Shown here: positions 1 to 64,000 of the stretch, piece by piece
Layout of the letters: each line of letters starts with the position of its first letter
How positions within the stretch are numbered: position 1 is the stretch's first letter
Assembly: GCA_905221605.1 (NCBI GenBank)
Contig: CAJNDS010002839.1
Location: 20,001-84,000 of the forward strand
Origin: Symbiodinium natans
Lineage: Eukaryota; Sar; Dinophyceae; Suessiales; Symbiodiniaceae
Direction: 5' to 3'
Length of the DNA stretch: 64,000 nt
Made by a program: the position numbers and the translations under genes
Notes under the pieces: model-generated
What the model was told of the DNA's origin: nothing
The model's input: only the letters and a program-made list of their open reading frames with translations
The model's database searches: none

Positions 1-3000
1 GCCCAAGGCAGCATGCCGCCAGCTCTCAAATCTCAAAGCCTCAAAGACTGCACAACGAACTAAATGACAGAGATGTACGTAGTATACTCACGATAATTTA
101 GAATTCGCGGGTTATTCGCAACTTCTTGCACAACATCTGCATGGAGGCTTCGCTTCGCAGGTTTGTCCAAGCTGCATCTTGACTGAACAACGGGATCATC
201 TGATGGCACGTTGCCGTGGCAAAGCTTGACAGCTCGCCTTATGCAAGAAGACAAGAAGAAACTCGCAAGAACTCTGGCACAACACTGCGACAGAAGTGTA
301 ACCGTCAGGACGACGTAGTACACTGAAGTCCGCGCCGCCACTACGGGTAGGGTCTCTACTGCATCACAATAATCACAGGCAGGGTGCCCTAAGCAGCCAT
401 CTGGGTGAAAGATCTGCAGCGGCATCTCTTTGGGACACCCAAGATAGAAATGCTGATCCTGCCAGGATGGTGGAAGGAAGTGCAGGTGTCAATCTCTTCG
501 CTTGCGCCCACAGGAATGCGGTCAAAACGGCTCCTTCCAAGTCAATGATCCACGACCACAAATACCTGGACAGCATACGCACATCTCAGGTTCAAGGTGC
601 GACCAACAAGAAAGCCGTTGCATCCGAACCTTCCCCACCCCACATCTGAACCTTTCGATTACTTTGAATTCTGCTTATGCCTCAAGCCCACAGATAATCG
701 GGACCTGTCAACGTGGAGATGCAGCTGCTGACGGAGGAAAGGTCTCACGATATGCACCAGCTCGGAATGGTTTATTTCGAAGCCTCCCTGCTACGTGAGT
801 TCTCTGCTGGAAGCTAGCACCGCCCACTGTCGAAGCAAGATGCTGTACTCGATGACGTCGCCGTTATCACGGAATTCGTGAAAGACCAGCTGAGAAACCT
901 TCACCGCCACCTGTCCACGGGACTCAGGCTCGGTAAATATGTCTTCAGTATCTTCGCCCCTCGACCTCCGCTCCACGCGTGCTGTTGACGTACTTGCTCC
1001 CGAACCTCTGCCAACCAAGACGCGCGCCACAAACAAATACCACAGCTAGAGACTCGACTCGTTCTCTGCTGCTCAGCTGAGATCAGGGCATTCCTGCCAA
1101 CCAAAAGAGATCCTTCATACAGAGGCTACTTGTGGCCAGTTGTGCAAGCTTGCCCCGGTGGTAGCATGCGCCAAGCCTGATATCCCGTCTTCGGCAAGCG
1201 CGTCTCACCTTTTCTGTCCACGCTGGTAGCAGCAAGCGCCCCACCTGAAATGCACAACGCAAATCGAAGACACCGCAGAGGTCTGAAGGTTCAGGTTTGG
1301 AGGTTCAGATCATAGGAGGAGATAGCAGTTCCAAAGCGCTCTGGAAGAAGCGGATGGAGATCAAAGATTTCAAGGGCTGATCTGTTTGGTGGCAGGGCAG
1401 TTGTAAGCTTGGAACCGAATTCCGAGTCTGTCAACGTGCAGTTGAGACGCAGTCGGAGCCTTCGTTTGTGACCTCTCCAGCACGAAAATCGAGTAATTTG
1501 TAGTCCTGGAAAGGGCAAGGATGCCACGCCTTTCACCCACTTCAACACATATATTCATTTATGTTCCTCCACTGAGACCTACCGAGGAAGAACTGCAGGA
1601 CCCATCATGGCCCGTCAGCTGTTTGAATGTACACACGTGCTAACTCTCAGAATCTGCTTCTGCCCCGATTGAGGTCGTTGTAAGCGTTGGGCTAGTATCT
1701 GCAGATCCCACCCTCCCACAACTCGGTCCGTGAAGCCACTTTCGTCATTGGAGCAGCTATGAGATGGCCTCTGTTGGGGTTTGTGCAGGCCATGAAGCAC
1801 GGCTACTGCTGCTCACCGGTGGAGACTGCATCCAGGCCACCAGTTGAATGCCAGCCGCGCGATGACCAAGCTCAAGGTCCTACACTGTTAAAACTTGAGC
1901 AGATGTGATGACGTGTGCTTCGGTTCTCCCGCAGCCTTTTGCCACCTTCTCCCACAAGTTTTGGGTTTACTGCAAGGTTTAGGGTTTGACGACTTCGGAC
2001 TACATGTCACGTGGCTCCGGTCCTAGGATCTTCGATCTGAACCTGTGCCCTGGACTCAATGAAGGACACGATTCGCTGGACCGGAAGGCTTACCTGTGCG
2101 AGCAGCCAGTACCATCGGGTGGTCTCGGTGCCTTTTGCTACAAAGTGTTGTCCAGCAGCCTTGAAATGGAATCCACGGGCTTCTTCCCCTTGCCTCAGCA
2201 CGTGTCCGTCATCAAGCGAGCCTTCCGCTGGTAACCTCCATCTGTCTTGCATTAAGTTAAGGCACCTCTCTCTGTAGCGTTGGCGTGACTCTGGCGTAGC
2301 CTTGGCTGCGTAGTGAGAAAAAAGGCTATCGCAAAAAAACATTTTACTTCGAACATCCCCAACCTCTCTTGGTAGAGATACTCTGGGGTTGGGCAACACT
2401 CTGGGGTTGGGCACTCCAGGGAGACTCAGGGGTTGAGCACTCCAGGGAGACTCTGGGGCTGGGCACGGACACTCTAGAAAGGCTCTGGGGTTGGGCACTC
2501 CAGGGAGACTTTGGGGTTGGGCACTCCAGGGATGAGCGAGGAGTAGACTGGGCGAGGAGAAGATTTCCGGGCGAGGAGAAGAGTTCCGGGCGATAATCTA
2601 ACAACCCCACACCGAGGGTGGGGAAAAAAGGAGATATTTATTGGGCCCATGGGGCATGGACCATTGGAGGCCGGAGTGCCCAACACAAAGACCCGAATCT
2701 CAAGCCGAATCTCAAGCCCCTAAGTTGGGTCAGAGGTCCGCTTGGATTACGAACTCATTCTGCTCGTCCGCCGTGGGCAAGAGGTCCCGGCTGGGTCTGC
2801 TCAAATTTCTCAGGTGTCGCACGATGGCTTTTCCGGTCCTCGATGCGGCTGGGTGGTCTTAAACCTTACACGAGAACACGAAGGGCCCGGAGAACTGAGG
2901 ATGCAGCCTCTTCACCTCAACAGAAAGATGCGACGGGTTGAATTTTAACATCTAGACTCTAGACACCACGTTGGCAAACTCTGGATAATCTGGATTCTGC
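1..3000. other. No recognisable gene
   Basis: Only short open frames of mixed composition occur on either strand, and none shows a protein-family motif or a run of phase-consistent exons. A minisatellite at about 2379-2535 is listed separately. Short exons of the neighbouring gene could be hidden here, since exons of 24-40 bases occur elsewhere in the window. Confidence 0.5.
2379..2535. repeat. Minisatellite, about 30-bp GGTTGGGCACTCCAGGGAGA units
   Basis: Four to five imperfect copies of a unit built on GGGTTGGGCACTCCAGGGA follow each other, one interrupted by a CACGGACACTCTAGAAAGG segment. The repeat is open in several frames on both strands, which produces Ser/Pro-rich phantom ORFs. No coding role is supported. 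Confidence 0.8.
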
Positions 3001-3029
3001 AAAAGTCATGTGCGCACTGTGCAGCGATG

Positions 3030-4230
3030 AAGCTCCTCATTGCTGGCAAGTAGCCCCAATGCTCTTAACCAGGCCTGCCGTTTCCTTCAGTCGGTCATTG
3101 GTCTGATTTCTGCCGCGCACGGCTTTGAGATGCGACCTGCGAAACTTCTGACGAGCTGCATTCACTGCGGTGAAGATCTCATCGTGAAGCTCCGGCTTGA
3201 TATCATCGAGGGTTGCATTTATGGCAATGATGTCCCTCGGCGGTGATTGGCAAACGACATCTGCAATAGAATTGCCGAGGCCCCCAGGTGCAACTGTGAG
3301 ACACTGCTGGTACTGTGTTCATCTACCTGCCCATGTATTACCATGTGCTCTTCATCAGAGTTGCTCCTTCTTTAAGCCCACATCCGCAGCCATCTGGAGA
3401 ACGTCCTCTTCCGTCACAGGTGCCGAAGTGGAGGTGCCGGCACGAATCCGCCATATGAGCTTCCTTATACGAGAGGCGCAGCGCGACATCTCACATTGTC
3501 GTACATCGCATGTCATTTACCATCAGGGCTGCTGCGAAACTTGCAGATGCATTATGCGTATCTTGAAACAACACAGGCCGAGCGTCAGAACTTCAACAAT
3601 GTCGTCATAGTGATCTGGATCGATGAGCTGCAGTGTTGTATTGAGTTTAGCAGCCTGCCTTGGCTTTGGCTTTGGTTGTACATTGAAGGCATGTTAGCAA
3701 ACTCGATGTAGATCAAGGAACTGCTTGCCTTTTCATGGCCAGCTGCTTGGAGTCAATCCCCATCTCAGACACCAAGTCAAGGATTGCATGTACAGGAACA
3801 GGCGTGCTGGTGGTTGACGTCGTGGTTGTGTTGGTGGCGGGTGCTGCACTCACCTGGTACAGTTCGCACATCACGAGTTTTCGAGGCCGGAAAAGCCCTG
3901 GTGCAACAACTGAATATCACTTGCACACATGCCACGGCACCGTAGTATTCTTGGATGACCAAGAACTTGCCCTCAACAGACGCAGCAATCATCGGCAGCA
4001 TTGCTCCAAATCGAAGGTCACTTGCGCATGACTCTTGCCATGGTTGCTGGATTCAGTGCCGAAGTTACTGTCATCAGTGCACTAGCTGCACTGAACAGAA
4101 GGGGACCTGTGCTAACACTTCACAGAATTTGTCCGCCACTCCCTTGCAGCGAGGGTGCAGCACGTGCACCAGAGACTTCTTGGCGGCAAGGTCCATACCA
4201 TCCAAGAGGTCTTGCAACTGAGAGTCCTCC
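3030..4230 (-). CDS. Unrecognised multi-exon gene (at least five exons)
   Basis: Five minus-strand segments read like real protein and are separated by frame changes. From 5' to 3' they lie at about 4230-4145 (contains LQDLLDGMDLAAKKS), 4017-3925 (MLPMIAASVEGKFLVIQEYY), 3677-3590 (AAKLNTTLQLIDPDHYDDIV), 3464-3360 (TEEDVLQMAADVGLKKEQL) and 3240-3030 (INATLDDIKPELHDEIF followed by a basic helix-like stretch). The peptides look helical and soluble. I do not recognise the family and infer no function. The first and last exons are not defined; a further exon may lie near 4800-4900. The call rests on coding-like composition only. Confidence 0.45.
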
Positions 4231-5577
4231 CTTTGTTACGCAAGCGTGCAAAGCTTCAACAGTCAGGGGTCAGAGGCAGAACAAAAGCAGAAGTGGCCAA
4301 GGCACTGGGAGTTATAGCCAAGCCTTCCTGCCGCTTCGTGGATAGCCTTGTCTAGCTGCAAGCTCTTCACGACCTGCATTTGAATCATGCGGTGGGTTGT
4401 GCAATGCTGTCGTTTTTGGATGGCATGCTGTTGGGGAGGCTTCAACGTGACATGTTGCTCGGAGCGTCTTGCTTTCACACTTGAATCGTAGGTGCTCAAA
4501 CTTGGATGCCTAGCTTGGTTAGAGCATGTTAGAGCCATGCCCGCGTGATGCAGCAGCCCCGCAAGGAGCAAACTGAAAACCCATGGTGGGCAAGTTTCTC
4601 TTCCTCCTTTCACATCATAGTTTAGAGATCTGCTCTGAACCGTGGTGGTCACCCAAGATTCGCTTTTTGTCAGCGAAACTCCGGAGGCCACGTGTAACTT
4701 CACCTTGGAAGATGTCGGGCCACCGTATCAGGGCTGGGCTGCCATGGTGAAGGTGGCTGTGGCTGGAGAGGAGAATGGCGCTTTCAAGAAGCCGCGTTGC
4801 TCAAGCAACCCTTTGGCGGCGTCACAGTGGGTCGGGTGTTGATGGCAAAGGTCAAGCGTACGTCGACAAAAAGATGGGAAAATCCACTCTGCAGTATGTG
4901 TCGGGATGTCCCCAATTCTCGATGCGTTGCGCTGGAAGTTGTTGGCAGAAAAATCAAGCGAGGCAACGGGGCGTCAAATCAGGAAACGCACGCGAACTGC
5001 AAGAGTTGGTCGATCAGCTACATTAAGCAAGATTGCGACATATTGCGAGCGATGTGTAGATACGCAACCATAGGCAGCAAACGCAAACACGTGCAAGAGC
5101 CATGCTGTTCTTGTGGAATGGGAGGCCCGTATGCCGCAGACAACCTCTTGTGCTGCGTGGCCCTCCCTTTCCTGCGTCTGGGGGTGTCCAAGTTCTGTGG
5201 AATCTAAGTGTGCCAGCTGCTCGGCTGTGACATGGGACTTTGTTAGAGTGCCGCGAGTGAGTGAAGTTTCGGGGTGATTGCATGTGACGGCACTGCAAGA
5301 CGATAATGCCCACCCAGCCTCACACCCACAGGTAGCCATGCAGTTCTTCTGGGCCCACTCACCTCCAGCGGGAAAATGCAGGTAAGCAGGGTAAGCAGCC
5401 TCTGATGCATCAGTCTCGCGGCACATCCATCAAGAAGCATCTCTTGCAGATTATTGAAGCGCCCCCGCCTTTACATGCAACTTTGAGGGACGTAGCGCTT
5501 GACAAAGCTCCCCATTCACTGTCGCGTGCCTCGGAACAAAAGCTGGGCCTGCTCAGCTGGCTATCATGCTAGTCATG

Positions 5578-6012
5578 CTAGTGAGATCTTGTCAAGCGGA
5601 GCAACCCACTCTTGACAGTTCTCCTCCGGAATATTCGAGCTCCACTCCGGCTGCCAGGTGTCTTCACAGTCCTGCAGCGCACACCGGCTTTCGTAAAGTT
5701 GCTCACGTGGTTGTAGGTCATTTTGCTAGTGTGCTGGGTCTGCAGCAGTGCCTCATCAGAGAAGGTCGTCTCCGAGATGTTGGCGGAAGTGAGCTTGGCA
5801 ATGACGCCAAGAGTTGCGTTGGCCAGTTTGCTGGCGTTTTGAGCAGAGCTTGAATTGCTTGACGTTGTGCTCGCATGTGCATCTGTGGCATTGGCCACAG
5901 AATCTGCGGATGAGCCGACCAGATCTGAAACAGAAGAACCTTCGCTGCGTGCCACATCCATGCCAAGGAAGCCACGGCCCTTATCCGCATGCAACCTTAC
6001 ACAAGTCAACAT
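5578..6012 (-). CDS. Ser/Asn/Ala-rich exon, function unknown
   Basis: The frame is open for about 140 codons. The part nearest 6000 reads ADKGRGFLGMDVARSEGSS, followed by about 80 residues rich in Ser, Asn, Ala and Thr with several N-x-S/T sequons, as in secreted or cell-surface proteins. A plausible splice acceptor precedes the Lys-Gly-Arg segment. No family is recognised. It could belong to the gene at 3.0-4.2 kb or be separate. Confidence 0.3.
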   Translation of the reverse strand: MLTCVRLHADKGRGFLGMDVARSEGSSVSDLVGSSADSVANATDAHASTTSSNSSSAQNASKLANATLGVIAKLTSANISETTFSDEALLQTQHTSKMTYNHVSNFTKAGVRCRTVKTPGSRSGARIFRRRTVKSGLLRLTRSH

Positions 6013-6319
6013 GTTCGTAAGACAATTTAATCGGATGAGGAGCCAGTGGCACCGAAGAACCTGCGCATGCAGAAATACATGAGAATGTACTTACATATCA
6101 TCAAGATCGCAGTATCGGTGTACATGAGGTGGTCAGTGTAATGCTAACAGAACTGCGCAGATGCACAGAAGCACTCACTGTGGCCGACCTCGCCCAGAGT
6201 CCATCAACATTGCCTGGCTCGTGGTCGTCGTCCTCTGCATTGCCTTGGTCCTGCCATCTTGGCTGCACCATGCTGTGTCCAAAGCCATGCTCCGCTAGAG
6301 CCATGGCAACGAGCCCATT

Positions 6320-8280
6320 TTTGCTATTCTGAAGGCTCCATGAGCCCTGAACACATTCCTTTCATACCTATCTGACCTCTCTTCAGTGTTTCGGCATGTT
6401 TCGACCTCCTGGCGCATCAAGGAACGCATGGTGGCCGAGCCATGGGAGTCCACCACAGCGGCTCGCCTTTCTTAAAAAAGTGCCGGGGGCAGAAGCGAAG
6501 GGACAAGCTTAGGGGTGAAGGGCTCTGCATGGCTAAGGCGTGAGATGAAGGGCCGCTGAGGCTGCTGAGGCTTTGGCTTTGGCCTCTGTGAATCCTGCGC
6601 AGAGATGCTGCTCGCCGAGAGCTGATCAAAGATGGAACCTGGGCACTTCGGACCAGTGGGCACAGCGCTGCACGGAAACGGCATCCGTGCTCAACAGCTT
6701 GAGGGCTCGGCTGCAAACTAGCCAAAGATGAAAGCCATGGGGACCGCCCAGCATGGCCTCAGCTGATAGAGGCTTTGCCTTGACAAAATGCCCGCTTTTG
6801 AGGTTCGTCCTTGGGTTTCTGTCAGAAATTCGGGGCGGGTTTGTTTGGAGCAACCCCTCTAAATGCGTTAGGCATGCCGAGTGGCTGATGTATGGAGGAA
6901 GCTGCATCAAACAACTATCGGCCCGCGTTTGCTCCGAACCGAATGGCTGAAAGAAGCGGGCTCATGCTCCAGCCACCCCGTGGGATACACAGTCTTAATC
7001 TTACTGTAGTTGTGAGACAACGAGCGTGCATGTCCATGCGAAGTCGAGGCGGCTGAGAGTTTGGCCAAGTCTTCCTCGGAGTCGCAGAGCGGAATCCAGA
7101 GCTCGTTTCCACAAGTGTGCCTTCAAAATGGGGGGCTTCCGAAGCTAGGGTACCCTTTTTCTGGGGGTTCCTAGAATATGGAGTCTAGTATTTTGGGATA
7201 TATTATAGATACCCCTATTTTGGGAAATGCCCAAATGGCGGAAACAAGTCAGTGGTGTTTTTGCTTTGTCAAGTCTCTGGGCCCAACAAGCGTAGCTTGT
7301 GACTTCATGTGCTGTGCAAGGCCACATGCACTGACAATGTGATTGGTCGGGTTGGACTGGCGTGGCATACCTGACAGGCGCTTCTGTGCCACAATTTCGC
7401 CGCGTTGCCCCTCGGGAAGGCGAGTTGCGGGCCACGAATCGATCCTGCGCAGTCAACTCAAAACTGAAGCACAGCAAAGTCTGACACATTCGGGTGTTTG
7501 TCTTGTTCTACCTTGACAAACTTGTGGACGTGCGTGGTCTCCTCTTTGGGGAAACCTTTTCAGAAGCAGGCACGAAGTGCGCAGGGTCCTCTTCACCACT
7601 GCCAGCGTCGTTCGCTCATCAGCATCCATGCTCAGTTTGCAGGTTTGCTTGTAATTCACTCACTCCACTGACTCCAGCGGTATCCGTTTTTGATGGGTAC
7701 TGCCCCACAAGGGGGGCACGAGGGAATCAGCCAAGAGAGGGTCGCATTCACTTCGCGGGGGTTGGATGTTGTTTTTCAAGGGCTTGAGGCCAGCTTATCG
7801 TAAACAAGTGCCTTTTCACAGCGACCACTCATGAACGCAGGTTTTCCTTCACTGCGCATGTGCTCGAAGCAGCTGTTTCCGAGGGCAGGGAGGTGGTTGC
7901 TATGACTTCATTCAGTGGTTATAGATGGGACAGTCAGCTTCTGGCACGTGCTGCTTGGCAGCGGTTCAATGGGGGGCTGGGGATGTTGGGACCTTCTTGG
8001 GTATCCCCCAATATTCCTACTGCATTCGGTCCTAGATCCTTTTGAGGGTACCCATTTGGGGTGAGCTTGGGGGGCCGCTGTGGTTGTTGGTGTTTCGGTG
8101 CAGGGTTGCTACTTCGGAGTTCAGCTTGCCCAACCGTTTTTCTTGCGGCTTCGATGTTTCCCTGTATGTGTGCGAGACAGGACATCATCGCGCAATCTAG
8201 GCACAGACGCTCCTAATTCCGGAAAGCCACTCAATCTTTCTGCGTCGAACTCGACGTTGCTCTCCCGTCCGGCGGTTGAC
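6320..8280. other. No supportable gene
   Basis: Open frames on both strands are short and lack family motifs. The sequence has locally AT-rich stretches (about 7140-7230) with no convincing exon series. Confidence 0.4.
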
Positions 8281-8289
8281 CTGAACCTT

Positions 8290-8602
8290 CGCACCTGAGG
8301 GCGACCGAGAGACGAAGTGCCGAGGGCAACAGGCAGGTGCATGTCCAGAGATGCTACGCATGAAAAACTATTTTCCCCTTCAGCCCAAGGGCGGATGTCT
8401 ATGACATACATGTTGCGGCCAACCTGGAACTCCATCATCCTGCCATAGATGCTCACGAAACTTCTCTCGGCGCAATTGCCGGAAGCATGCTCCGCACGCG
8501 CCTCAAACCAGCTTCAAGGATGTTGTTGAGGCTTCCGCTGATTTCGGGGCTGTACGACGACCAGTTGCCATTTGGCAATTGCACTTCCCACGCGAAGTTT
8601 GC
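8290..8602 (-). CDS. WWE-domain exons
   Basis: WWE domains bind poly(ADP-ribose) or mediate protein contacts in ubiquitin and ADP-ribose pathways. An exon at 8602-8502 carries the first half (AWEVQLPNGNWSSYSPEI, then LEAG). The second half starts at 8439 (MEFQVGRNMYVIDI) and ends in a basic LGRPQVRRF segment, matching the family order. The 62-bp intron between them starts with GC and ends with AG; joining AG|G restores the frame exactly, giving GLRMMEFQVG. The exons lie just downstream of the HECT gene on the same strand. They could be its 3' part, although WWE usually precedes HECT in known ligases, or a separate gene. Flanking exons are not resolved. Confidence 0.6.
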
Positions 8603-8894
8603 CTGCAGCACAGATGCCATGTTGATCAGACAGACATGTCTGAGTTGTGATCCGGTTATATTAAGAGACGAGATGAAACAAAAAATTGCATTTGAGCTGA
8701 TAGCATGCTTTTGCTGTATGACATTGGTGGCGTAGTTTCGAAGGCAGTGATTGACCACAACATGAACGCGTCCAATGAACTGTTGATTGTGGGAACTAAT
8801 TGCTTGGTTCATCTTGATTTTGTCCTATCGCTGACTTTTTTGCAGACATCTTGTAGGATTGTTCTTCGGCTCTTGCTCCTGCCCTCATACGAAC

Positions 8895-8937
8895 GTCTCC
8901 TTCTTCTTCTTCTTCTTCTTCTTCTTCTTCTTCTGCT
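8895..8937. repeat. CTT trinucleotide microsatellite
   Basis: About twelve consecutive CTT/TTC units lie inside a C/T-rich stretch extending to about 9000. There is no evidence of coding use. Confidence 0.9.
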
Positions 8938-9149
8938 GTGGTTGCTCCCTCTCCCCCTCCTTATCCCTCTCCCTATCTTTTTCCACTCCCTACCCTCGTC
9001 CCCTCTGATCTAAGCTGTCTGACGCCTGATGCCATGAGGGCACGATCTTGCTCTGACAGCTACGAGCTTATTCTCATTTGCTGTGCTGGCCGAAAATCTC
9101 ATGGGCCGATTTGTTCCAGTGAAGACCCCTGCTGCCCCTAACATTCTCA

Positions 9150-12100
9150 TCAAGCCGAAGCTGCGCAAAACAGCGGCTTCTCCTGCGAGATCATCACCTG
9201 CAGCCTGGGCTTCGGCTCGATGGCTTCAACGCCCCCAAGCGGTAAGCGATCACTCCCAGTCCAGAATTCCAGGAGTCTTGACCTGACGCGGGCAGAAAAA
9301 CCTTTTCCCAACTGCAAACGTCTGTACATCTCTGTTTACACGGAACTGGACTCCGAAGACCGAAGCCTGCCTAAACTTGGAGTCGCCCCTCCGTATGATC
9401 TGAAAGAGCCAAGCCAAAGATGTCTGGAGCTCTTTGGTGTCCTTCAGGTGCTTTGGGACCAGGCCATCCGGCACGAGAACCTGCTCCAGCTTCTCGACCT
9501 GCTCATCTGTAATCTGAGCATCGCCAAGCCTGCACCATGGTTGGGTACTATCATAAAATGATCATGATTGGGTTTGAAGCATTCATAAACATGCAAAATG
9601 ATCTTCAACACTGACCCAGAAGCAGGAGCCACTGGAAAACGTCTGCCGGAGCTCCGTCGAAGAGACTCGGAGGAAGCACGTCAAAGAAGCCATCGCTGAA
9701 TGCCTGCAGCGCCTTTTGGGATGAGTACAACAGGGCCGCCTTGCAACAGAGGCGAACATACTCTGCCTTGTTCTCGGGGGAAACCTCGATGTCATCACCT
9801 CCTGGAACAAGCTCCCTGCCAGCGTAGGAGAAGGTCAGCCATTGCAAATCCTCGTCCGGCATTTCGTGTCTCACTCTCCAGAGGCTGTTGGCAAAGGCTG
9901 GATCCATAGTGGCGAGATCCTCTAAAAGTTGGTCGTCACCCGTCGGCGTATCATCCCACACAGGCAACGCAGCATGGCGAGGCACGGGGCAGTCGAAGCA
10001 TCGAACCCACACATCACCATCGCTCCACCGCAGCCGACCGTGTGAGAGCTTTGCCTTCAGAGATTCTCCATCAAAGTCCGCCTGGATGGCATCACCTGCC
10101 AAACAAGCAAGGCGGGTCTTCAATCTTGGATTCTCACTCTTCAGGATTTAGGAACTTCCGGCACTTGGCACCTGGTGCTACCTGCAGCGCAATCTGCGGG
10201 GGCAGGCCGCTCTCATCCTTGGCAGTGCAGAGAACACTCAGGCGACGAACAGGCATGACGAGGAAATGCAAAAGCCAAAGGCACGAAAATGCACGCAACA
10301 ATCTTCTGTGACACCTCGCGTACAAGAAATCTTCACGAAACTGAGAAGCATGTGTAGCATACTACGTAAGACTCCGAGCACGAGGGTCTGCATGGCTCAG
10401 GAGGATGGTTCCCGAGATGGTGGCGATGCGGCCGTCCTCGCCCTCCCGCTGCCAATCTCCCGCCACGGCCGCCAGGGCCGGGGGCAACGCAGCTTGGGTT
10501 TCGATCACGCGGATGAGCCAGCGTAGGGCCCAGGGACTCAGAGCACAGTCCAAGACACAGCCTTGATACAAGGCGTATGCAAGAAAGCGGCCCACCCATC
10601 GGTATAAAGATTGGGCCTTGACGTGGAAGGCATGGATCCGCATGTCTGAGATGTTGTCGGGCTTAAAGAAGCTGCCTGAGGCTTTCGTATCGAAAAAATC
10701 TTCGCTCCCCCACAAGGCATGGCCCACTTCCTGCACCCAGCGCTTCGTCAGTCCCCCATGGTCGATACCAGCGTCATCTCCCGTGAACTGTATTTTGAAG
10801 CCATGCATCCACTCTTTCCCGCTTCGGGCAGTTGTTTTTGCGAAGGACCATGCCAGCATCTGTTTGGCCGCCTTCATGCGATGTTCAGGGTCCGAATCTC
10901 CACCAGGGAAGGGCCCGGACACTTCCAACAACCTTGCATGGGAGGGCGCTGCATGGCCGGGCCGGTCCCATCCGTTCTTCGTTCGTAGATCTTCCAAAGC
11001 TTTGCTGAACTTCTTTACGGCCTCCTTGTCGGCTGCTGTAGGCTTCTTGCGACCTTCTGTTTTGAATAGAGCTGGTAGCTTCTTGCCAGGACTGTCTTCT
11101 TGCCCACGCAGACTGATGAACTCCTCACTGGACTGCAGCTTATGCAGGAGGCCATCGTTCGCTAGGAAGGCAGACTTGGTGAGGAGAGCATTTGGGTCGA
11201 GTGCGGCCATCTCGCGATAGTGAGTGTTCACGTAGCTCTCGATCCACTGTCGACCAAGCTCGCCGACCTGGTAAGCAGCCGCGAGAGCAGGCACCAACTC
11301 CTCTGGAGACAGATGTCCATCCTTATTCGCGTCCCAGTAATCGAACCAAACCTTCAGGGCCCACAAGTCGCAATCAAGATGCAAATGAGTTCGCAACAAG
11401 TTCGCCAGCTCAACCTGCCAACTGCACCTCTGTCTACACTACACAGGTCATGCGAGACATGCAAGCATGCCACGAAGTGCACCTCTGGATCAGCAAAGAG
11501 ATCAGGAACGAGGCCCCAGATTTCACAGGCTTGGGCTCTAAAAATTTGGTCGCCCAGATTGTATGCCTTCCTTGGGACCAATTGGCAAGAGACATGACTA
11601 GACCCGAAGCTGCAATTCAGTATGCAACAGCTGCTGCAATGGAAAATGGGCGGGGGGGGTCGTTCTAAATTGGAATCCCTTTCGAGGCGTCCTTTGTATA
11701 TGAAGAACCAGTGTTCGGCCCATCTGGTACGCTTCCATGCGATGCACAACGGGGGGGTCAACAGCCAATCGACCACTCCTTGTCTGGCCGTAACTCTGCG
11801 TCCGAGTTGCTGCCCAGTCGTGTCCTGTGCCTCAAGGTCCCCACCATGTGAGTGAATCAGACGTAGGAGTTCTGTGGCTCGCCGCGTCTTTGGGCGTCCA
11901 ACGGCAATTTTGTGGAGAACCGTCTGACCTCAGAGAAACGCCTATACGGCATCCAACAGCCACCAATTGCTCTTGGGCAACTTTGGGCTCGAAACTCTTT
12001 TGAAGATTTACTGCATAAGTTCCTTTTGTCAGGGGCTTCTGGAGAGCTGACCCCGGGTGCCTGCGCTGTCTTGAGCCTGTACCACCTGAGGGAATTCCAC

Positions 12101-13345
12101 CAAGATGTGCGCCAGCAGGGACCAGCGCCCGTCGGATGCAGCCTTAAAGCAGCGCTGGCGGATGTCCTCCATGTGCTTGGAAGATGCAGGAACCTCACCC
12201 ACCACTCGAAACGGAATGGCAGATTGCAGAACTTCCGGCTGGGAAGACCGCTTGGGGATCTGCGAGAGGAGCTCTTGGGTGCGAGCTTCGCTGGTCACAG
12301 GTGCCCCGACGATTTCAAAGAAGCGATCCCGGCCCCCTGCATCCTCCTCATCGAGATCGTGAAACCTAGACTCCCCTCAGAACCTCAAAAAAATAGTGTT
12401 TTAAATATCCTCTTGGGTTTTATATAAACAAAAATTTGAAAAAACAAAAAATGATTCCCAAGGGGGATAAAGAAGCAGGAAGACGAAGCCGCCGTGCCGA
12501 GCTCCGGGCCTCAGAATTTTCTCCTCGGGGCAGATCCAGCAAAGGTATCGGGCACCGGCGCTGGCCCACTTTTGGACGGTGACCTTCTGGAAGCGCCCAG
12601 CTTCGGCGAGCTTGCGAGTCCACTCGGCGCACCACGGCTGTGGAGCAGAAAACTGCATCGGGCCACTTGGATGAAAAGATACAGAGTTTGCGCACAGGAC
12701 TTGGAGCTGTTTGTTTTCATCCGTTTGCAGGAGAACAAAGCCTCCAACCGTCAGAAAGGACCAGTCAGCCGCTGTGCCATCTTCCTCCTCTCTGTCGGAG
12801 TCCCCTAAGATGATGTGCCACTCAAGCTGCAGAGCGTACATCCATGCGACCAGCACTCCGGCGACATCAGGGATACGGTTTGCCCTGCGCACTTCTGAGA
12901 CAAGCTTGGTTGGAGCCATGGGCGAAAGCTCTACGGTGATGCCGGCACGCCCGTTTGGCAGTTCTACAGCAACACCGTTCGCAAGCAGAGCTTGCCAGCA
13001 TCTCTTTAGACTTCGCCCGCGTTGGAAGAATGCCTCGTGCAAAATCCAAGTCCCCCGACGGTCGCTTTGAAAGAGGTCTGGGCCCTGGAGGCTCGTTCGC
13101 TGAATGCTGAAAGGGCCAAGGCCGCCAGGGAAGGTGAAAGTGCAAGGCTCCACAAAATAGTTGCTCTTCTCGGCCTCCTTCTTGCATATGCTGCAAACAC
13201 GGAAGTCGCAACCAGCGGTACACTCGTGGTAAATTCCGCCTCGCCGCGATACCTTCTCGTTGCAGACATCACAGTAACGCCTCGAGAAGAGGCCAAGCTT
13301 TCTTCCTTCGGAAGTAGTCGCGTGACCTCTCGGGCAGAGCATCAA
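9150..13345 (-). CDS. Zinc finger-ankyrin-EF-hand-HECT E3 ubiquitin ligase
   Basis: Likely a multidomain, calcium-responsive HECT ubiquitin ligase. Exon 13345-12510 starts with a Cys-rich finger (LCPRGH, then CDVC, HEC, CDFRVCSIC). Exons 12365-12061 and from 11928 carry ankyrin-like repeats (TVLHKIAVGRPKT, LIHSHGGDLEAQD). An exon starting at about 11414 has a complete EF-hand loop (DANKDGHLSPEE) and the HECT N-lobe (FKIQFTGDDAGIDHGGLTKR). Exons ending at 9633, spanning 9529-9371 and starting at 9282 continue through the N-lobe into the C-lobe (LLEFWTGSDRLPLGG). Most joins are phase-exact with GC-AG introns (12509, 12060, 9370). The last exon, which should hold the catalytic Cys, was not found between 9150 and 8600. 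The join near 11.4-11.8 kb is unresolved. The start could be the ATG at about 13342 or lie upstream. Confidence 0.75.
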
Positions 13346-13671
13346 CTGTATCTACTGGGTCGAGGCCAAGCCATTGCAAGTACAGCAAGGCAACGGTCTC
13401 TCAAACTCAAAAGTGACAGCAAACTTTGATCAACACGTCTACGGGCCTTCGAGCCTCTGACCCTACGTTACACAGAGAATGCTACCGTGAAGTTGCGCAT
13501 GGCCACAGCTTGATGGAAAGCAAAGCCTGGCAGCATGATCTCATAGCCAATGTGACAAACTCGCATGGCGAAGCCGCTCAGAAACATGCTTTGCTGCAGC
13601 GCTTGTCTCTTTTTGACTTCAAAACGTCCAGCTGGCGCAGACACGCTGCTTGACGGCTTGTGCAGCAACCT

Positions 13672-16520
13672 CTATGAGGAAGGCACTTTTTGGCCCGTCT
13701 TTGACGGGCAAGCCAGCGTGTGGAACTTTGCCTTGCGCTGAACGCGGCCGTCCAACACCTTGCAGCAAGGTTTCCCAAGCCACTTCTCAACAAGTTTGGC
13801 GTCTTCCTCATCGAAACCGGGAAAGGCGACTCTCATCGCCTTCTGGCACCCAGCCGGCCCGGAATATCTGCGATAGACGTAGCTAATGAACATCTTGTGA
13901 TCATATGCCTTCTTCTGTGCGTCCACGGCTTCTAAGTCGAACTCCCTCCGAAGCAGCGCCTCTAAGCGGCTCACCTCGGATGGGAGCTCAGCAGCCAAAT
14001 CCGTCAGCTCCCATGGATCCGTGGCAATGTTGAAGAGCTGTGCTGGCCAGCGCACCCCATTCTCCAGGGGAGCATGGACTATTAACTTCTGCTGGCCCTG
14101 TCGCACCATGAAGGTCCCTGTCCTTGAAAAAGTGTCGTAGTACTCAGAAACAACATAGTTCTTCTTCCTATGGTCCCAACGGGCAATCGGAAGAACGGAC
14201 TCCCCCGCAAGTTTGTCTGCTGGCACACGTGAGCCAGCCCCGGCGATGTCCAAAAGCGTTGGATAGATGTCGTTCAAGGAGGCAAGTGACTGAACCCTCC
14301 GGCCTTTTGGCATACCAGGACCAGAAACCTATACTGAACTCGGAACCCCAGCAAAAATCAAAAATCTTGCTGTTTCTTAGAAAATTATGGTACCACAATT
14401 TTAACAAAATTAAAAACTATTTCCAAGCGCCCCTCAGAAACAATTAGAGGGATGCGAGCCGAGGCCTCCTTCATGGAGCTTTTCTGCCACTGCCGATGCT
14501 CGAGGTTCAGCTCCCCATGGTCAGATACCTGGGAGTCTTTGAAAGCACCGACATGGTAGCTGCTGCAAATTGTTCGTGACTATTTCTTTGCCGGGAGGTG
14601 CGCTTCGTTTCGCACCACTCCCGTGGACCCATTTTGTGGACAGAGGGTTCAGGGCTGAGGTGTATGACAGGCACGCTGGTCTTGTTCGTGGAGGCTACGC
14701 TTTGCCGGAGTTTCACGGAAACCCGAAGACCCTTGGGCAAAATCATCAGCCGAACCTCTATAGAATCTGACAACATTGAGGGAAATGCACTTTCAGTATG
14801 CTTCTTGGGTCAGACAGGCGGAGGCGTGTTTGGAGCCATTGGTTGAGTTCGAGAGTTGAGGGAGGGTTGAGTTTTGGGGTGGATCCCTGGTGCCGGTAGT
14901 GGACCTCCGCCACAAGCCAGTCGAGGACTAGGCCCATGGAGCGGGAGTGGAGAGAGGCTGGGGCGAGGCGTCTTCTCGCCGGAGCTTACATGGGCTTTAT
15001 GTTGGGCTTCCATGTTACCCAGATCTGTTGCAGGAATGCTTTGTTGTGAGATCTACGTTGCTACGGCGCACTCGGATCTAGGCACAATTTGACTGGGATG
15101 GCAAGGAAATCCGTTTTGGGGGGGTTTAGGTTATCTGTGGCCAAGCAACCAAGCAGTACTGATAGAGGTCCCGTGGACAGAATCACAGAAAGGGACGCAA
15201 GAGGGGGGGCAAGCAGAGGGGGGTGGAGATGGAACTGAAAACATCACTACCCAAGAAGAGAGCTGGTGGCAAACAAGAGCGATGTCGAGCTGTCAATGAG
15301 CCAGCTTTCGACTCACCTGGCACGGGCCTTGAGAATAGCTCCCGCGTGTCTAGATTTAGGCTGAACACAGTGGACAAGATACAAAGATGACGAATGCATC
15401 GTCAGGGTCCACGTTCTCCCAGAAGGCCGTTAAAATCCTTCCCACCAAATGATCTGCTTCGACGCACATTGCAAAATAGACACGCCGGAAGTGCTCAATG
15501 TGTTCTGGCTTGCAATTGTCCAAATTCCAAAACTGCTTGGATCGCACTGCGTACTCATCGGCTGGGTGCAGCTTGTCCCGTGGAACCAGTGTGGGCATCG
15601 CATGCTTGCCAAGCGGTCCGACTGCATTCCAATACCTAAACAAGCTGCAACCAAGAGACCATCAAATCCCCTAAAACAGCTCTTTGCCAACTCTCAACAA
15701 TACCTTTAAAAAACAGATCAACAAACTGCGGCACAAGACGCGTACTGTTTGTCTGATAGGGCGGGTGTGGCACGGCGAAGGAGCAATAAAGAAACTGAGG
15801 TGTAGATGACTTGAAGAGCCCTTGCTCCAGCAAGCGCGTGCACTCATCGGCAGTCGGATAGTCGAAGAAGTTCTCTGCTGGCTTCGGTACATCGATCGGT
15901 CTTTGTAGCCAATCTGTCGGGTCTTGCAACTTCGAGGCCACACCTGTCGACCGCGTCCAGGCTTTGGCCGACTCGCGGACCAAACCTGTTCCAGTAAAAG
16001 GGTCGTTGAAGATGTGCCGGCTAAAGCGTTCAACACCACCTCCGGCATGGACCTTTCCCCAAAGGGTGAGGTTGTAGCCCTGGTCCGCTAGAACGTCGAA
16101 GAACGTTCCGTTGATGTTCTGTGAGGCCGCAAACTCAAGGCATTCTCGGCGCGAGTATGCCGTCAGGCATCTTTGATCTATCTGGGTGTCGTCACCGTTA
16201 ACATTCGCAATGCCAACAAAGTTGTCCCAAATCTTAATATCCGAATTGTACCTTCCAGTTACCATTGAGGTTCTGGCAGGAACACATAAAGGAGAATTGC
16301 TGTAAGTGTTCGGGAAGTATGTCCCATTCTTCATGAGGGCCCGCAGGTTCGGCAACGGTGGCTTGAACTGGGGGGTTTCATCGTCAAGCAGGCGCCCATC
16401 CATCTCGTCAACCATGAGGAATAAGATGTGGGGCCGTTCATGCCTCTGGCGCTGCTCGGCAGCATCGAGAACCACACTACAAGCCGCAATGATCAGGCAT
16501 GTTCTGGCGGACAGCCACAT
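13672..16520 (-). CDS. Arylsulfatase K-like sulfatase
   Basis: Sulfatases hydrolyse sulfate esters using a formylglycine made from Cys in C-x-P-x-R. Exon 1 (16520 to about 15715) begins with a signal-peptide-like N-terminus, then the metal-binding LFLMVDEMDGR segment, the CVPAR motif at residues 79-83 and WGKVHAGG. Exon 2 is 15635-15383 (LHPADEY, YFAMCVEADHLVGRIL). Exon 3 is 14528-14442 (VSDHGELNLEHRQWQKSS, the second metal/substrate motif). Exon 4 is 14328-13672 (LNDIYPTLLDIAGAG to the stop). Joins 2-3 and 3-4 are phase 0 and rebuild the known ARSK order. Key catalytic residues I can place (Asp pair, formylglycine Cys, Lys/His, SDHGE) are present. Likely lysosomal or secreted. The exon 1-2 join is less certain. 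Introns here use GT-AG, unlike the neighbouring gene, and show direct repeats at their ends. Confidence 0.85.
14329..14441 (-). repeat. Short intron with terminal direct repeat and central palindrome
   Basis: This 113-bp intron of the sulfatase gene begins with GTTTCTG, and the exon after it begins with the same seven bases. It is AT-rich inside and has a near-perfect palindrome of about 22 bp centred on GGTACC (arms AAAATT and AATTTT). Its 5' end also shares TTCTGAGGGG with the 3' end of an intron in the HECT gene (near 12371-12380). These are the properties expected of an introner-like element. Confidence 0.5.
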
Positions 16521-16925
16521 CTATGAGCCCGCAGAGGGACAGGGCGGGCTCACCATGGGCTCGCGTTTCGATATCGACTTGGGCCACAATTGTTGCAGGC
16601 GACAGTTACATGATAGACTGCTCATGACTGCTCAACGCATACATGCCAAACATGCTGCCTTGCACAAGCACCCCGATGTTTTCACAACCTGCCAAGCAAA
16701 CATTAGCCACAGTTTTAATATGATCAAGAGGGCACCGTCGCCCCCTCCCCTAGACAAGGCATCACACAGTGGCAGAAGCTGCATTGGCTTCGGGGCTGTC
16801 GAGGATGGATCAGGCATCAGGGTGGTTGCTGCTGAGTAAACTCAGTGCGCATGGCTCCCAGATTCGGTATAAGCTCGACACCCCTTTACGCGCGACTGTG
16901 GATTCTATCAGCACATCCCATTCCC

Positions 16926-17486
16926 TTACGCGGGAAAGGCTTGGCAGCCCTGGAAACTCTCAACACCTCTGTCATCGTAGCACTGCAGGGTGGCCCCCGG
17001 CGGGAGCGCAGCAAAGATTCGCGGAGCCTTTAGCTTTGTCCACTCCTGCGCCACACCCGACACGCCACAATTTCGGCTCAAGCTACTTAGCTGCTTGCTC
17101 TGGCTGGTGTTTTTTCTGCGTTTACTTTGTCGACTCTGCTTGGCTCTCCATCCTTGCCATGACTTCGCAGCTGCAGAAGTGACAAGGATGACAGTTGGGA
17201 CAATACCACAACCAGTTTGTCCATCGATTCCACGTCGAAGGGCGCCTTTGGCTGCTCCACTCACATCCAACCCTTCATCTCCCTTCATCTCTACGCACAT
17301 ACATGTTGCCCAACGCAGGCTTGCCTTTCGCAGGTCCAGCTCGACAAACAGAGATGAGAGGTGCGGTGCGCTCAGCATATCAAGTAAGAGCTTCACCTTG
17401 GCTTCGTCATTAAACTTCTCTTCTCTCGTCCCGAACTCAGGTGCCAACGTCGTTTCAACTGGGCTTCGCACCTGCTTCTCCGCCAC
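16926..17486 (-). CDS. Hypothetical protein exon(s)
   Basis: Of a 187-codon open frame, the first 100 or so residues look coding, with an amphipathic stretch EAKVKLLLDMLSAPHLSSLF followed by VELDLRKASLRWATC. The rest is Lys/Arg/Ser-rich and may be intron read-through. No family is recognised. It lies upstream of the sulfatase on the same strand. Confidence 0.35.
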   Translation of the reverse strand: MAEKQVRSPVETTLAPEFGTREEKFNDEAKVKLLLDMLSAPHLSSLFVELDLRKASLRWATCMCVEMKGDEGLDVSGAAKGALRRGIDGQTGCGIVPTVILVTSAAAKSWQGWRAKQSRQSKRRKNTSQSKQLSSLSRNCGVSGVAQEWTKLKAPRIFAALPPGATLQCYDDRGVESFQGCQAFPA

Positions 17487-18308
17487 AGGCGAGGAGACAA
17501 CCCGTCCTCAAGTGCTGCGTGGGCATTCTGCGGCCTAAGAGCCGCGATTGGGATGCACGATGTATCGAGATGTCCTGAACGCGAAAGCGTCGGGAGGTCG
17601 AGAAAGCTGGACGTAAAGATGAAGCGCCTGAGGCGCAGCCTGCAGGGACTTCGTGCATTTCGCGGCAACGATCTGGCACCCTGCATCCCCGGCCCAGCTC
17701 CGCACAGCCCGGCCGCATGGTGTCGTAGGCAATGTCGTAGCAAGATATGCACATCGACGAGATGCACACAGCCTCATCGAACCCCCCGCGAACGGTCAAA
17801 TGTCAAGTGAGTTAAGTGAGTTTAGAGTAAAGGTCCGAGTCAAATTCCGCGTCCGCCATCCCTGGGCCCTGTTTCTCGGCGGGCCTCCCGCAGGGTCAAG
17901 AACTCCAGGGCTTGCGGTGGAAAAAACTGCGTTCTCCGTGGCCGGAGTCGAGCCTGACCGGTTTCAAAGGCTTGTAGAGGCTTCTAGGCTTTGCAGCTTT
18001 GTAGGGCTATGTACAGGAATTACAGCAGTTGGGAAAAAACATGGAAGCACTTTAAAAATCTACCAGAACATTGCCGCCTGCATGGAGCATGGACGCACCA
18101 GTTGGCGCAGCAACGACTGTAGCTTGGCGAAAATTCCTGGAGAAGCATCCTGAGATCACAGGAGGGGTGCTTGAGGCGCTACTGCGCACAATGCACAGAA
18201 TAGATCGAGCAATGCATCTCAATGTTCAAGTCTCTTTGAGCTTTGCCACCGTGTGCTTGGCAGTTTGTTCATCCAAATTCACATTCAGGATGTGCTGGAG
18301 CTGAGCAC

Positions 18309-18530
18309 CTACCTGTGGGTCAAGAAATCGGTCAGAGACTGCATGAGGAAGATTGCGTCAATACGTGGTGCCTGGAAATTGCGCTTCGTCCGCTCCGTTG
18401 CGACGGCTGCCAGAAGCTTCTTCTGACGCAAGGGTTGGGCGACCTTCCTCAGCTCACCGCTGCAAACTACCTTGCCGCAAAATGAGCACGCCAAATTCTC
18501 AGCAAAATGTACTCTCAGAGGTTGAAGCAA
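18309..18530 (-). CDS. Possible small exon, unknown
   Basis: The minus frame contains CSFCGKVVCSGELRKVAQPL and then a basic stretch LLAAVATERTKRNFQ that looks helical. A plus-strand frame at 18090-18200 (WRKFLEKHPEITGGVLEALL) is an equally plausible exon, so even the strand is uncertain here. Confidence 0.2.
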   Translation of the reverse strand: MLQPLRVHFAENLACSFCGKVVCSGELRKVAQPLRQKKLLAAVATERTKRNFQAPRIDAIFLMQSLTDFLTHR

Positions 18531-20992
18531 GGTACTCCTTACGCACTCTTGCCAAGGCGGCAGCCTGCCAGGTAAAGACTGCCTGGCGGAAGCCGCAAAT
18601 TACATGAGAAGCGCTTTGGGATGAGCTCGGAACAAAGCTAATTTTTATACATCTTCATCTGACAGTACACATTGAAACGGCTTCTTGTCAGCTTCATTGA
18701 CACGACTTCTTGAATAAGCGCCAGTAGCGCAGGGTTATACACGGTTATGCACTACAGTTGGACACAAAGTCCCGTTGACCGTATGGTCCAAGCCTACTCC
18801 GAAATAGAGTCATATCATACAAGATCTTGTTTAACGCGCAGGGTCAGGCAACACGGAGAATTCGGGGTCTGGTGTGGCCTGTCTGCAGACACTGGGGCTG
18901 CAATGAGTTGCGCTAGCCGAGGCCCGGTGAGGTTCAGCTGTCTTACAACACCGTCAATCGATGAACCTGGCATGCTGAAAGGTGCGGCATGGTCCTGCCT
19001 TCATCTGCTTGCTTGCTTGCACAAGAATGCTTGTGTTTTGTAAACACGGAGCTGGCAGCGTCGCAGCGTCGCACGGGATGCTCACTGAACAGCACTGGAC
19101 ACACGCCCCCGCAGTCCTAGTCCACCTATTGCATCACCGGACAATGAAAGGCATGCGCAACTCTGCGCCTTCTTCAAGCCGGCATTTCTTCTGTCTGTCA
19201 TGATCGATTGGAGCTCCCGACGCAGTTCAAGAGCCAACCTCAGCGCCAAACACAACAGAAGCTGACAAAAGCTGTGGACTGCTGGAAGCTGGGAGGCGAG
19301 AGGTTGCTGGTCGCCGGTGTGCCTTGGAAGCAGCTTACCCAAGCGTGTCTCCAAATTCGCTGCAAGAAGTGGGGCTTTGAGGCAAGTGGCTGTAGCGGCA
19401 TTTGGTCTTCTTTCCATCCTTCATCATGGATATTTGAAAGTGCGAAGTGAATTGCACGTCCAGGGAAGGCTCATTCTCCAGCTCCTCAGACAAGTAGAGA
19501 GCGTTTGTTGAGTTCGCCGTGACTCTGCCAGCGTTCATCGTCCCAAAACATTGCCAACAATGGCGGCGCAACCAAGGATAGGTGCGGAAGCAGAGACGAA
19601 ACTGCAAAAACAACCCGAAAGCCCTGGACGCAGTTGCAGGAAAGCCTCCATCCTGATGCATGATGCATGTCTTTTGAATTTGTGCACTACGTTTCTTTCC
19701 AAATCAAACACTGGAGAGCACAATCATTCTAAACAGGGTATCTTTTCAACTGATGCAGCGTTGTCGGGCGTTCGTGTCGACCTGTATGGTTCCCAGGTAT
19801 GAAACGACAGCGCGCAAAACCGTTGACATCCAAGAGCACGTGTGTGGAAACCACAAGGGAAGTCAGCGATGTTGTTAAATGGACTGACGCGAAAACAAGA
19901 AATGGCCCCTTGGGAGTTGATGCGTTCTATGTGTTCTAGGGCTTCTCTCGCTCAGCACCAAACACGAGAGAACCCCAAAAGCCAAAAGGATAAAAGAAAC
20001 ACGGCATGTATAATGATTATGCAGACTCAGCCATCTCCTATGTGACCGTAACACGCGTTGCTCTCCGCTTGCAATCACTAAGATCCATGAGGTGTCTGAT
20101 AGACATGTTACGCTGTGAGGATGGAAAAAGACAACCACAAAGTACATCGTTCATTGAACATGTCAAAATGCGACAGTCGAGAAGGAGTAGCATGCCCAGG
20201 GCCCACGGTGTGAGAGAATGCAAACTTATGTTTAAGCGTGTGCTCCAAATTGTTCTATTCGCGCGCAAACCTACACCATAACACAGCAGTCTAATTGGGG
20301 GGGCTTTTCTTGTCGTACCCTCGCTCCTTGCAGAACGAACGGATAAGATACAAAGCTGTCGTTGCTAAAATGCTGTCTGAGCACAACTACCTCGCTAGGT
20401 TTGCTTTGCCACACGCACTGCAGGAGGCGGGGTCGAATTGAGGAATCAGGAGGCTTCACTTACGAATCTTATGTTTCTAGTGGTCTAAAAGGGGGTCTTG
20501 GGTTCTGCCAAAGCACCGCGCGCTTCTCCAGCAGACCGCGCAGCTGTCAACAAGCTGCCGCGTGCACATGTGCAAACTCAGCAAAAACTTTGGAACTAAG
20601 AGCCTATCATGCCTTCCTGTCGGGCGAACATCGATTTGGGGCGTTCCTGGCATGCATGTTCCTCGGTTTAGTACTGCTGAGCTCAGCTTGTCGGACTGGG
20701 CGCGAGGGATTCCCAGCTACAGCGATGTAGATGTATGGCAATACACATGTGAGTGACTTCAATATGACACAAGAACATGATATGACACGGACAATGCCGA
20801 AGCGCCGGGAACAAGAACCTGGCAGCCCCAGCACTTCTGCACATATCGCATCTTTCAGCCGAAGGGTCGTCGCAGAACTCTTGCATTGTCAGGGGTTCCA
20901 TGCGATTGTCTTGTCGTGTGCATGCTTTGCCTCGGAACTCGCAAGCGCAGAAGCCATACAAAGCCAACTTGTTGCTGCAAATCGGCTTACAA

Positions 20993-21367
20993 TTACAAGC
21001 TTCCAAAACTTTCACCACCTGCCACCCCGCTGCACCTCAGGGAGCTAAGGGAGTTCATCCATCGGATGGCTTGTACCAGTGAGCCCGTCTTCGCAGTCTC
21101 AATACGCAGGTCGGAGAACATCACTCGGGCCTTGTACCGCCCGTTCGCAAACCGAATGCCCGGGTATTTCTTGCCTTTTGCCAAGCCATGTCCCGGCTCT
21201 GCGACATCCTTTACACCCTCTGTCAGGTTTCCTTCCAGTGCAGCCAGAATATCGGAAGGGAGATCCTCAAGCTTTTTGGGGTATTCCTCGGCTGTCGTCT
21301 CTCCCATCATCAAGGTATACCCGCACGAGTTGGCTTGCGCCGCCAGATTCTGACCTCTGGGGCGCAT
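20993..21367 (-). CDS. Hypothetical protein with GRYKARV beta-strand motif
   Basis: The frame from 21367 to about 21050 reads as protein throughout: an acidic helix (LEDLPSDILAALEG), then KGKKYPGIRFANGRYKARV and MFSDLRIETAKTGSLVQAI. The spacing of short beta strands with Gly-Arg-Tyr/Arg-Val is reminiscent of AP2-type DNA-binding folds, but that is only an impression and key AP2 residues cannot be confirmed. Boundaries are not defined. Confidence 0.4.
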   Translation of the reverse strand: MRPRGQNLAAQANSCGYTLMMGETTAEEYPKKLEDLPSDILAALEGNLTEGVKDVAEPGHGLAKGKKYPGIRFANGRYKARVMFSDLRIETAKTGSLVQAIRWMNSLSSLRCSGVAGGESFGSL

Positions 21368-22273
21368 GTGTGAGCCCTATGTACGTTTGACATTCTTCTG
21401 ACATCCCGTGATGTTGCATTCACAAAGCAAAACTACGAAGAGCTTCGGAGTTCGCCTGACTTCTTGACGCGCTTCGCCGCCCAGTACCAGGGCGGTGGCG
21501 AGCGCTTATTGTGGATGCGGCAGCACACCGCGTCCGCCATGCATCTGGATTATGGAAACAAACTTAAGCACTAAACCAAAGGTGCTACCAGCGCACTGCC
21601 AAGCGCGACTTTTGAGCCTTTCTGGTATTGGGACATGCCCAGGCCCCCATCCTTGGGCTGCGGCTTCTGGTAGAAACTTGTAGAACTACAAGGTAACCTA
21701 ACCGGCCAAAGCCCTGTCTACAAGCGCCTTCCTTGTTTCGGATCCCGTCGGGAAGCCGTTCAGCATTCTGCTCCAGCAGGATGCCAAAGCGGAGAGGACA
21801 CTTTCTGTGTTCATCACAGTCCACTTAGCACGAAATCTGCTCATGCGTGGAAAGCAAGCACGGAACACAACAAACTGACCCTGTACAACTGCGGCGGCAA
21901 GACGGAAAGGGGTGATGTAAGAGGCTGAGCCAGGCGCTCAGTTAGCGCTTCAGTTAGCTTTCAGCTGGGCGAAGCCCCACCACCTGTAGATCTTTCGTGC
22001 TTGGCTGACAGATAAGATTCTGCAACCCTGTAGATTCGGACACTACAGTACGGATCGGTGCGGGTGTAAAGCGTGAATTAGCCTGGCCGAAGTGTTCACA
22101 AGCACGGAAGCATAGTTACAGGGCGTACACACGTGATAGGCTTGTGTCGCACGACTGTGCCCACTTTCAGGTGCCATTTTTGCCCTGTCCGGCCCTGGCA
22201 ATGGTGAGCAAAGCTCACTTGCCGTGCCCGGAATCGCACAATGTCGTACAACCAAGGGACTCTTGGCAGAATG

Positions 22274-25200
22274 TCATGGGATGAGCAGCAGCAACTTGTG
22301 CAGATCCTGCCATCGTCGCAGGTCACAGTGCGGTAGCCGCATGCTCGAGGGCACCGAGGAAGCCTTGCCGGGATTACCTGCTGCGCCCTCTGCTATGCAC
22401 TCAAGCTGTGCACACACCACAAAGTCGGAAGGAGTAAACGTTAACCGCTGCCGCAGTTCCGGGAAGCGCTGCACAGCCCCCGTGCCGTCAACACTCAGAA
22501 GACATCCTTGCAGCTCCGTCTGTGAATCGCAGCGATGGAGGAAGGGAGCAGTCCAATTATCCCGCAGCTTCACGGACTTCACCTCCACAAGCCATATCTT
22601 CTGCCTTTTGAAGATGAATGCTCCGCAGGCTCCGTCAGCTGGGAGCAAAGTGGAGGACTCGTTTTCAAAGAGCCTTTCAATTGTTCCATCACCAGAGACA
22701 GCCGCACGCACAAGTGCCCGAGCTCTCAGGAACTCGTCTGCGTACAGAAGCTGCGTTGCTACTGGGATGTCATGAGTCAAGGCCGCATTTCCGGCGTTTG
22801 TCGCCACAGGGTCCAAGATGCACGGGAACGGCCAAAGCCGCGAGTGCGAGGACCGTTCCGCTGCAGCGTGGCAATCCAAGGACTGGAAGAAATAGTCCAG
22901 TGCAGCCAGAAGTCGCTGGAGGTGGTTCAAGTTGTTCAAGCATGTCGCTTCTTGAGACACAAAGTCTTGCAGCCGTTGGACTGCAAAAAGTATCCAAGCC
23001 AGAATCGGATAACCGCCCTCTTTCGTACCAGGTATCTGGCGTCGCGAGTGCCAGAATTTAATACATCTCAAGAAATCCACCACCTGAGTTTGACTGAACG
23101 ACGTCTCCAGATTGCTGCAGCCACTGATTCTGAAGGCCGAGTGGCAAGTTCGTGCTCCTCCTTGAAGACTTGCAAGTTCTGAAACCAGGAGACGTGCTCG
23201 TCCTTATATCACATAGCGACGGCTCGATTGTTCGAACAATCGCTACCAGTACAATGCAGCAACAGGCGAGTAGTTCAAATCGTGTTCGTGGAGGGCAGCC
23301 CATTCTGGGGCCATTCGGACACAAGCCTTGTATATTGTGCATACATGCAAACTTGTTCGCTCCCGCTTGGAAGCAGTTGGCGGAAAACCCCTCAAAAGTT
23401 TCAAGCCTTGAGGGCCTTGCCTGTAACTAGGTCCTCTCTATCAGGATCGCGCGACCCAAACGTTTGCTCCAGCTAAAGATGCTGAGCGTGCTCCAGAAAA
23501 GACTACCTGTGACTACCTAACTATGATCCGCGCCCAACATAGCCGACATTGCCAGAGCGACAGAAACAGGGATCGCTCTCTCTTCTTCCTCTTTTTCTTC
23601 CTCTCTTCAACAAGCGCGCCCACCTTTTTGTTGTTTCCCTGCTGAATTCATGCCGCCGGATCTCGATTGCTTCGCATTCCACGGACAGTGCAGGCATCGA
23701 ACACTCTGCCATCTCGTTCTTACTACGAGTAGCACCTCCTTATCCTTACTTCCTTATGTTTATGCTGGGACCTGGGAAGCTGCCTCTGCCTTGCTGTGCC
23801 CTCTGGTGCCTCAGAAGAGTTTGTGGCCATGGGGCTGGAAGCTTTCGGTTGATGGACAGGTCGAGAGAAGCCACATGGTCGCTCGTCGAAACCTCGCCAA
23901 GGTATTCTCCCAAACATGCGCAATGCCACGCACTATTCTGCGCAACAAGAAGGAGCAATCAGCAGAGCAGCCATGATGATGGGCACCCTTGCACGGTCAA
24001 TGACCTGGACGTGCAACTCAGGCTCCTTCGCATCCGGCAGACCACCAAGAGTATCAACTAGCATTCGCTTCGAGACTCTACACTGCTGGTCCTTTTGTCT
24101 TAACACTGCCGCCATGTCGTGGAGGGATTGGATGACGTCAACCGGTCGCGCTGTAAATGCGACGGCATCGACGTCCTTGGGAGCCAGGCCATCCGGCAAA
24201 ACATAATGACGAATCGGCCTAATTTGGAGCCGTCAACCTGACCATCCGCGAAATCAGAAGCCCCGCATTATCCCGCGCGCGGTCCTTCACCCATTCAAGG
24301 GTTGGGGCCAAGATAAATGATAAATACGAAACACTTGCCTTACAACGGGAGGAGTAGGAATACAAATAGGGGACCAGGCACCCGAAGGACCACCTGGGTG
24401 ACGTGATCATGGGAGCAAGCAGCAGCAGCAGCCGGACGAGGCGGGGGGAGAGAAAACAGGAGGAAGAACAGAGATTCACATGCCAGAAACCTCACCGCAG
24501 CGCAACGCAGGCGCGGAAAGGTCAATCAGAACCCAGTCGGTGGTCAGCTGAAGCCGAAGGACGTGGGAAAACCCCAAGCCTGATGAAAGTCCAAGGGGCG
24601 GAGCTCGGGACATCGATGGCTAATGCTACCTGATTTGTGGCTTCAGCGCAAGAAAAGCCAAAATTGGCTGGGTCTGTTCAGGTACGACCTTCTTGTGCCG
24701 GTTCTCAGATTGGTCTAACAGCCTAAGCTCCAAATCTCGCCCGGGGCTCCGGCGCTGCCCACCAGAGCCATGCGATCAAAGCTCGGAACGGCCTCTGCTG
24801 CGGCGTCCCTGCGATCCAAGCACAGTGGAAGCGCAGTGCCACATGCACCCGACGTGGGTGCTGCCGATACCTCGTAGAGCCCAATCAAGGCTTCTGGCCT
24901 CACTGTGCGGAAGAGCTGCTCCCTCGCAGGTGCAAGCTTGGCAGATTCGCCACGCCTGGCACGCATTATGTCAGGATTTCTCATAACCGGCAATGGCGCA
25001 TTGCAGCTTTTGCATGGCCAACTTTGCAATCTGCCAAGAAACAGCACGGACAATATGTGGCCCACACCTTGGTACAACGCCTCCATACCCAACAGGACTG
25101 AAACACAAGGAGCTTTGCAGAATGCTGGCAGGTGGCACACATCAGATGGCGTCTTTCTTGCGGTATTAGCATCATCTGCAGTCTCGGAACAGCACCTCAG

Positions 25201-25539
25201 TCTGAGGGTAGTCTGCCAACACGCGCAGGCAATGTATGGCTTTATGGCCTGCAAATGCACGATGGCAGCTCTTTCTTCGTCGAGCCCATGTGACCGACAC
25301 ATCATGTCACCAGATGAGCACAGTGGCTGGTCGCTGTGGACATCACCATCCTGGCTGAATGTCTCCTGAAAAATGACCTGCGGAGGCACCCGCAAGCTGT
25401 TTTGCGATGTTACAATGTTCCTCCCTCCCCCCCCCCCCACCCCTCCACCCTCCCCCCCCCCCCTGAAAACGAGTAAGTGCCAGGTTGGCTCAAGAGCCTC
25501 TGAGTGTAAGGAAGTGGTCGCTGTGTTTGCTTCCGACAC
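22274..25539 (-). CDS. Putative nucleotidyltransferase (poly(A) polymerase/OAS-like)
   Basis: Three coding-like minus-strand blocks appear to form one polymerase-beta-type nucleotidyltransferase. The block ending near 24715 contains FDRMALVGSAGAPG, a candidate for the Gly-Ser motif. The block at 24199-23960 has KDVDAVAF, a candidate catalytic D-x-D, and VQVIDRARVPII, which resembles the VPII segment of non-canonical poly(A) polymerases. The block at about 23138-22274 has VVDFLRCIKFWHSRRQIPG, GGYPILAWILFAVQRLQDF and LDPVATNAGNAAL, matching the helical central domain of such enzymes. Which nucleic acid or nucleotide it acts on cannot be told. The first block is linked by inference only. The C-terminal 110 residues are not recognised. 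Confidence 0.5.
25426..25464. repeat. Poly-C/CCT tract
   Basis: Runs of 9 to 13 C are interrupted by A and T. On the minus strand this yields a Gly-rich phantom peptide that artificially lengthens the 275-codon frame ending at 24715. Confidence 0.9.
25479..25494 (+). other. Possible relic spliced-leader sequence
   Basis: GCCAGGTTGGCTCAAG matches 14 of 16 bases of the 3' end of the dinoflagellate spliced leader (GCCATTTTGGCTCAAG). No clear plus-strand gene follows it, so it may be a decayed retrocopy or chance. Confidence 0.25.
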
Positions 25540-25569
25540 CGCATCGGACAGCGGCTTGTCATCCTAAAA

Positions 25570-27390
25570 AGACATCAGTGACATCACCAATCAAAGCTCT
25601 CACGACATCACACCCCAATCACATGCTCGAACTGCTTTCTAGCCAAGTAGCAGAGGCCACAACGTGGGAAGAAAGCTTCGGTCTCCAAAATCTTCGCCTA
25701 GGTTGTAATGCAAGTGTTGACTTTTTTTCATGTTTTCAATCCCTTGGAGCGTGATCAGCCGTGGGCAACGACAAGTCAACGACAAGTCTACAGCCAAGAT
25801 GCTGATTGCCTGGATTCAGGCTGCCATCCTGAAGTACAAACTGCCCTGCAACAAGCAGAACTGATGCGGCTGTCACATCTCTTTCTTCTCCACGGGGGCG
25901 ACATGCTGCCGTGAGTCCTTGTGTGACTTATGTGGACCCTGGACTGTGCTCCTTGGCTCACAAGCTCGGCAACTCGAGAGGTCTGGACAGCCGAATTCGA
26001 ACTGAACTTGACAAATCGGGTCTTAGATGTTTTGCCAAGGAGCCCTCGAGAACTCGTCGCCTCAGAGAGCGGACTTGCTACCTATACAACTGACACAAGA
26101 TGCGGCCACGATCGGCAATGCTGCCAGGATACGAAGTCGATGCAGCTGACGGCAGTGCATCGTCTTGCTCTTGTTCTTGTCGCTGCTGAAGAAGGATTCT
26201 CAGACTTTCCCCGCCTTGCTGACCGGAAGCGCACCCCTGCCAGCTCATGCCAGCTCGATTCTACCAGTTTTGCGGACTACAGTGACTAACGAAACCCAAG
26301 ATAACTTCCCGCGAGATGTTCCAGTTTCCACAAGTTCAAACAAGCAGCTCCCATGAAGGTCTCCAGGGCTGCACCTGGCAAGGCTCGGATGAATAATGAC
26401 CATGACGAACTCCCGACTGTTCGAAGTTCATGAGGCCCGCCTGCGCCCCAGAGATGCACTCTTCCTTCCAGCATTGCTCCTGCTCTCGGAAAAGATGCTT
26501 CTTGATTTGCTGCTTTCATGCACTGCAACATCTCCTCTTCTTGTTTTAGGGAGGCCTTTCCTTGGCCATGTCCTGAGAAGACTACATGTGGGCACATGTG
26601 GCACCACAATACTCCGCCAAGAGTATCACATGTCTGCCACTGCTGCCATTCAAAACATGGTGCCTGAGCTGCGTCTGCCTGGCATACCAACGAGGTGCAC
26701 TCAAGGGATGAAAAATGCCTGGGCCGGGCTATATGAAAAACTCGAACCGCGACGTGCCAGGTCATCTGACGAACCATCTGGCACAAAAACGCCACTTCAA
26801 CGACATGTCTCACTTGCAGCATTTTTTAGCTTGGGGGGTTGGCATGTTCCTACTCCACCTGCGTCTGCACAGGCACATGTCTGCACATGGAATAGATGTT
26901 GAGGGGTGTCCGAGCAACGCAGTGTCTGAGCCGTGGTTCGTCTTGCTGCAAAGTTGCTGTACAGGTAATGTAGCCAGGCAGCAGCCAGCTCGCGGTCAGT
27001 TGCGTCAACACTATGCTGTGGTTAAGTTAAGTTAAGCCGGTGATGGTGATTCTGTGGGCTTAAGATAGTCAACCACCTGTCGCTTCTTGGTGTGCCCCCT
27101 CTGTGGGTGCCGTGGGCACCCCAAGTTGCCGCAGGCCACGCTCCCCTTGAGCCTCTCGTGGCCTCGACCAGTCAGGGAATTCCTTGGCCAATTGATTGGA
27201 GCTGAGAATGGTTCGTACGAGAGCCATGGACAAGGATACTTGCGGCCTTCTTTTCTGCACGGCGCCGTGCAGCGTACCATAGTGTATCACAATGTGTGCT
27301 CCTGAAGCATGCTGAAGTCAAGGTTCTTCCCTCGCAGGCGTAGAAGGTACCTATGAACGTAGAGGGACCCATACCTATAGGACCTATAGG
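25570..27390. other. No supportable gene
   Basis: Several 60-180-codon open frames exist on both strands, the longest on the minus strand at 26286-26822, but none has family motifs or consistent splice phases. I regard the stretch as intergenic or intronic. Confidence 0.4.
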
Positions 27391-27392
27391 AC

Positions 27393-29243
27393 CTAGACCT
27401 CAGGTGCTTGCTCCAGTTCTGGCCCTTGTGGTAACGCCACACCGATCATGCTGTCACGGGTCACCAGCGCTGCAAGCTGCTCTTCGGACCAACCCTCGGT
27501 TCCTGTAGGGCGCTGGGGCAAAACTAAATACCTTAACTCGGAGTTGGAGTCGTGTACCCGAAGCTCCACATCTTGTGGAACTTCTATGCCGAACGACTTC
27601 AAGAGCTCTCGTGGCTTGTCCACGGCCTGTTCGCGATATTCACGAGATTTGTACCATGCTGGGGACAAGCCGAGCAACGTGACTGGGTAGCAGGAGCACA
27701 ACGTGCAAACAACAAGGTTGTGCACTGCAGGTGTCGATTCGACCACTTTGATTTTCACTGTGGACGTGGAGCTTGCCGCTTCGTGGCCCAGCATACTTTT
27801 GATGGCCGCGTTTGCGTCCTTGAGAAGCAAGCTTTTGAAGTTGGCATCGTACCAGGCACGTGCAACAATCCGCGGTCCAACAGGGTGGACTCCCAAAGAG
27901 TCGATGACCTCCATTGCCCTGGAAATCGCCGACAAAGCAATGATGCCTCGGGCGGTCAGGACCTTCAGCAGCGCCTCGGTTACGCGCTGCCCCGGCGTTT
28001 CTCTGCCTTCCTTCTCCACCGCTGCTTGCTCCACAGCAGATCGTGGCAAGTGCTCATGTGGCTCCTCATGCCGCTCATCATGTGGCTCATGCTTCGCTTC
28101 AGGAGGTCTAGCTTTGCAGGGGCCCAATCCAGCATCATGCATCTCCTGGGATAGGGTCTTTAAGCTTTGACGCATGTGTCTGCGCTTCGGGCCTTTTGGG
28201 GCTTTCACTGTCGCTGCCCCAGGCTGTAGCTTCGAAGTGAAGTCGGGCTTCTCAGCCTCCAGCCAGCTTTGGAAAACTTCAACGGCCACAACCTGCCCCG
28301 AGAACGACAACCCTTGCTTCGACAAAGCCTCGGAATCGAAATGGACAAGGTACATGCACTGTTCCGTTGGCACCTCCAACCCGAGCGCCCTCTGCAAGGC
28401 GAAGAAACTCCCATCTGCTCTCAAGCCTAGTCGCCTTGCCACGGTTCCGCACAGTCCTGACGCGCTGCCAGGAACGGGCAAGAAGGGCCGACGCCACTGG
28501 GATGCCGGTCTTCCCGGGCTCTCCTTGATCCAGACAGGATCCCCAACTTCGAAAGTCGGGTTCTCGTGAGGACTCCGGCTTCCGAGTGCTTTATCCAAAG
28601 CATCGGCGTCGATCAAGCATTGCTTCACCAGGACCTGTGCCAGGGCAGCAGCCCACTTGCCATAGTACCCCCAATCATCGTAACCCTGCAGTCTTGAAAC
28701 CTCTTGCTTCAAGGCCCCTGCTTCGACATGTTCGGCAGATATCAGCACGACCACAAGTGCGTGAATCTGCTGCTCCCAGAGCTGGAGTTGTTCGGTTCGC
28801 ATACTGATGCTGCCGCTGCAGTCGCTGTCGGTGCTGTCGTTGCTGTGGAGGGGCTCCTGCCCAGCACCGTCGTCCACAGCTAGGAACTCACGAGCGTTGA
28901 TGCTCAGAGCCCGAGTTGTGGAGCTCATGGACCGGGCATTGTAGGCATTGTGGGCATCCAGCACAAGCCGAAGCCGAAGCCGAAGCCGAGGCGACGCTAG
29001 AGCAGCACCCGCAACCAGTTTGCATGGGATCAGGGCGGATCCGGGTGTTGATGCCACCGCTACACGGGCCCTACGGGTCGGATTCAGCACGGACTGTGCC
29101 TGGCAGAGTCTCATCCTGCGAAGTTCAGTCGCGAAGGATGTCGGACTAGTCCCGAACCACACGTCTGCCTGCATCATTCCTTGGCGGTACCCGGGGCTGC
29201 GGGGAAGGCTTCTTGAGATGAAATCAGGTGGTGCCAAGTGCAA
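27393..29243 (-). CDS. Nitrile hydratase, fused beta-alpha subunits (cobalt type)
   Basis: Nitrile hydratase converts nitriles to amides and is normally an alpha/beta heterodimer. Here one uninterrupted 616-codon frame carries both. Residues about 150-335 match the beta subunit (YYGKWAAALAQVLVKQ, NPTFEVGDPVWIKE, YLVHFDSEAL). Residues 384-398 are a His-rich linker (HEPHDERHEEPHEH). Residues about 415-610 match the alpha subunit closely: the metal motif VCTLCSC (Cys at 513, 516, 518; Thr marks the cobalt type), GLSPAWYKS, RYLVLPQRP and GTEGWSEEQLAALVTRDSM. Fused beta-alpha enzymes with a His-rich linker are known from the choanoflagellate Monosiga. The usual beta-subunit N-terminus (HDLGG-type) is not visible. 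The first 100 residues are low complexity, so the start may be the Met at residue 106. The gene has no intron, unlike its neighbours. Confidence 0.93.
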   Translation of the reverse strand: MHLAPPDFISRSLPRSPGYRQGMMQADVWFGTSPTSFATELRRMRLCQAQSVLNPTRRARVAVASTPGSALIPCKLVAGAALASPRLRLRLRLVLDAHNAYNARSMSSTTRALSINAREFLAVDDGAGQEPLHSNDSTDSDCSGSISMRTEQLQLWEQQIHALVVVLISAEHVEAGALKQEVSRLQGYDDWGYYGKWAAALAQVLVKQCLIDADALDKALGSRSPHENPTFEVGDPVWIKESPGRPASQWRRPFLPVPGSASGLCGTVARRLGLRADGSFFALQRALGLEVPTEQCMYLVHFDSEALSKQGLSFSGQVVAVEVFQSWLEAEKPDFTSKLQPGAATVKAPKGPKRRHMRQSLKTLSQEMHDAGLGPCKARPPEAKHEPHDERHEEPHEHLPRSAVEQAAVEKEGRETPGQRVTEALLKVLTARGIIALSAISRAMEVIDSLGVHPVGPRIVARAWYDANFKSLLLKDANAAIKSMLGHEAASSTSTVKIKVVESTPAVHNLVVCTLCSCYPVTLLGLSPAWYKSREYREQAVDKPRELLKSFGIEVPQDVELRVHDSNSELRYLVLPQRPTGTEGWSEEQLAALVTRDSMIGVALPQGPELEQAPEV

Positions 29244-29249
29244 GATCTA

Positions 29250-30004
29250 AACTTCTACAGCCTTGAAGGAGCGGAAGCAATACTGAAGATGAAATATGGA
29301 GGAGCGAGATCCAGGCAACGCTGCATGTTGCACGACACACCATGTTTCTCAGGCGACTGTACACATCGTGCGGCGCACCGCCTTGTCCGGTGTCGCGGTG
29401 GTTCTCGCCCCGTGATTGCCCCAAGTGGGGCTGGGAAGCCTTCATGCTTTCCAGACGACGTGAACCCCTCACGTGAGCTGCTTCGGTGAAGCTCATGTGT
29501 CCCCAACCCTGGTGCTGCCGGATTCATATACGGGCATAAGATGTGACACCTACACATCAAACTGTCCATGGGCTCGTGGTTTTAGACAAACAGCTGCCAC
29601 ATTGGGTCAGGACCCTCGCCGTGCATGCACACAATTTACTCTTGATTAGCCCCTTCCCACGCATCGAGCTGAAAAAAACAACTTGTTGCACAATGGCATT
29701 GTTGAAATGAGCTCTCTACCGTGGGTCCAACCATACGTGAGGAATGGGCACTTGGAAAACTTGATCATGCAGTTCTGAGCTACCATGCATGCAGCCAGCA
29801 TGTTGTGGACTGCATGTTTGGACTCTCACGCTGGCATCAGCAGAGCAGCTAGTCTTGGGGTTGTGTGCGGCTTGCTGATTGGCCCAAACATCCGGGACAG
29901 CAATCAGATCATGCCGGCTTTGGAGGCGGAGGCGGGCTGGCCTGATCTGGAAACACGCAACATGCACGCACCAGACGACCGGACGATTGGAACACTTGCT
30001 GGGA
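29250..30004. other. Spacer between nitrile hydratase and tandem array
   Basis: No gene is recognisable. Near 29912 a first copy of the GC-rich GGCTTTGGAGGCGGAGGCGG-type motif appears, foreshadowing the array that starts at about 30005. Confidence 0.5.
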
Positions 30005-33000
30005 TGCAACAGCCTTGCCGTCGGCTGGCGCCGATGTTGCACTGCTCGCATCCTCTGCAGAAGCCGTCTTCCATCTTGTGAGCTTCTGAACCCAACGAGT
30101 TCTTGTCAAACCCTGCGGCAGATGTCGCGAAAGCATTAGGGGGACGTCTCGCGCCTGCGGCTTCGGGGGCGGAGGCGGCGCCTGCAGTTGTTTGTCATCC
30201 AATGCCTCTACTGCACCTCCCAACCTGCATACCTCTACGTTGCGGAGCGCATTCTCTCCCACGGTCTCCACTGCTCACACGACTCACACGGCACCTTCGC
30301 ATCAGCAGGGGCAGTGGAGCTGGCACTTGGCTCCTGCTGAGGTACAGATGGCGGCGCATGCGCTGCCTCATTTGCTCCACTGGCCTTTGGCTTTGGCAAG
30401 GGCGGAGAAGCCTGCCACCACGACACCACACGAGCTCATCAACTTCACTTTTGGAAAGTTGAGATGCCGCGATGAGCCTTCCCATCAGTTGGTGACGGTT
30501 GTGCGCCGCCATCCTCGAAATGATGCACTATGAAAGAGTTGTGTGTGAAGCCCATGACAACTCCATCAAGTGATTTCAGCATGATTCAGCTTCGTGTGCA
30601 ACTGAATTTAAGATTTAAGATGTGACATTCGCGACACTTCTCGATGTTCCCTGGCCTGCGCCTTCGGAGGCGGAGGCGGTAGAACCTGCACTTGCCATCC
30701 ATCGGATATAGAGCAGCTCCAAACTCGGCACCCTTATCATCAGCCTTAATGGTAGATTCTGCCATGAGCTTACACTCTGCCTTCAGCTATGCACTGCGAT
30801 GGCGAGTGGTGCTATAGCATGAACCGTGACAGGCCGTGTCCAGGTTGGACATGAGCACACATTGCAAGGATTTGCGACGACATGCGAGGCTCTGCCCGAC
30901 GTGCCCTTCGACTTCGTGCTCCTCAATAATGCTTATGAAGCGCTCGGATGCCTACACCACACAGGCCTTCGCGTCAGGGGCGGCGCTGCTAGGTGGTTCC
31001 TGCAAAGGTGCAACATTTGGCTTTCTACTCCACCTCTGATCGCCTCTGATAGCCAAACCGTCAGTAACAACAGCTTCAAGAATTGAGATGCAGCAGCCAG
31101 ATACAACAGCCTTGCCGCCCGGCGCCGATTTTGCACTGCTCGCATCCTCCGCAGAAGCCGTCTTCCATCTTGTGAGCTTCTGAACCCAACGAGTTCTTGT
31201 CAAACCCTTTGCGGCAGATGTCGCGAAAGCATTGGGGGGAAGTCTCGCGCCTGCGGCTTCGGGGGCGGAGGCGGCGCCTGCAGTTGTTTGTCATCCAATG
31301 CCTCTACTGCACCTCCCAACCTGCATACCTGTACGTTACGGAGTGCATTCTCTCCCACGCTCACACGACTCACACGGCACCTTCGCATCAGCAGGGGCAG
31401 TGGAGCTGGCACTTGGCTCCTGCTGAGGTACAGATGGCGGAGCATGCGCTGCCTCATTTGCTCCACTGGCCTTTGGCTTTGGCAAGGGCGGAGAAGCCTG
31501 CCACCACGACACCACACGAGCTCATCAACTTCACTTTTGGAAAGTTGAGATGCCGCGATGAGCCTTCCCATCAGTTGGTGACGGTTGCGCGCCGCCATCC
31601 TCGAAATGATGCACTATGAAAGAGTTGTGTGTGAAGCCCATGACAACTCCATCAAGTGATTTCAGCATGATTCAGCTTCGTGTGCAACTGAATTTAAGAT
31701 TTAAGATGTGACATTCGCGACACTTCTCGATGTTCCCTGGCCTGCGCCTTCGGAGGCGGAGGCGGTAGAACCTGCACTTGCCATCCATCGGATATAGAGC
31801 AGCTCCAAACTCGGCACCCTTATCATCAGCCTTAATGGTAGATTCTGCCATGAGCTTACACTCTGCCTTCAGCTATGCACTGCGATGGCGAGTGGTGCTA
31901 TAGCATGAACCGTGACAGGCCGTGTCCAGGTTGGACATGAGCACACATTGCAAGGATTTGCGACGACATGCGAGGCTCTGCCCGACGTGCCCTTCGACTT
32001 CGTGCTCCTCAATAATGCTTATGCAGCGCTCGGATGCCTACACCACACAGGCCTTCGCGTCAGGGGCGGCGCTGCTAGGTGGTTCCTGCAAAGGTGCAAC
32101 ATTGGATTCTACTCCACCTCTGATCGCCTCTGATAGCCAAACCGTCAGTAACAACAGCTTCAAGAATTGAGATGCAGCAGCCAGATACAACAGCCTTGCC
32201 GCCCGGCGCCGATTTTGCACTGCTCGCATCCTCCGCAGAAGCCGTCTTCCATCTTGTGAGCTTCTGAACCCAACGAGTTCTTGTCAAACCCTTTGCGGCA
32301 GATGTCGCGAAAGCATTAGGGGGAAGTCTCGCGGCCTGCGGCTTCGGGGGCGGAGGCGGCGCCTGCAGTTGATTGTCATCCACTGCCTCTACTGCACCTC
32401 CCTAACCTGCATACCTCTACGTTACGGAGTGCATTCTCTCCCACAGTCTCCACTGCTCACATGACTCACACGGCACCTTCGCATCAGCAGGGGCAGTGGA
32501 GCTGGCACTTGGCTCCTGCTGAGGTACAGATGGCGGAGCATGCGCTGCCTCATTTGCTCCACTGGCCTTTGGCTTTGGCAAGGGCGGAGAAGCCTGCCAC
32601 CACGACACCACACGAGCTCATCAACTTCACTTTTGGACAGTTGAGATGCCGCTATGAGCCTTCCCGTCAGTTGGTGATGGTTGCGCGCCGCCATCCTAGT
32701 TGTACTGTGTGAAGCCCATGACAACTCCATCAAGTGATTTCAGCATGATTCAGCTTCGTGTGCAACTGAATTTAAGATTTAAGATGTGACATTCGCGACA
32801 CTTCTCGATGTTCCCTGGCCTGCGCCTTCGGAGGCGGAGGCGGTAGAACCTGCACTTGCCATCCATCGGATATAGAGCAGCTCCAAACTCGGCACCCTTA
32901 TCATCAGCCTTAATGGTAGATTCTGCCATGAGCTTACACTCTGCCTTCAGCTATGCACTGCGATGGCGAGTGGTGCTATAGCATGAACCGTGACAGGCCG

Positions 33001-34060
33001 TGTCCAGGTTGGACATGAGCACACATTGCAAGGATTTGCGACGACATGCGAGGCTCTGCCCGACGTGCCCTTCGACTTCGTGCTCCTCAATAATGCTTAT
33101 GAAGCGCTCGGATGCCTACACCACACAGGCCTTCGCGTCAGGGGCGGCGCTGCTAGGTGGTTCCTGCAAAGGTGCAACATTGGATTCTACTCCACCTCTG
33201 ATCGCCTCTGATAGCCAAACCGTCAGGAACAACAGCTTCAAGAATTGAGATGCAGCAGCCAGATACAACAGCCTTGCCGCCCGGCGCCGATTTTGCACTG
33301 CTCGCATCCTCCGCAGAAGCCGTCTTCCATCTTGTGAGCTTCTGAACCCAACGAGTTCTTGTCAAACCCTTTGCGGCAGATGTCGCGAAAGCATTAGGGG
33401 GAAGTCTCGCGGCCTGCGGCTTCGGGGGCGGAGGCGGCGCCTGCAGTTGTTTCATCCACTGCCTCTACTGCACCTCCCAACCTGCGTACCTCTACATTAC
33501 GGAGTGCATTCTCTCCACGGTCTCCACTGCTCACGCGACTCACACGGCACCTTCGCATCAGCAGGGGCAGTGGAGCTGGCACTTGGCTCCTGCTGAGGTA
33601 CAGATGGCGGAGCATGCGCTGCCTCATTTGCTCCACTGGCCTTTGGCTTTGGCAAGGGCGGAGAAGCCTGCCAACACGACACCACACGAGCTCATCAACT
33701 TCACTTTTGGAAAGTTGAGATGCCGCTATGAGCCTTCCCATCAGTTGGTGATGGTTGCGCGCCGCCATCCTCGAAATGATGCTCTATGAAACAGTTGTAC
33801 TGTGTGAAGCCCATGACAACTCCATCAAGTGATTTCAGCATGATTCAGCATCGTGTGCAACTGAATTTTAAATGCGACATTCGCGACACTTCTCGATGTT
33901 CCCTGGCCTGCGCCTTCGGAGGCGGAGGCGGTAGAACCTGCACTTGCCATCCATCGGAAATGGAGCAGCTCCAAAGTCGGCACCCTTACACTCTGCCTTC
34001 AGCTATGCACTGCGATGGCGTGCTAGAAAAACCGATAAGAATTCAGGCTAGCATGAACCG
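30005..34060. repeat. Tandem array 1: about four units of 1.08 kb
   Basis: The anchor CTTCGGGGGCGGAGGCGG recurs at 30161, 31257, 32342 and 33420, giving periods of 1096, 1085 and 1078 bp. Units are nearly identical, differing by point changes and small indels; unit 4 lacks about 36 bp in its last part. Open frames of up to 140 codons on both strands recur in each unit, but they change length with the indels and have no family motifs, so I do not call genes. Each unit contains several copies of a degenerate motif resembling GCCTTTGGCTTTGGCAGGGG. Confidence 0.9.
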
Positions 34061-34079
34061 TCAGTATCAAGATTGGACA

Positions 34080-37000
34080 GCCCGGCGCCGCCTTCGCCTT
34101 CGCAGGACCTGCCGCGCCTGCCGCGCTCGTAGGCTGGGTGACGCCCAGGTCCTGGCCCAAGCGGCACGCCGTCACGCCGACACGCCGTCACAGTGACAAG
34201 TGAGCAACGCAACGCTGCCCTCAACTACAGCACCACCAGTGGATTCATGCGCTGAGCCTTCATCGTCTCACCAGGAGCAACCTGGACCAATAACGACGCG
34301 CATGACTTCCCCGCAGCACAAAGTCGCAGCGCCTCGGGCTCTGGTACCGCGCTGGCTGCAGTTGCTGACAGGCTGGCACCCAGATCCTCGAAAGGAAGGC
34401 CGTGCACCACAGCACTGCATCATGGGCGACTCATGGGCCACTCGCCTTGATCGTCTCGTCCGGGGCAGCCTGACTCCAAACCCCGGCATCCAAACAAGAT
34501 CTCAAAGACCATGGATACGTGTCGGCACGTCGCCTGCGGCTCTGGTACTGCTGCAGGCTCCTGTGCGCTGCGAACGTGTGAACGAGTGAGAGTGACAGGT
34601 GGCAGGTCAGATCATGTCAGATCCCACCGCCGGCCGCCGGCCTTCGGCTTTGGCAGGGGCGGCAGGGGCATGCCCTTGCAAGACACGAACCGGGCAGTGC
34701 GAACACGTCCCTGTAGCAAATAGCCTAACGAAAGCCCCTTTTGCAACACGCACAAGCCTTCGCATCCGCGATGGGCGCTTTGGCAGCGCTCGCGTCCTCC
34801 ATGCGGTGCATACGGAATGCACGTACTCCATCGAACAAGCACACCTTCCAGCCACCCCGAATGAACATGCAGAGCTGCCTGTAGCTTCGGAGGCACAGGC
34901 GGCACCTGTCAGATTGAAACGACTCCACTACTCTAAAGTGACTCTTCAGTCTAGGCAGTCATTGCTCAACCGACACGGTGCCTTTGCGTCAGGAGGGGCG
35001 GTGGTGCCAGTACCTGTCGCCTGCCGCGAAAGGGCGAATCGGCCCAGGCTAGGGGGTGCCAAAAAACCATGCTGCAGAATCGGTTTCTCCTGGCCTTTGG
35101 CTTCAGGAAGAGTGGCCCCGCCTGCAAGCTGCTCAACCACATCCAACTCGACTTGTAATTGTCCACGACTCTCAAATACCACTGCTAACGCTCGATGGAG
35201 CCTTGGCATCAGCAGGTCCCGATTTTGCACCGCCCGCCTCCTTCATGTGAATCTGCTCATGTCTGCTTCAAGATCAAGCAAAAGAAAATTCTTTCTTGTC
35301 CGCTAAGTTTGAACAACGAAAAGTGGCAGCCACTAACTCACAGCCATGGTCGAAAGATGGCTCACACATCACACGGTGCCTGTACGTCACCAGGCCCAGC
35401 AGGATCTGCCCCTGGCTCCTGCATCAGCTACCACAGCCCCACATTGCGAGGCTATGTCGCCGCCATTTGACAGGCCTTTGGCTTCGGCAGGGGCGAATCA
35501 GCCTGCCACCCAAAAGCACCGGTGAGCTTCATGAAGCATCAACCTCTTCATCTTTGGTGCCATTTGCTGATGGCCTTCAGATCCACCGGCGGAGGTCCAG
35601 TTGAGCTTGCGCCCTGAGCAGATACTTACCACGTGCGCAGGTTCACTGCACCGGCAGACTGAGATTGGACAGCCCGGTGCCGCCTTCGCCTTCGCAGGAC
35701 CTGCCGTGCTCGCCGCGCTCGTAGGCTGGGTGACGCCCAGGTCCTGGCCCAAGCGGCACGCCGTCACGCCGACACGCCGTCACAGTGACAAGTGAGCAAC
35801 GCAACGCTGCCCTCAACTACAGCACCACCAGTGGATTCATGCGCTGAGCCTTCATCGTCTCACCAGGGGCAACCTGGACCAATAACGACGCGCATGACTT
35901 CCCCGCAGCACAAAGTCGCAGCGCCTCGGGCTCTGGTACCGCGCTGGCTGCAGTTGCTGACAGGCTGGCACCCAGATCCTCGAAAGGAAGGCCGTGCACC
36001 ACAGCACTGCATCATGGGCGACTCATGGGCCACTCGCCTTGATCGTCTCGTCCGGGGCAGCCTGACTCCAAACCCCGGCATCCAAACAAGATCTCAAAGA
36101 CCATGGATACGTGTCGGCACGTCGCCTGCGGCTCTGGTACTGCTGCAGGCTCCTGTGCGCTGCGAACGTGTGAACGAGTGAGAGTGACAGGTGGCAGGTC
36201 AGATCATGTCAGATCCCACCGCCGGCCGCCGGCCTTCGGCTTTGGCAGGGGCGGCAGGGGCATGCCCTTGCAAGACACGAACCGGGCAGTGCGAACACGT
36301 CCCTGTAGCAAATAGCCTAACGAAAGCCCCTTTTGCAACACGCACAAGCCTTCGCATCCGCGATGGGCGCTTTGGCAGCGCTCGCGTCCTCCATGCGGTG
36401 CATACGGAATGCACGTACTCCATCGAACAAGCACACCTTCCAGCCACCCCGAATGAACATGCAGAGCTGCCTGTAGCTTCGGAGGCACAGGCGGCACCTG
36501 TCAGATTGAAACGACTCCACTACTCTAAAGTGACTCTTCAGTCTAGGCAGTCATTGCTCAACCGACACGGTGCCTTTGCGTCAGGAGGGGCGGTGGTGCC
36601 AGTACCTGTCGCCTGCCGCGAAAGGGCGAATCGGCCCAGGCTAGGGGGTGCCAAAAAACCATGCTGCAGAATCGGTTTCTCCTGGCCTTTGGCTTCAGGA
36701 AGAGTGGCCCCGCCTGCAAGCTGCTCAACCACATCCAACTCGACTTGTAATTGTCCACGACTCTCAAATACCACTGCTAACGCTCGATGGAGCCTTGGCA
36801 TCAGCAGGTCCCGATTTTGCACCGCCCGCCTCCTTCATGTGAATCTGCTCATGTCTGCTTCAAGATCAAGCAAAAGAAAATTCTTTCTTGTCCGCTAAGT
36901 TTGAACAACGAAAAGTGGCAGCCACTAACTCACAGCCATGGTCGAAAGATGGCTCACACATCACACGGTGCCTGTACGTCACCAGGCCCAGCAGGATCTG

Positions 37001-38430
37001 CCCCTGGCTCCTGCATCAGCTACCACAGCCCCACATTGCGAGGCTATGTCGCCGCCATTTGACAGGCCTTTGGCTTCGGCAGGGGCGAATCAGCCTGCCA
37101 CCCAAAAGCACCGGTGAGCTTCATGAAGCATCAACCTCTTCATCTTTGGTGCCATTTGCTGATGGCCTTCAGATCCACCGGCGGAGGTCCAGTTGAGCTT
37201 GCGCCCTGAGCAGATACTTACCACGTGCGCAGGTTCACTGCACCGGCAGACTGAGATTGGACAGCCCGGTGACGCCTTCGCCTTCGCAGGACCTGCCGTG
37301 CTCGCCGCGCTCGTAGGCTGGGTGACGCCCAGGTCCTGGCCCAAGCGGCACGCCGTCACGCCGACACGCCGTCACAGTGACAAGTGAGCAACGCAACGCT
37401 GCCCTCAACTACAGCACCACCAGTGGATTCATGCGCTGAGCCTTCATCGTCTCACCAGGAGCAACCTGGACCAATAACGACGCGCATGACTTCCCCGCAG
37501 CACAAAGTCGCAGCGCCTCGGGCTCTGGTACCGCGCTGGCTGCAGTTGCTGACAGGCTGGCACCCAGATCCTCGAAAGGAAGGCCGTGCACCACAGCACT
37601 GCATCATGGGCGACTCATGGGCCACTCGCCTTGATCGTCTCGTCCGGGGCAGCCTGACTCCAAACCCCGGCATCCAAACAAGATCTCAAAGACCATGGAT
37701 ACGTGTCGGCACGTCGCCTGCGGCTCTGGTACTGCTGCAGGCTCCTGTGCGCTGCGAACGTGTGAACGAGTGAGAGTGACAGGTGGCAGGTCAGATCATG
37801 TCAGATCCCACCGCCGGCCGCCGGCCTTCGGCTTTGGCAGGGGCGGCAGGGGCATGCCCTTGCAAGACACGAACCGGGCAGTGCGAACACGTCCCTGTAG
37901 CAAATAGCCTAACGAAAGCCCCTTTTGCAACACGCACAAGCCTTCGCATCCGCGATGGGCGCTTTGGCAGCGCTCGCGTCCTCCATGCGGTGCATACGGA
38001 ATGCACGTACTCCATCGAACAAGCACACCTTCCAGCCACCCCGAATGAACATGCAGAGCTGCCTGTAGCTTCGGAGGCACAGGCGGCACCTGTCAGATTG
38101 AAACGACTCCACTACTCTAAAGTGACTCTTCAGTCTAGGCAGTCATTGCTCAACCGACACGGTGCCTTTGCGTCAGGAGGGGCGGTGGTGCCAGTACCTG
38201 TCGCCTGCCGCGAAAGGGCGAATCGGCCCAGGCTAGGGGGTGCCAAAAAACCATGCTGCAGAATCGGTTTCTCCTGGCCTTTGGCTTCAGGAAGAGTGGC
38301 CCCGCCTGCAAGCTGCTCAACCACATCCAACTCGACTTGTAATTGTCCACGACTCTCAAATACCACTGCTAACGCTCGATGGAGCCTTGGCATCAGCAGG
38401 TCCCGATTTTGCACCGCCCGCCTCCTTCAT
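34080..38430. repeat. Tandem array 2: 1592-bp period, nearly identical units
   Basis: Every landmark recurs at exactly 1592 bp, for example at 34200, 35792 and 37384. Copies differ by only a few bases (such as CCAGGAGC versus CCAGGGGC), so the duplication is very recent or maintained by conversion. Two units are complete and the third is cut at about 38430. A plus-strand frame of 235 codons repeats in each unit (34599, 36191, and a 220-codon version at 37783). It is Ala/Arg/Ser-rich with no recognised domain, and coding status is unproven. The array abuts array 1 but has a different unit, sharing only the short GC-rich motif. Confidence 0.92.
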
Positions 38431-39185
38431 GCCCATGCAACATGACCGAGCTGTCCGTTCTACTATAGGCTGCCGAACCTACATGGTAACGTGGAGCTGC
38501 TATGCATCTGCTCATGTCTGCTCCAAGATCACTGCCAACTCCTTTCGCTATTTCTTGACTTGTTACTTGACTTCTCTTTTCCTTACAAACCGTTTATTAA
38601 TGGTGTCTTTGTTTCGTTCACACAATTGATAATATGCGTGCTTCATTCACATTCATTGCAATATTAGCCATGGTTTTCTCTTCACCTTTATTTAAGGATT
38701 TTAAATGTATTAACTTTTTCTTTTATGCTTCTATCTGCGGCCCACTTGAATAGTCCTGTTCTATTAGGGCCGAAAGGCGCATTAAAATTATGCACTCACG
38801 CTCATAAAAGTATTAGGTTGGGGGGGGAGATAATGATTTCGTATGCTTCCCAAAAGCCCTTGTATTTGTTTCATTGGTACGGGCGTCTGCACTCGCCTTA
38901 AGAATATATTGTTCGGGCTTTATTGTCCGCCCGTTAGAATGCTATAAATGAGCTACTTCAACGGGCCTATCATATAATACAACTAGCCCGTTAGCCTCTG
39001 AGGATTGCGTTCTTGGTAACTTGGTACCTAATCCCTAATCGCAGGAGAATTTACGGACTTTAGTAGCTGACAGGCTCGACATCGACATGCCTGCGGCTTG
39101 GCAGGCGTAGGTGGCGCCTGCAGTGGTGCGCGCAGATTCTGTAGAACGATGCCGGGACGAGGCACCAGTTCGCAGCGTTTAGCGA
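38430..39185. mobile_element. AT-rich insertion in array 2
   Basis: The third 1592-bp unit diverges after CCTCCTTCATG at 38430, and unit sequence resumes at about 39187 with GAAATTCTTTCTTGTCCGCT. The intervening 750 bp is much richer in A and T than anything nearby, contains GGGGGGGGA at 38820 and an inverted pair AACGGGC/GCCCGTT near 38930-38995. Coding potential is poor. It could be organelle-derived DNA or a non-autonomous element. A mobile origin is inferred only from the clean interruption of the repeat. Confidence 0.45.
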
Positions 39186-39186
39186 A

Positions 39187-39690
39187 GGGAAATTCTTTCT
39201 TGTCCGCTTAGGTTGGCAACGCAAACTGCCACGAAAAGTGGCAGCCACTAACTCACAGCCATGGTCGAAAGATGGCTCACACATCACACGGTGCCTGTAC
39301 GTCACCAGGCCCAGCAGGATCTGCCCCTGGCTCCTGCATCAGCTACCACAGCCCCACATTGCGAGGCTATGTCGCCGCCATTTGACAGGCCTTTGGCTTC
39401 GGCAGGGGCGAATCAGCCTGCCACCCAAAAGCACCGGTGAGCTTCATGAAGCATCAACCTCTTCATCTTTGGTGCCATTTGCTGATGGCCTTCAGATCCA
39501 CCGGCGGAGGTCCAGTTGAGCTTGCGCCCTGAGCAGATACTTACCACGTGCGCAGGTTCACTGCACCGGCAGACTGAGATTGGACAACCCGGTGCCGCCT
39601 TCGCCTTCGCAGGACCTGCCGTGCTCGCCGCGCTCGTAGGCTGGGTGACGCCCAGGTCCTGGCCCAAGTGGCACGCCGACACGCCGACAC
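39187..39690. repeat. Partial fourth unit of array 2
   Basis: About 500 bp match the part of the 1592-bp unit corresponding to 35290-35790, including the GCCTTTGGCTTCGGCAGGGG motif. The unit then decays through a deletion and merges into unique sequence, which still keeps a fragment related to 35930-36030. Confidence 0.85.
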
Positions 39691-40334
39691 AGTAACATGA
39701 CTTCCCCGCACCAGCACAGCGCAACATCACACAGCCGCAGCGCCTCGGGCTCTGGTACCGCGCTGGCCACAGTTGCGGACAGGCTGGCACCCAGATCCTC
39801 GAAAGCAAGTCCACGCACTGCAGCACTGCATTAGGGGCGACTCATGGGCCACTCGCCTTGATCGTCTCGTCTGGCACAGCCTGGCACTGCAAACAAAGTG
39901 GACATTTACAAACAGAAGGATCAAAAAGAGTGCCATGCTTTGACGTTGCAACAGCAAGCAGGGGAGCAACACGGAAATGCCAAAAATCTTCACAACTGAA
40001 CAATAAAAGAGGCACCTTCGCTTTGGCACTGGCTGCAACTGTCTTCGTGCCTCCCACGTCCTCCTGTACAATCAGGGTTTGTACAATGGGGGATAGGACG
40101 AGGAGGAGTATAGACTGGGAACACAAAGCTTTCCTCAAAACGTGCAGGTACGGCTTGCTTTATGCTAAAACAGCTTCTCCTGCTCCCGGGCAGTGCTCCT
40201 TTTGAAGGACAGGCTGCCAGCTGCTTCATCCTACAGGGCTGAAGCTGACAACCCCTTATGGAAATGACGTTGAAACTTAACGAGCGAACTGAGGCAACGG
40301 GCAGACGGGCATCCAGCACTACAGTTGCCTACCT

Positions 40335-40610
40335 CGCTGCAGTCCTGACTGACGGCCTTCTCCAGCGCAGCCCCAAGAACGGACTTGAGGGTCTCCACTG
40401 GGGGCCCTGTTAGTGTCAGCTTCTCGCCAAGGGTCTTGGCTGCGATGCTTTCATCCTGGTGGCCGTCCTGGAGAGCGGTGTTACAATCTTGCGCTGCAAT
40501 CTTCCCCGGAACCTTCCAAGTCACTTCCCCCCAACCCCAAAAGCTGCGCTTGCCCTTCAAAGTGAAGACCCAACGAATCCCACAGGCAACTGGTAACTAC
40601 CGCTTGCTCC
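40335..40610 (-). CDS. Hypothetical protein exon
   Basis: The frame reads WVFTLKGKRSFWGWGEVTW, then KIAAQDCNTALQDGHQDES, then GPPVETLKSVLGAALEKAV, and ends at a GT donor after GACTGCAGCGAG. It looks like genuine coding sequence (Trp-rich beta segment followed by helices). The family is not recognised and partner exons were not found. Confidence 0.4.
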
Positions 40611-40932
40611 TCCGGAGCATGGGATGAACCTCTACAGCCTCAACTACTACTTTGCCCTTCCCTCTTTGCATCATATCTGTCAAGCTAACCTTGACCGAAT
40701 GGTCTTTATTTGCAGTCTAGTAGCCTAGTACTGTATCTGTATCCGTTGTGGGCATGTACCTCAGATGACCCCTCACAATGATTTCTCGGGGGTGGAGAAG
40801 TCTGTAGTCTTTCGTAATCGATTAGCCCGCAACCCCGGCCCCTCGCAATCATTTGCTAGGGATTTGTGGTGCTAGCAGTCTCCTACAAAAAGACTCCTCT
40901 TCTTTTGCCTCATCACGTCTCATGCGAGACAG

Positions 40933-42193
40933 TCATGCTACATCGAGATGCTTTGAGTGGAAGTCCAGATGCTCTTCCATCACAGAGGTCACGAAGAAGT
41001 AGCCGTGATCGAATCCTGCTCGCACCCGGAGTTCGACAGGGATGCCTCGCATATTGCAAGCGCTCACAAAGTCAAGCGGCCTGTACACTTCACACAATGG
41101 AGACTGCATAGTCTCAGACCCCACATCCACGAAAAGAGGCGGCAGGTGCGAGACATCCTCTGCGCTGCAGTCCTTGATGAGTTGGGTGGGGTCGTACTTG
41201 CTCCAGGCCTGCTGCTTGCCAAGGTAAGCCGAGAGCGTGCGGCGCACATTCGGAAGGTGCAGTCCACCCTCAGCATCCTCAACGACCTCGGGGATGGCTG
41301 TCGGATGGGCAATGGGCGCCAGCACCGACACAGAACGGAATGCGTCAGGCATACGGATGGCAGTGGCCAGGGCACCCATACCCCCCATCGAGTGTCCCAT
41401 CAAAGAAACCTCATCAGGGCCACAGGTTGGGAAGTTCTGGTGCACAATGCCCAGCAACTCCTGCAGGTAGTCTTGCATCCTGTAGTGTTCAGCCCACGGC
41501 TGCTCTGTTGCATTGACATAAAAGCTGGCCCCGATGCCCATGTCAACTTGTGCATCGTCTGGTATGTCATCGCCTCTCGGAGAAGTGTCAGCTGCCAGAA
41601 AGATCAGACCGCAAGCCGAGCTGTGCTCAAGGGCAGTGGTCTGCTGCATGACATCAAGGTGGGAACAGCCCATGTCTGAGAGATACAACACCACCGGGAA
41701 CTCTTCGCAATCTTCTGGGTACGGCAAACTCGTCTGCATGCGCGGAGCATCGGGAACATACACGCTGAAAGGCGAAGCCAAACCGCCCAAGGCTTTTGAT
41801 CTGTAGCTACACTGAAACAGCGTGCCTTCAAAGCAGCGGCGGTGCTGCTGCACCCGCAAAGAATCCCCCTTCCGCCCAGCTTGTCGTGGAACATGCGAGA
41901 CAGCGTGTCCGGCCCGCCCGTGCCCACGCCTCCAAGAGCTCCAATGGAAGTGTCTCAAAGCGGTCGCAGAGCTCGCAGCGAGCGCGGCCACCGGGCCCAG
42001 TGATGCCGGTGACGGGGTCAGAGGGCCTAAGCTGAAAGTCCTGCACAGGTGCCGAGCGCCGTAGGTCTGCGACAGTCCCGCCAGCCGGGTGGGGATCGTA
42101 GGACCCGATCGAGCTGCAATCATGACAAGCAACCTTTTGAGCCACACACAACCTTTCGAGCCATGCACGAAAAGGCGCCCTATCCACAGCCAA
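40933..42193 (-). CDS. S-formylglutathione hydrolase-like esterase with zinc-finger extension; frameshifted
   Basis: The family (esterase D) hydrolyses S-formylglutathione in formaldehyde detoxification in the cytosol. Frame 41868-40933 covers the whole family length in one exon: RRCFEGTLFQ, ADTSPRGDD, GIGASFYVNATEQPW, the nucleophile elbow GHSMGGMGAL and the His segment FDHGYFF. The catalytic Asp, usually in a G-K-D-D-Q-F-like segment, aligns with GSETMQS and seems absent. Upstream, 42193-41868 in another frame encodes a Cys-rich extension (RCELCDRFETLPLELLEAW, TRCLAC). Removing one G from the GGGGG run at about 41868 joins the frames as WAEGDSLRVQQ. This is either a sequencing indel or a real lesion. 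The extension is unusual for the family. Confidence 0.75.
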
Positions 42194-42689
42194 GCCTCCT
42201 GAAAAGTGCTAACCATTTCAACAGTCCTGGCTGCCCTTCTGAAGGCCCGCTGCGTGCGCTCCGTCGGATTGGCTGCCAGGCGCCAGGGTGACCTCCTTTG
42301 GCCCAGTCTCCTCAGTCTTTGGCACCTTTGATTCTGCAGCATTCTCTCTCGCCCCAGCGACCGAACGAACGAACTGCAAGAATGCTTGCTACGCAAGACG
42401 TTTGCGTAGCCACGCGATACCACGTGCCTCAGCCGATGGCGCGGCATCACCTGCCACACGCACGCACACGGACATGCATGCAAGAGCTCGAACGAAGAAT
42501 TCCTCCAAGCCTCCAGACGCAGCAGCGTCTGGCGGGGGCCTTGATCGGATGTTCCCGCCCCGAAACATGCCCCAAAGGGCCCTGAAGGCTCCTAAACCCT
42601 GCATGCTGTGGTGCCAGGCGCCGCCGCGGGCTTCGGGTTTGGGAACCTTGGTGTGATTTCCCACTCTTGGCATGGGGCCCTTGACAGCC

Positions 42690-43960
42690 TCTGCCGGAAT
42701 GACACTCAAGCCCTGGGCAGAAGTTGACCAACAAGAGGATAACTGGAGAACACCTTCTGCCAGTTCTTGTCCTCCGGCACAGCTCTCATCCCTTGATCAA
42801 CAAAAGGCAGCAGAGGCAGGCCTGGCTCTCCATCTTCCGGGCCTGTTCTGTCAGACGCGCCTCAAGCATTGGGACCTTGGATCTTAGAACCAGCACGCTG
42901 AATGGCGCGAGCTTGGCAATGAACCATCAAAGCGTCAGCTCAGCTCTGTGTCCCATGGCTTCCGAGGCCTTCCTCTCCGCAGCCTGCAGCTTGGTCGTCA
43001 GGTACGCGACCTGAAAGCATCCGCGTCCCGTTTAATCACGTTTACATATACGTTTACCGTGCTCCTTTGCTAATTAATTTTGTTGTCATTGCGCGACTGT
43101 GATTTCGATTTCTTTTGTGGCTGCGAAGTGGGCAAAGCGGTGCCTCTTGCTCGGCAGTTCTTGCACGCTGCTCCATGACGCCGAGGCTGGCGGCCGTGCG
43201 CGCAGCCTGTCCACATCTCTCGAAGGACAATGCCAGAGCCATGTGAACGAACTGCCGTGGGCACAAAACAAGCGTGCTCAAGAGGTCTCACCATGTCTCA
43301 CCCCACCTCATCTATTGCCGCTTGAAAGGCATCTCGCTGCTGCTGCATTGCTTGCAACCTGCTCACGGCAGAAGACGATTTTGAAATTGGTCAGAATGGG
43401 GAATTGGCCAGCATGCGAAAAAGGAAGCCGAAGGGTTCGAGACGGCCCTCTTGCCAGGCAAAGCATGTCACAACCGTGGCCCAGACTCGCCCTGAAGCAG
43501 ACTTTGTGCCATGCGCGATGCCTTGGGACTGCGGAAGGTAACGGAAGCTCACAGCAGGTCGTTGCAAGTTGTGGTCTACTGCGGGTCTGGGGCCTGTGCT
43601 TGCAGCTCACTGGCAAGTTTGTCGGCCTTGGCCTTCCACGCCTGAGCGTGCTCCCCCGCCTTCGAGAGCTCCTGCTGTCAGCTTTCTTTCGAAGATGTTC
43701 GAAGGCTATACGACGATACGATGCTATACCACGGCAGCCTACCACAGTTGCACAGCACTCCTGCAAGTGCAGGACCTGTTCCTGGACTCGATAACCGAAA
43801 TTGCATGATTATCGACACTACTATCCAGTTGAGATACAAACGGTGTCCAATGACCGGGTCATCCACCTGAAGCTGCTGCTTCGCGGTCTCAGCACCGAGC
43901 TGTTTCGCGGCAGCCTGCAGCGTTCGAGTGAGAGGTGGAGAGAGGTGCGGAGAGGATCCC
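42690..43960 (-). CDS. Coiled-coil protein exons
   Basis: At least five short minus-strand exons have heptad-like helices and AG|G acceptors. They lie near 43945-43880 (LQAAAKQLGAETAKQQLQ), 43675-43590 (ELSKAGEHAQAWKAKADKLA), 43382-43310 (VSRLQAMQQQRDAFQAAIDE), 43010-42930 (VAYLTTKLQAAERKASEAMG) and 42870-42800 (LEARLTEQARKMESQ). This suggests a long coiled-coil structural or scaffold protein. Its ends and its relation to the coiled-coil exons at 45.2-46.8 kb are unknown; the SRCR frame lies between them. Confidence 0.5.
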
Positions 43961-44091
43961 AGAGGCATAATATATCATAATATGATGACAATGCAAGGGC
44001 TTCCAGCTCATCCTCTCGAGCGCACCCAAAGTTCACGAACCTCACGTTTTGTTCTCCCGGCTGGTGAAACGCGGCGTTGAGGCACGACTTG

Positions 44092-44919
44092 TCACAAGAA
44101 GCTCAGCAGATCTCTTCTGCGAGACTTCGGCCGAATGGCAAAGGCCATCAAGGGCCACAGGCTTGCCGCAAAGATCGCCGTGGAGGGAGGGGAGCGTGGC
44201 CCATCTGCCTTCTTACAGTGCAGCACGACATTTTCTGCAGGAGCACAGGACACCTCTTCACCAAGCCGTTGGGCGCACTTCGAAACATCAGACTCACTGC
44301 CATCACAGAGTAGCTGCATTTGAGGGAGAGTTGCTCCACACAAGCCTCTTGTCTGATTTGTCTGTGTGCAAGGAAGGACTGGATTGACATCGACCGCAGC
44401 AAAGCCCAAGTCCTTGCATGCCACAGATGCACTCCCGATGCCGAAGCCCACTCTGCACACGGGACTCCACTTGTCGTGCAAAAGCAGCTCCAGCCGACCA
44501 AACCCGCTTTGTGTTGGGTGGCCCTCTGCATCGACGAGGCGTACTTTGCCCTCAGCAGCTGCTGTGGGATCTGCGTGGCATTGGATCACTGAGTCCCTGA
44601 AGTGGTCCAGGCAGTCACCATCTGGAACCGTCCAAGTACACTCAGCTACCTCTTGCTCGAAGCCTTGGCATCTCAACTGCTGCATTGCCACGGGCATGCC
44701 TCGGCTGCCACATATGCGGTGGCCGCGAAAGTCCGAACAGGTGCCCTCAGCAACAGATCCTCCAGCAAACCCCATTTGTCTGCAGATTGTGTCGGCTGCG
44801 CCCTGGTTGAGTCCGCAAATGGTGCCATAACCATCCACTGTCTGAACCTCCGCCAGACCAGAACTTGAGAGACTGCCCGTCTCATCAACTAGCCTCACTG
44901 CCGGTCCAGGATGTGGCAT
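44092..44919 (-). CDS. Two-domain SRCR protein
   Basis: Scavenger receptor Cys-rich domains are extracellular ligand-binding modules. The frame carries two in tandem: residues about 8-112 (VRLVDETGSLSSSGLAEVQ, ADTICRQMGFAGG, CQGFEQEVAECTW, VIQCHAD) and about 125-238 (VRLVDAEGHPTQSGFGRLEL, ASVACKDLGFA, CDGSESDVSKC, VVLHCKK). Cys spacing fits the family. After the second domain a short hydrophobic run (AIFAASLWPLMAFAI) followed by basic residues could be a membrane segment or intron read-through. No signal peptide is visible, so an upstream exon probably exists and the Met at 44919 may not be the start. The SRCR region is one exon. Confidence 0.8.
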   Translation of the reverse strand: MPHPGPAVRLVDETGSLSSSGLAEVQTVDGYGTICGLNQGAADTICRQMGFAGGSVAEGTCSDFRGHRICGSRGMPVAMQQLRCQGFEQEVAECTWTVPDGDCLDHFRDSVIQCHADPTAAAEGKVRLVDAEGHPTQSGFGRLELLLHDKWSPVCRVGFGIGSASVACKDLGFAAVDVNPVLPCTQTNQTRGLCGATLPQMQLLCDGSESDVSKCAQRLGEEVSCAPAENVVLHCKKADGPRSPPSTAIFAASLWPLMAFAIRPKSRRRDLLSFL

Positions 44920-45149
44920 CGCAGCCTACAGGAGAGGGGCCACCCCACGCCACCAGTGACAGCTTCTAATGTCCAGCGACATGCCATCAGTCCATGAGCT
45001 GTTGGATGCTGTCTGTGCAAATGTGGAGAGTAGCTGGTCTGCATAGCCTTTTTAAGCATAGAAGACATTGCCGCCCGTATGTGTCCCTATGCTTTCGTAC
45101 CTCAGTGCAGGATGTGAGAGTCTAAGGAGTCTAGCGAGTCTAGCGACTG

Positions 45150-46833
45150 AGAGGAGGTTGCATATGTACGTCTTCACTCTGCTCAGCTCGCATACGGACT
45201 CGGATCTCGAAGCCAGAACTCCCAAGGGGCACCTCCTTGACCTGCGCCTCGAGCTTCTGCTGCAGAATCTGTGACCTGAGCACGGTGAGCTGTTTTCCGC
45301 ACCGACTGTCCTTGGTCAGTTTCATTCAGTTTCCGACTTTCTTTGCTCCTCCTGGAAACATTCCTGGCGCTTTGGATTTCAGACGCTCCTTCTGAGGGAA
45401 TGTGCCATTGTAGATCCACTCTGGCCTGCCAGGACTTCTGTTCACCTCGCACTGCATACTCTGCCTGCACGGCACAGTCGCAATGCTGCTCTGCGGAATG
45501 GTAGATCGAATAGATCTCTCAATGGGAACTATCCAATAGAGAGGATACCATCCTGAGAACCTCGCGCATCTCCAATTGTATAAGAGGAAAAAACAGGTCC
45601 GCGCCAACCCGAGTCCCTTTTGCTCCAAGCCTCAAGCTGGCGTCGCAGAGCACACAGCTCTGCTACCAGCTTGGAGCTGCTTTCAGTCCTGATCAGCATG
45701 CTGTTTTTGCTTTTAAACACACCCGCACGCACGCACACGCGTACCCACACGCATACGCACACAAGAGCGAGCGCGCGCGCACGCGCCCACACACACACAC
45801 ACACACACACACAACAGCCATGCCGGGCTCCCCGCTCTTCCCTCAAGCGGGTGGTCAAGACTGAGATTTGACCCTCCAAGCCGCGAGCCTACCGAACAAG
45901 ATGCAGCAAGAGCCCCAAGCTCCAGTCACGCGCAATATGCACGACATTGCAAGATATTCTGGAACGCTTTTAGACTTTGGACTCTTAGTCTTTCGACTGA
46001 CTAGGCACAGCGCCAAGATGCGGAAGGCATAAGGCGCCAAAACAACAAAACGACACAACGCATCTCATACCTCTCAACTCAAAAATGCTTCAAAATAACG
46101 GATTTCTCGACAATTCTGTGGGCATTCTCATGGATTTGACTCCAGCGACTTCTGTTCGGCAGAGTCGGCCTTCGACTTGCTATCGTCGAGTTCTGTAGCT
46201 TGATCCGTGATTTGCGCCTTTGGCTGCTCAAGGCGCAGAATGAACTCTAACGGAATCACTCGCGGCACGGCGTGGCGTGGTGTGGAACCCTCAAGCAGTG
46301 TCCCAGGGCGACGGCATTGGCCTTGGCAAGCCGATTTCGCAGCAGCTTCGCCTGACACGCAGAGCGGGGGAAGCCTTGCCTTGATTGAAGAGTAGCCAAA
46401 CATGATCTTCAAGAAGTTTCCATGTTTTCTCATTTGTTCAAAGTAGTTCCGAAACCTGAAATGCATAAGCCTTCGATTTTTCAGGTCGATGAGACGAAGA
46501 TGCCTCATCAGGATCCAGGCAGCGCGCGAGCTCTTCCTGGAAGCGCTCCAGTCGGCGGCTCTGCTCCTGCCAGGTCTCTTGGTAAAAGTTATAAGGTTAG
46601 GTTTATAACGGTTTTAAGGGATGTTACTCATATTGTTTTAAGAGATATTATTAATATGGTTGTAAGGGATGACATGAGATTATTAATATGGTTTTAAGGG
46701 CTTCAGTAATTTCATGGGGGGGGGGTGGCCTCAAGCTGCTCATCCTTGAGGTCCAACTGCTGCCGTTGCTCACGAATGGCCTTCAAAAGCTCGACCTTGC
46801 CAAACTCAGCAGAGGAATGTTTCCGTGGAGGCA
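45150..46833 (-). CDS. Coiled-coil protein, 5' exons with start codon
   Basis: A likely first exon starts with ATG at 46833-46831 and reads MPPRKHSSAEFGKVELLKAI, then REQRQQLDLKDEQLEA, ending at a GC donor (GAG|GCCACC). Following segments are near 46568-46490 (ETWQEQSRRLERFQEELARC), 46345-46315 (AKLLRNRLAK), 45690-45620 (LVAELCALRRQLEAWSK), 45480-45400 (QAEYAVRGEQKSWQARVDL) and 45290-45190 (TVLRSQILQQKLEAQVKEV). All predict coiled coil. A cytoskeletal or scaffold role is only a guess. The exon series could continue across the SRCR frame into 42.7-43.9 kb. Confidence 0.5.
45717..45813. repeat. CA/GC-rich microsatellite
   Basis: Alternating purine-pyrimidine: a degenerate CACGCA stretch, a GCGCGCGC core, and then about fourteen CA units. 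Such sequence can adopt Z-DNA. Confidence 0.95.
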
Positions 46834-46942
46834 TAACTTATATCCTTCAGATGTAGGCTGAGGTTCTGGCACGACCCGCGTGTGATATGCCTTCATCCTG
46901 CCAGGCAAAACATCTAGCGGTTAAAAACCCGGCTCGGGTCTG

Positions 46943-47001
46943 GATCTCTCGGTCTCTCCCTCTCTCTCTCTCTAGGCTCTCTCTCTCTCTCTCTCTCCCT
47001 G
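46943..47001. repeat. CT microsatellite
   Basis: Two runs of CT units are separated by CTAGG. Confidence 0.9.
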
Positions 47002-47117
47002 TTTCTCCACATGTAGTCCTCCGGCCCCATCAAGTACGGATCTTCTGCACCTGTCTTCAATTCAGATAACATGTGACGCAAAATGCATGGAGTGGATGAG
47101 CATCTTCTTCCACATGG

Positions 47118-48417
47118 TCACGCTTGCTCTCGATGTGTCTGCGAGCTATGAGCGCAACCCACATGGCCATTCGACACGGGTATGTCAAAAAATGCTACAA
47201 ATAGCGAGCAGCGAGAGCGATCGGCGTCATGCTGGCAAGGCTGTGCGCAAAAGTGGCGCAAAAGTGAAGGGACAGGCATCTGCATCAGCTCGCCTATCCA
47301 GGCTTGCTTCGGATCTTGCCCATCAGAATAGTACGACATGATTGCACCTGAAGGAAGCAAAACATCTGCTTGGTCATCTGCTTAGCTCCAAGTTACCAAG
47401 TTGTCTCAAGCTGGGCCTTCATCTCCCTGCACGCTTGGGAAAGTCTTTGGAGGGTGCAGCCTACAAGGCACTTCGAGCACGACACCCAAGCATCATGTCG
47501 GATCTGTGAGGCTGTGAGGCAAGGGCAAGTTGAACACTCGAAGACAGACATCCGGACCGGGGACATATTTCAAGGCTTGGCCTGCTCAGGGCACGCGAGT
47601 TTTCGACTGAGTGAGAAGGTCGAGAAGGCCTAGGAGCTGTTGGTGAGTCGAAACCTAGGTCAGAAAGCAAAAGCTGTGCCTATGTATGCACAGATATGAC
47701 AACGGCGCATGCTGATTGTTGCCAAGTCCGAGTCATCTCGCATCCATGATCCATTGAACATGTGGGGCTTGGTGACGTGCCTGGCTCTCACTGCCCGTAC
47801 GGCATCACGAATTGCGCCACCGAATCCGCAAACAGGCAGGCCGCGGCAGCATCTGATCCAAGCCTCCTTGCTGCACTCGCTGCATCAGCTGGATCTTGGA
47901 ATCACTCCGATTTCAGAAAGGTAACATCGACAAGCTGGATTGGCAAGGAATGCAACGCCTTCACTTGGGCGGGCACGAAACGGGCCTGCAGCTGCTGAAA
48001 AGGAACCCCCAGCCTCATGCGTTTGTCGTGAAAACCGCAGAGCGCGTACATGTGAGCACCGCACCACGTCATGAGTGCCCCTCTATGGGGCAACTTTAAA
48101 TTAGGGAAACGAGCGCAGCATTTCATGAGCGCTCGGCTTCACCAAGTGCTCTGAGCGAGTGCTGTGCTGGTGGCTTCGCACAGCAGTGACGGGTTGCTTT
48201 GTGAAATATGGAGGTTGGCTGCAACAAAATCCAGTAGCTGTTTGTCACAACTCATCATGCAGCACTCCTCCGAATCGTTAACACGCAGTCCTACTACGTC
48301 GAACTGGTTCACAAGCCTGTGACGGCACAGAGCGGGACATCTCATGGCATGAGCCATCACAGGGAACTCATACTGCGCTGCCGCGCCGCGTGCGCCGCGG
48401 GCCGACGTCTTGCGCAA
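47118..48417 (-). CDS. Possible exons of an unrecognised gene
   Basis: Three minus frames look partly coding: 48417-48150 (QYEFPVMAHAMRCPALCRHR, LLDFVAANLHISQ), 48100-47890 (RGALMTWCGAHMYALCGF, PFQQLQARFVPAQVKALHSL) and 47345-47230 (GAIMSYYSDGQDPKQAWIGE). Splice phases were not resolved and no family is recognised. Confidence 0.2.
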
Positions 48418-48429
48418 AGTGAAAATGGA

Positions 48430-49440
48430 TTCTGCCTACATTGGCCTACGTGCCTCTGATCAGGCGTATGCACGCAAGCCCAAGTCGTCCTTATACTCTA
48501 TTCGTCCATATTCCCCCCCTGCGACGGAAATTCCCAGCCTACTGGCCTACGCAGCCCAGAGCACGGAAGAGCCTGACACTTCGGAGTGAAACTCTGCACC
48601 GGTTCAGAGTGACTGGCCTGAGAGCTTGAGCTGGCCGACACAGCAAGATGTGCACGCTGCGAGCCCACAGCACTGTCACACCGGTGGCAACTCAGCGCAG
48701 CTCAACTCGCATCTGGACGTAGCTCAGCTCGGCCTCACTCGTCAGCATACGACCTGAGAGCACCAAGCAGCCAGCAGCAAGATGCTCCTAGATTTGGCTC
48801 CCCGGTGTTCAACAGGTTTTTTAAGCGGCCCACGCCCCAGCCCCGCTTCCACTTATGCCGCTGGCGTAGGCTGAGCTGCCTCCGGCACCTGTACATCCCA
48901 AACAGACCCAAACTGCAACCGGATGAGAAACCGAGTCATACCGAGTCATGAGTCATGTTGTAGGTCAAGCTTCCATGTGTTATCCACACATCTGCCTGTC
49001 GCAGATTGACCTTGGCTGGATCCACCTGTCTTGCTGCCGCCCCTCCTGCCTTTCGTGTCCTGCTGCAGGCAAAGCTACAAGTCTACAAGCCCCCGCCCAA
49101 CTAAACGGAAGAAGCGCTGCAGTCTCCTGGATGACTTTGCGAAGCACCTCGTGGGACCAGGGCAGATAACAAGAGTCTGTTGGAGCAGCTAAGGCCCTCT
49201 GGCACGACTTCGACAGACATGTCTCCGACACTATGGCTATACGGGGCTTCTCCGGTTTGAATGGTTGGAGCGACCTCAAGTGTCTCGAAACATTACCGAC
49301 TCACCCTCTTGCAGGGCCCCGACATCACAGCGGTGTGCAGCTTCGGGTGGGGTGAAGGGCTGCAGGTATAGGACTTTCGAAAGCATTTGCCCAGTGCCCT
49401 GACTCATGTACTCGTGCGTGTTCTCACGTGCCCGTGCGAA
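48430..49440. other. No supportable gene
   Basis: Sequence between the tail of the globin-channel gene and the preceding possible exons. No conserved segment was seen on either strand. Confidence 0.35.
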
Positions 49441-49449
49441 AGTGTATGC

Positions 49450-50314
49450 TTGGCACAACTTCAACCACGCCAACTCCTGCCGGATCTTGGACAGAAAAGG
49501 CAGGCCCTGAAAACTTCGGCACCTTCCTGGCCATGGATTCGACCTTCGACAGCTTCTCCTGATCTCCACCTGTGCCAGGATCTCTTCAAATTTCGCTTGG
49601 AGAGTTTCAATGACCTCGGAGCAAACAGAGGCTGCGACGGTGCTTCGTCTCCTCTGGCCACTGCAGCTCGGCGGAGCACGAGCCACCAAAGCGCAAGATG
49701 GAGTCCTGGGTGCCGTTGCACGGGTGGGGGATTGAGTGAGATCTGAATATGCACCCGCCACGTGCCTTCAGAACCACATGCTCACTTGCCGGCTCTGTGA
49801 TCTGCATACCGCCAGCCACGCCCACATCGCCCTAAGGTGGAGAGGGGACAGTGGCTCATGAACCCACGCAGCAAAAGCGCTGTTTCAAGCGCCTCGTTGA
49901 ACTCCAATGGCTGATCAAGACGAAGGCTTTCGATGAAGGTCCTCAAGTGCGAAAGCAAGAGGTGAGGAACGTAAAGCTGCAAGCGCCGACTGCCTGCAAG
50001 CATCGTGCAAGAGACAGAGACAGAGAGAGAGAGAGAGAGCTTGCAGCCAGGCATCGTCCAATTGTTCCTGTTGAAATTCGCAAGTGCCTGATCAAACGTG
50101 CAATCCGAACTGCCACACGACTGCCAGCATCCAACACCAGACCACGACACGGGACTTGAGTAGTCAATTGTGCGAGTCAAACCAGAGAATCAAACAGCAA
50201 ACCTGTAGCTTTGCCAAAGCGAGTGCTGGCTTCATGGTCCACGCAGCAACCTTCTGAGACACGAGCGTCTACAATCTTCTGGGCGCGGTTGAGTCGAGCA
50301 AATCCAACCATGTC
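49450..50314 (-). CDS. Cytoplasmic tail of the fusion gene (exons 25-31)
   Basis: Exons: 50314 to about 50260 (DMVGFARLNRAQKIVDA), 49941-49893 (FIESLRLDQPLEFNE), 49831-49766 (GDVGVAGGMQITEPASEHVV), 49705 to about 49655 (DSILRFGGSCSAELQWPE), 49614-49570 (VIETLQAKFEEILAQ), 49558-49523 (EKLSKVESMARK) and about 49510-49460 (LPFLSKIRQELAWLK). The last three are coiled-coil, suggesting oligomerisation, as in other channel tails. The 3' junction of the first is unresolved: the frame seems to slip by one base near 50275, which could be a further splice or an indel. The stop codon was not fixed. Confidence 0.6.
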
Positions 50315-53300
50315 CTCAACCCATGACAACTGCTTGAGCTGTTTGAGCTATGCGAAAATGTGCACTGCGCATTGCACGGGTCCCACCTGGTAGATATAGA
50401 CATAAGAGCTGTTGAGCTGGGCAATCAGCAGGTTCATTAGAAGGATTGACGATGCCAGGACCTATTCGGTGCGACAAGTGCTGAAAGCACAGCCAAAGCT
50501 AGACTACAGCAACTCTGGTGGCTTGGCCGGCTCTGAGTCTTAATGAGTGGTCTTGCAGGCTGGCCGCGAAAAGCAGCACCGCAGTGAGCAAGGCCGGCTC
50601 GTACATGAGAGTGCCTTGGAGTATAGTGAGTATAGTGAGTATAGGCACAGATGTGCTAGCCGCTGCTAACCTGCCCACCGAATGACAAGCGGACCGCCCT
50701 GGAACTCTGTACAGAAGCGGTACATGCTACCACACATATGGTACGTGAAGTCTGTCCATGCTGTGGCACAGATGCTAAATATTCTTTGGGCGAGTTGCGG
50801 TAGTCATCTTCGTACAGAAGCACGGTGATGGAGAACAAACACAAGACGGTGTTCCTGGCATGTTTCCAGGCATACTGGAAGTCACAGGAAGTCAGGGCTC
50901 TGATCATCTTTGACTCAATTAGTAGCAGCTTTCCAAAATGGTTTCAGATATGAGTGCGGCCATGCCACGGGATATCTCGCATTTCCTGACACTTCGAAAC
51001 TGGGCATGTGAGTAGAGATCTGGGAGCGAGCGGCTCACGCTGCATGTGGAGGTCGGCATGAAGCTTCAGCTATAGCATCTGAGGCTCAAAGTACCCATGG
51101 TCCAGGACGCTGATGGCACTCCCGAACGTCAGCAGGAGGAAGATCAAGGCAACGAGGAAGCGACCGATCTCACTGAGGACCTTGCAGGGCCATGGCTTCG
51201 CAAGACGAGGCAGGAAAGATAAGTTCATAGAACTGTCAGAATACCCCCTTCACACCTGTGCACAAACGAGGACGAAGGCCGATAGCCCCGTGGAGAAGAC
51301 GGCCAAGTCGACCATCAGGAACCAGTGCACCGCCATGGCAACGAGGCCAAGGGCCGAGTAGGTGAACCGCACACCCTGGAAAGGGGAGGCAGGTTTTGGG
51401 TTTTGCCACCTCCCTGGCTGATCAAGTTGCACTTCAGGACTGGCACAAGGGTAAAATCCTCTTTGAAAGTCTGCTCCGCAAAAGGCTCAGGAATATGACT
51501 GTTTCATCGTCTCCCTGCCTCGATGTCCTCACAGTCATAAGTTGGCCAGTCTTGTGGGCTCGAGGCCAGGCAATGATACATCGGCTCATAAGCACACATT
51601 AGAAGAAGCAGCATCGCCAAGACCTCAGGAATTGGCTTCCACAAGATTCATTACACGATTCACCATGCATCGTCTCTTTCAATGCCTGATTAATATTGAT
51701 TAATATAAAGCGTATGCAGATGAGATCTTATGCCTGGTGTGCAAACTGATACTATCCACCTCTTGTGTAAGAGTTGTCCCTCTTGTTCAAAGGTGGATAC
51801 ACATCTTTGCGCGTTGTCGGGGATCCAACTGTTTCTCATGTTGGCTGGTTTATTCTGATGGGTTTCCTTTGCTTGAAACATGAAAGCCCTGGAATATGTC
51901 ACAAGGTCATCATAGACGCGTTTGGGCTTTATGTGCCTCTGAAACAAAGCAGAGACAAACCCATATCCGAAGTGGGTGGGCGTTGCGCACCCCATATCTA
52001 GACATCTTCTCTTCAAAACAACAGAAACATTTTCCTTTCGTGGGGCTTTCGCGTGCCTCTCCGCAGGCTCCGAGCCTCTTTTTTTTCCTCTCTTGCTGGA
52101 TTGGGACAATATGGACAACTTGCACACAAGGTGTACGACGTGAGCCATTGCAGCAGCAGCAGCTGCTGCAGCAGTCCTACACACAAAGACGTGCCACACT
52201 GCAGAACACCCACTGCCACAAGAATGTTCACGTGTGGTTGGAAGCGAAGTTAGGAATGAGAAAAACAGCTGTGTCTTCTTCTGCAGGAGGCACATTGCCT
52301 GGACGCCGCATATTCCCACGGCCAGTGCCAGGCATCCCTCTGCCATGCATGAATTGTATGCATGCAACTGTCTTAAAAGTTTGCAAAGCTGTACAATGAC
52401 CCTTGCGCTGCAGGGATTAGATGAGGTGCCCTGTTAGCATTTGTTGCTTGGCATGAATGCGTGATCAGGCTGCAAGGTCGGCAAGAGGATTTCAGTCCTT
52501 TCGAAAAAACTGTAGCAAAAGCGCAGTAACAATAAAATTCAACTGCACAATCAGCAGAGGGATTCTGCGGTAGGTGTGAGCACAATGGTCTGCTCTGGCT
52601 CTGGGGCTGGTAGGAAAGACCCTTCCTCATCCAGGATCACCTTCCGACTTCTGGTGGAAAGCCCTCACACCTCCATCATGGGCTGTGCCAGAGAGCAGAG
52701 AGGCTCTGAAGGCCATCCAAGCTTTCAGCAGCAGCAGCCACCAGCGTCGCCCGAAGATCGCACGGGCTCAACTTTTCTAGGTTGTCCTTTCAGCTTCCGT
52801 TCTCTGCTCACCCTCGCGCGCAGCGAACAGGGTGCCTTCTGGTTCGGGCTCCGCACTCTCCGCCTCACTCGAAACGTCACTCTCCAGTACCTTCGGAGAG
52901 GTCCGGGTGGTGCGTGTAGAGCCGGCATCCTCAGCCAGTTTGTTCAGGAAACTGAAGATGCGTTCCGGGCACTTGCCATGCAGGATGTCGCAAGGGATCC
53001 CCGCACAGTGGGTCGTCCGTGCCGCCGGTGCCCAGCGAAGCGCCAGGTTCACGGGTGTCAACGTCGAGTTCGAAGGCCTCGTTGACAATCCTCATAGGCT
53101 CTGCGAATGGATCCAAGTTGGGGTTGGCCATGTACAGGTAGTCCACGTCGGTGAACAGAAAAACGCCAGCCGCCCTAGCTGAACCGCTGTTAGGGCTGCC
53201 AGGTTGTCGTTGTCACCAAAGCGCATGCCGTCCGTGTTGGTGGTGTCGTTCTCATTGGTGATTGGAACCACGCCAGCTTCGAGACATGCTGCAATCGTGT

Positions 53301-56300
53301 CCCGAATTTCGGCCCAGCGCTGCTGCTCCAAAAAGTCACGCTGGCTCACCAAGAGCTGAGCAATTTTTAGTCCCACTGTCTCGAACAGCTGAGTACACAC
53401 GCATGATGCGACTTTGGCCCGCCCCAGCGACTGCTCGTTTCAGCGCCGGCGTCGTGGGCTTCTTCTTCAACCCCAGCTCCGGAAGAGACAAGGACAACCT
53501 TGAACCCTTGCTAGGCAAGGTCTGCGATGACTTCTACTAACCTCGAGAGGTTCGGAACATTCACTCGCTGGCCTCGCTCGTCCGAGGTCATGATCGTCGA
53601 AGTTCCGAGCTTCAACACGAGCGTTTGGCACGCGGCCGACATCTTGAGTCAAGAGCGTATAACTTGGCAAAAATGCTTCTTCTCTGTTCTCTATGTGCTG
53701 TGCTTGAGCCCAATGGGGGTTTTTGGGGCAAGGCTTTCAGTTGTGGCATGCCATGCCAGCCCTTGCGCCATCCTCACTACGCCAACGTGGCGTTGGACCA
53801 ATCAAGTCCTGAACCCACACCAATCGTAGAGCGACGTTTCTGTGAGGGTTTCAGCTTCTGCTTCCACACTGCCACGAAAAAAAAACTTGCTAACCACAAT
53901 GTGCAGCTACGTCACCAGGTTGCCCATAGCCATTGCATTATGCAGATACTTTGGTATGCGAATGCACTTCACGCGAGCCCACTTGCCACGGCGACAGTCT
54001 TTCACGCATTTCCAAACACATCCTGGCATCCGCAGTGGCAGAAAGATTCAGGACTGACACAGGGAAGGCCGCTCGCTGCATACTGCTGCCCATGCACACC
54101 GTGTGCGACGTGTGACAATATATGACAATCCTGTAATATCCCGACTTTGTGCAGCTTGGGATCTGATGAGTAGTCTTGTCATGGTCACGAGGTACATGAA
54201 GGTACGCCCAAAGAAGATCACAACTCGAACTTCCCAAATGGATTCAATCTCGGTGGTCTTTGGCAAGATTGCCACACTCAGCATAAAGATCAGCAAGCTG
54301 GCGAGGAACCACAGGCGGGAGAGAAGAAAGTAATTTCGCACAATGCCACCCCACCTCAGATGTGAGTGACTTTTGGATTTTGGACATTGTTTCACAGCAT
54401 CCCTTGAAACACGTTGCGCAGTGCTTTAACGGCATCGCCCGGCAGACCCTTAGATCTGATGTACTTGTACGCCACGAAAGCCCATTCCGTGGCGAACCAC
54501 AAAGCAGATCACCCGCAAACTAGCATAAATAAGAAAACAAAACAGAAGTGCTCGAGCAGCTTCGTGCAAGCTGCAGGGTATCAGACACCATGACAACTAC
54601 CGGATGCACCATGATCTTCGGGTCTTTTGTGGTACAAATTTCCCTGAGGAATTCAGCCGTCTCGCCCTCCTGCAGGTACAAAGCTTGAGTCGAGTTTGCC
54701 AGCATTGTTTCTATTGCCTCTCAAGGTCGTTTTCGTGAAGACCCGTCCTGATTCACAAGAAGATGTTTCACCTGGGATAGGCTGCAGGGCATCCAAGGTT
54801 GGTGATCAAGAACGATGAAGGCCAATGCAGGCGTATGCAGGCTTGGCACATAAAAATTCACGCGGCGCAGCCCGGCATTGGTTCGAGAGGAGCGCCAAAT
54901 CAAGCCATCGAGAAGAGTCGGGATAAGAGTGGGCGCCTGCGGCATTGCACATTCAGTCTATGACAGTCCCACCTTCCGAGACATTCCCATGTGTTTCCTT
55001 TCAACGCCACGCCTCTCTGCATAACCGATTTATGATGTCCTGGTGACGCTCGAAAAGTGCATCGTTTCCTGAAGCTGCCGTCTCGCATCATACTGTTGAT
55101 AACATCTTTTCGAGAAGCCCTATACGAGACACGAATCAGCATTCCCCAGTCTGCAAGGGTTAGTTTTGTCATGGGCCATCAGGTGGGTCGTAGTGCACAT
55201 GGCAAGTCAAGATTGAAGCATCACTCTCTTAGAGACTCTCTTGTCCGATTGTCTCCTCACCAGCTCTGTCTTCTTGCCCTGACAAGGATCCGTAGTAGTA
55301 CTTCTCCCGGTCTGCACGAATCAGAAGCAGGTCATGTATGATCGCCTCTCCAGAGAGGAAAGAAAGAAGCACGGCAAGATTGAAAACGTTGCAAGAAGCA
55401 TTTGGCAGGTTCACTCTTAGCTCTCTTAGACTCTTAGGACTCTTAGGTCTGATTGAAGCAACTGCTGTGGTTCGGCCTCCGCGGCTGCCAGGCTGCCACT
55501 CTCGATTGCCCAGTACAAAGGGGAGATCGAATGGGTGCCAACCTTATATAACTTCACCATTTTGTGATATTCTGTGTGTTCTGACACACGAGATGGGAAT
55601 GGACACTCTTTGGGGCAGACCTGGATCTTCAGTAGCCACTGGAAGCGCTGCCCTCGAGGAGCACAGCTGATGGCCCTCTGCCTCGAAGTTGGAAAGCTGG
55701 ATTGTGGATTCAACGGATCTTGCGATACAATCCACTCGACTGGAGATGTGATTCACCGTCATGGCTGCATCAGAGATAACCTACCCCCTGCTGCCAGGTC
55801 ACAACATCTTCTTGGAATTCGCATTGACTGCCTTCGAACGACTCTGTTTCATGACACTTCCCACAATTGCAGGCTTCGGGCCACAAGCTCGCAAGATACA
55901 CCCCGCCTTCATTACGATCGTGGACCCTTCTGCGATCGTCCTCACCTCAAGCACAGCAAAGCCGCGCCACGATTGACAGGCAAAACTCCTTCAGTCGACG
56001 CAGTCCATGTTGATCCGTGTTTGGGGTCGGGCCAGCTGCTTGGACACCATGCCCAAAGACCACTTAAAGCCCTGCAAGGCCACCACATTTTCCTCAGCAT
56101 CACGAGTCAAGTGAGGGTCTAAGCCACGCACAAGCGTCCCTGTCTACAACAACTGTCAGGTTGACACTGCTCCATTGGAAAGTAGTCATGACCAAAAAAG
56201 CAGCACCTCTCTTCCAAGCACAGTGGCGCCGACCGCATCCTTGATGACCTCCACACACGCATTGACCTCAACAAAACGTCAGTGGCTTTCAGATCTGGTT

Positions 56301-59300
56301 CCACGGACTTAAGCTGAGAAGACTTGAGCCTCATACAAAGGGAGCAAACATCTCGGTCGGCACTCCATACCCGACGTGACGCAGCCCCAGCGCCGAGAGA
56401 TCATCGATCAACTGCCATGTCACAGCTGTCAGTTGCGAAGTTCAACCAGGCATGCCCACTGCGGCTCAAGACCATTCTTGTGAACATTGTGACACGCGTG
56501 GTTGGGGCTTTTGGCCTTCCAAGGCTCTCCATAAATCTCGATTGAGAACGTGAAAACCTCTGCAAATGCTGTCAGGGCTGCTGCAAGCATCTCGGCTGCA
56601 GCACTACGTCAGGCGCGGCCTTCTCTGCAATGAAGTGCAAGCGTGTATCAGATTGCTTGAAATATTCTTGGCCAGCGGGGGTTGATGCAAAAAAACCTTG
56701 GTTGGTCTAAGCCCACTTTCGCTCGACCCATACAGCTGATGTTTCGTGGCCATTTGGTGGATAGTAATGGACAAAAAAGCCACAGAGACTTCACTTCAGG
56801 CCAGCCACGCTCATAGATCTCCGCGCGAAGCTTGTAACCTTGGCTCCCATAGTTGACAACCCCTTGAAGGCTGACGAGATTGATTGGAAGTCCGACTGCA
56901 AGTCAAGGGACGCGCGTCCTCACCCACGGAACCGAAAAACTGGTTCACAGCTGCCTCGCTCAGGGTCACCCTCCCCACGCTCCCTCACCCCCCCCCCCCC
57001 CCCCCACTCCCACTGATCTCCTGGACTGCAAGTCTCAAGAAAACACACCGCGAGGCCACGCCTCCCACTTGTAGGAGCTGCCAAGAGTCTGTACCTAACA
57101 GTGCAGAACCAATCTTGCATGGAACCACCAGGTAACACCAGCTGTGACTCAACCATGCAGCGCCCGGGACCGGGAAACTGGTGCAGCCCTAGCCGCAAGC
57201 AGTGTCGCCACATTATCCCAAAGCCAATTCCAAGCAACCTCGTAGTTTGTGTCCCATTCCTGCAGGCAAACAATCAGGCCTGCCTGCACATGAGGACTTG
57301 TCATACACAGCCAAGATTCTGGAAGGGGGGTTCTCTTTGTTTCGAAAGGCATACGCACATGCCCCTTCTCTTTGTTTCGAGAGGCATACGCACATGCCCG
57401 CTTCATCCATTTCTGTTCAACAATAAACACACAATGCACGGGGTTGGGCCCCCCACCCCCCCCCCCCCCCACCATTTGCAAACACAATGCTCGCATGACG
57501 GGTTTGGAGGGTATTTGCGCGTTCTTCATCGAATGATCTTCTTGATACAAAGCAGCCTTGCACGGCTCAAAAAACGCGGGGGGGAGGGTGGCCTGGGAGG
57601 GGGGCCTGACTGCCCCAAACACAATGCTTGCATGACGGGTTTGGATTTGGAGGGGGTTCGTATGTTCTTCATGGCATTGTCTTCTTCATAAGAAAGCTTG
57701 CATGGCCACAAGAATGAATAAACCACGCCGGGAGGGGGGGCTCTTTGTTCTTCTTTTTGCTTAAGCATCTACTGTTGTCGTTAGCCTCGCATTCCACCGT
57801 TCATTTGTTGCTTTGTCGTTGCTTCTTTCGGTACGTACTTGTTTTATGCAAGTTGTTTCTCCCTTGAATTAGGTGGTTATTCACTTCTTTCTTTCTCCTT
57901 ATGCATTTCATTAGATATGTGTATATATGTGTGATGTTCTTTATCTTAGTATCGTTCGCCATTTCGTTTTTATGTATATATGTCTTTTCTTTCTTTGTCT
58001 TTCTGTCTCTCTCTCTATGCAAGTACTCATGTAGCTACAGTTGCTTGCTTTTTTTTGTTCTTTCTTGCGGCATTTCTCTCTCAATTTCTTCCTGAAGATA
58101 CATAGTTGTGTGTCTGTGTGTATTGGCTTTTCCTTGTGCGTGCACGCGGTTGTTGCTTTCTCTGGTTCTTTCCTTCACTGTCTCTGCATTGACCCTACAT
58201 CGCCAGATCTTTGTTTCTCAACTTAGTCGTGACTTGCAATTAGACTTGCTATGTCCTTATTTATTTCGCTGTTTGTGTCTTTCCTTTGTTTCGTTCGTTC
58301 TGTCTGTAATCCTATGTTTCTTTGTTGATCTTTTTTGTTGTATTATTGTTTGGATTTCCGTTCTTTCTGTATTTCTTTCGCTGTGTCTTTCGGTCTTTCG
58401 TTGTTTATTTCCTCGTTCAAATCTTTCTTTTTCACAAGGGCCTCGACTGCACATCTTTCTAAACCTCTATTCCGCTATATTCAAATAAGAAAACCTCTAA
58501 AGGAAATCTCAACTATCTCTGCATTTTCAAGGAAACCCCAATCAAAAAAACTGACCAACAGAGCGCTATGTATTTGGGTGATGCTATTGACGTCATGAGT
58601 AGTGGTGACTTGTTGCCGCCGTCGTGTCTTCACGTATTTGAGCGAAACGTCGCGTCTTCGACCCAAAACCTTGCTCACCCCTACTTTCAATGAATGTCTT
58701 CATCATTTTGTTCACCGTTGTTTTGTACTTCGCCCCCTTCCTCGGCCCGTTCGAATAGCGACAGCCCCCGATCACCTTCTTCTTTCCTCCCCCCCCCCCC
58801 CCAGCTCTCAACATCGGCATTCTTGTTCTGCGTCTCCACCCGCTCTCGGTCTTGCTCCGTTCACGTCTCCTCCGATGTCGCTTGGCAGCAAGTTCTATTC
58901 TCACGTGGCCTGCGCTTCCCCTTCCCCTTCACAACCTCCCTCATCTTGTTGGTGGTGCCCCTGTTGATCCTCGGCATGCCAATATCACGATTTGTGTTGG
59001 TGATCTTCTCCCCCACCCACTCCTTCATCTTCCCCTCCCCTCTGTTTTTGCTCGTCGGTTCCCTCTCCTCTCGCTCTTTGGCCAAATCACGGACTAGCCG
59101 AATGGACCCTCACCGTCCTTGCCTTCATCCTTCTTCCTCCCCCTTGTCTTATCGGGGCTGGTCGGATGTCCTGGACTTTCACCAAGTCCTCCGCCTCCCC
59201 CACTCCATGCACCTGCCATTTCCCCCAGCGCTTGAGCTGGTGTTCTCCACTCTTCCTCCTCCCGAGGCGATGGCATCCGCTGGGCGAACCTCTGCCGGAG

Positions 59301-60183
59301 CCCCCCTCCCCCCTCCTCCAAGGCACATGTAGCGCCTCGGACACAAGCCTCCCAGGCGCGCCTGCCTTCTGCAATCTCTTCCGCGCCCTCTCAACTACTT
59401 TCTTTCTTTCGTTGGGGCCTGAAATCGTGACCCCTTCTGTGCAAGGCATATGCCTTCCTTTCCTTCCATGGGCCACAGTGTAAACACCACGAAGCCTGGC
59501 TGAGCCATGGCGACGACGACGTTTTCGCGACAAGTTTAACTTTTAGTACCCTTTTGTTTGATCCCAGCGATGGGCTCCACACAGAGATGCCAAAGTCGAC
59601 ACGCGGGTTGGTGCAGTGGCTCAAATGGGGTTGATGCGCTGCGGAGAGATGGTTTTTCGGGTGCACGAATGCAGATTGCCAGCCTTTGGAAGCAGGGATC
59701 GCAATGAGGCCAGCATGCAGGATTTGAATTGCGCCAAGTTTGGGGCCTCGTCCATGCAGGAAAATGCTTACCGCTTGAAGTGGCGAAGCACATGTCATAA
59801 CTTTGCATGAACGACCGCTTCTGCTCTGGGCTCGCTGCCTGACCTCGGGAGACCTGCCGGCTTCGACAGCTATGAGCGTCAAGATTTCAGGCACATGTTC
59901 GTTTCGCTGGAGTCGTATCTCGACCATGGAATCGCCCTTGCCTTGTCGATCCGAAGCGATAGCAAGTCGCATTCCTCGTGAAGTCGCAGTGCGTCCGCTG
60001 CGTTCACAACGATGTCTCCGAAGGAATTCAAAATTTGCTCCATCCTGGGGATCGACCGAGCGCATGCGCGAGTAGCGTCGCACAGGTCTGTTGTTTTCTT
60101 GGCTATGTGCAGAAGAGCATCCAACCGCCGATGCCAAACCCCATGACTTGCGAGTTGAATCTGAACATCTCCTTGACCAGGGC
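49450..60183 (-). CDS. Globin-domain/six-TM cation-channel fusion gene (about 30 exons)
   Basis: About thirty tiny exons on one strand give a single continuous protein; almost every join keeps phase. Order: an N-terminal globin-like segment, a second full globin domain with proximal-His motif LGLRHVGYGVP, a linker (CAPRGQRFQWLL, HSISPLYWAIESG, IRADREKYYYG, LPTLLDG-type), then a membrane region (WFLASLLIFMLSVAIL; RVVIFFGRTFMYLV; MVDLAVFSTGLSAFVLV; IGRFLVALIFLLLTFGSAI; a pore-like LCLFSITVLLYEDDYR; ILLMNLLIAQL) and a coiled-coil tail (VIETLQAKFEEILAQ). The last segment is typical of S6 in voltage-gated/TRP/polycystin-type channels. A haem-sensing or gas-sensing cation channel is the inference. 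First exons, the S2-S3 exon and the exact stop are unresolved. Many introns start with GC or GA. Confidence 0.8.
50017..50040. repeat. GA microsatellite in an intron
   Basis: About ten GA units next to two GACA units, inside an intron of the globin-channel gene. Confidence 0.9.
50387..55675 (-). CDS. Linker and channel half of the fusion gene (exons 13-24)
   Basis: Mapped exons: 55675-55621, 55542-55477, 55345-55291, 55068-55013, 54936-54850, 54771-54748, 54669-54575, 54354 to about 54189, 51375-51256, 51180-51095, 50899 to about 50796, 50461-50387. The first seven encode a soluble linker (ALFERHQDIINRLCRE, LLDGLIWRSSRTNAGLRRV, VHPVVVMVSDTLW). From exon 20 on there are hydrophobic segments in channel order, ending with a S6-like ILLMNLLIAQLNSSYVYIYQ. 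Exons 15 (at 55290) and 18 (at 54747) appear to use GA donors. An exon at about 53920-53990 (RIPKYLHNAMAMGNL) may supply the missing S2-S3 loop. The 2.8-kb intron 54188-51376 contains a kinase pseudogene. Confidence 0.75.
52780..53642 (-). pseudogene. Glutamate 5-kinase/P5CS retro-pseudogene in a channel-gene intron
   Basis: Glutamate 5-kinase, alone or as the first half of P5CS, starts proline synthesis. From the ATG at 53642 the frame gives LVLKLGTSTIMTSDERGQRV, then a TAG at 53513-53511. Further pieces in shifting frames follow: VVLVSSGA, LGLKKKPTTPALKRAVAG, VGLKIAQLLVSQRDFLEQQ, VVPITNENDTTNTDGMRFG and FTDVDYLYMANPNLDPFA, ending with ILHGKCPERIFSFLN. Lesions seen: one stop, loss of a few residues after VLVSSGA, a slip at the RVYSAV/CTQLFE junction, one missing base in a G run after VQLG, and a deletion after LGTGGT. 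No introns remain. The copy is in the same orientation as its host gene. It may be P5CS, but no reductase half is clearly visible. Confidence 0.85.
53643..53719 (-). other. Two relic dinoflagellate spliced-leader sequences
   Basis: Directly before the pseudogene ATG the minus strand reads CTCTTGACTCAAG, matching 10 of the last 13 bases of the dinoflagellate spliced leader (ATTTTGGCTCAAG). About 50 bases further upstream it reads CCATTGGGCTCAAG, matching CCATTTTGGCTCAAG with one gap and one mismatch. Spliced leaders are added to mRNA, so their presence in DNA marks reverse-transcribed, reinserted messages. Two in series suggest two rounds. Confidence 0.6.
55803..60183 (-). CDS. Globin half of the fusion gene (exons 1-12)
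   Basis: Mapped exons: about 60183-60140, 60044-59942, 59746-59684, 57259-57154, 56895-56809, 56696-56620, one at about 56558-56510, 56411-56337, 56266-56207, 56092-56033, 55945-55907, 55831-55803. The first four form a partial globin-like segment (ADALRLHEECDLLSLRIDK, FKSCMLASLRSLLPK, YEVAWNWLWDNVATLL), in which the position of the proximal His seems to hold no His. The rest form a full globin fold: RAEIYERFFASTPAGQEYF (helices A-B/C), RLHFIAEKVFTFSIEIYG (E), LGLRHVGYGVPTEMFAPF (F, with the proximal His), VNACVEVIKDAVGATVLG (G), GFKWSLGMVSKQLVRTIAEG (H). Donors at 59941, 59683, 56619, 56032 and 55906 are GC. Each exon length agrees with its start and end phase. Confidence 0.8.
56988..57006. 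repeat. Poly-C tract
   Basis: A run of about 17 C within an intron of the globin-channel gene. Confidence 0.9.
57260..59683 (-). other. Large low-complexity intron of the globin-channel gene
   Basis: This intron joins exons ending LRSLLPK and starting EWDTNYEV in perfect phase. It holds poly-C runs near 57458-57470, two direct copies of a 36-bp unit (TTTGTTTCGARAGGCATACG, about 57337-57398), two diverged copies of a 130-bp unit starting AACACAATGCTYGCATGACG (about 57480 and 57618), then about 1.6 kb very rich in T and C on the plus strand (57760-59430). Open frames across it are composition artefacts. Confidence 0.7.
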
Positions 60184-60499
60184 TCGTAAGTCCAATGCAC
60201 TTCCAGTACCACAACACATCTCATGGGCACTCACAGGCCAGGTCACCGAAAACGTCATGGGCACCACCATTCCAGTCTGACCAGTGGCTGCGGCTTGGGT
60301 ACCTATGGACGCAAACCACTCTCGCACATGGCACGCCCAGAGTTTCATGTGACATCTGTCGAGTTGCCACTGTTGGTGCCGCCGGCATTCGACAGATTGT
60401 TGAGATTGTTCAGATTCTTCGGAGAGGCCTCTCAGCTTATTCTCATCGGATACTGGTGGTGACAGGCAAGTAGCTTCTCCGGTCCGCTCCGCGCAGCCT

Positions 60500-61110
60500 T
60501 CATCGTGGCAGTTCGACTTAAAGCTCTGCCACCGCCTCAGCTTGAGAAAGGCACAAAATTCGCCGGAGGGCCTGATATCCCGTGTCACAATCATGCTTCA
60601 AAGGACGGCATCGCATCTTAGGCAAGGACCGTCTGCATGCCTCCTTCGACAGAAGGAGCAGCATCCCTGCAAAAGACGCCCAAGTGTGGCATGAGACATG
60701 CTTTGAATTTGAGGCGGCGGAAGGTGAACACATTGAAGCGTGTGCTAGCTAGCTGCTGGGCATGCCCTGGATTCGCAGTGCTGTGGTGTGAGGCCTTCTT
60801 CTCTTCCTGTGCTGCTTGCGCAGTATCCGCTTGCTCTTCCTTACTTGCAGAGACGGCGCGGGGAACAACAAAGCATGCCCTTCGGATGCGCTTTGGCAAG
60901 ATGCTGATCGCAGGCTGTTCTGCTCCTCGTCTTCCACACCCTCCTGCTGGGTGAGTCTGAGCAGGAGGTTACATATGAACAACCAAGCAGTTGTCACAAT
61001 GCCTGTCAGCTGGCAACAACCCCAGAAGGCACGTAGCTTCACTACGCTTTTTGCAGCATCGCTCAGTCTGTACAAACGCAACACTTGCACACCCTCAAGG
61101 ATCTGTACAA
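60500..61110 (-). CDS. Unassigned exons including one membrane segment
   Basis: The minus frame at 61090-60955 reads LEGVQVLRLYRLSDAAKSVV followed by a hydrophobic stretch CQLTGIVTTAWLFICNLLL. A second stretch near 60590-60530 reads TGYQALRRILCLSQAEAVAE. They lie between the nucleoside hydrolase stop at 61150 and the first mapped globin exon. They could be the 5' exons of the globin-channel gene or a small separate membrane protein. Confidence 0.3.
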
Positions 61111-61149
61111 CAGAGTCACGTGTTGGACGGCGTCACTGCTTTCGCGAGC

Positions 61150-62850
61150 TCAGTCTGGTGTAGCTCCCAGAATGACTTGCCGGAAGCGGTCATCATCATA
61201 GTCCACGCTTATCCATGTACCGGTACCAGTCTCGAGGACGGATCCCCAGCCCTTTCTGTCTCTGTAGACTCGCACCTCCGCAAACTGACACACGCTCTCA
61301 TCCACAACCGCTGCCATAGCCAACGGATCGTGAAGCTTCTTACCCTCGCCCCGCGAGTAGTTGCTCATGGCTTTGAATAACCTGCTGCTGGGGTGAGTTT
61401 GTTTAAGTTTGCGCATCTTCATCCTCCAGGCGGAATGAATGCTGCCAAGATACAACTGAAGCGCACTGGCTCGTGGTGTGTCAGCCTTCTCTTTTTGAAT
61501 GGCCTCTCGGAAGGCCTCATGCAGCCGGCTGTCGTACACGACCTTCCCACAGAAGGCACACAAGTGCTTCTCCCTTCCGGTCACAAGAATTTCAGTCAAG
61601 CACTACCTCATATTCCGCCCTGAACATCCATGAGTCGATGGCGCGGTGGCAGACGTTCTTGGACACCAGCACCTTTCTGCTGATAGCTTCGCTGGCTAAA
61701 GCAGCATGTGCTGCTGCCTGATTGCCTCGGCATCTTGCCTAAACGGCACATACTCCCCCTCAATGATTTTGACTTGCCAACCGTAAATGCCATGGTGTTG
61801 TGACTATGTTCCACTGTCAACTACTGTCCACTCCGGCCGCGACCATTGAAGTTCCAGGTTTCACACGAGGATTTCCCCGCGAACTTCCTTGCTGGCAAAG
61901 GCATCTTTAGCGCCGCTAAGTCCCGCGTGGCCACCACATATCCGACTGCGGATTCTGCAGATTGAAAAGCATTGTAGGGCACTTTGAAACACCAAGGCGC
62001 TCCATCTGCAAGTGCTTTGGCACGACGCCCTCACCAGCGAAGCCTCCCTGCGCCACCCACCGTCCGAGGGTCAGACCTCCCAGCTCCAGCGCCGCTCCCA
62101 GGTTGTGTAATGGGCCTGCAAGGAACCCTTGGCAGAAAACAGCTTCATGGCACCACGCTTGCACTGCCTCCGGTGAGAAGCGTCGTGTTGGCATCGCAGC
62201 ACTCTATCAACACTTGCGTGGCAGTCTCGATGGCTGCATCTGCAGGGAAGGAACAATCATGAACCGGATGTCAAGCTCTAAGCTCTTTCACCAGACGAAC
62301 GCCTCGCAGAACTGCCTCCGGAACCTTGCCAAAGCTGTCATAGAACTTGCCCCGAATGCACTTCTTGTCCGCATTCTTGGGCCATTCTTGTGCGCCCACT
62401 CGCACGTCACTTAACTTCAGCTCTTGCAGTATCCAGAGCACCAAGGCGACCTGCTCAGCAGCACCTCAGGCAAAGACATGGAGGGGCATCTGAGCCAAGG
62501 CACTTACGACAATTCTTGTCACCTTGGAAGGCTCCCACCCCGTCTGCCGAGACATGCCCGAGACCCACGCCTGGAGTGATAGTCACCTCAGCTCCCAGGA
62601 TCACGCTGCGGACCCCGCTGTTGGCCTTGCTCCGAATCTAAAGTCGGGCAGCTACGCGAAAGAAGCGTGGGCATCTGAGGCCAGAACGGCCCGGAGGTTG
62701 ACTCTCGGATTTGCTACAAGCAGAAGCAATGTGAGCACATCGTCGGGATCGCCGGTTTCCATATCGAAAACCACCTTTGAAGGGCTCACGCACCAAACCA
62801 GATGCTCGACCTCTTCAAGCAACCCCCCCCCAGGCCCCCAGGCGGCAAAA
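61150..62850 (-). CDS. Inosine/uridine-preferring nucleoside hydrolase-like protein
   Basis: The family cleaves nucleosides to base and ribose in purine/pyrimidine salvage, using a calcium ion held by an Asp-rich N-terminus. Exons: about 62850-62690 (FDMETGDPDDVLTLLLL, the Asp motif), 62590-62575 (VTITPG), 62480-62300 (EQVALVLWILQELKLSDV), 62235-62170 (TATQVLIECCDANTTLL), 62140-62000 (GPLHNLGAALELGGLTLGRW, VAQGGFAGEG), 61900-61840 (CETWNFNG), 61720-61640 (SRKVLVSKNVCHR), 61545-61150 (VVYDSRLHEAFREAI, LHDPLAMAAVVDESV to the stop). Order and spacing follow the family, including the NFNG and late HDPLA motifs. Several donors are GC. The 5' end is undefined; coding-like sequence continues to about 63060. 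Confidence 0.75.
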
Positions 62851-62859
62851 ACCGAGTCT

Positions 62860-63100
62860 CTAAAAAGGACTCACCTCATTGTACACCACTGGTTGCATCA
62901 CAACATCTTCATGCGCAGGCTGCGAGGAACTCTGGGGCGACATGTTTGGGGGCCAGCCTCCAGTCTTGAACATGCCTCTCCGATGTCGTCTCTGCCTTGG
63001 GCTCTTGCTTTCTAGATGATCTTGCAGCTTGAAATGGCGCCAACGGTGCGAGCTCGGGCATGACTTTGTGTCAACGCGGGCAGCGCTGGTCGGACAAACA
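62860..63100 (-). other. Coding-like stretch of uncertain frame
   Basis: Two overlapping minus frames (one with PELAPLAPFQAARSSRKQEP, another with QPAHEDVVMQPVVYNEV) both look protein-like. This may be the 5' exon of the nucleoside hydrolase-like gene or the 3' exon of another gene. Confidence 0.25.
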
Positions 63101-63415
63101 GAATAAAGTCCCTTGAGATCGAAACCCTGACAAGCCCAGAATACGAACTGCACAGAAGCCAGCTGCTGAAGAGACTGCTATGATGCGGCCGCGCGTTTAC
63201 CTAAACTGATAGTTCTGGACGAGCGTGAGAGCCCCGAAGAAAGAAAGTGATTGGGAGTGAGTCACATGTAAAAGTGCGGATGAGGGGCCAGAAACAGCCG
63301 GCGGAGGGGCAGGCCGGGAAGGCTCAGAAGGAGCGTAGCCCTCCAGCTGCGAGAAAAAACGGACAATGAAGGTAGTGAAGCCCAAGAGCATATGAAACAT
63401 ACATGGCCACATAGT

Positions 63416-63632
63416 TCAGATCGTTTCATCATTGTTTTCTGCCTCTCCAAAAACGCTCCGTGGCCCCCAGGGCCTCCTTGGCCTCGGTGTTTCCGCTTCG
63501 CTGCCAGCGCCTTCGCCGGCCTCGCGCGGCAGCAGGAATCGAAGGTGGCTTGAGAGGCAGATGTGGAGGCAAAAAACAAAAACAATATAAAAAGAGAGAG
63601 AGAGAGAGAAAAAAAAAAAAGAGAGAGAGAGG

Positions 63633-63664
<32 letters not shown>

Positions 63665-63799
63665 GGGAGGGAGGGAGGGAGGATGGCAGAAAACCGCTCC
63701 GAAGTCACCGAGCTCCGACATGCTCTCACCATCGTCTTCCCCTCTCGCTTCATCACCTTCATCTGCCGGGCGAGGCCGCTCGGCCGCCATCTCCGCCAT
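63416..63799 (-). CDS. Acidic N-terminal exon of an unknown protein
   Basis: From ATG at 63799 the frame reads MAEMAAERPRPADEGDEARG, then EDDGESMSELGDFGAVF, an acidic disordered start. It then runs into the GA-rich tract, where it becomes a Ser/Leu/Phe artefact. A second acidic segment (EAGEGAGSEAETPRPRRP) near 63520 could be another exon. Function unknown. Confidence 0.3.
63588..63686. repeat. GA-rich microsatellite
   Basis: About 100 bp of GAGAGA units with an internal run of A and several GGGA variants, strongly strand-asymmetric. Confidence 0.95.
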
Positions 63800-64000
63800 G
63801 AAGGAGATAAGGGGAACGGACTATGAGGAAACAATGTCTGCTTTGAAAACGCTGCAGCCTAAATGCTCGAGCATCCGGTGCATGTCGACATGGAAAAGTA
63901 GATAAGATACCAGACCTGTCCCACAGCTACAGATGTCACTGCAGGCCCTCTGTCCTCCACAGCTTGCTGAGCTGCGATTGCTTCAGTTTCTATCCTGCGT

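Follow-up and report, generated by a model that had tools for sequence, protein, structure and literature searches.

A dinoflagellate gene joining haem-type globins to a TRPV-like channel: a putative haem-based sensor channel in Symbiodinium natans

Can one gene place a haem globin and an ion channel in the same polypeptide, and could the globin then gate the channel? This question was raised by a 64,000-nucleotide stretch of the Symbiodinium natans genome (the whole stretch analysed, hereafter the window). The original prediction, made from the letters alone, described about thirty exons at 49450..60183, joined in phase and running from a partial globin through a complete one into six channel-type segments and a coiled coil. 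Both motifs that it quoted, without naming a strand, were recovered on the minus strand, LGLRHVGYGVP at 56390-56358 and ILLMNLLIAQL at 50446-50414, as were all in-window exons, of which there were 47 rather than about thirty. The gene also exceeded the proposed extent at both ends, spanning about 68027 to 48735 in window-equivalent numbering (about 19.3 kb).

48735..60956, minus strand: globin-TRPV-like channel gene, portion inside the window (924 codons in 47 exons, from spliced alignments)
60956 or 60946, minus strand: first in-window exon, 5' end uncertain

Exons were placed with a purpose-written spliced aligner (donors GT, GC or GA, acceptor AG, stops scored at -40, frameshifts allowed at -30). 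Aligned to the minus strand, the Symbiodinium protein P0001 was identical at 828 of 929 residues, without frameshift or stop, in agreement with the single joined reading frame first proposed. The alignment score was 3527, against 97 on the plus strand, 106 for the reversed protein and 114 for the shuffled protein (one run each). Reading phase was unbroken across the 47 exons (60956-48738), and a TGA stop (48737-48735) lay directly 3' of the last one. A P0001-guided first exon at 61444-61413 was left out of the model as spurious, and one 8-nt P0001-guided exon was replaced by its P0003-guided version in the merged model. Donors in the merged model were GC (26), GT (14) and GA (6), and G started 45 of the 46 exons downstream of introns, with an aligner that imposed AG acceptors and G[T/C/A] donors and gave a small bonus for G after the acceptor; dinoflagellate introns typically show GC and GA donors and a G following the acceptor. 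Six templates ranging from 89% to 50% identity matched 41, 41, 37, 35, 34 and 30 exons of the model exactly, the first of them (P0001, 41/47) having also helped to build it; the 61%-identical template still gave 35 of the 47 exons, and the 50%-identical one gave 30.

No break separated the globin and channel halves at 55.7-55.9 kb, the interval in which the original prediction had considered that transcripts might end. Exons 55831-55803 and 55681-55621 were found with both guide templates, and P0004, a protein with a transcript-type name, matches across the interval, its residues 554 and 555 following each other there. Merging of neighbouring genes does happen in dinoflagellate gene models: P0003 and P0054 each fuse a nucleoside hydrolase (NH) with the channel, so that an assembly or annotation artefact, in which two neighbouring genes merely look joined, has to be weighed. 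The same chain recurs in transcript-named proteins of relatives (names of the mmetsp, CAMPEP, TRINITY or TRDRNA2 type on 20 of the 120 listed homologues) and phase continues through all 47 exons, which makes an artefact of this sort very improbable.

The N-terminal 200 residues of P0001 had no counterpart inside the window. The adjoining 9.9 kb upstream contained the missing exons, colinear and on the same strand, and the joined alignment covered 1131 residues, with 992/1128 identical to P0001 and again 0 frameshifts and 0 stops; the full chain (about 1131 amino acids) is thus 88% identical to this protein. The joined version comprised 62 exons, 14 of them beyond the window with P0001 as template (13 with P0004). 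It stops before the last exon of the 47-exon model, and one of its exons, 61154-61137, is questionable, since it shares bases with the end of the NH gene. A loss of globin 1, which is not found in the window, was ruled out by the globin 1 exons in the adjoining upstream DNA. The resulting order was globin 1, a haem-less globin remnant, globin 3, an ankyrin-like linker, a six-helix TRPV-like channel with its TRP helix, and a C-terminal helix.

60247..60956, minus strand: low-complexity linker exons from globin 1 to the remnant (EDEEQNSLRS ... GCCSFCRRR ... GMVVPMTFS), from alignments
61150..63520, minus strand: NH gene nested in the globin 1-linker intron (P0003-guided exons; 5' end approximate)

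The NH gene is multi-exon, lies on the strand of the channel gene and ends at its own TGA stop (61152-61150). The presence of globin 1 exons upstream of it in the same genome places it within an intron. PF01156 was matched at 1e-15 by the NH part of P0003. The search for NH proteins gave 24 matches, among which only P0003 and P0054 join NH to a globin or channel according to precomputed Pfam annotation. Three dinoflagellate NH proteins were compared at their ends: the stop in the window falls near the end of P0122, and P0121 and P0127 run on. These three proteins (676-816 residues) also carry a long extra N-terminal region. An extension of the NH-channel merge artefact to the globin was ruled out by the separate NH stop, the rarity of such joins and the position of globin 1 upstream of NH. 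The NH-channel fusion in the gene models P0003 (S. pilosum) and P0054 (Durusdinium) is probably wrong, and because both models merge NH with the channel, they suggest the same nested arrangement in these two organisms.

A second interloper, which lies outside the protein, occupied the 2292-nt intron 53915-51624.

52900..53648, minus strand: broken intronless amino-acid-kinase-like copy

On the minus strand, PF00696 matched at 1.5e-11 (53095-53439) and 0.081 (53514-53648), with no match at 52934-53212, and the frame switches within the copy. The copy, which we take to be glutamate-5-kinase-like, looks like a reinserted mRNA. By eye, the stretch CCCATTGGGCTCAAG just upstream of it resembles a spliced leader; a search allowing 3 mismatches found no spliced-leader relic near the copy.

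Hand-joined exon translations served as the query for homologues: of 7991 scored candidates, 698 proteins reached E<=1e-3, and 120 of these were listed. The best listed match showed 71% identity over 99% coverage. All named listed homologues were dinoflagellates (Symbiodinium, Effrenium, Durusdinium, Polarella, Prorocentrum), and apart from the transcript-named ones, most others came from sources labelled jgi and lgn, on contigs of about 2.4-4.3 kb. In a core-region tree (119 rows), P0009, P0001, P0002 and P0003 shared the smallest well supported set of five with the window gene (SH-aLRT 97), and P0004 fell next outside this Symbiodinium set.

57197..60171, minus strand: degenerate globin (EMFRFNSQVMGFG..LNSFGDIV..LLSLRI..FKSCMLASLRSLLPKEWDTNYEVAWNWLWDNV), Ile at the place of the proximal His
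55907..56954, minus strand: globin 3, complete, haem type
56620..56696, minus strand: globin 3 exon that encodes CD1 Phe and the distal (E7) region (QEYFKQSDTRLHFIAEK)
56376..56378, minus strand: proximal histidine F8 codon (CAC) of globin 3, in exon 56411-56337

The segment first described as a partial globin is globin-like, but it is a haem-less remnant rather than the start of the protein's globins, a further complete globin lying upstream of the window. This degenerate globin is split by a 2424-nt intron (59683-57260). Its best Pfam match was Globin at E 0.045, under the cut-off, over helices E-H. With hhalign, the middle segment reached 46% (P 2e-4) against globin 1 as template and 13% (P 0.002) in the reverse direction, only 0.1% against globin 3, and the four controls gave 0.1-1.1%; it is likely, but not certain, that the segment is a globin. 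A proximal His occurred in 0 of 116 aligned homologues (Ile 87, Leu 23, Met 5, Val 1), which rules out the segment as a haem globin.

Globin 3 and globin 1 each combined a globin fold with an F8 His and a CD1 Phe, the marks of a 3-over-3 globin. The window chain matched Pfam Globin at 5.8e-8, over the cut-off, and the piece with the gene's own globin 1 scored 21.5 bits, just under the cut-off of 22, with Tyr71, Phe85, Gln92 and His124 at its haem site. Haem-site residues were counted in the 120 listed homologues (of 698 matches), gapped rows being left out. For globin 1, these were Tyr B10 in 74/92, Phe CD1 in 87/95, Gln E7 in 72/98 and His F8 in 90/94, the four F8 exceptions being P0003 and P0054, with their merged NH N-terminus, and P0057 and P0103, in which this stretch aligns badly. 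Globin 3 had Tyr B10 in 103/118, Phe CD1 in 117/119 and His F8 in 116/118, with Ala at F8 in two paralogues (P0039 and P0083). Both proximal histidines were present together in 89 of the 120. At a weak level of similarity (E 0.02-0.08), globin 3 could be aligned with haemoglobin alpha at B10 and CD1 and with Glycera haemoglobin at F8.

Which residue of globin 3 occupies the distal position is less certain. With His460 (103/119) as E7, E11 would be an Asp or Glu (97/119); because of this acidic residue (an argument from counts and spacing), the invariant Leu459 is more likely to be E7. Tyr B10 is paired with Gln E7 in the pockets of Hell's Gate globin I and flavohaemoglobins, and with Leu E7 in that of HemAT, an O2 sensor of bacteria. 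Because of these resemblances, globin 1 is likely O2-avid by analogy, and the pocket of globin 3 would be sensor-like.

The same pocket of globin 1, together with the similarity of globin 3 to flavohaemoglobin and of globin 1 to Hell's Gate globin I, could also indicate enzymes. The globins would then act mainly as NO dioxygenase, peroxidase or redox relay, with the fusion placing this chemistry at a membrane or its product, rather than ligand binding, acting on the channel. Cytochrome b5 domains in 5 of the 42 members scanned with Pfam fit such a role; no reductase family was found in these 42, and two haem-type globins with a haem-less one, followed by a TRPV-like linker, appear more sensor-like, leaving an enzymatic role unlikely. 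The conserved proximal His is also compatible with a channel that responds to haem loading (apo versus holo globin) instead of gas, iron and haem supply being important for marine algae. The conserved distal Tyr B10 and Gln E7 of globin 1 point instead to a bound small ligand, and we regard a haem or iron sensor as unlikely. As a further alternative, the globins could be a structural N-terminal fold for assembly or partner binding, on a channel gated by temperature, force, lipids or Ca2+. TRPV channels do answer many stimuli, the middle globin lacks the proximal His in all 116 aligned homologues, and EF-hands occurred in 3 of the 42 scanned members; yet the haem-site residues of globins 1 and 3 are kept in homologues down to about 40% identity, making a purely structural role quite improbable.

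54575..55831, minus strand: ankyrin-like linker between globin 3 and S1 (region spanned by the TRPV3 6mho structural alignment)
54164..54354, minus strand: exon with most of S1 and S2 (model helices 699-740 and 748-783 of P0001)
51088..51623, minus strand: exons with S3, S4, the S4-S5 linker and S5
50799..50985, minus strand: pore helix with filter (NTVLCLFSITVLLYEDDYR), opposite the TRPV1 filter region in the alignment
50267..50614, minus strand: S6 (ILLMNLLIAQL) and TRP helix (GFARLNRAQKIV), aligned to TRPV1 IWKLQRAITIL
48738..50087, minus strand: cytosolic C-terminus (block LEFNEGDVGVAGGMQITEP..RFGGSCSAELQWPEE, predicted helix, Ser/Gly-rich tail)

Six transmembrane helices with an S5-pore-S6 arrangement were present, as in TRPV-type TRP channels. 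The TRP helix followed S6 directly, as a single helix (952-1005) in the P0001 model, and LNRAQKIVD aligned to LQRAITILD of TRPV1 inside a window-chain match of E 2e-4. The block LEFNEGDVGVAGGMQITEP..RFGGSCSAELQWPEE of the C-terminus is conserved, and the helix predicted after it corresponds to the coiled coil first described. In the linker, the window chain matched Pfam Ank_2 at 0.04, below the cut-off, and no ankyrin family passed the cut-off in the proteins scanned with Pfam; the TRPV3 6mho alignment covered model residues 489-1054. The proposed Pfam check was borne out for the globin, over its cut-off, and fell short for the channel, where the window chain scored 17.4 bits (E 0.0027) for Ion_trans (PF00520) against a gathering cut-off of 25. 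Among homologues, P0006 (27.6) and P0017 (28.7) passed this cut-off, and P0004 (22.4) and P0013 (23.7) were below it.

In the filter LLYEDDY, the Glu was kept in 68/120 listed homologues, the first Asp in 57/120 and the second in 90/119; these acidic residues suggest that the pore may pass Ca2+. The S4 helix carries a single Arg, at its start, and neither Arg nor Lys follows up to S5 (P0001 residues 853-895; the same in the window chain), which makes voltage an improbable main stimulus.

The union of globin and six-helix channel, the core of the original prediction, was upheld by homologues, Pfam, profile searches and structure prediction. A profile of 88 sequences matched TRPV3 (7e-11) and TRPV1 (4.5e-9) over S4-S6 and Hell's Gate globin I (3e-8) over globin 1; the window chain alone matched TRPV1 at 2.2e-4. 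For the folds, the predicted structure of the closest homologue, the 88%-identical P0001, was used. This model displayed globin folds and a six-helix TRPV-like channel, with matches to Hell's Gate globin I (globin 1), flavohaemoglobin (globin 3) and TRPV1/TRPV3. The TRPV structural alignments were loose (rmsd 5.1-7.7 A; Foldseek 8.1-14.8 A, with whole-chain TM-scores of 0.22-0.27), and the match lists were dominated by TRPV, TRPA1 and globins, other families being possible.

Within the family, 42 members spread by hand over the listed 120 gave the following Pfam counts at E<=1e-3: Globin 42, Ion_trans 16, Cyt-b5 5, EF-hand_1 3 and PKD_channel 3. Effrenium voratum had at least four members (P0006, P0035, P0090, P0097; 65 to 41% identity). 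An N-terminal cytochrome b5 was found in P0017, P0024 and P0097, and an EF-hand, by position between S2 and S3, in P0074 and P0107; such members could possibly bring redox or Ca2+ inputs onto the channel. Four proteins of 2206-2304 residues (P0143, P0144, P0145, P0146) aligned twice with P0001, nearly end to end, and three of them, those scanned, had 2 to 4 Pfam globin stretches. Judged by these alignments, each chain holds two complete globin-channel units, an arrangement reminiscent of two-pore channels. A search for relatives outside dinoflagellates with a long repeated consensus, reaching proteins of at least about 1490 residues, gave 25 matches, all dinoflagellate where named; Guillardia was not among them, which is not evidence of absence. 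Elsewhere in the same genome (G000:C2030:54723-60626), five consecutive Ion_trans matches, each with an open frame of 2079 residues, were read as an intron-poor multi-domain channel gene.

Taken as a whole, the gene would encode a TRPV-like cation channel to which a haem-globin sensor module, lying in the cytosol, is fused, with globins 1 and 3 predicted to hold haem, a reading to which we assign a probability of roughly 0.6. We infer haem occupancy, ligand, a tetrameric assembly, Ca2+ permeability and gating. A change in haem ligation or oxidation (O2, NO or redox) would shift globin 3, with the middle globin acting as a haem-less spacer, and the ankyrin-like linker would relay the shift to the TRP helix and the S4-S5 linker, so that a pore with an acidic mouth would open or close and probably pass Ca2+. 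The ankyrin linker of TRPV channels touches the TRP helix, and TRPV N-terminal domains are thought to pass signals to the TRP helix and S4-S5 linker likewise; since globin 3 abuts the ankyrin-like linker, the physical path from haem to gate could be short. That the whole set forms a large dinoflagellate family of globin-gated TRP channels, reading O2, NO or redox through built-in haem globins and varied by cytochrome b5, EF-hands or two units per chain, is a wider claim to which we give even odds.

Were the channel gated by its globin, it would represent a novel type of gas sensor among ion channels and, to our knowledge, the first ion-channel class with a globin sensor, and TRPV-like channels would gain a new sensor domain. 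How O2, NO or redox becomes a Ca2+ signal in single-celled algae is largely open, and a haem sensor within a TRP channel would provide an answer. The Symbiodinium group, in which these genes are found, includes coral symbionts; in these, daily oxygen swings and NO signalling are both linked to bleaching.

Compared with TRPV1 and TRPV3 (and TRPA1), the present chain has two haem-type globins and a globin remnant ahead of the linker, and the filter reads LLYEDDY instead of the TRPV GMGD; we know of no animal TRPV that carries a globin. Bacterial globin-coupled sensors (HemAT and relatives) likewise place a haem globin N-terminal to an output module. The outputs known to us are transducers, cyclases, kinases and one Geobacter membrane domain, none of them a TRP channel. 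The open-licence PMC literature yielded no globin-channel fusion among the matches listed. In Symbiodinium, Hb-1 and Hb-2 are described as single-domain, haemoglobin-like proteins with an F8 His (Hb-2 isoforms of 198 and 247 residues); unlike the present chain, they are short, and their authors detected no transmembrane areas (PMC3631397). The cryptomonad Guillardia theta has two large chimeras of cytochrome b5 and three globins (1060 and 1497 residues; six globin domains in total, the cytochrome b5 being N-terminal and putative), comparable with the Cyt-b5 members P0017, P0024 and P0097; the whole words channel and transmembrane are absent from the main text of that paper (PMC4101818). Androglobin and the nematode glb-33 are further eukaryotic chimeric globins, built on a calpain-type protein or a receptor and not on a TRP channel (PMC13331133). 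The parts of the present protein are known and their union with a TRP channel is unreported in the literature covered, and the protein can be placed at once as a TRPV-like channel and, with a putative function, among sensors of the globin-coupled kind.
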